From: an uncultured Flavobacteriales bacterium
GTDB lineage: Bacteria > Bacteroidota > Bacteroidia > Flavobacteriales > Schleiferiaceae
DNA length: 32,783 nt
Direction of reading: 5' to 3'
Assembly: GCA_937929815.1 (NCBI GenBank)
Contig: CALFUW010000057.1
Coordinates: 1 to 32,783 of the forward strand
Positions 1-32,783 of this stretch are shown piece after piece. A model generated the notes under the pieces. It ran no database searches and was not told the DNA's origin. It saw only the letters and a list, made by a program, of their open reading frames with translations. The first letter of the stretch is position 1; each line of letters begins with the position of its first letter. A program made the translations under genes and the position numbers.

Positions 1-938
1 CCGCCCATGATGAGGTGTTGCCATGCCGGGACACTCAGAAAACCTTGTAGCTCAGGTGTAGATGCATATGTACTGAATGCATTAAAAATAAATCCCATTG
101 CCAATGCACCCAGAACGCCTGACAGCATTATTTTCCAGCTACCAACTCCTGTGGCAAGCAATATGGCTGCTCCAATAAGTATAGCAAGAGTAGAAGTTTC
201 TCCTACAGAACCAGGGATGAATCCCAGAAACATATCCATGATGGAAAGTTGTGTAGTTCCGGTTGTGGCCAAGTCTCCCAGAGCGGTAGCACCCGAATAC
301 CCATCAATGGCCTGGCCTTTCATCATTCCGCCGATCCAAACCTTATCTCCGGACATGTATGAAGGATAGGCAAAAAAGGCAAATACCCTTGCTGTCAGTG
401 CTGGATTTAATATATTCATACCAGTACCGCCAAATACTTCCTTACCTATCACTACTGCAAATACTACAGAAAGTGCCAACATCCAGAGAGGTAGATCTAT
501 TGGCATAATCAGTGGTATGAGCATACCGGTTACAAGATATCCTTCGTTGATTTGGTGCCCTTTTGAGATGGCCATTCCAAATTCAATCCCCAATCCTACT
601 GCATAAGAGACGATGATCATTGGGATAATCTTTGATGCTCCATAGAGAAACATGTCCCAAAACGTAACTGCCTCAAGCATTCCTACAGCTTTGAAGTGCT
701 GATAACCCGCATTGTACATGCCAAACAATAGTGCGGGCACCAAGGCTATGATCACTGTGAACATAGTTCTTTTCAGATCTATGCCATCTCTGATATGTGC
801 ACCTTTAGTGGGTGTTGTATGCCCGGGGACAAACAGAAACGTGTAAAAGGCATCATAAGCCGGCCAGTACTTGTTCCACTTACCTCCCTTTTCAAACTGA
901 GGTTTGAAGGAGTCCATTAAATTTTGAATTGCTTTCAT
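1..938 (-). CDS. nqrB: Na+-translocating NADH:quinone reductase subunit B (partial, runs off the left edge)
   Basis: Reverse-strand translation from ATG at 938: MKAIQNLMDSFKPQFEKGGKWNKYWPAYDAFYTFLFVPGHTT...GGTGMNILNPALTARVFAFFAYP...; open to the window edge, so absent from the ORF track; directly downstream of nqrA. Confidence 0.93.
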   Translation of the reverse strand, partial: MKAIQNLMDSFKPQFEKGGKWNKYWPAYDAFYTFLFVPGHTTPTKGAHIRDGIDLKRTMFTVIIALVPALLFGMYNAGYQHFKAVGMLEAVTFWDMFLYGASKIIPMIIVSYAVGLGIEFGMAISKGHQINEGYLVTGMLIPLIMPIDLPLWMLALSVVFAVVIGKEVFGGTGMNILNPALTARVFAFFAYPSYMSGDKVWIGGMMKGQAIDGYSGATALGDLATTGTTQLSIMDMFLGFIPGSVGETSTLAILIGAAILLATGVGSWKIMLSGVLGALAMGFIFNAFSTYASTPELQGFLSVPAWQHLIMG

Positions 939-970
939 TCTGGTAATTGATTATTTCATTCTACATTAAA

Positions 971-2320
971 TTATCCAACTTCTGTCTTGAGCAGCTCCAA
1001 ACCCTGATAAATTGTTTGTTGAACTGCAATTTTTGAAGTACATACGACTTCACAAAGGGCAAAATCTTCTTCCACCACTTCATATAGCCCTAATTGCTCC
1101 ATCTTTTCTATATCATTAACCATTATGGCCTTTAAAAGTTGAACAGGATATATATCAAATGGAAACACCTTTTCATATTCACCGGTAACCACGAAAGCTC
1201 GCTCTTCTCCGTTCATTTTGGTGTTGTATGGAAGGGGCTTTCCGTTTTGAAACCAGTTGAGAAGGGCACGATGAATAGTAAACTTGCCTATTCCAGGAAG
1301 AAGCCATCCCAAAAATTCAGGCTCATGATTTTCTTCCAATACAGAAATAGTGTAATCGTAATATCCCAAAAACCCATCTTCTCCAACTGCCGTTCCTGTA
1401 AGTATATTACCAGAGATCACTCTTGAGTGACTGCTGTTCAGAAGATTTGTTAATCCTTTTAATGAGGCTCCGGAGGTTATGTGATAATATCCTGGCTCGG
1501 ATACTATAGGGCCTGAGATGGCTACAAGTTTTCGTGCATTGTAAAATCCGGTTTCAAATAGTTCACCGATCATGACCAAATCCTGAGGATAGAGATACCA
1601 AACGCGTTCACCGCGGTTAATGGGATCTATGTAATGGATATGTACTCCTACATTACCGGCTGGATGGGGCCCTGACACTGTATGGGTTTCAAAGTTGTCA
1701 ACAATAAGCCCGGAAAAAACATCAGGATTAGGATTTTGTGCCGAAAAGGTCAGATGTACTTTTCCATTGGTAAGCTTTTTAACGGCGGCAAGACCTGCCT
1801 TCAAATATTTCTGCTTTTCCTTGATCACAAACAATGGATCAGCAGAAATCGGTGCGGTATCGACACAAGATATGAAAATAGATTTTGGCGTCTCGTCCGG
1901 ATTGGCAATACATCCATAGGGTCTCTGGCGAACAAGAGTCCACAGCCCGGATGCAATTAGTTTTTCAATGATTTCTTCTCTACTAAGAGAGTCTGGATTT
2001 GCTTTTCCAAAATCGATATATTCGGTGGTTTTATCAGCTAAAATTTTTACTGCCACCAATTTGCGCTTTTCTCCTCTTACAATTTCCACGACTTCGCCAC
2101 TAACCGGACTGGGTATCGTGATTCTGTGGTCGTCTTTGCTATACAGGATGGCCTGTCCCGCTTTGACCACATCGCCTTCTCTAACAGACAGCTTTGGGTG
2201 AAAAAACTTAAAGTCATCGGGTTTCACCGCATATACTTCGCTTTTGAGCTCCCCAACGACTTGGGTTTTAGGTTGGCCTGTAATTTTTATATCAGCACCT
2301 TTCTTAATTCTGATATTCAT
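971..2320 (-). CDS. nqrA: Na+-translocating NADH:quinone reductase subunit A
   Basis: MNIRIKKGADIKITGQPK...FFHPKLSVREGDVVKAGQAILYSKDD... is typical of NqrA. The ATG at 2320 is preferred over the ORF start at 2347, a TTG that overlaps a TAATTTTG box. Confidence 0.93.
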   Translation of the reverse strand: MNIRIKKGADIKITGQPKTQVVGELKSEVYAVKPDDFKFFHPKLSVREGDVVKAGQAILYSKDDHRITIPSPVSGEVVEIVRGEKRKLVAVKILADKTTEYIDFGKANPDSLSREEIIEKLIASGLWTLVRQRPYGCIANPDETPKSIFISCVDTAPISADPLFVIKEKQKYLKAGLAAVKKLTNGKVHLTFSAQNPNPDVFSGLIVDNFETHTVSGPHPAGNVGVHIHYIDPINRGERVWYLYPQDLVMIGELFETGFYNARKLVAISGPIVSEPGYYHITSGASLKGLTNLLNSSHSRVISGNILTGTAVGEDGFLGYYDYTISVLEENHEPEFLGWLLPGIGKFTIHRALLNWFQNGKPLPYNTKMNGEERAFVVTGEYEKVFPFDIYPVQLLKAIMVNDIEKMEQLGLYEVVEEDFALCEVVCTSKIAVQQTIYQGLELLKTEVG

Positions 2321-2344
2321 CCAGTATGAAGGTTTATTAGGGTA

Positions 2345-2352
2345 CAAAATTA
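2345..2352 (-). promoter_or_regulatory. Candidate Bacteroidota -7 box (TAATTTTG) for nqrAB
   Basis: Matches TAnnTTTG on the minus strand, 24 nt before the ATG at 2320; no clear -33 TTTG seen. Confidence 0.4.
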
Positions 2353-2440
2353 TGGAGTCTGATAAGATTAATTGTTAGATTTCAGATATTTTGACAGAAG
2401 GGAGATGCGGTTTTAAAAAATTCTTTGTAACTCAAAAAAA

Positions 2441-2464
2441 AAACCGGCTTTATATCGCCGGTTT
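2441..2464 (-). terminator. Rho-independent terminator of the 61-aa ORF
   Basis: Perfect 8-bp stem AAACCGGC / GCCGGTTT with an 8-nt loop, followed on the minus strand by a long T tract (plus-strand ctcaaaaaaaaaacc). Confidence 0.85.
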
Positions 2465-2470
2465 GTTCTT

Positions 2471-2656
2471 TTAAGCAGGTTTCTTACCGGCGCAACAACG
2501 CGATGACTGTTCTTTTTCCGAAGAACTGCACCCCTTTTTTTCGGATTTCTCTACTTTACTGGTCTCTTTTTCTTTTCCAGCTTTTTTTTCGGGCTCGGTA
2601 GCCATCGTCATCAGGGGGATAGCAATAATTCCGAGTAACAGACTGATTTTTCTCAT
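2471..2656 (-). CDS. Small secreted Lys/Glu-rich protein with a Cys-containing C-terminus, unknown function
   Basis: 61 aa: MRKISLLLGIIAIPLMTMATEP...KKGCSSSEKEQSSRCCAGKKPA; N-terminal signal-like segment; own terminator and candidate promoter. Confidence 0.65.
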   Translation of the reverse strand: MRKISLLLGIIAIPLMTMATEPEKKAGKEKETSKVEKSEKKGCSSSEKEQSSRCCAGKKPA

Positions 2657-2684
2657 TTTTGTGCTTTAAATATGTTTTGCTAAG

Positions 2685-2692
2685 CAAAATTA
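2685..2692 (-). promoter_or_regulatory. Candidate -7 box (TAATTTTG) for the 61-aa ORF, overlapping the stop codon of the upstream peptidase
   Basis: TAnnTTTG match on the minus strand, 28 nt upstream of the ATG at 2656. Confidence 0.4.
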
Positions 2693-4363
2693 CTCAAAGT
2701 GAACAAGTACTTCCAGAATTTTTTCAGCCCTGAGGATCTGAATAGGTGCTGTATCACCGACATCGTATCTCGACAATGCTTCCATATAATCCCGAATGTT
2801 TTTTATGAGTTGGTCATCAATCCGTATGATGTAATCACCTTTAATAATGCCGGCCTTGTCAGCAGGTTTTCCCTTGCTGACACCCTCCACTTCGAGTCCT
2901 TTGTTGTCGGTGTTGTATCCGGGGATAATTCCAAGGGTTACACTCAGGCGCACAGGCCTGCCTTCTTGTTCGTCGTCGGTTGGAGTAAAAACAGGAGGGC
3001 TGCTGAGATTTCCCAATTCTCGGATTAGTGTCGCATTCAGGGAGATTACATCCCGAATCCCCTCAAAATTGATGTAACCTGGCAAATCCGTCGGTTTGTG
3101 ATAATCAGTATGCAGACCCGTAAAAAAGTGAAGTACAGGGATGTTTTGATTGTAAAAAGAGGTGTGGTCAGAAGGTCCTCTTCCACCCCTCGATAGTTGG
3201 TATTTCAGATTGTAGCACTGATATTTTCTCAACATTTTTTCCCATTCCGGACTTGTGCCGGTACCATTGATCCGAAGTTTGCGATCATCAGCCAGACGAC
3301 CGATCATATCGTGGTTAAACATGGTTACAATATTTTCGACGGGATAAGTAGGATGGGTAATCCAATGCTTGGATCCCAGAAGACCTTGTTCTTCGGCACC
3401 AAAAAAGAGGAACAGGTAGTTAAAGGTATTATTCCCTTGATCAAGTAGATGCCGCGCAAGCATTAATACCCCGGCTACGCCTGAGGCATTGTCGTCGGCC
3501 CCGGGATGAAGCTGAGGTTTGCCCTTGTAGATTGAGTTTTTGTCGCCCGTGCCAAGATGGTCATAATGTGCTCCTATTGCAATCGTGTAAGGAGATCCTA
3601 CGTCCCAAAAAGCTATAATGTTATTGGTGGTAACCTGATTTTCGGAGAGTTTTGTTTCTGTCCGGATGCGCTTAGCTCTCTGAATGCTTTCAGATACATT
3701 CGGATCTGCATACCAAACAGGAATTCCGGCTGGTTCAAGCACTTCAAAATAACGATCTGGTATAGGCAGCCCTCGTGTCTGGGAGGAGGTTAAAATTAAA
3801 GCTCTCGCGTTGTTTTCACTGAGGTATTCGATAAATGAACTAAGTTTAAAATTTTTGAAATCAATCCCTTGAGAATCATACAGATTTTTGATCTCGCTCA
3901 GATTGACCAAGGCTATCTTTCTTCTAACCGAAGAGGGATTTGAAAGGATAGGTTCTTTGTCTTGGAGGATAAACAAGGGGCTGATCACCCTGCCTCGTGC
4001 TTTTCCATTTGAACTGTATCGGGTTGGGTACACATGCTCATCGGGGTAATATGTTTTTCCTCGCACTCTGATCTGAGTGTTTTCGGATATGTGGGCCTGT
4101 AGTTTAATGTCAAATTTCTGAGTGTATGTTCCGCTGTCGCCCATAGGAATCAACCCCATTTCTCTTAAATTCTCAACGATAAACCATGTAGCCAGAGAAT
4201 CACCTTCTGTGCCTGGGTAGCGCCCTTTGAAACGTTCGGATGCCAGTTCATTTACAATGTATTGAATGGACTCAAGAGGTATTTGCTGTGGATCTACACA
4301 ATCTTGTGCCGAAGCACTAAGGAGTAAAAACTGAATTAGAAACAGATATGTTATTTTCTTCAT
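2690..4363 (-). CDS. Secreted M28-family zinc aminopeptidase with C-terminal PDZ domain
   Basis: Signal peptide; AIGAHYDHLG, HPGADDNASGVAGVL, FFGAEEQGLLGS, GRGPSDHTSFYNQNIPVLHFFTG motifs; C-terminal PDZ-like KGKPADKAGIIKGDYIIRIDDQLI. Confidence 0.9.
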   Translation of the reverse strand: MKKITYLFLIQFLLLSASAQDCVDPQQIPLESIQYIVNELASERFKGRYPGTEGDSLATWFIVENLREMGLIPMGDSGTYTQKFDIKLQAHISENTQIRVRGKTYYPDEHVYPTRYSSNGKARGRVISPLFILQDKEPILSNPSSVRRKIALVNLSEIKNLYDSQGIDFKNFKLSSFIEYLSENNARALILTSSQTRGLPIPDRYFEVLEPAGIPVWYADPNVSESIQRAKRIRTETKLSENQVTTNNIIAFWDVGSPYTIAIGAHYDHLGTGDKNSIYKGKPQLHPGADDNASGVAGVLMLARHLLDQGNNTFNYLFLFFGAEEQGLLGSKHWITHPTYPVENIVTMFNHDMIGRLADDRKLRINGTGTSPEWEKMLRKYQCYNLKYQLSRGGRGPSDHTSFYNQNIPVLHFFTGLHTDYHKPTDLPGYINFEGIRDVISLNATLIRELGNLSSPPVFTPTDDEQEGRPVRLSVTLGIIPGYNTDNKGLEVEGVSKGKPADKAGIIKGDYIIRIDDQLIKNIRDYMEALSRYDVGDTAPIQILRAEKILEVLVHFE

Positions 4364-4388
4364 TAAGTGAAATTTTCACGAATATAAT

Positions 4389-5060
4389 ATGATGCAGTCA
4401 AAGTCATCCAAGGTGTATCTTTTTGTACTTCATTTCGAGGGATTATCAGACAAGTGGTGGGTCTTTAAACAGATGGGGCAGTTTTCATGGAAGAGAAAAT
4501 TAATTCAGAAATTCGGGTTTTTCAAAATGATGGGAACAGGATCCGGCAATGGCTTTGGAATAATTCCTGATTTCGGAACATACATTTGGATTGTTACCAC
4601 TGATAATTTGAACGCATTTCTGACGGAAGAGCCCATACCACGATTTTTAATCAGACTCAGGCAAATGAGGATTTTTGAGATGTTTCCGACCAAGGCACAT
4701 GGACTGTGGAATAAAAAGAGGCCTTTTGAAGATATAGACAATCAGGAAAATGGCGAAGATTTTCCTCTTATTTCGGTCATCACAAGGGGCAGCATAAAGC
4801 GCTCGATGTGGTGGAAATTTTGGAAATATGTGCCGGTAGTATCCCGTCAGATTCCTTCTCAATCGCTGTTTTCCATCGGGATGGGAGAGCTCCCTCTGGT
4901 CGAACAGGCGACGTTCAGCATATGGAAAGATGAAAACGAAATGAAGACCTGGGCATACCAAAATGCTTCTCACAGACAAGTGATTGACCTGACAAGAAGA
5001 CTCGGATGGTATGATGAAGAGATGTTTGCCCGATTCAGGTGCAGGGAAATTTATCTTTGA
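4389..5060 (+). CDS. Spheroidene monooxygenase (CrtA)-like protein
   Basis: SLFSIGMGELPLVEQATFSIWKDENEMKTWAYQNASHRQVIDLTRRLGWYDEEMFARFR resembles the conserved C-terminal part of the CrtA family. Confidence 0.7.
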   Translation: MMQSKSSKVYLFVLHFEGLSDKWWVFKQMGQFSWKRKLIQKFGFFKMMGTGSGNGFGIIPDFGTYIWIVTTDNLNAFLTEEPIPRFLIRLRQMRIFEMFPTKAHGLWNKKRPFEDIDNQENGEDFPLISVITRGSIKRSMWWKFWKYVPVVSRQIPSQSLFSIGMGELPLVEQATFSIWKDENEMKTWAYQNASHRQVIDLTRRLGWYDEEMFARFRCREIYL

Positions 5061-6949
5061 TTGTCAACCCAACGGTCAAACCACATTTGAAACATTAACA
5101 AAAACCAAATACGTTGATGATCGATGTTACTATCACCTTGTAAAAAGGATTGAATAGCTCTTTTCACCACCTTCGGATTGAAGATATTCTGGCGTTTTAT
5201 TTTCGTATCATCAAATGATTCTTCAAGTAGCCATTTCAATTCTTTCCTTAGCCATCTGTGTATGGGTATCCCAAAGCCCATTTTTGGTCTTTCCATCAGT
5301 TCTTTTGGTACATATTTGTGAACGATTTTCTTCAAAACAGCCTTTTGAATATTCCCGTTTTTTATTTTCAAATTATCAGGCAATGAGAAGGCAAACTCTA
5401 CCAATCTGTAGTCTAAAAGCGGCTCTCTTCCTTCAAGACTTGCTGACATTGTTGCACGATCTACCTTTGTCAAAATATCTTCTGGTAAATACGTGTAAAA
5501 ATCCGTTAAAAGTACTTCTGAAAGTACCGATCCTTTTGGGAAGTCGGGTAAAAAAACAGAAGAAATTGTGTCATAATTCGATGCTAATGAGAGAAGGCCT
5601 TGTGTCTGTTTCGGGGAGAATACACTTAGTTGATTGAGGAATAGTCTGGATGGCTTTTTATAGGTCAGATATGCAAAGAGTTTTGACGCGTAATCGTACT
5701 TACACACATTTGACTGGTGAGGGATCAATCTGGATAAGCCTGCTCCTGCTGATTTCAGAAAATTCGGTATGGAAAGCACTTTTTGGATTTGCCGGATAGC
5801 TTTCAGATGACGTTGATAACCGGCAAAAAGCTCGTCACCTCCATCTGCTGAAAGGCTTACAGTGACGTGTTTCCTGGCGAGCATACTGACCAGCATCGTG
5901 GGGATTGACGACGAATCGCCAAATGGCTCATCGTAGAAATACGACAGTTTTGGAACGAGCTCCAGGGCATCCTGACTTTTGCAATAAAGAGTGGTATGCT
6001 CGGTACCAATGTGTTGAGCAACCCGCTCAGCATAACCAGCTTCGTTGTAGTCGCCGTCTTCAAATCCTATGGTAAATGTCCGAAGTCTGGCCGAGGATTC
6101 TGATTGAAGCAGGGCACAGACCGCCGTACTGTCATAGCCTCCGCTCAGAAAGATTCCTACCGGCACATCAGAGACCATACGCAGGTGAAATGAATCCTTG
6201 AGCAGGGTTTCTAATGATGTAGTAAGCTCATGCTCATCGGATGTGGAAGGTGTTGTGTTTTTTATTGTCCAATATGATTTTGTTTTATAATTTTTTTCAG
6301 AGATATCATATTCCAGATAATGCGCCGGAAAAAGTTTTTTTATCCCTTTGAAAATAGTGTCTGGTGCGGGGATATATCCATATGAAAAATATTTAAAAAC
6401 CGAAGAGTAATCAATCTCTTGTTTTTCCTTATCCAATGGCAATAATGATTTCAGCTCTGACGCAAACATAATTCCTCGGCCGGACGATATTTTGTAATAG
6501 AGAGGTTTGACGCCCACCCGATCGCGAATAAGGAACAACTTTTTTTTATTTAGATCTAATAGCGATATGGCAAACATTCCATTTAATTTATCCAGAAACG
6601 AAATTCCATATTTTTTATACAGATACAGGATGACTTCTGTATCGCTTTCAGATCTGAATTTTATTCCATCTGATTGAAGTTCCTTTCGAAGATATCTGTA
6701 ATTGTAAATTTCGCCATTAAAGACTAAAAATAAATCCTTTTCGGGTGTGCACATGGGCTGATGGCCTGCACTTGACAAGTCAATTACAGATAATCTTTTA
6801 AAAGCTAAAAATGCTGAGAATGTATCGGAAACGACGTGTTCAATTCCTTCGTCGTCAGGCCCTCTGTGATGCAATAAATCTATTGAATTTTTAATGGATT
6901 CTTTTGTCGTAATTCCCGTAAAATCAATAATCCCTGCAAAACCACACAT
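5051..6949 (-). CDS. asnB: Asparagine synthase (glutamine-hydrolysing)
   Basis: MCGFAGIID N-terminal glutaminase Cys; HHRGPDDEG; FNGEIYNYRYLRKEL; SGGYDSTAVCALL PP-loop; DGGDELFAGYQRH. Confidence 0.93.
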   Translation of the reverse strand: MCGFAGIIDFTGITTKESIKNSIDLLHHRGPDDEGIEHVVSDTFSAFLAFKRLSVIDLSSAGHQPMCTPEKDLFLVFNGEIYNYRYLRKELQSDGIKFRSESDTEVILYLYKKYGISFLDKLNGMFAISLLDLNKKKLFLIRDRVGVKPLYYKISSGRGIMFASELKSLLPLDKEKQEIDYSSVFKYFSYGYIPAPDTIFKGIKKLFPAHYLEYDISEKNYKTKSYWTIKNTTPSTSDEHELTTSLETLLKDSFHLRMVSDVPVGIFLSGGYDSTAVCALLQSESSARLRTFTIGFEDGDYNEAGYAERVAQHIGTEHTTLYCKSQDALELVPKLSYFYDEPFGDSSSIPTMLVSMLARKHVTVSLSADGGDELFAGYQRHLKAIRQIQKVLSIPNFLKSAGAGLSRLIPHQSNVCKYDYASKLFAYLTYKKPSRLFLNQLSVFSPKQTQGLLSLASNYDTISSVFLPDFPKGSVLSEVLLTDFYTYLPEDILTKVDRATMSASLEGREPLLDYRLVEFAFSLPDNLKIKNGNIQKAVLKKIVHKYVPKELMERPKMGFGIPIHRWLRKELKWLLEESFDDTKIKRQNIFNPKVVKRAIQSFLQGDSNIDHQRIWFLLMFQMWFDRWVDNQR

Positions 6950-6954
6950 CTATG

Positions 6955-6977
6955 TACATTTGTAGGCGTCAAATGTA
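6955..6977. promoter_or_regulatory. Palindromic divergent promoter/operator between asnB and the methyltransferase gene
   Basis: TACATTTG-TAGGCGT-CAAATGTA: one TAnnTTTG box on each strand, forming a perfect 8+8 bp inverted repeat in the 44-bp divergent intergenic region. Confidence 0.5.
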
Positions 6978-6993
6978 TGACTAAGCACACGCA

Positions 6994-7941
6994 ATGACGG
7001 TAAAGTTTTTTCATAAGGAAGAAGGTACATATTTTAAGAAGGTTAATGACCGGGTGCTTTTGTCAGACCATAAAACAATAGAAATTCACAACAGTATTCC
7101 CCGTTTTGTGATTTCCGAGTCGTATGCTTCTGCCTTTGGAGAGCAGTGGAAACGATTCAGGAAACTCCAGCTTGACAGCTACACGAATACTGATTTTTCC
7201 AGAAAACGTCTGGAGCAATCCGTATGCGGCTCCCTTGAAACAGTGTTTTCCAATAAGATCGTGCTCGAAGCAGGATGCGGAGCCGGACGCTTCACCGAGA
7301 TCATCTCGCCCTACTGTAAGGAGCTTTACACCTTCGACCTGAGTTCAGCCGTTGATGCCAATTACGATAACAACAAGGCTGATCACATCCAGTTTTTTCA
7401 GGCAGATTTACTGGATATACCCTTTGAAGACAACGTGTTTGACGTAGTGGTATGCCTGGGTGTATTGCAGCATACACCGGATACAAAACGAGCCCTTGAA
7501 GAGCTCTGGAGGGTTGTGAAGCCTGGCGGGCTGCTCATCGCCGATCACTACCATTTTCGTTGGGCATATTATACAACTGCAGTTCCTTATTACCGCTTTT
7601 TCCTAAAGAGATTGGACCCTAAAATTTCGATGGACATTGTCCGAAAATTGGTCGAAGTTTTTTTTCCGCTGCACTGGAGATTTAGACATTCATCGGTAGG
7701 AAAATGGATATTGGGACACTTGTCGCCCTTGCTTACCAATATTGATTCTTTTGAGGAAAAGGGGTATGATTTTAATAAAGACACTTCTTTTCTCGAAACT
7801 TATGATGCACTGACAGATTACTACAAAAGATTGATCACAAAAAAAGAATTAATTCAGATCCTAACAAATCTAAATGACCTGTCAACGTACAGCCTCAAAA
7901 AAGGGGGAAACGGATGGGAATTTAGCCTAACAAAGAAATAG
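6994..7941 (+). CDS. Class I SAM-dependent methyltransferase with N-terminal Trm112-like segment
   Basis: VLEAGCGAGRFTEIISPY (SAM motif I), DLLDIPFEDNVFDVVVCLGVLQHTPDTKRALEELWRVVKPGGLL. Confidence 0.87.
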   Translation: MTVKFFHKEEGTYFKKVNDRVLLSDHKTIEIHNSIPRFVISESYASAFGEQWKRFRKLQLDSYTNTDFSRKRLEQSVCGSLETVFSNKIVLEAGCGAGRFTEIISPYCKELYTFDLSSAVDANYDNNKADHIQFFQADLLDIPFEDNVFDVVVCLGVLQHTPDTKRALEELWRVVKPGGLLIADHYHFRWAYYTTAVPYYRFFLKRLDPKISMDIVRKLVEVFFPLHWRFRHSSVGKWILGHLSPLLTNIDSFEEKGYDFNKDTSFLETYDALTDYYKRLITKKELIQILTNLNDLSTYSLKKGGNGWEFSLTKK

Positions 7942-8730
7942 ATGGATAAAACATCTCCGGAATATTGGGATAAATTTTGGGAAACAAATGAATTGCCAAA
8001 AGAAATCAATGTTAAAAAAAGGTCAGTTAATGGATATTTATATTCTGAATTTGACGCATTTTTCCGAAAACACATAGAAGCAGATTCCCAAAAAAGTATC
8101 CTGGAACTCGGATGCGGCAATAGCGTGTGGCTACCTTACTTTTATAAAAATTTTAAACTCAATATCACTGGATTGGATTATTCCGTCATGGGGTGCCGAA
8201 GAAGTGAATATATCTTAAAAGCTTTCAATACTCCGGGAAAGATACTGTTAGGAGATTTGTTTTCGCCACCGCCAGAGTTGGTAGAGAGGTTTGATTATGT
8301 TGTCAGCTTTGGAGTAATCGAGCACTTTCTGGACACAATTGAAGTCTTGAAAGCACACTCCAGATACTTAACCAATGACGGGAAAATCATCGTTTCCGTA
8401 CCGAATATGCATGGATTTCCGGGTTGGTATCAGAAGGTGATGAATCGAGAAGTATTTGATACGCACGTACCCATAGACAGGCCTTATTTGAGAGAGGCTT
8501 TAAAAAAAGCCGGTTTTAAAAATATAGATGTCCGGTATGTATTGCCTGCAGCAGTTTCTGCCCAAATAGAAGGGGAGAAAAATGATTCTTACATTCAGTT
8601 TAAGAAGACATTGACTCTTGCGCTATCCCGAATGACAAAGATTCTCTGGGCGATAGAAATATACACGGGAATTCGGTTTCCAAGAAGCAAGATGTTTTCA
8701 CCAGCAATCCTTGCCTATGCCGAAAAATAA
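7942..8730 (+). CDS. Class I SAM-dependent methyltransferase
   Basis: ILELGCGNSVWLPYFYKNF; FDYVVSFGVIEHFLDTIEVLKAHSRYLTNDGKIIVSVPN. Confidence 0.88.
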   Translation: MDKTSPEYWDKFWETNELPKEINVKKRSVNGYLYSEFDAFFRKHIEADSQKSILELGCGNSVWLPYFYKNFKLNITGLDYSVMGCRRSEYILKAFNTPGKILLGDLFSPPPELVERFDYVVSFGVIEHFLDTIEVLKAHSRYLTNDGKIIVSVPNMHGFPGWYQKVMNREVFDTHVPIDRPYLREALKKAGFKNIDVRYVLPAAVSAQIEGEKNDSYIQFKKTLTLALSRMTKILWAIEIYTGIRFPRSKMFSPAILAYAEK

Positions 8731-9763
8731 AATTCTTTACTTTTATCCACAAGTTTCAACATTTATTGAAAAAGATATTTCTTTCCTCAGTAATCACTTT
8801 TATTTAAGAGATCACAGCTTTTCCCTGAGAAAAAAATGGATGCTTCCTTTCTGTATTATGCATCAGTTTTTTTTTCTGCTAATTCATATTAGTTCAAGCA
8901 AATTTGTATTTTGCCGATTTGGTGGATATCATGCACTTCTGCCGGTTTTATTTTCTTATGTTTTCAGAAAGAGAAATGCAATACTTCTGGGTGGTGTGGA
9001 ATGCCATTGTTTTCCGGAGATCCGCTATGGATTTTGTACAAACATTGTTTTAAAAAAAACGATGGGAATCATTCAGAAATATTCCCAAATAATTGCAGTG
9101 GTTCACAAGAGTTTATATGAAACAGATTATACCTATGTACCGACAAAAGGTAAACAAGGACTTAAGCAAATATACAACACGGATCGAAATAAAGTCATCG
9201 AGTTAAAAAACGGATATGATAGCAATGTATACTACAATAAAAAATACAGCCGTGATATCTGGTCATTTTTGACAGTGCCGGGAAGGATTGACCGCCAGAC
9301 CTATTGGGTTAAAGGCATTGATATATTAATTGAGTTATGCAGTTGTATGCCTTTAATACAATTGACCATTGTGGGAGATGTATGTCTTGATGGACAAATC
9401 TCTTTTCCTGGAAATATACGAATACTCCCAAAAATCAAATCCGATGAACTGGCTGAGGTGTATAATCAGCATCGGTTTTATTTTCAACTCTCAATGGCTG
9501 AAGGCTTTCCGAATGCTCTGTGTGAAGCAATGCTCTGCGGATGTGTCCCTATCGGTTCTGATGTATTTGGAATCCCTGAAATAATCGGTGATGCCGGCTT
9601 TTTGTTGCGCGAAAAAAATATTGAGGAATTAATCCAACTAATAAAAAATTTAAAGAATTTTGACATTAATAAACTTTCTGAAATTGCAGAGCAGCGAATT
9701 TTGAAGCACTTTCAGTTGAAAGAAAGAAATCTACGTCTGCTTAACCTTATCAATCATAACTGA
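8717..9763 (+). CDS. Glycosyltransferase, GT4-like
   Basis: VPGRIDRQTYWVKGIDILIEL...YFQLSMAEGFPNALCEAMLCGCVPIGSDVFGIPEIIGDAGFLL. ORF start 8711 is TTG; ATG at 8717 preferred; overlaps the preceding gene. Confidence 0.85.
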   Translation: MPKNKILYFYPQVSTFIEKDISFLSNHFYLRDHSFSLRKKWMLPFCIMHQFFFLLIHISSSKFVFCRFGGYHALLPVLFSYVFRKRNAILLGGVECHCFPEIRYGFCTNIVLKKTMGIIQKYSQIIAVVHKSLYETDYTYVPTKGKQGLKQIYNTDRNKVIELKNGYDSNVYYNKKYSRDIWSFLTVPGRIDRQTYWVKGIDILIELCSCMPLIQLTIVGDVCLDGQISFPGNIRILPKIKSDELAEVYNQHRFYFQLSMAEGFPNALCEAMLCGCVPIGSDVFGIPEIIGDAGFLLREKNIEELIQLIKNLKNFDINKLSEIAEQRILKHFQLKERNLRLLNLINHN

Positions 9764-9775
9764 AATCATTGGGTC

Positions 9776-11200
9776 ATGGATGCACGATATTTAATTTGTT
9801 CGGTCTTTCTTTTTAATATAATGAGTTTAAACGGGCAGAAGGCGATGAATTTTTATGAATGTCTGGAATTGGCATACTCGAGAAATCTGACGATTAAACA
9901 AGCATATTTAGGCAAGGACAGGGCTGCATCGCTGAGCAAGGTCGCCATGTATAACTTTACACCGTCGTTGAATGCGTCAATGGGGTACACCTTTAATTTT
10001 GGTCTGAATATAGACCCCGTGCGTAATGTCATCGGTAGGGAAACACGTCAAATAGGCAACATCGGCATAAACACACAGTGGATTTTGTTTGACGGATTAC
10101 AAAATACTAGCAATCTGAAAAGAGCCAGGTATTCTCTGATGGCGGAAACTGAGAACATAGAAAATGCCAAAAATGAACTGACGCTTTCGCTGGCTCAGGC
10201 GTACCTTCAGGTACTTATCAATGAGGAACTTCTGATGATTGCCGAGGAACAACTCAGGCTTACCGAGAAACAGATGAAGAGAATGGAGGAACTTGTAAAA
10301 GCGGGGGTTCAGGCCGAAGTGCAGCTTCAAGAGTTTCAGGCACAATATTACAGAGAGCAGCAAAATGCGGTGGTAGCCAGAAACACATTGGAGATAGCTC
10401 GCCTTCAACTGGCTAATCAAATGGTGTTTGATGACTATGAACGCTTGAGAATCACGCCCTTATCATCCGAATTACCAGTTATTGATTTTTCCTCCAGAAG
10501 CCCCTCCGATCTCTTCAGGGAAGCCAGCGAAAACAACCCTTCACTCAAGACAGCTTATCTACGCGAAGAGGCCGGAAGGTTTGAAGTCCGCCAGGCCTTA
10601 GGCGCGCGATACCCCCTCATAGCCCTGGTAGCTGGCATTTCCACCAACTATGCCAACTCAGTACCTAATGTCACTGGTACACAAAACGTAACGCTGCCTA
10701 TCGGAATTACTCAGGATGGAATACCTGTATTTACCACCGTCACACAACCAGTGATCGACAGCGAAAATCCGATTAAGCCATTCCGAAATCAGGTTGTGGA
10801 CAATGTAAATGAGTTTCTTGGTGTTTCCGTGCAAATTCCTCTTTGGTCGCGCTATCAAATATCCAACACCATCGAAAATGCCCGGATCAATTATGAAATT
10901 TCAAAACTCAATACTCAGCAGACCCAAATCACACTCTATCAAAATATCCAGCAGGCACATGCTCAATTTCTAGCGGCCAAATCTGGTCTTGAGGCATCGA
11001 TCAAGGCCGAGCGTGCAGCACGCACAGCCTTTGAAAATGCTGAACAGCGTTTTTCAGGAGGGTTATTAGACCAGGTTCAACTTGAAAGTTTTAAAATCAA
11101 CTATGCCAATGCTCAAAGCCAACTGACGCGCAACAGGTATGAGTACATTTTTCGGTCAAAAATTATTGAATTCATCCTCACAAACACAATAAACTTATAG
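9776..11200 (+). CDS. TolC-family outer membrane efflux protein
   Basis: Signal peptide, MNFYECLELAYSRNLTIKQAYLGKDRA, YTFNFGLNIDP, WILFDGLQNTSNLKRARYSL, long alpha-helical repeats. Confidence 0.88.
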   Translation: MDARYLICSVFLFNIMSLNGQKAMNFYECLELAYSRNLTIKQAYLGKDRAASLSKVAMYNFTPSLNASMGYTFNFGLNIDPVRNVIGRETRQIGNIGINTQWILFDGLQNTSNLKRARYSLMAETENIENAKNELTLSLAQAYLQVLINEELLMIAEEQLRLTEKQMKRMEELVKAGVQAEVQLQEFQAQYYREQQNAVVARNTLEIARLQLANQMVFDDYERLRITPLSSELPVIDFSSRSPSDLFREASENNPSLKTAYLREEAGRFEVRQALGARYPLIALVAGISTNYANSVPNVTGTQNVTLPIGITQDGIPVFTTVTQPVIDSENPIKPFRNQVVDNVNEFLGVSVQIPLWSRYQISNTIENARINYEISKLNTQQTQITLYQNIQQAHAQFLAAKSGLEASIKAERAARTAFENAEQRFSGGLLDQVQLESFKINYANAQSQLTRNRYEYIFRSKIIEFILTNTINL

Positions 11201-11208
11201 ACAAATAC

Positions 11209-12465
11209 ATGAAAAGACGTACCATTATCACTATTGTATCTGTGGTACTCATCGCCACACTTCTCTTTCTGCGCAGCAGAGGCATTCTTGGAGGTGGGGG
11301 AGATACCTTCGAAGTAGAAATAGAGGCTCTCTCCCGAGGTGACATCATAGAATCTGTGGCCGCTTCAGGCAAGGTACAGCCCGTAACCATGATTAAAATA
11401 AGCCCGGAGGTATCCGGTGAAATCATTGAATTGCTCGTAAAAGAAGGCCAAAGTGTAAATAAAGGACAATTACTTATGAAAATAAACCCCGACATTTATC
11501 TTGCAGCGGTGAATCGATCTGAAGCGGCTCTTAATTCAGCTAAATCCAATCTCTTAACTGCAAAGGCAACCTTTGTGGAGGCGGAGAGAATTTACAATAG
11601 AAACAAACCTTTACTTGCATCCGGTGCCATATCTGCCGGTGAATTTGATGCCATAGAGCGCGCCTACAATGTGGCTAAGTATCAAGTCGAATCAGCAGAA
11701 TACCAACTTAAAAGCGCCGAGGCCACCTACCGAGAAGCCAAAGACAATCTTCGGCGTACAACCATCTATGCACCCATCGACGGCCTGGTCAGCAAGCTCA
11801 ATGTAGAAGTCGGCGAGCGGGTAGTGGGCACGGCACAGATGGCCGGGACTGAAGTCATGCGCATTGTAGATCTTTCAGAGATGGAAGTTGTCACAGAGGT
11901 AAATGAAAATGATATCAATAAGATTAAAGTCGGTGACTCCGCCTCCATAGAAGTGGATGCAGTTTCTGAATTGCCTTTCTATGGCTTTGTCACCCAGGTA
12001 GCATATTCTGCATCTACAGGGATTAATCAGCAAGTAAGTACAGATCAGATCACTAATTTTGAAGTGAGGATTCGAATCGAGCCGGCTTCATATGCCAAAA
12101 TAGCTGAGCGCACTGCATATCCATTTAAACCAGGAATGAGTGCTTCGGTTGAAATTTTCTGTCAAAAAGTGGAAAATGCTCTGCGTGTGCCTGTCAGAGC
12201 CGTGACAGTTCGATCTGATTCTGCTTCGGCCAGAGTCCGTGAATCTGATGGCAATAGGGACAAAATTTTCGAATGTGTTTTTGTCGCTGAAGACAATAAG
12301 GCGCGTATCAGAAAAGTCGAACTTGGCATACAGGATGAAAACTATTTTGAAGTCAAAAGGGGCCTAAACGATGATGACCGAGTGATAACCGGCCCGTATA
12401 CCATCGTCAACCAAAGATTAAAAGATAACTCAAACATTAAAGTTAAATCCCGAAAAACGGACTGA
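11209..12465 (+). CDS. Efflux periplasmic adaptor (HlyD/MacA-like membrane fusion protein)
   Basis: TM followed by VAASGKVQPVTMIKISPEVSGEIIELLVKEGQSVNKGQLLMKI (lipoyl domain), TIYAPIDGLVSKLNVEVGERV. Confidence 0.9.
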   Translation: MKRRTIITIVSVVLIATLLFLRSRGILGGGGDTFEVEIEALSRGDIIESVAASGKVQPVTMIKISPEVSGEIIELLVKEGQSVNKGQLLMKINPDIYLAAVNRSEAALNSAKSNLLTAKATFVEAERIYNRNKPLLASGAISAGEFDAIERAYNVAKYQVESAEYQLKSAEATYREAKDNLRRTTIYAPIDGLVSKLNVEVGERVVGTAQMAGTEVMRIVDLSEMEVVTEVNENDINKIKVGDSASIEVDAVSELPFYGFVTQVAYSASTGINQQVSTDQITNFEVRIRIEPASYAKIAERTAYPFKPGMSASVEIFCQKVENALRVPVRAVTVRSDSASARVRESDGNRDKIFECVFVAEDNKARIRKVELGIQDENYFEVKRGLNDDDRVITGPYTIVNQRLKDNSNIKVKSRKTD

Positions 12466-13127
12466 TGCTCCTTGCTTTTGATACATCCACGCCCCTATGC
12501 AGTGTAGCTATATCGGTGGGAAGTCAGGTGTATTGCCAGGAAGATGTGTTGTCTGATCACTCCCATACCGAAAGGCTATTCGAATACGTGGATGATCTTT
12601 TAAAAAAATACGGCTTTGTGCCCTTTCAGTTGAAAGGGATTGTCGTGGGCCTCGGGCCGGGGTCTTATACCGGACTGAGGGTAGCAGCCTCCGCAGCCAA
12701 GGGGGTGGCTTATGCACTTGATATCCCTGTATATGGTGTGAGCAGTCTTCAGACAATATACCAACGTTTTATCCGTGGCGGTATGATCGGGCAGAATGAC
12801 CTTGTAATCACAGCCATTGATGCTCGCAGAATGGAGGTTTATGCCAGTGCTTTTTGCTTGGATGGCAGCACACTGTTTGAAAATAAAGCGGTGAAAGTGA
12901 ACGAAAGCACATGGTCAGAGTATTTCCATACATTTGAAAATGTACATATAATAGGTGTCGGAGTATCCAAGCTGCGAAATGTAATTATGCATCCCAATGT
13001 CCGAATCACAGACAATGTATATCCTTCGGCTAAAGATTCCCTTGCTTTAAAGGAAAAAAAATTAGCCACATCTCTTGACCTCGCCTATTTTGAACCTATG
13101 TACGTGAAGCAGTTTGGTGAGATGTAA
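12465..13127 (+). CDS. tsaB: tRNA (adenosine(37)-N6)-threonylcarbamoyltransferase complex subunit TsaB
   Basis: MLLAFDTSTPLCSVAIS...SDHSHTERLFEYVDDLL...GIVVGLGPGSYTGLRVAASAAKGVAYALDIPVYGVSSL. Confidence 0.93.
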   Translation: MLLAFDTSTPLCSVAISVGSQVYCQEDVLSDHSHTERLFEYVDDLLKKYGFVPFQLKGIVVGLGPGSYTGLRVAASAAKGVAYALDIPVYGVSSLQTIYQRFIRGGMIGQNDLVITAIDARRMEVYASAFCLDGSTLFENKAVKVNESTWSEYFHTFENVHIIGVGVSKLRNVIMHPNVRITDNVYPSAKDSLALKEKKLATSLDLAYFEPMYVKQFGEM

Positions 13128-13167
13128 TTTTACGGAGAGGTCAAAAATCCCTTGTAGAATCGAAGGA

Positions 13168-14142
13168 TTATTTGGTATTTTTTAATAAATCTTTGATGCC
13201 GCCGAGCGAACTGAGTACACCCGTAGCTTCAAAAGGAAGATAAACTGTCTTGGTGTCTTCACCGCGCACCATCTCTTTAAGTGTATCGATGTATTTGATG
13301 GCTACCAAATAGTTGACTGGGTCTCCAGAAGTACCGGAAATGGCATCGGTCACCAGTCTGATGGCTTCCGCTTCGGCACGAGCCAGTTGTATTTTGGCTT
13401 CTGCGTTGCCTTGAGCTTGTAAAATTGCAGCCTGTTTTTCCCCTTCTGCACGATTGATCTCGGCCATTTTGGCCCCTTCTGCCTCCAGAATTTGTGCAGT
13501 CTTCAAACCCTCAGCTTCCAGGATTCGTGCTCTCCTGTCGCGCTCTGCGCGCATTTGCTTTTCCATTGCATCGCGAATGTCCTTCGGGGGGTTGATGTCC
13601 TGGAGCTCTACTCTGTTGACCTTCACCCCCCATTTATTGGTTGCATCATCGAGTATTCCTCGTAGCTTAGAGTTGATAGTGTCCCGCGACGAGAGGGTTT
13701 CATCCAGATCCATTTCTCCGATGACGTTGCGGAGGGTGGTCTGGGTGAGCTTTTCAATGGCTTGTGGTAGGTTTTCGATTTCGTACAGGGCCTTCTCGGG
13801 TTCTATGATTTGAAAGTAAAGTAGAGCATTGATTTCGGTGACTACATTGTCACGGGTTATGACGTTTTGCTTTGGAAAATCAAAGACTGCCTCTCTTAAG
13901 TCGATACGGGGGTTTTGGCGATAGACCGAAATGGTTTCTCCGCGGGGTCCGGCCACGCTGTATCTCCAATTGATCGGTCGTGGCTGATCGATAAAGGGAA
14001 CGATGATATTGATACCGGAGTTAAGGGTTGTGTGATACTTGCCAAACCGTTCAATGACCATCGTCTCACTCTGGCGCACGATAATAATTCCTTTGACAGC
14101 TATGACGATTACCAATACTGCAATAAATATGAGAATAGGCAT
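13168..14142 (-). CDS. SPFH/Band 7 (stomatin/QmcA-like) membrane protein
   Basis: N-terminal TM; VIERFGKYHTTLNSGINIIVPFID; RDNVVTEINALLYFQI; repetitive ILEAEG coiled coil. Confidence 0.92.
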   Translation of the reverse strand: MPILIFIAVLVIVIAVKGIIIVRQSETMVIERFGKYHTTLNSGINIIVPFIDQPRPINWRYSVAGPRGETISVYRQNPRIDLREAVFDFPKQNVITRDNVVTEINALLYFQIIEPEKALYEIENLPQAIEKLTQTTLRNVIGEMDLDETLSSRDTINSKLRGILDDATNKWGVKVNRVELQDINPPKDIRDAMEKQMRAERDRRARILEAEGLKTAQILEAEGAKMAEINRAEGEKQAAILQAQGNAEAKIQLARAEAEAIRLVTDAISGTSGDPVNYLVAIKYIDTLKEMVRGEDTKTVYLPFEATGVLSSLGGIKDLLKNTK

Positions 14143-14205
14143 AGATAAACTTATTTATGAGTGCAAAGTAGTAAAAGTTGCGCAACCGATGGATAGCGAG
14201 ATAAC

Positions 14206-14213
14206 TATTTTTG
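14206..14213 (+). promoter_or_regulatory. Candidate -7 box (TATTTTTG) for the GT at 14230
   Basis: TAnnTTTG match 16 nt upstream of the TTG start. Confidence 0.35.
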
Positions 14214-14229
14214 CTGAAAATTAATACTA

Positions 14230-15309
14230 TTGAAGGTACTGTTTCTTCTGCGCAAAGGGTATCGGGAGTCGCTCGGAGGAGACGTGGTGCAGGCGATCAA
14301 TACAGCCCAATATCTTTCAAAATCAGGAGTGAGTGTAGACATAGCCGAGTCCGGAGAACCATTGTCCGGAAAGAGATTTGACCTGTTGCATTTTTTTAAT
14401 CTTGGTCGCCCCTACGACGTGTATCCCTATCTCAGTACACTGAGGGTGCCGCTGGTTGTTTCAACATTATTTGTCGATTATTTTGAATATGACGTGCGCG
14501 GAAGATCATGGCCAGTCAGGGATCTATTTGCTTTCCTGGGCAGGGATTACACCGAATATGTGAAAGCTGCTTCAAAAATCCTGAAAGGCCAGATCCATAA
14601 GAGCTCGTATGAATATTTAAAAGACGGACATCGCAGGGCGGTGCGCAAAGTTGTAGAATATGCCCATTGCCTGATTGGAGCTACCGGGAGCGAACTAGAG
14701 AGGGTGTATAAGTATGTGAACATTCTGCCGGCTTATGTGGATGTGGTACCACTTGGTATCGATCCGATATTTTTTTCGGGTGATTTTTCGTGGCACAAAC
14801 GCAAAGGAATCATTTCCGTCGGAAGATTGGAAGGCTTAAAAAATCAGGACAAATTGATAAGGGCGGTTAAAGATCTGGATGCGAATCTGACTTTGGTCGG
14901 AAAGCCTAGTAAGAATGCCCTTCTTTATCCCTGGTATGTAAAATGGCTCGCTGGAGATAAGGTTGCATTTACAGGTCATCTCCCTCAGATGGATGTGCAT
15001 AAACTGTATTTGAATCATCGGGTTCATGCTCAGCCATCCTGGTTTGAAACCACAGGGCTTGCATCTCTGGAAGCAGCAGCCTCCGGATGCAGGATTGTTG
15101 TAACGAATAGAGGTGACACGGCAGAGGTTTTCGGTGTATATGCTTTGTACTGCGATCCTTCCAATATCGAGGATATTTCACAAAATTTGCTCCTGGCCCT
15201 GGAGACTCCTCCTGCCCAAGACCAGAGAGAATATTTTTATGAAAACTTTTCCTGGGAAAAAACTGCGAAAAAACTGGTCTCGATATACAAAAAAATACTC
15301 GATAAATGA
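14230..15309 (+). CDS. Glycosyltransferase family 4
   Basis: KVLFLLRKGYRESLGGDVVQ; GIISVGRLEGLKNQDKLIRAVKDL; HAQPSWFETTGLASLEAAASGCRIVVTNRGDTAEVFG. Start codon is TTG (ttgaaggtactg). Confidence 0.87.
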   Translation: MKVLFLLRKGYRESLGGDVVQAINTAQYLSKSGVSVDIAESGEPLSGKRFDLLHFFNLGRPYDVYPYLSTLRVPLVVSTLFVDYFEYDVRGRSWPVRDLFAFLGRDYTEYVKAASKILKGQIHKSSYEYLKDGHRRAVRKVVEYAHCLIGATGSELERVYKYVNILPAYVDVVPLGIDPIFFSGDFSWHKRKGIISVGRLEGLKNQDKLIRAVKDLDANLTLVGKPSKNALLYPWYVKWLAGDKVAFTGHLPQMDVHKLYLNHRVHAQPSWFETTGLASLEAAASGCRIVVTNRGDTAEVFGVYALYCDPSNIEDISQNLLLALETPPAQDQREYFYENFSWEKTAKKLVSIYKKILDK

Positions 15310-15328
15310 GGCCGGGTCAGATGCCTGA

Positions 15329-16669
15329 TTACATCACTATCTTGGCTACAGAGAAGTAGATAAACAAGCCAATGACATCATTGGTCGTTGTGACAAATGG
15401 ACCGGTGGCCACCGCGGGGTCTATCTTAAACCGGTTGAGCGTGAGTGGAACCAAAGTGCCGAACATGGCCGCAAACACAATCACAGAAATCAAAGCTACA
15501 GAAACTGTAATACTCAGGTTAAACGGCTTGCCAAGAGCTGCTGTGACGGCAAACATCAGAGAGGCACACACCAGCGCGGTAACCAGACCTACTCCAAGAT
15601 CTTTCAAAAGCTTCTGAATAATGGATTCATTAAAGGAATCGTTGGCAAGCGACTGTACAACAAGAGCAGCCGACTGGACCCCTACATTTCCGCCTGTAGC
15701 TGCTATTAGAGGCATAAATGCCGCCATTTCCGGAAATTGAGAAATATCGAAAAAGTCTACGACCCTCGAGCTGATAACCCCTCCGAGCATCCCTATCAAT
15801 AGCCATGGCAGGCGCGCTTTGGACAGAGCAAATATGGAATCTGCGCTCTCTACATCCTGGGTAAGACCTGAGGCCATCTGATAATCGCGCTCGGCTTCTT
15901 CTTTCATAATGTCCATGACATCGTCGAAGGTGATTCTGCCCACCAGTCTTCCCTGACTATCCACCACAGGAATGACCACAAGATCATACTTTCTCATCAG
16001 CCTCGCAACCTCTTCCACATGAGTATCCGTTGAGACTGAAACGATTTTACGGTCAAAGACTTCCTCAACGGGAGTCTTGGTAGAGGTAGTCAGCAGTTTT
16101 TTCAGGGAGAGCGTTCCGAGGAGCCTATCATCGTCGTCAACGACATATATGGCGTGTACTTGTTCGACTTTTTCGGCCTGACGTCTCATTTCGCGCAGAC
16201 ACCGCATGAGTTTCCATGAGGCGTTTACTTTTACAAGCTCTTTGGCCATGATCGATCCCGCTGTGTCCTCCTCGTAGTTTAACAGGTCGGCAATTTCTCT
16301 TGCCTTGGGGTCTTCCAGGCTTTGAAGCACTTCGTGAATCCGCTCCTGTGGCAGTTCAGAGATGATATCAGCAGCGTCGTCGGAATCGAGATTTTCGATG
16401 ACCTCCTGGGCCAGTTCTTTGCCGGAATAATCCAGAAGAAGCTGGGCACGCACCTCTTCGTCGAGCTCGATGATTACCTCGGCTGCCTTCTCATCCGGCA
16501 GAGCATAGAGTAGTGCTTTGGCATGTTTCAGATCAAGACGCTCCAGTAGTTCGGCTACATCTTCTGGATGAAAATCCTCAATCTCAGTCAGTACACTCTG
16601 AATCTTCTCTGCATCGAGCATTTCGGCGATTTTGTCTACAATAGACTGATTGAGTTTTTTAGTGTTCAA
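15329..16669 (-). CDS. mgtE: Magnesium transporter MgtE
   Basis: N-terminal MgtE_N domain, CBS pair, PWLLIGMLGGVISS...PLIAATGGNVGVQSAALVVQSLA...ATGPFVTTTNDVIGLFIYF. Confidence 0.94.
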   Translation of the reverse strand: MNTKKLNQSIVDKIAEMLDAEKIQSVLTEIEDFHPEDVAELLERLDLKHAKALLYALPDEKAAEVIIELDEEVRAQLLLDYSGKELAQEVIENLDSDDAADIISELPQERIHEVLQSLEDPKAREIADLLNYEEDTAGSIMAKELVKVNASWKLMRCLREMRRQAEKVEQVHAIYVVDDDDRLLGTLSLKKLLTTSTKTPVEEVFDRKIVSVSTDTHVEEVARLMRKYDLVVIPVVDSQGRLVGRITFDDVMDIMKEEAERDYQMASGLTQDVESADSIFALSKARLPWLLIGMLGGVISSRVVDFFDISQFPEMAAFMPLIAATGGNVGVQSAALVVQSLANDSFNESIIQKLLKDLGVGLVTALVCASLMFAVTAALGKPFNLSITVSVALISVIVFAAMFGTLVPLTLNRFKIDPAVATGPFVTTTNDVIGLFIYFSVAKIVM

Positions 16670-17432
16670 GAATTAAGGCCTTTGATAATTCGACAAATTC
16701 AGTTGGAGAAAGCTGCTCTGCCCTGCGGTCAAAAATAGAGTCTTCTACCGATTCCAGCTGAATATTAAGTGTTTTTAATGCATTTCGGAGGGTTTTCCGT
16801 CGCTGATTAAAAGCCGTTTTTACTATCAATTTTACGGATTTAACTGCCTGATCATCACAGAGCGCTACTTCGCGTCTTTTCATGCTGATTATTCCTGACC
16901 GCACTTTTGGTGGCGGGTTGAAGTTTTCCGGCTCGACTGTAAAATGATACTCAACTTCATAAAACAGCTGAGTGAGTACCGATAAGATTCCGTAATCCCT
17001 GGAGCCCGGTGGAGAGCCGATGCGAAACGCAACTTCACGCTGAAACATTCCTGCCACAAACGGAATTAAATGCCTGTAGTCCAATATTTTGAAAATGATT
17101 TGGGAAGAAATATTGTAGGGAAAATTTCCCATCACCGCAAATTCATTTTCGCCGAAATACTGCCTTACATCTAGCTTTAAGAAGTCACCTTGGATGACGT
17201 GAAGCCCCGGAAAGACAGAGGCTAAATACTCCACGGATTCCCGATCTATTTCAACGGCGACAAGCTCTTCGCACCTCTTAAGCAGATGCTCCGTAAGCAC
17301 TCCTGTACCAGGTCCGATCTCCAGGATCCGGTTGCATCCACCCTTTTCAGCCAGGGAGGCTATATTTGAGGCAATTTGCTTGTTTGTAAGAAAATGTTGG
17401 CCAAAGTGTTTCTTTGGTTTGATGCCATTCAT
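16659..17432 (-). CDS. rsmA: 16S rRNA (adenine(1518)-N(6)/adenine(1519)-N(6))-dimethyltransferase
   Basis: MNGIKPKKHFGQHFLTNKQIASNI...ILEIGPGTGVLTEHLL...VMGNFPYNISSQIIFKIL. ATG at 17432 preferred over the upstream TTG at 17459; 3' end overlaps mgtE by 11 nt. Confidence 0.93.
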   Translation of the reverse strand: MNGIKPKKHFGQHFLTNKQIASNIASLAEKGGCNRILEIGPGTGVLTEHLLKRCEELVAVEIDRESVEYLASVFPGLHVIQGDFLKLDVRQYFGENEFAVMGNFPYNISSQIIFKILDYRHLIPFVAGMFQREVAFRIGSPPGSRDYGILSVLTQLFYEVEYHFTVEPENFNPPPKVRSGIISMKRREVALCDDQAVKSVKLIVKTAFNQRRKTLRNALKTLNIQLESVEDSIFDRRAEQLSPTEFVELSKALILEH

Positions 17433-17441
17433 GTCCGTTTT

Positions 17442-17473
17442 TTTGGATAAAAAAGCCAAAGGTACTATCTTTG
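17442..17473 (+). promoter_or_regulatory. Bacteroidota-type promoter: -33 TTTG (17442-17445), 20-nt spacer, -7 TATCTTTG (17466-17473)
   Basis: Both consensus elements present with 20-nt spacing, directly upstream of the coiled-coil gene. Confidence 0.65.
17457..17464 (-). promoter_or_regulatory. Candidate -7 box (TACCTTTG) for rsmA
   Basis: TAnnTTTG match on the minus strand, 24 nt upstream of the ATG at 17432. Confidence 0.5.
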
Positions 17474-17480
17474 CAAAAAA

Positions 17481-18173
17481 GTGAATTATATGATATACAA
17501 AATTTTAGCATTTATTATTTTAAGTGCATCAGTACTTTCTGCACAAAATGAATTAACACAACTCAGAATTAATGAGTTGAAAAAGCAAAAAGAAATAGTT
17601 GATAAAGAAATCGAACAATACAACCAACAACTTGTAAAAATTGAAACACAACTCAATGATGCACAATCTCGTCGCTCTGCACTGATGGCTAATTATGGAA
17701 AGCAGTCCGAAGCATTAAATCGCGAACAAGCGGCTTTGGATGGCTACGACTTAGACCAGCTGAACGCCACCATAAAAAGCATGGAATCTAACATCGCTTC
17801 AAACAATAAAACGATCAAAAAACTCAATGCAAGGGTAGAAAAAAATAATCGTAAAATTCAGAAATTGATGACAGAAAATGAACAAAACAAAGTTCAAATT
17901 GCCCTTTTGACCCAACAAAATGAAACTGCTACTTCAGAAATAAACAATATCCGCGGAACCATTAAAGATATGAATCTCGCGAAGAAAACAAGAAGACTCA
18001 ATAAGTCTCAGAGAGCTGTAGCAAAATTGAATCAAAGAAGAAGTAAAATTGACAGTGAAATTGAATATTATAAAAAGCAAAAATCAGAGACTGAACTCAA
18101 GCGCGAAACAGCCATTCAGCGATTGGAAACCATCCTTCAAACTCTTAAGCTAGAGGAGGCAAAACTCAATTGA
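17481..18173 (+). CDS. Secreted coiled-coil protein, unknown function
   Basis: Signal peptide MIYKILAFIILSASVLSAQ followed by ~200 aa of charged heptad-rich sequence. ORF start is GTG; ATG at 17490 is the alternative. Confidence 0.8.
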   Translation: MNYMIYKILAFIILSASVLSAQNELTQLRINELKKQKEIVDKEIEQYNQQLVKIETQLNDAQSRRSALMANYGKQSEALNREQAALDGYDLDQLNATIKSMESNIASNNKTIKKLNARVEKNNRKIQKLMTENEQNKVQIALLTQQNETATSEINNIRGTIKDMNLAKKTRRLNKSQRAVAKLNQRRSKIDSEIEYYKKQKSETELKRETAIQRLETILQTLKLEEAKLN

Positions 18174-19191
18174 TTTTCTGAGAATTCAGCCACTTGTGAT
18201 ATTGAGCAGCATTGCGCAGATGTTGCTGATAGTCGGCGGTAAAGAGATGATAACCTGGCCTTTGGGGATCAGCGCACATATAAAGGTAGTTGTGCTTCTC
18301 TGCGTTGAGCACTGCTAGTAAAGCAGCCTTTGAAGGAAATAAAATCGGCCCGGGTGGCAGTCCCTTGTACAGGTAAGTATTATAGGGAGAGTTTATTTTC
18401 AGATCTTTGAAATATACCCGGCGCGTCCTGCTGCCCCTTTCCAGTTGAGTGGCATATACCACGGTTGGATCTGCCTGAAGAGGTATGTTTTTTTTCAATC
18501 TATTGATGTACAATCCTGCTACAGTGGGCATTTCATCTGTTTTCTTGGTTTCGCTTTCTACTATAGAGGCTAAAATTCCAACCTCTGTAGGCGAGAGTTT
18601 CAATTTCTTAGACTTTTCCAGATTTTCGTTTGTCCAAAAGTTTTTATAGTACACATGTAATTTTTTTGAAAAATTTTCAGGACTTGTATTCCAAAAAAAC
18701 TCGTATGTATCCGGTATAAACATTAATCGGAATGTTTCGGTGTTAAAACCAAATTGTTGTGCATTTTTTTCATCTGTAAAATAGTTTAAAAAGGTAGATG
18801 AATCTGCTTCAAGATGTCTGGCTGTGATAGATGCAAGTTCTTCAAAAAAAGAAATTGTATTGAAAGTAAACCTTACGGGAGTCTGCTTTCCGGTGCGGAG
18901 AATATCAATGATCATTTTATTGTTCATCTTGTCAGTCAAAACATATCTGCCGGGTTTTACCAGTTGGGGATACTTCAAGACTCTGGCTGCAATGGCAAAA
19001 CTCCATGTATTCTGAAGTACGCGATTAAACAATAAACTGTCTTCAACAGTGGAATAATCGGCTCCTGTAGGTATATAGAGGTCAAAGGTTTTTAGTCGAA
19101 TATTTTCTAATCGAAAGACATATAAATAAAATGCGAAACCTGCCGATATACCAACAATTAAAAGACCGCTCAGAAGTTTGAGAAATTTCAT
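18166..19191 (-). CDS. mltG: Endolytic murein transglycosylase MltG
   Basis: LSPTEVGILASIVESETKKTDEMPTVAGLYINRLKKNIPLQADPTVVYA...SPYNTYLYKGLPPGPILFPSKAALLAVLNAEKHNYLYMCA. Confidence 0.93.
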   Translation of the reverse strand: MKFLKLLSGLLIVGISAGFAFYLYVFRLENIRLKTFDLYIPTGADYSTVEDSLLFNRVLQNTWSFAIAARVLKYPQLVKPGRYVLTDKMNNKMIIDILRTGKQTPVRFTFNTISFFEELASITARHLEADSSTFLNYFTDEKNAQQFGFNTETFRLMFIPDTYEFFWNTSPENFSKKLHVYYKNFWTNENLEKSKKLKLSPTEVGILASIVESETKKTDEMPTVAGLYINRLKKNIPLQADPTVVYATQLERGSRTRRVYFKDLKINSPYNTYLYKGLPPGPILFPSKAALLAVLNAEKHNYLYMCADPQRPGYHLFTADYQQHLRNAAQYHKWLNSQKIN

Positions 19192-21137
19192 TTTAAAAAG
19201 GCAGATAATTCTTTGTACAACTCCGGTACCAAATCACGCATTTTAACCTTCAATTCTTTAAGTTTAAAGTCCGAATTCGTGTGCAGATACAATTGAATCA
19301 AATTCTTATATGCCATGTCGTAATTCGGATTTTCTTCGAGCGATTTTAATAAATATTTTTCCGCATTGACATTATCTTTTTTTAGCAAATACAAATATCC
19401 TATGTTGCCGCTTACTTCATATAAATGGGGTATGGATGAATTTACATCCAATAAGATGCGGAGAGCATCGTCGATATTTCCGATTTTAGCAAGAGATACA
19501 GCATACTTTATTTTAAATTCGTAATGGTGTGGCGCGAGTTCTACACTTTTAATGTAATGGGGTAGTGCACTTTTCACGCCATATGCCTTACCTGCTAAAT
19601 GGGCTGTACGGTACCAAAACCAGGCATTTTTATTTTTCAGAGAGGGGGTATTATATGCGACAGAATCTTTTACTTCCTGAATCAGAGGATACAGCGATCT
19701 GAAAGTTGTGAGTTCTCCGGTGAGATATGCGTAATGAACCCACTCTTTTAAAAACGACCGGCGGTCGCAGGACTTTAGAAGTGCATGGGCGCTGTCCAGG
19801 TACCACTGCAGGGGTTCGAAGCCCTCATACTGTTGTAGGTAGGCCTGCACCTTGCTTCTGACGGAGGGTGATGGATTATTTATGGCGATCAAAGCTGTGA
19901 TTTTCTCGCGTTTTTGTTTTGTATCTAACTTTTTGTGGACACCTATTTTATGGTCGTGAATAGTCACATGAGGTATGTCTACGCTACCCGATGCAGGCAT
20001 ATGACATGCCACACAATTGTCTGCTAAATCACTTCGTACTGAAGGCTTTTCGCGGCATGCAGAACTGTGGTGACAGGATTGGCATTTAGTGTTAAAAAAT
20101 CCGTCTCCCAAATTTCGACTGCTTATGTGAGGGTTGTGGCATGTGGTGCAATCCATCGAATATTTGGATGATTTAAAACACGCGCTTTGAGATAGACGGT
20201 CGGCATGCGATGCCATGATGAAGTGTTCATCATCCTCATATCTTGGCAGATAGACATCCATTACGTCTTTGAGCATCATTCCCGGACGGAAGTCAAAAAA
20301 TGATTTTCCTTCGGCCAAAACTACATTGCCCTGAAGGTGGCAGCGCTGACAGAGCTCAAAACGCAATTTTACCGGAAGTCGTCTGGGATTGACAATGCTG
20401 TAATCAGGGGTACGTGAGGTATCCGTGATTTCACCCCGTAGAATTTTTGCTACATGGGCGCTGCCCGGACCATGGCAACGCTCACAGTCGATACCAAGAG
20501 GTAATGAGTCAAATCGATTTTCACTGCCGGCTAAAAATCCCAGAGGCATGGCATTGTGGCAGCTCATGCATTCAAGCCCTATGGGTCGGCTGAATCGGGT
20601 GTTGTGTCCGTTTTCGAATCCGGGTGGCAGGTCTAATTTATTGGTCTGGGTGTAATATGTAAAAGGCGCCTGAAAGAGGTAACCGTCGCAATCTATCAGA
20701 TGCGAATTGGTATGGTGTCCGGAACCCACGATATAGGTAATCTCCTTCAGATTATGGTAGATTGTATCTTTGCCCTTGAGTTTGAATTCCAGCAGCTTAA
20801 GACGATTTCTGTCAAAACGAGGCAGATAGTAAAACTGAGTGCTGAAATCATATACAGGGCTGACTCCTTGAATCGGAATTGCTGATTTTGAAGTGTCTGC
20901 TACTCCAAAACTGCGTCCCATCCCCGTTTGGATGTAGGTCGAGAAGATGTCGTAATGACAATCTTTACATACATTGATCCCAACATAGCTCACCGTGTCG
21001 CCCATTGACCAAAATAACGATCCGATATCCTCTATGGCTGGTTCCGAGCCGGACTTTTGGCATGAAGAATACATCCAGCCCAATGCCAGGGGCAAAAGAA
21101 CGATCAGATACGTACTAGGTCTTCTCACATTTCTCAA
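19188..21137 (-). CDS. Multiheme cytochrome c family protein (7 CXXCH) with C-terminal TPR domain
   Basis: CKDCH, CMSCH, CERCH, CQRCH, CTTCH, CQSCH, CVACH; TPR-like helices at the C-terminus; signal/lipoprotein-like N-terminus. Confidence 0.88.
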   Translation of the reverse strand: MRNVRRPSTYLIVLLPLALGWMYSSCQKSGSEPAIEDIGSLFWSMGDTVSYVGINVCKDCHYDIFSTYIQTGMGRSFGVADTSKSAIPIQGVSPVYDFSTQFYYLPRFDRNRLKLLEFKLKGKDTIYHNLKEITYIVGSGHHTNSHLIDCDGYLFQAPFTYYTQTNKLDLPPGFENGHNTRFSRPIGLECMSCHNAMPLGFLAGSENRFDSLPLGIDCERCHGPGSAHVAKILRGEITDTSRTPDYSIVNPRRLPVKLRFELCQRCHLQGNVVLAEGKSFFDFRPGMMLKDVMDVYLPRYEDDEHFIMASHADRLSQSACFKSSKYSMDCTTCHNPHISSRNLGDGFFNTKCQSCHHSSACREKPSVRSDLADNCVACHMPASGSVDIPHVTIHDHKIGVHKKLDTKQKREKITALIAINNPSPSVRSKVQAYLQQYEGFEPLQWYLDSAHALLKSCDRRSFLKEWVHYAYLTGELTTFRSLYPLIQEVKDSVAYNTPSLKNKNAWFWYRTAHLAGKAYGVKSALPHYIKSVELAPHHYEFKIKYAVSLAKIGNIDDALRILLDVNSSIPHLYEVSGNIGYLYLLKKDNVNAEKYLLKSLEENPNYDMAYKNLIQLYLHTNSDFKLKELKVKMRDLVPELYKELSAFLK

Positions 21138-21205
21138 AACTCTTCAAAATTGCAAATTAAGATGCGCAGGGAGTTTTTTAAAATGGTCTCCGAGGACAGC
21201 TATGG

Positions 21206-21715
21206 TCAATAATAAAGAAATTTTTGGTAAAAAAAGATATTTACAAATCGACCCTCTCTTCGTATCCAATCTTTTTTTACACCCGTGCGTTTAAAACCAC
21301 ACTTTTCAAACAGGCGTATGCTCGGTTCATTGTAATCAGGGATTTCGGCATAGACCTGATGAAGCCCCAAATACATTTTCCCATGATCGATGATCAGCTC
21401 CAGAGCCTTGGTTCCATACCCTTTGCCCCTGAACTCTTTGGAAATTACAATACCGATGGCTGCTCTTTGATGGACGGCGTGGTATTCGTAGAAATCGATT
21501 AAACCAACTTTGTGATGTTTTGAAATAACTACATATCTCTGTTGACCAGTGATTGCGATATCCTGTCCTGAATTTTCAAGATATTTCATCAGAGTGTAGC
21601 GGCTCCATGGCGAAAGGGTACCACTGATCCACCAATTGGATCGATCATTTTCCATCTTTATCAGGAAGGCAAGATCATCTGGCTCGGGCGCTCGCAGTTC
21701 AATCATTTCCTTCAC
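21206..21715 (-). CDS. GNAT family N-acetyltransferase (RimJ/RimL-like)
   Basis: IELRAPEPDDLAFLIKMEND...IGIVISKEFRGKGYGTKALELIIDHG...NEPSIRLFEKCGFKRTGV. Confidence 0.88.
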   Translation of the reverse strand: MKEMIELRAPEPDDLAFLIKMENDRSNWWISGTLSPWSRYTLMKYLENSGQDIAITGQQRYVVISKHHKVGLIDFYEYHAVHQRAAIGIVISKEFRGKGYGTKALELIIDHGKMYLGLHQVYAEIPDYNEPSIRLFEKCGFKRTGVKKDWIRREGRFVNIFFYQKFLYY

Positions 21716-21723
21716 CTAATGCG

Positions 21724-22500
21724 TCATTTTGGGATGTAATTGCCATCAAATACAAAATGGACCGGCCCTGTAAGCGAAATGCGATCAAATGTTTGACTTT
21801 CCTTAAAAAAGCCCACTCTCAACTCTCCTCCCTTGGTCATGACAGTCACAGAATCATTTATTCCATGCAGAACTGAAGCGACCAAAGCAGCAGCTGTGAC
21901 TCCTGTACCGCAACTCAGCGTTTCTGACTCCACACCACGTTCGTAGGTGCGCACATAGATCCGAGAATTCTCATCCGGGGCTGACATGAAATTTACATTG
22001 ACTCCTCCTGATTTGTCAAAGCGCTGTGCGTACCGAATCTTACGGCCTTCCTGATCTACGTCGATGTGTTCGGGATTTTCGACCGGTACTACAAGGTGTG
22101 GAGACCCTGTATCTACAAAGTATCCGTGCTCATCATTCTGTGGCTGGGAGTGCACATTGAGTTCAAGACTGACGATATCCTCTATGATCCAGGCCTTATG
22201 TTTGCCGTCTATTGCATCGAATAAAGCCGATTTCTCAACAATTCCGAGCATATGGGCAAAGGCCACGATACATCGGCCACCGTTGCCGCACATGGTGCTT
22301 TCCTGTCCGTCGGCGTTGTAGTAAATCATTTTAAAATGCGCATCTTCAGACTTTTCGAGCAACATAAGACCATCAGCTCCTATTCCGGTCCTCCTTTGGC
22401 ACATCTGTGCGATGATATTCCTTGATTTAGGAAAGGTCAATGACCTGTTGTCAACTATTATAAAATCGTTGCCGGTACCCTCAAATTTATAAAACTTCAA
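21724..22500 (-). CDS. dapF: Diaminopimelate epimerase
   Basis: (M)KFYKFEGTGNDFIIVDNR, MCGNGGRCIVAFAHM, ESETLSCGTGVTAAA. Both in-frame candidate starts (22506 and 22500) are TTG; 22500 gives the usual MKFYKxEGTGND N-terminus. Confidence 0.93.
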   Translation of the reverse strand: MKFYKFEGTGNDFIIVDNRSLTFPKSRNIIAQMCQRRTGIGADGLMLLEKSEDAHFKMIYYNADGQESTMCGNGGRCIVAFAHMLGIVEKSALFDAIDGKHKAWIIEDIVSLELNVHSQPQNDEHGYFVDTGSPHLVVPVENPEHIDVDQEGRKIRYAQRFDKSGGVNVNFMSAPDENSRIYVRTYERGVESETLSCGTGVTAAALVASVLHGINDSVTVMTKGGELRVGFFKESQTFDRISLTGPVHFVFDGNYIPK

Positions 22501-22630
22501 TGCCAATGTTATAATATTTAAATAAAAAAATCCAGAACATAAAACTATTTAATTTCTCAGAAAAAAAATTGGGCGATTTTTTGAACTTATAAAATTTTTA
22601 GATGTTTTTATGCAACAAATTTAATTAAAG

Positions 22631-23218
22631 ATGCATGTATCATTTCTAGTGTCCTTCGCTTTCTCTGTCATAATAGCTTCAGGAATTCAAAATTATTTGA
22701 GCAAAATGAATAACTCTGCAGCACAAAATTCCGGTCAATCTTTCTTTGATCTTAAAGCCCGCACCATAGATGGGAAAGATTTTTCTTTTTCTACTTTGAA
22801 GGGCAAAAGGGTTCTTATTGTCAATGTTGCCTCCGAATGTGGCTTCACCCCACAGTACAAAAAACTCCAAACCCTTTTTGATCAGTATAAAGATAAAAAT
22901 TTTGTGATACTTGGATTTCCTTGTAATGATTTCGGGGGTCAGGAGCCCGGTAGCGCCAAGGATATTAAGTCATTCTGCGAAAAAAATTACGGAGTTACTT
23001 TTCAAATGATGGAAAAAGTATCCATAAAAGGTCCTAATCCGCATCCAGTGTACAAATGGCTCACGCAAAAAGAATTAAATGGTAAGTCGAATGCCTCCGT
23101 TCGCTGGAATTTTCACAAGTTTCTCATCGACGAAAATGGCAATTGGGTCTCAGATTATGGAAGTATGACAGATCCCCTGAATGACAAAATTGTCGCGTTT
23201 GCCGCCCGACAAAAATAA
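22631..23218 (+). CDS. Glutathione peroxidase-family thiol peroxidase with N-terminal signal/anchor
   Basis: NVASECGFTPQYKKLQTLFDQYKDKNFVILGFPCNDFGGQEPGS; VRWNFHKFLIDENG. Confidence 0.92.
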   Translation: MHVSFLVSFAFSVIIASGIQNYLSKMNNSAAQNSGQSFFDLKARTIDGKDFSFSTLKGKRVLIVNVASECGFTPQYKKLQTLFDQYKDKNFVILGFPCNDFGGQEPGSAKDIKSFCEKNYGVTFQMMEKVSIKGPNPHPVYKWLTQKELNGKSNASVRWNFHKFLIDENGNWVSDYGSMTDPLNDKIVAFAARQK

Positions 23219-23241
23219 ATTTTTCATGGTGTGTTGATAGG

Positions 23242-23275
23242 ACAGGCCGGCCGCGATGGTCGGCTGTTCTTTTTT
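23242..23275 (+). terminator. Rho-independent terminator of the gpx-like gene
   Basis: ACAG(G)CCGGCC / GGTCGGCTGT stem (one bulge, one G-T pair), loop GCGAT, then tcttttttt. Confidence 0.75.
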
Positions 23276-23282
23276 ACTTTTG
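23275..23282 (+). promoter_or_regulatory. Candidate -7 box (TACTTTTG) for bshC
   Basis: TAnnTTTG match beginning at the end of the upstream terminator T tract; 7 nt before the bshC ATG. Confidence 0.45.
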
Positions 23283-23289
23283 TCCGTTT

Positions 23290-24933
23290 ATGAGCACCCA
23301 ATTGCAAGCCAGTGCGTTTCATTCCATCGAAAAAATCCCTTTTGCCAAAGCAGGCATCTTACCGTCCATCACTCTTGAATATCTGACGGCATCCAAGGCT
23401 CTGGAGCCATTCTTCCACCGTCGGTTCAGCGATGAGGATTTTTACAGCCAGTTGCTGGAAAAGAAAACAGAATATACAGCCGATCGAAGAGCCCTACTCA
23501 CTAAAGTATTGAGACAGCAGTATGATTCAGCGGGCATACAGCCTCGCAATGAACCAATGTTAAATGCTCAAATCGAAGCACTTACTGATGACAATACATT
23601 TGTCATAACCACTGGCCACCAACTGTGTCTTCACACAGGCCCCTTGTATTTTTTATATAAAATTATCAGCGCCATAGCAATGACACGGAGGCTGAAATCT
23701 CTGTATCCGGAGTACTCATTTGTTCCTGTGTTCTGGATGGCCAGTGAAGACCATGATTTTGACGAAGTCAATCATTTTCATCACAATCAGGTCAGATTTC
23801 AGTGGAATCTACCCGAACATACAATGCCCGTGGGCAGGCTTTCGATGAAGGGATATACGGAGATTTTAGATGCCTATTCGAGTTTCCTGAGGCCTCACAA
23901 TGCGCACACAAGAGAGTGGCTCGATATTCTGGAAGACAGCTATCTGAATGCTCACAGCCTGAAGGATGCAACACGAAGGCTCGTTCATACACTGCTCGGT
24001 CATTACGGGGTGGTCATTGTAGACGGGGACGACTCCGAATTGAAAAATTCCTTTCGTTTTCTCATCAAGAACGAAATTCTGCACAAGATTTCCTCTCAGG
24101 CTGTAAAAGCTACTTCTGAGCAGATCGGAAAACTTTGGTTTGCACAGGTACATCCGAGAGATATAAACTTTTTCTATTTAAGCGAAAACGGAAGATTCAG
24201 AATTACAAAAGATGTCGACGGCAGATACCATTCTGGTACACATGTGTGGACCTATAGCGAGTTGGAGTCTGAAATCGAAAAGCATCCCGAGCGGTTTAGT
24301 CCCGACGTGGTTACACGGCCATTGTATCAGGAGTTTATTCTGCCTAATCTGGCATATATCGGAGGTGCCAATGAACTTGCATATTGGTTTCAGCTCAAAG
24401 GACTTTTCTGGGCAAATCAGGTGCCAATGCCTATTCTGCTGCTGCGCAATTCATTTGTCATGCTGAAAAAAAAGGATTTTTCCTTTTTGGAGAAATATTC
24501 TATTTCCAAAAATTACATATTCTTTAAAACTTCGGAAGCTTTAAAAACTCTTGTCAGGAAGAATTCTCCGACGGACACGCATTTTGACCACTACGTCAGA
24601 GAAATGAATGAACTCTACAACAAGATTCAGCAGTACAGTTCTTCAATAGACAAAACATTGGCAGGCAGCGTCATGGCTCAAAAAAAAAGGCATGAAAAAG
24701 GTTTGGAAAAGCTGCGAAGCAAGGTTTTAAAAGCTGAAATGAAAAGAAATGAGTGGCTGGCACAGAAGCTCCTTCAGTTAAGACAAACTGTCTTTCCATA
24801 CGATGTTTTGCAGGAACGCTATGAAAATGTCGGTCAATACTACTGTCAGTATGGGAAAATTTGGCTAAATGAACTGGTTCAAACAGCAGAAATGCCCACA
24901 TTGGATGTGTATGCCGTCTTTTTATCTGATTAG
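23290..24933 (+). CDS. bshC: Bacillithiol biosynthesis cysteine-adding enzyme BshC
   Basis: VITTGHQLCLHTGPLYFLYKIISAI, FVPVFWMASEDHDFDEVNHFH, C-terminal coiled coil and RxNxLQER-like region. Confidence 0.92.
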   Translation: MSTQLQASAFHSIEKIPFAKAGILPSITLEYLTASKALEPFFHRRFSDEDFYSQLLEKKTEYTADRRALLTKVLRQQYDSAGIQPRNEPMLNAQIEALTDDNTFVITTGHQLCLHTGPLYFLYKIISAIAMTRRLKSLYPEYSFVPVFWMASEDHDFDEVNHFHHNQVRFQWNLPEHTMPVGRLSMKGYTEILDAYSSFLRPHNAHTREWLDILEDSYLNAHSLKDATRRLVHTLLGHYGVVIVDGDDSELKNSFRFLIKNEILHKISSQAVKATSEQIGKLWFAQVHPRDINFFYLSENGRFRITKDVDGRYHSGTHVWTYSELESEIEKHPERFSPDVVTRPLYQEFILPNLAYIGGANELAYWFQLKGLFWANQVPMPILLLRNSFVMLKKKDFSFLEKYSISKNYIFFKTSEALKTLVRKNSPTDTHFDHYVREMNELYNKIQQYSSSIDKTLAGSVMAQKKRHEKGLEKLRSKVLKAEMKRNEWLAQKLLQLRQTVFPYDVLQERYENVGQYYCQYGKIWLNELVQTAEMPTLDVYAVFLSD

Positions 24934-25075
24934 GCCTTAGCCAACACCCAACTCCTCACCCAGAGTGAACTACACGGGATCTCCTGCAGTGTAGCTGACA
25001 GTGCCAAATATTTAACCTACTTTACACCAAAAGAGTGCTTTCCTCTACATGTTTTGAATTTACTTTGTCCTGATA

Positions 25076-26212
25076 ATGGCTGTCACCCGTCCGATTCCGA
25101 CCGTTCTTTGGATTACTCCATGGTATCCAAGCCGGATTCATACCACATTGGGAAATTTTGTCGAAAGACATGCTCGTATCGCGTCACGTACAGCGGATAT
25201 TTATCTACTGCACTTCTTTTGCAGCAGCCATACAAACAGTCAGATTGAACCAATAAAGGAAGCTGACTTTCAGGGACATCATTATTTTTACAAAAACTCT
25301 CTTATCGGAAAGGTCAGGCTGCTTGTCCATATGATTCATCACTTGCGGACCCGGTCTGCAAAAACAACCTTTGTTCATCTGACGATCTTTCACGAGACCT
25401 ACTGGATAGCGGTTTTATCCGGGTTAATCTTCCGTAAGCCGGTGATATGCACTGAGCATTGGACGGGATATCACAGTGGAAAGTTTAAGGAATTACCCCT
25501 CTGGAGGAGGATGATGATCCGCTGGTCGAGTGGTTTTGTGGACGAGTTTCTTCCTGTCACGAAACACTTGGGTCAGTGTATGGTACAGTGCTTTCATCGC
25601 AAAATCCCTTACAGCATTATACCCAATGTGGTGGATACGCGGGTTTTCACTCCCGGAGCTGAAGAGAGGAAAAAGTTTGATTTCGTTCATATATCTACCC
25701 TTGATGCGCAACACAAGAGACCTGAAGCGATTCTAAGACAGTTTGCCAAAGTCAAAGGCCAATATCACAGTGCTACGATATCTATGGGTGGTGATGGCGA
25801 CATCAGAGGTCTGAGAAAATTAGCTGAAGAGCTAGGAATTAGCAATTCCGTCACCTTTTTTGGCGAGTTAAATTCACAGGAGGTGGCAGAGAGGTTGAGG
25901 CAGTCATACTGTCTTGTATTGTACAGCAGATATGAAAATTTTCCGTGTGTGATTCCTGAGGCATGGGCTTGCGGGACTCCGGTCATCGCCAGTGATGTAG
26001 GCGGAATTCGCGAGTGGCTTACTGATGAGCTGGGGGTATTGGTAAGCCCTGAGCACGAGGACGATCTGGGGGAGGCCATGCTTTTATTTATGAAAAATAA
26101 GCACAGGTATAAACGCGATTTGCTCGCTGAATATGCCTCAAAACACTTTGGAGAGGAATCGGTCACACAATTGGTGAAATCGATGTACAACCGCCACGTA
26201 AAGCATGATTAA
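25076..26212 (+). CDS. Glycosyltransferase family 4
   Basis: ITPWYPSRIHTTLGNFVERHA; PNVVDTRVFTPG; LVLYSRYENFPCVIPEAWACGTPVIASDVGGIREWL. Confidence 0.9.
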   Translation: MAVTRPIPTVLWITPWYPSRIHTTLGNFVERHARIASRTADIYLLHFFCSSHTNSQIEPIKEADFQGHHYFYKNSLIGKVRLLVHMIHHLRTRSAKTTFVHLTIFHETYWIAVLSGLIFRKPVICTEHWTGYHSGKFKELPLWRRMMIRWSSGFVDEFLPVTKHLGQCMVQCFHRKIPYSIIPNVVDTRVFTPGAEERKKFDFVHISTLDAQHKRPEAILRQFAKVKGQYHSATISMGGDGDIRGLRKLAEELGISNSVTFFGELNSQEVAERLRQSYCLVLYSRYENFPCVIPEAWACGTPVIASDVGGIREWLTDELGVLVSPEHEDDLGEAMLLFMKNKHRYKRDLLAEYASKHFGEESVTQLVKSMYNRHVKHD

Positions 26213-27473
26213 GAAACTCCTTCAGACCACTGTCTCGCGGGCGACTTCTGCCTTTCTGGGTCTGTTGATTTTAGCCATCAATGCCCGCTACATAGGCAGC
26301 GAAGGCGTGGGTCTGGCAGCCCTCTTTAATCTTTGGGTGAGCATTTTTTTAATCTTCGGAAATCTTTTCGGCGGCTCAGCCATGGTATACTACGCTCCCA
26401 GGTACAAATCATCCGAACTTCTTGCCGGGTCGTATGCATGGACCCTGCTGACTGTACTTTTAACAGGAGTTGCTTCCTCTCTTTTTACCAAATATCTTCC
26501 CGGACTGCCATATCTTTTGATTGTCGTATTTTTTTATTCCACGGGTTGGGCACACCAGTACATACTAGCAGGAAGAGACAAAATGAGCCTTCACAATGCT
26601 GCCTCTCTTTCGGTAAATACGATTCTTTTAGGGGTTTTGATTCTTAAATATATGTATCGGGAGCCAATGGTCGAACACTATTATATCGCATTGTGCTTTG
26701 GCTCTGGTGCACAGTGGTTTCTGTCACTGATGTTTCTGCTACCAACATTGAAAAAGGAGGGTTTTGCATTTAGAATCAATGCAGAAATTGTAAAACGTCT
26801 GTTTAAGGATGGCTTTCATATACAGCTTGGCAATTTGGTGCAACAATTTAATTACAGATTTACGTATTTCTTTTTGAATGCCTGGGGGGGAGCCGAAGCG
26901 GTAGGAATTTTTTCAGCTGTTGTGCAATTTGGTGAAGGAATCTGGTTGCTGGCCAAAAGTGCTAGCCTGGTGGTCTATGCCCGGGTATCACAAGCCAATA
27001 GGGATCCCAATGCCGATATGATAACTTTTGTGACCGCCAGGTGGGTGGCACTCATCAGTGCATTTGCTATGTTGTTGCTAGCTGCAATTCCGGGTTCGGT
27101 CTACAACTGGTTTCTGGGTAGGGACTTTTCAGGTCTTGGTGAGTGGCTGCTTGCGATGATGCCGGCTGTATCGATATTGGCCGGAGGCATGGTTTATTCC
27201 CATTACATTTCAGGGCGTGGATTTTTTTTCAAAAACTTCGTGGTATCTCTGATCGCATTTATGCCGATACTCTTATTCGGAAACTTTCTGATTGCCAGAT
27301 TTGGATTGTACGGTGCAGTCGTGGTCAACTTTATGTCCTATTCCATCACCGCCATAGGTTCTTTAATAGTGCTGCTTAGGCTGGTACACCCTGATACCAA
27401 GGTGTATATATGGAATTTTAAACCCGATTTCCGGGTGTTGGGAGATTATCTGAAACTTTTGCGCAAGAAGTAG
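26205..27473 (+). CDS. Polysaccharide biosynthesis flippase (Wzx/MATE-like, multi-TM)
   Basis: About 12 hydrophobic segments; KKLLQTTVSRATSAFLGLLILAINARYIGSEGVGLAALFNLW; start overlaps the end of the upstream GT. Confidence 0.85.
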   Translation: MIKKLLQTTVSRATSAFLGLLILAINARYIGSEGVGLAALFNLWVSIFLIFGNLFGGSAMVYYAPRYKSSELLAGSYAWTLLTVLLTGVASSLFTKYLPGLPYLLIVVFFYSTGWAHQYILAGRDKMSLHNAASLSVNTILLGVLILKYMYREPMVEHYYIALCFGSGAQWFLSLMFLLPTLKKEGFAFRINAEIVKRLFKDGFHIQLGNLVQQFNYRFTYFFLNAWGGAEAVGIFSAVVQFGEGIWLLAKSASLVVYARVSQANRDPNADMITFVTARWVALISAFAMLLLAAIPGSVYNWFLGRDFSGLGEWLLAMMPAVSILAGGMVYSHYISGRGFFFKNFVVSLIAFMPILLFGNFLIARFGLYGAVVVNFMSYSITAIGSLIVLLRLVHPDTKVYIWNFKPDFRVLGDYLKLLRKK

Positions 27474-27785
27474 GAGTATACTCCATTTTTAATCTTGTAT
27501 CGGAGTGGATATGGCAGACCTATGAGGCGGTCGCGCACCGGATCAATATCAAGTCCGCTTCTTTGTAGAATGAACCCTGAATCGGGATATCACCCGTGGA
27601 GGCAATAAATCGCACATTACATACGGTCATCCTTGCACAAAAGGCCTTCTACCGCTTGGGGTACACACTGATTGTGATGGAAGGAGAAATTATTTACAGG
27701 TAAGAGGTTCTGAAACAATGTGTGGGAGGGCCTGTAAACACATCCCGTAGAAGACTGCTATCCGAACTCCAATTTTTGTCTAGAA

Positions 27786-30068
27786 TCAAACGACGGTTTC
27801 CTTTCCCGCGATTGAAATGGTGATGGGCTCACCAGAATGCCGGACAATGTGTGTGGCCTCCTGGGTGGCATTGACCTCCAGGATACGGCCATCGAAAATG
27901 ATTTTAAAGCTCAGGCGTTTCCAATGGCGGGGGAGCAGGGGATCAAAATAAAGTTTTTTGTGGCGCACTCTCATTCCCCCGAAGCCTTCAACCACACTCA
28001 TCCATGTGCCGGCCATGGAAGTGATATGAAGGCCTTCATGGACTTCCTTGTTGTAGTCGTCCAGGTCGAGGCGAGAGGTGCGCAGATAGAGTTCGTATGC
28101 CTTGTCGATTTTGTGGAGTTTCGCGGCCAGTACCACGTGGACACAGGGGCTAAGTGAAGATTCATGCACGGTACGCGGCTCATAGAAGTCGAAATGCCGC
28201 TCGTGCTCTTCGTGTGTGAAGTCATCTTCAAAAAAGTAAAATGCCTGAAGGGTATCCGCCTGCTTTATAAAGACAGAGCGTAGAATTCTGTCCCACGACC
28301 AATGCTGATTGATGGGGCGCTCACTCAATGGCAAGTCAGATGCAAGCCGTTGTTCCTTGTCGAGAAAGCCCTCTTGCTGTAGGTATATCTGGTAGGTTTC
28401 AGAGTAGGGAAAATAGATATTTTGAATAATTTTTTGCCAATTTTTTGGCTCAACTGACAAGTCGAAGCCGGTTTTCTCTAATACAACTTCTAACTCACGT
28501 GGATAAAGTTGCTTGATGAGGTCTACCATTTCGAGGGTATACTGCATACACCATCGGGCGATATAGGAGGTGTAGAAGTTGTTGTTGATATTGTTTTCAT
28601 ATTCATTTGGACCGGTCACGCCTAGCATGACATACTGTTGCTTGTCTTCGCTCCAATTGAAACGCTGCGCCCAGAATCGTCCGATGGCAATCATGACTTC
28701 CAGACCATATTCTGCCACATAACGCAGATCCCCTGTGTATTCAAAGTAACGCTTGATGGCGATGACCATGGCGCCGTTTCGGTGAATTTCTTCAAAGGTT
28801 ATTTCCCATTCATTGTGGCACTCCTCTCCATTGATAGTGACCATTGGATACAGAGCTGCTCCGTTTGTAAATCCAAGCTTTTTAGCGTTTTCGATGGCTT
28901 TAGGCAGATGCCTGTATCGATAGAGCAACAGGTTACGGGCAACTTCAGGGTGGCGTGTGCTTAAGTAAAAGGGAAAACAGTATGCCTCTGTATCCCAATA
29001 GGTTACACCTCCGTATTTTTCACCTGTAAATCCTTTAGGTCCGATGTTGAGCCGGGGATCATCGCCGGTGTAGGTCTGATTGAGCTGAAAGATGTTGAAC
29101 CGAATACCTTGCTGCGCTTCGGGGTCGCCTTCGATGATGATGTCGGATGTTTCCCAGATGCGCGCCCAGGCTTCTGCCTGCTCCTTCAGCAATTGGTCAA
29201 ATCCGATTCGCATCGCTTCGGAAGCCTTCTGATCGGCTTCTTCAGCGATTTTATTTTCGGGATAGTAAAGAGTAGATGTAATGGCAGCATACTTGTAGAG
29301 CGTGTAGGTAATTCCGTCTTCGGCCTTGATTTCAAAACGGTTACCCACGTACTTTTCCCGTTGAATATTCTCGGGATAGAGCGTGATGTGGCGACCGTTT
29401 GCTTCGATCTCGTACCGCATGGCAGCAGCTACGTGGAAGTTGGTCTTTTTAGTCGACGCGACGTTTATAGCTTTTTGGGAAGCTACTGATGCAAATACTT
29501 CCTCCCAGAACTTCTCACCGTAATTGGAATCTTCGTTGTGCACGTCGAAGTCCAGATAGGGAGTATACGTAATGACCGGAGAGAATCCCCTTGGCGTGAT
29601 GGAGTAGCGGATAGCTCCGATTTCATGGCGCTTCATGGACAAAAAGCGGACAACTTCCACTTCGATTCGCTTCTCCTCACCAAAGTGTGCCGTAAATCTG
29701 CGCAGGAGGTAACCTTCTTTCATATTGAGCTCGCGGTAGAATCCTGAACTGCGCACTTTAGCAAGGTCAAGAGGATTGTCGTCGATCAGGAGGTCGATAC
29801 CGATCCAGTTGACCGAATTGATGACTTTAGCAAAATACTCGGGATAGCCGATTTTCCACCAGCCTACGCGTGTTTTATCGGGATAATACACTCCGGCTAT
29901 GTAGCTGCCTTGGAGTGATTTTCCGGAATACTGTTCTTCAAAATTGGCGCGTTGACCCATATGGCCATTTCCAAGGGCAAACAAACTTTCGGAACAGGGG
30001 TGTAGGTTGGGGTCAAAGTCTTTTTCGATGATCTTCCATTCATCGGGTATGATGTACTTTCTGTGCAT
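27786..30068 (-). CDS. Glycoside hydrolase family 65, probable maltose phosphorylase
   Basis: LFALGNGHMGQRANFEEQYSG; YWDTEAYCFPFYL; GVTGPNEYENNINNNFYTSYIARWC; TVHESSLSPCVH. Confidence 0.9.
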   Translation of the reverse strand: MHRKYIIPDEWKIIEKDFDPNLHPCSESLFALGNGHMGQRANFEEQYSGKSLQGSYIAGVYYPDKTRVGWWKIGYPEYFAKVINSVNWIGIDLLIDDNPLDLAKVRSSGFYRELNMKEGYLLRRFTAHFGEEKRIEVEVVRFLSMKRHEIGAIRYSITPRGFSPVITYTPYLDFDVHNEDSNYGEKFWEEVFASVASQKAINVASTKKTNFHVAAAMRYEIEANGRHITLYPENIQREKYVGNRFEIKAEDGITYTLYKYAAITSTLYYPENKIAEEADQKASEAMRIGFDQLLKEQAEAWARIWETSDIIIEGDPEAQQGIRFNIFQLNQTYTGDDPRLNIGPKGFTGEKYGGVTYWDTEAYCFPFYLSTRHPEVARNLLLYRYRHLPKAIENAKKLGFTNGAALYPMVTINGEECHNEWEITFEEIHRNGAMVIAIKRYFEYTGDLRYVAEYGLEVMIAIGRFWAQRFNWSEDKQQYVMLGVTGPNEYENNINNNFYTSYIARWCMQYTLEMVDLIKQLYPRELEVVLEKTGFDLSVEPKNWQKIIQNIYFPYSETYQIYLQQEGFLDKEQRLASDLPLSERPINQHWSWDRILRSVFIKQADTLQAFYFFEDDFTHEEHERHFDFYEPRTVHESSLSPCVHVVLAAKLHKIDKAYELYLRTSRLDLDDYNKEVHEGLHITSMAGTWMSVVEGFGGMRVRHKKLYFDPLLPRHWKRLSFKIIFDGRILEVNATQEATHIVRHSGEPITISIAGKETVV

Positions 30069-30078
30069 AGTGTCATTA

Positions 30079-30747
30079 TTATGAATGCTTCAAAACTTCA
30101 GTAATCACGATAGAGGGTGTAAGAAACTCCAGGGAGCCGGCGTGGAAGTCACCTACATCTTTCGGAAGCATGTATCCAATGCCTACCGTGTGCATGTTTG
30201 CGTTTTTTGCGGCCTGAATGCCGGCGAGTGAATCCTCGAAGACGACACACTGCTCAGGCCGGACTTTCAACTGTGCAGCTCCCAGCAGAAATACCTGAGG
30301 ATCAGGTTTGGATTTAGGGGCTGCATTACCGTCAATCAGCACATCAAAAAGGTGCCGTACACCGAGTTTTTCGACGATCGGGATGGCATTTTTGCTTGCT
30401 GAACCAAGTGCAGTGCGTATGTCGGCTTCCCTGGTTGCCAATAGAAAATCTCGCGCACCAGGCAGCAGATCTCCCGGTGTGATGTCCTGGATGTATTCGA
30501 GATACCACTGATTTTTCTTCTCGGCGAGGCGAATTTTATCTTCCGGTGAGACCGTGATTCCACCCCATTGGAGGATCTTCTCCAGACTTTCGGCCCGGCT
30601 TACGCCTTTTAGTTGTTCGTTTTCTTCTTCTGTAAAGTCAAATCCGAGTTCATTGGCCATTCTCCTCCATGCCTTGTAATGATATCTGGCTGTATCTGTG
30701 ATCACACCATCTAGGTCGAATATAAAGGCCTTAATCTCCTGATTCAT
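30079..30747 (-). CDS. pgmB: Beta-phosphoglucomutase (HAD superfamily)
   Basis: KAFIFDLDGVITDTARYHYKAWRRMANELG; LKGVSRAESLEKIL; ALGSASKNA; VVFEDSLAGIQAAKNANM. Confidence 0.93.
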   Translation of the reverse strand: MNQEIKAFIFDLDGVITDTARYHYKAWRRMANELGFDFTEEENEQLKGVSRAESLEKILQWGGITVSPEDKIRLAEKKNQWYLEYIQDITPGDLLPGARDFLLATREADIRTALGSASKNAIPIVEKLGVRHLFDVLIDGNAAPKSKPDPQVFLLGAAQLKVRPEQCVVFEDSLAGIQAAKNANMHTVGIGYMLPKDVGDFHAGSLEFLTPSIVITEVLKHS

Positions 30748-31136
30748 GCACGACGGGCAGTTTCTTTTTTGATCAGACCTATGATGATGAGCTCGGCTGC
30801 CTGGGTGTTGGTGGCGATGGGGACGTTGTGCTTGTCGCAGGCATCGAGTAGATTCTGAATATCCTGGTGATAACTTTGGCGAACGGATGGGTCGCGCAGA
30901 AAGATGACAAAAGATATTTCACCGTTTTCAATCATGCGGGTAATTTCAATGTATCCTCCGCTTTCCCCTTTGTTTACATGCAGGATATTAAGACCGGGCT
31001 GACTCTCTTCCAGGGCATCGGCTGTGCGACCGGTAGCTACAAGGGATTTCCCCCAGAGCCAGTCCTTGCGGTTTTTCAGAAAATCACAAAGCACAGGCTT
31101 CAGCCTGTCGTGAGCTATTACTGCAATTTTTTTCAT
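30744..31136 (-). CDS. Methylglyoxal-synthase-fold protein (divergent MgsA homologue)
   Basis: IAVIAHDRLKPVL, LVATGRTADAL, HVNKGESGGYIEITRMIENGEISFVIFLRDP, HNVPIATNTQAAELII match the MGS fold; the GPxGGD motif reads GESGGY. Confidence 0.8.
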   Translation of the reverse strand: MKKIAVIAHDRLKPVLCDFLKNRKDWLWGKSLVATGRTADALEESQPGLNILHVNKGESGGYIEITRMIENGEISFVIFLRDPSVRQSYHQDIQNLLDACDKHNVPIATNTQAAELIIIGLIKKETARRA

Positions 31137-32005
31137 ACAGCAGAATTTTCCAGAATATTCAGATAGTGGATGTGATAATGAATGAGCCCTTGAAGGGGTT
31201 TCTGAATGATGTTATTGATTTTCAGGTCAAGAGTGTTTGCAGCTTCGATCAAAATATGCCGAAAGTGGTATGCAACAGACCCTACGAAGTTGATTTCCAA
31301 AGATTTGGCATCCTTGTAACAGAGTACATGCGTTTTTAAAAAAAGTTCGAAACCCTCCCTTACCATTTGCTGAAAAGCCGGAAGGTAAATGTGCTTGTGC
31401 ACAAAAAGGCTGAACCCGGCCAGAAAGACATTGGCATGAGGCTCATTGTACACCTGGCGGAAGATGTCGTCCTTTGTAAGCCGATACGTTTCGTAAAAGT
31501 CCTCGGCGATATCCGAGGGCAGCTGTTTGTAAAGATACATGGCTATGAGCCTCTTACCCAGCCAACTGGCACTTCCTTCATCACCCAGTATGTAGGCCAG
31601 TGCAGGCACTTCTTCGTAGATTGTCTTTCCGTCGAAAAAGCAACTGTTTGATCCGGTACCTATGATGCAGGCTATCTCAGGATTGCCTGTGTATGAGGCA
31701 TAGGCAGCAGCCACCAGGTCATGATCTACATATACCTTGGCATTTGGAAATACCCTCCGGAGACCCGACGCGATGATCTCTTTGTAGTAGGCAGATGAGC
31801 ATCCAGCTCCGTAGAAATAAACCTGGAATACTTGATTTTTATGGGTTTTGATGGTTTCGATTTTCGACAATTCATTGTAAACTAAATCAGCGGAATGAAA
31901 GAATGGATTAAAGCCCATGTGTTTAATTTCCTCAAATACAGATCCATCATCGTTTATCAGTACCGCATCGCATTTTGTGGAGCCGCTTTCTGCAAGGTAG
32001 ATCAT
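31133..32005 (-). CDS. BadF/BadG/BcrA/BcrD ATPase-family (N-acetylglucosamine kinase-like) sugar kinase
   Basis: LAESGSTKCDAVLI; YFYGAGCSS; VYVDHDLVAAAYASYTG; CIIGTGSNSCFFDG; YILGDEGSASWLGKRLI; FVGSVAYHF. Confidence 0.88.
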   Translation of the reverse strand: MIYLAESGSTKCDAVLINDDGSVFEEIKHMGFNPFFHSADLVYNELSKIETIKTHKNQVFQVYFYGAGCSSAYYKEIIASGLRRVFPNAKVYVDHDLVAAAYASYTGNPEIACIIGTGSNSCFFDGKTIYEEVPALAYILGDEGSASWLGKRLIAMYLYKQLPSDIAEDFYETYRLTKDDIFRQVYNEPHANVFLAGFSLFVHKHIYLPAFQQMVREGFELFLKTHVLCYKDAKSLEINFVGSVAYHFRHILIEAANTLDLKINNIIQKPLQGLIHYHIHYLNILENSAV

Positions 32006-32037
32006 CAGAATATTGAATTAATATGAATTAACAGGTG

Positions 32038-32244
32038 TCAAAAATACACTTTAGCCTGATGAAGTCCTAAAATTTTCATGAATTGAAATTTAAATGGATT
32101 CTCAGCATAAGGGGTTGTGTAGTTATCGTGCCTTCCCGTTCGTTCTTCCTGCATCCATAGTTTAAAACAGTAAGTTATCGTTGAAGCAGGCACTACTGAA
32201 ATGAAAATAATAGCGGAATATACGCGGGGGTCATCACCATGCAT
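32038..32244 (-). other. Candidate small ORF (68 aa) with a hydrophobic N-terminal segment, uncertain
   Basis: MHGDDPRVYSAIIFISVVPASTITYCFKLWMQEERTGRHDNYTTPYAENPFKFQFMKILGLHQAKVYF*; lies in the otherwise empty aroC/kinase intergenic region. Confidence 0.3.
32039..32046 (-). promoter_or_regulatory. Candidate -7 box (TATTTTTG) for the four-gene kinase/MGS/pgmB/GH65 operon
   Basis: TAnnTTTG match on the minus strand, 33 nt upstream of the kinase ATG; TTAG (one mismatch to TTTG) 20 nt further upstream. Confidence 0.5.
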
Positions 32245-32269
32245 AGCCTCATGGTTGAGATTCGGAATG

Positions 32270-32277
32270 TAAGTTTG
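32270..32277 (+). promoter_or_regulatory. Candidate -7 box (TAAGTTTG) for aroC
   Basis: TAnnTTTG match 7 nt upstream of the aroC ATG. Confidence 0.45.
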
Positions 32278-32284
32278 CACATGT

Positions 32285-32783
32285 ATGAGTAATACACTGG
32301 GTAGAATACTGAGGTTGACCACATTTGGCGAGTCGCACGGGACGGCCATCGGCGGAGTGCTCGACGGATTTCCGGCAGGTGTGGAGATTGATTTTGAGCT
32401 GGTTGCACAGAAACTCGCCCGTCGAAGACCTGGACAATCTGCTGTGACAACCGAACGCTCCGAAACAGATACTCCAGAATTTCTGTCAGGCATATTTGAC
32501 GGCAAGTCAACAGGTGCACCCATCGCTTTTATCATCCGAAATACAGACAATCGCTCTCGTGACTACAGAGTATTGAAGGATGTCCTGCGTCCCGGACATG
32601 CCGACGAAACATATATGGCCAAATATGGCCATCGCGACCATAGGGGCGGTGGTCGCTCATCTGCAAGGGAGACGGCCAACTGGGTATTGGCTGGAGCACT
32701 CGCAGCACAGCTTTTAAAAGATGTGGAGGTCATCGCATACACCAAACAAATAGGTCATGTGTGCCTGGATCAAATCACCGACC
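32285..32783 (+). CDS. aroC: Chorismate synthase (partial, runs off the right edge)
   Basis: [60 protein letters not shown]...[30 protein letters not shown]; not in the ORF track because no stop occurs before the edge. Confidence 0.96.

Follow-up and report, generated by a model that had tools for sequence, protein, structure and literature searches.

Methylglyoxal synthase paralogs with tyrosine at the position of the catalytic aspartate form a distinct clade in sugar-phosphate operons of Bacteroidia

The window analyzed here is a stretch of 32,783 nucleotides from an uncultured Flavobacteriales bacterium of the family Schleiferiaceae (contig CALFUW010000057.1). It contains a tightly packed operon in which genes for a BadF/BadG-type sugar kinase, a member of the methylglyoxal synthase (MGS) family, a beta-phosphoglucomutase and a GH65 family enzyme follow one another (Table 1). 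The MGS-family protein matches the Pfam MGS domain (PF02142, 1.2e-10). It carries tyrosine where canonical methylglyoxal synthase (MgsA) has its catalytic aspartate, and we therefore refer to it and its relatives as the Y type. An AlphaFold2 model built from 12 members of the clade (pLDDT 89, pTM 0.83) has as its best structural match the solved MGS 1wo8 (TM 0.86, 1.7 Å, E 3.5e-11), followed by the MGS-like domains of carbamoyl phosphate synthetases (TM ~0.67-0.69). In the window genome, a fragmented assembly that is ~70% complete, the sole other MGS-domain match lies on a 505-aa frame, which is probably PurH.

Table 1. Coordinates of the operon genes and of the active-site features of the Y-type protein in the window.
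Feature	Coordinates	Strand	Remarks and basis
BadF/BadG-type sugar kinase	31133..32005	minus	Upstream of the Y-type MGS gene, 4-base overlap
Y-type MGS paralog gene	30744..31136	minus	ATG start, 130 aa; ORF call, family matches, predicted fold
TGRTA, phosphate-loop equivalent	31020..31034	minus	Equivalent to E. coli TGTTG, 45-49; clade-specific Arg37 and Ala39
GESGGY loop	30951..30968	minus	Equivalent to E. coli GPMGGD, 66-71; alignments
Codon TAC, Tyr62	30951..30953	minus	Position of the catalytic Asp71 in E. coli MgsA; alignments
His90-Gln91-Asp92	30861..30869	minus	Clade-specific His adjoining the lost H98; Asp92 is the retained D101 equivalent
Beta-phosphoglucomutase	30079..30747	minus	Downstream of the Y-type MGS gene, 4-base overlap; TIGR01990, 236 bits
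GH65 family enzyme (maltose-phosphorylase-like)	27786..30068	minus	Last in the window's cluster; ORF and family matches

In MGS, D71 acts as the base that abstracts the pro-S proton from DHAP, with H19 and H98 in accessory roles, and the phosphate site consists of K23, T45-G49 and S65; G66-P67 sit over C1 and C2, and S65 and P67 line the DHAP site (PMC7843640). The sequence of E. coli K-12 MgsA was obtained from the genome record and aligned with the window protein by MAFFT. The resulting register agrees with that of HMMER, which places GESGGY of the window protein over GPLGGD of solved MGS structures with no gap. From AHD to IATN, the window protein and E. coli MgsA align without gaps, except for short ones near window residue 45. 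The fold motifs that a sequence-only reading of this DNA had listed as kept could all be located in the 130-aa frame (AHD at residues 8-10, ATGRT at 34-38, RDP at 81-83 and IATN at 107-110). Its central claim, that the equivalent of Asp71 is a tyrosine encoded by TAC, is borne out by both registers and by all 32 homologs of its clade (see below). In addition to this replacement of D71 by Tyr62, S65 corresponds to Lys, P67 to Glu, T47 to Arg and G49 to Ala39, while H19, D20, K23, T45, T48, G66, G69, G70, D91 and D101 are kept. The same reading had also proposed a one-residue shift between the DP motif and the LL helix, which did not hold: the ungapped alignment rules out an indel, Asp92 aligns with D101, and only the histidine has moved (H98 is replaced by Tyr89, and D99 by His90).

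Relatives of the window protein were collected by profile searches of 1360 genomes (mostly Bacteroidia, some counted repeatedly) and by one contig scan. Two well-separated groups emerge against the clade profile: Y-type sequences score 173-220 bits, and canonical MgsA sequences 76-110 bits. In a tree of 32 Y-type and 38 D-type sequences, from which columns 65, 67 and 71 had been removed, the Y type forms one side of a branch that has 100/100 support, is present in all bootstrap trees and requires one state change. A long branch of 0.76 changes per column leads to the clade. Position 71 is Tyr in 32/32 Y-type sequences and Asp in 38/38 canonical MgsA sequences. The Y-type MGS is a distinct paralogous clade of single origin in Bacteroidia, apart from canonical MgsA, and the alignments and the tree show that the catalytic base was genuinely lost, long ago and throughout the clade. 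A search of the open-access literature turned up no account of the clade, although one may nonetheless exist.

The Y type is spread sparsely over several families within the same order and class: in the order, 22 of 348 genomes passed the search threshold, and in the class 8 of 345, counts that include four canonical matches just above the threshold (G115, G236, G340 and G497). The search outside Bacteroidota covered plasmid records and viral contigs. None of the viral contigs yielded a Y-type gene, and residue 71 is Asp in all four plasmid-record matches that were read (Ilyobacter, Halocatena, Selenomonas and Parabacteroides), only matches with <60% identity being listed for these records. 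Between the window and its congener, a sister species, dN/dS of the Y-type gene is ~0.05-0.07 by two methods. The gene is under purifying selection, and these values indicate that its product is a functional protein. The state of the window's assembly would by itself invite the reading that the Asp-to-Tyr change is a sporadic mutation, an assembly error or the mark of a decaying pseudogene. However, the tyrosine recurs in homologs of independent genomic origin, among them those of Thermaurantimonas and Schleiferia isolates, and this conservation, together with monophyly and the low dN/dS, rules out chance, error and pseudogene decay, leaving that reading a negligible probability.

In comparison with MgsA (EC 4.2.3.3; PRK05234 and TIGR00160; PDB 1b93, 1egh, 1wo8, 2xw6 and 6f2c), the Y type has the same fold and a similar length, and the two are 31-40% identical in a nearly ungapped alignment. 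Columns fixed in both groups include H19, K23, T45, G66, G69, G70, D91, D101 and N119 (E. coli numbering), with the D101 equivalent being Asp in nearly all Y-type sequences and Glu in two. Columns that vary within the Y-type clade although they are invariant in canonical MgsA include S65, P67, L93, P97, H98, P100, R107 and V111. Four residues with ~100% conservation each in canonical MgsA illustrate this loss: S65 is found in 0/32 Y-type sequences (Lys, Pro, Arg, Gln or Glu take its place), R107 in 1/32, H98 in 11/32 and D20 in 24/32 (Asn in 8/32). Within the phosphate site, K23, T45, G46 and T/S48 are kept, while T47 has become Arg and G49 Ala; in window numbering, the retained residues of the phosphate pocket are Lys13, Thr35, Gly36, Thr/Ser38 and Gly57. 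At a further set of positions, the clade has fixed a residue of its own (W26, R37, A39, H53, Y62, H90, I118 and I122 in window numbering). The new residues include, in E. coli numbering, Arg at 47 (28/32), Ala at 49 (31/32) and His at 62 (30/32) and 99 (29/31). Also unlike MgsA, the Y type has a conserved C-terminal helix extension, I-x-G-x-I-[RK]-x-E. Taken together, these classes of sites show relaxation of the former catalytic residues, retention of much of the phosphate site, and newly conserved residues within or beside the active-site segments.

Genomic context was surveyed by neighbor clustering and family assignment over 20 fetched regions and by a geometry table of 24 non-redundant loci. 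The common gene order is a divergent NUDIX/NrtR-type regulator, 6-phosphofructokinase (PFK), GAPDH, BadF kinase, Y-type MGS, beta-phosphoglucomutase, GH65, two GH13, in some cases canonical MgsA, and an MFS transporter. The gene directly upstream of the Y-type gene encodes the BadF kinase in 14/24 loci and GAPDH in 7/24, beta-phosphoglucomutase is encoded downstream in 14/24, and many neighbor pairs have 4-base overlaps. In one family (f8), the order is PFK, GAPDH, Y-type MGS, sometimes an MgsA-like gene, and a ROK glucokinase-like protein, without beta-phosphoglucomutase and GH65. Nearly all members of the clade are in tight operons with glycolytic or sugar-phosphate genes; the exceptions are L106, with efflux genes upstream, and L034, whose neighbor is not clean. 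The sequence-only reading had raised the prospect of a conserved GESGGY clade linked to GH65/kinase operons. The clade and an operon link were both recovered, but invariance is confined to GGY, and the operon link reaches further, to PFK, GAPDH, glucokinase-like kinases and a split transketolase. The locus survey therefore ties the Y type to sugar-phosphate metabolism generally and not to GH65 alone, the closest association being with PFK/GAPDH and the hexokinase-like slot.

Several loci have features of their own. In L105, an aldehyde dehydrogenase family protein, possibly a non-phosphorylating GAPDH, occupies the usual slot of GAPDH (2598-4226). In L035, from an uncultured Bacteroidetes/Bacteroidales metagenome-assembled genome with a more distant Y-type sequence, the Y-type gene lies between the halves of a split transketolase (4102-6863). 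The regulator that faces the PFK-GAPDH operon in many loci combines NUDIX and NrtR winged-helix domains (L066:12946-13650 and homologs, cluster 5).

Canonical MgsA genes share the Y type's kind of glycolysis/maltose operon. In sister genomes without the Y type, canonical MgsA is encoded further downstream in the same operon. In five canonical loci of sister genomes (L086, L087, L089, L092 and L094), mgsA belongs to a maltose/starch glycolysis operon, where it follows GH65-GH13-GH13 and often precedes an MFS transporter, and methylglyoxal production therefore seems to be tied to maltose use in those sister genomes. A second MGS gene is present in 13 of 24 Y-type genomes and went undetected in 11, of which 7 are at least 90% complete. 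The Y-type paralog thus does not depend on MgsA and does not simply replace it, and the presence of both genes in the 13 genomes rules out mutual exclusion. The MgsA-like paralogs of the f8 family (L064:9628-9990, L071:10078-10440, L072:9923-10285, L073:9808-10170 and L081:1959-2324) have intact GGD and HEPD motifs but carry TKST or TKNT in place of TGTT in the phosphate loop and sit on a long branch (0.82), so that both genes of the f8 tandem pair carry unusual active-site changes, different in each.

Replacement of another glycolytic enzyme was also considered. Triosephosphate isomerase is present in 18/18 genomes tested, which rules out that the Y type replaces it. Among 16 nearly complete Y-type genomes, 7 gave no match for phosphoglucose isomerase (PF00342) and 11 gave none for class II aldolase (PF01116), but the absences leave no consistent gap at any one step. 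For class I aldolase (PF00274), there was no match in the Y-type genomes, but none in the controls either.

Judging from its residues, the Y-type protein is very probably not a methylglyoxal synthase. We expect the activity to be absent because the base is lost across the clade, with S65 and P67 lost as well and H98 and D20 relaxed. The rival reading, in which the protein has remained an active methylglyoxal synthase whose catalytic base is displaced, would make the name given by the NCBIfam equivalog model PRK05234 (NF003559) correct. The window protein does score 97.3 bits against this model, above its cut-off of 84. D101, D91, H19, K23 and the TGxT loop are retained, and the gene, in an operon of the same kind, is frequently found where the genome lacks canonical MgsA. 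However, D71 is missing from every member, DHAP-site residues S65 and P67 are gone as well (PMC7843640), and in half of the genomes a separate gene of canonical type persists. PRK05234 scores are 97-107 bits for the Y type (window, L004 and L080) and 147-164 for canonical Bacteroidota controls. Against the TIGR00160 equivalog (cut-off 146.9), the window protein reaches 91.6 bits and the Y type up to 99, well under the cut-off and below the 136.6-158.1 bits of the canonical Bacteroidota controls; given this range of the controls, the cut-off is strict even for canonical Bacteroidota MgsA. We regard a working methylglyoxal synthase as quite improbable. The name that PRK05234 gives to Y-type proteins is probably wrong, with the 84-bit cut-off being a likely source of misannotation. 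Under that name, metabolic models would assign a toxic glycolysis by-pass to bacteria that perhaps lack one.

We think it probable that the Y-type clade has a new, unnamed function on the MGS scaffold, as either a stand-alone sensor of a glycolytic metabolite or an enzyme with new Tyr/His-based sugar-phosphate chemistry. The best explanation in our view, which we hold with about as much belief as doubt, is that these proteins are MGS paralogs that no longer make methylglyoxal and have been repurposed to bind a phosphorylated glycolytic metabolite, most likely as regulators. The old substrate pocket would then bind a triose phosphate, a hexose (bis)phosphate or Pi, and the protein would control glycolytic flux from maltose or starch in response to its ligand. 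The analogy is with carbamoyl phosphate synthetase, in which the MGS-like fold is an allosteric ligand-binding domain (PMC4655335). A sensor or regulator is our first choice, at slightly less than an even prospect, because the fold has such a precedent, because part of the clade shows relaxation at the former catalytic positions, and because the gene accompanies several different enzymes instead of one fixed pathway step. On the other side, with D101, D91, H19 and the TGxT loop kept, some DHAP chemistry is formally possible, an equivalog model accepts the protein, and the conserved new polar residues Arg37, His53, Tyr62 and His90 would suit a new active site equally well.

Those four residues are also the ones through which the Y-type protein could be an enzyme with new sugar-phosphate chemistry (e.g., isomerization, epimerization or phosphate elimination), a reading that we consider rather unlikely, though a serious competitor. 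The lost positions have been replaced by new, nearly invariant polar residues, and the gene is nearly always beside sugar-phosphate enzymes (PFK, GAPDH or aldehyde dehydrogenase, beta-phosphoglucomutase and, in a Bacteroidales locus, split transketolase). Nevertheless, His90 and Asp92 are each replaced by Glu in two members, Arg37 varies in four, the triosephosphate isomerase step is not replaced, and we found no obvious pathway gap that the protein would fill, with a possible exception at aldolase. Another proposal is that the Y-type protein is a non-catalytic subunit that forms mixed hexamers with canonical MgsA and tunes its activity. MgsA is a homohexamer, the Y-type gene of the f8 family is directly followed by the MgsA-like gene (with a 4-base overlap in 3 of 4 measured pairs), and in other genomes MgsA is encoded at the end of the same operon. 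The 11 genomes in which no second MGS was detected rule out such a partnership as a general role and make the proposal very doubtful; it may apply to f8 only, where the MgsA-like neighbor is itself unusual.

The regulatory reading, which we prefer, differs from its closest known counterpart in architecture. The MGS-like domain (PF02142) of the carbamoyl phosphate synthetase large subunit uses the fold for effector binding and not for methylglyoxal production; it is part of a large enzyme and has 19-23% identity, whereas the Y type stands alone and is closest to MgsA. The IMP cyclohydrolase domain of PurH (PF02142), an MGS-family domain with different chemistry, belongs to a separate, distant MGS subfamily. 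We suggest that the Y-type clade offers a clear natural example of an active site rewritten on the MGS scaffold and fixed in operons for glycolysis and starch use, and that it points to an unrecognized control or reaction at the triose- or hexose-phosphate level in Bacteroidia. The cultured Thermaurantimonas and Schleiferia species permit direct testing. Away from the Y-type loci, a Parabacteroides distasonis record has a canonical methylglyoxal synthase gene inside a leucine biosynthesis operon (leuC-leuD-leuA-like-mgsA-leuB; L104:3001-3444).
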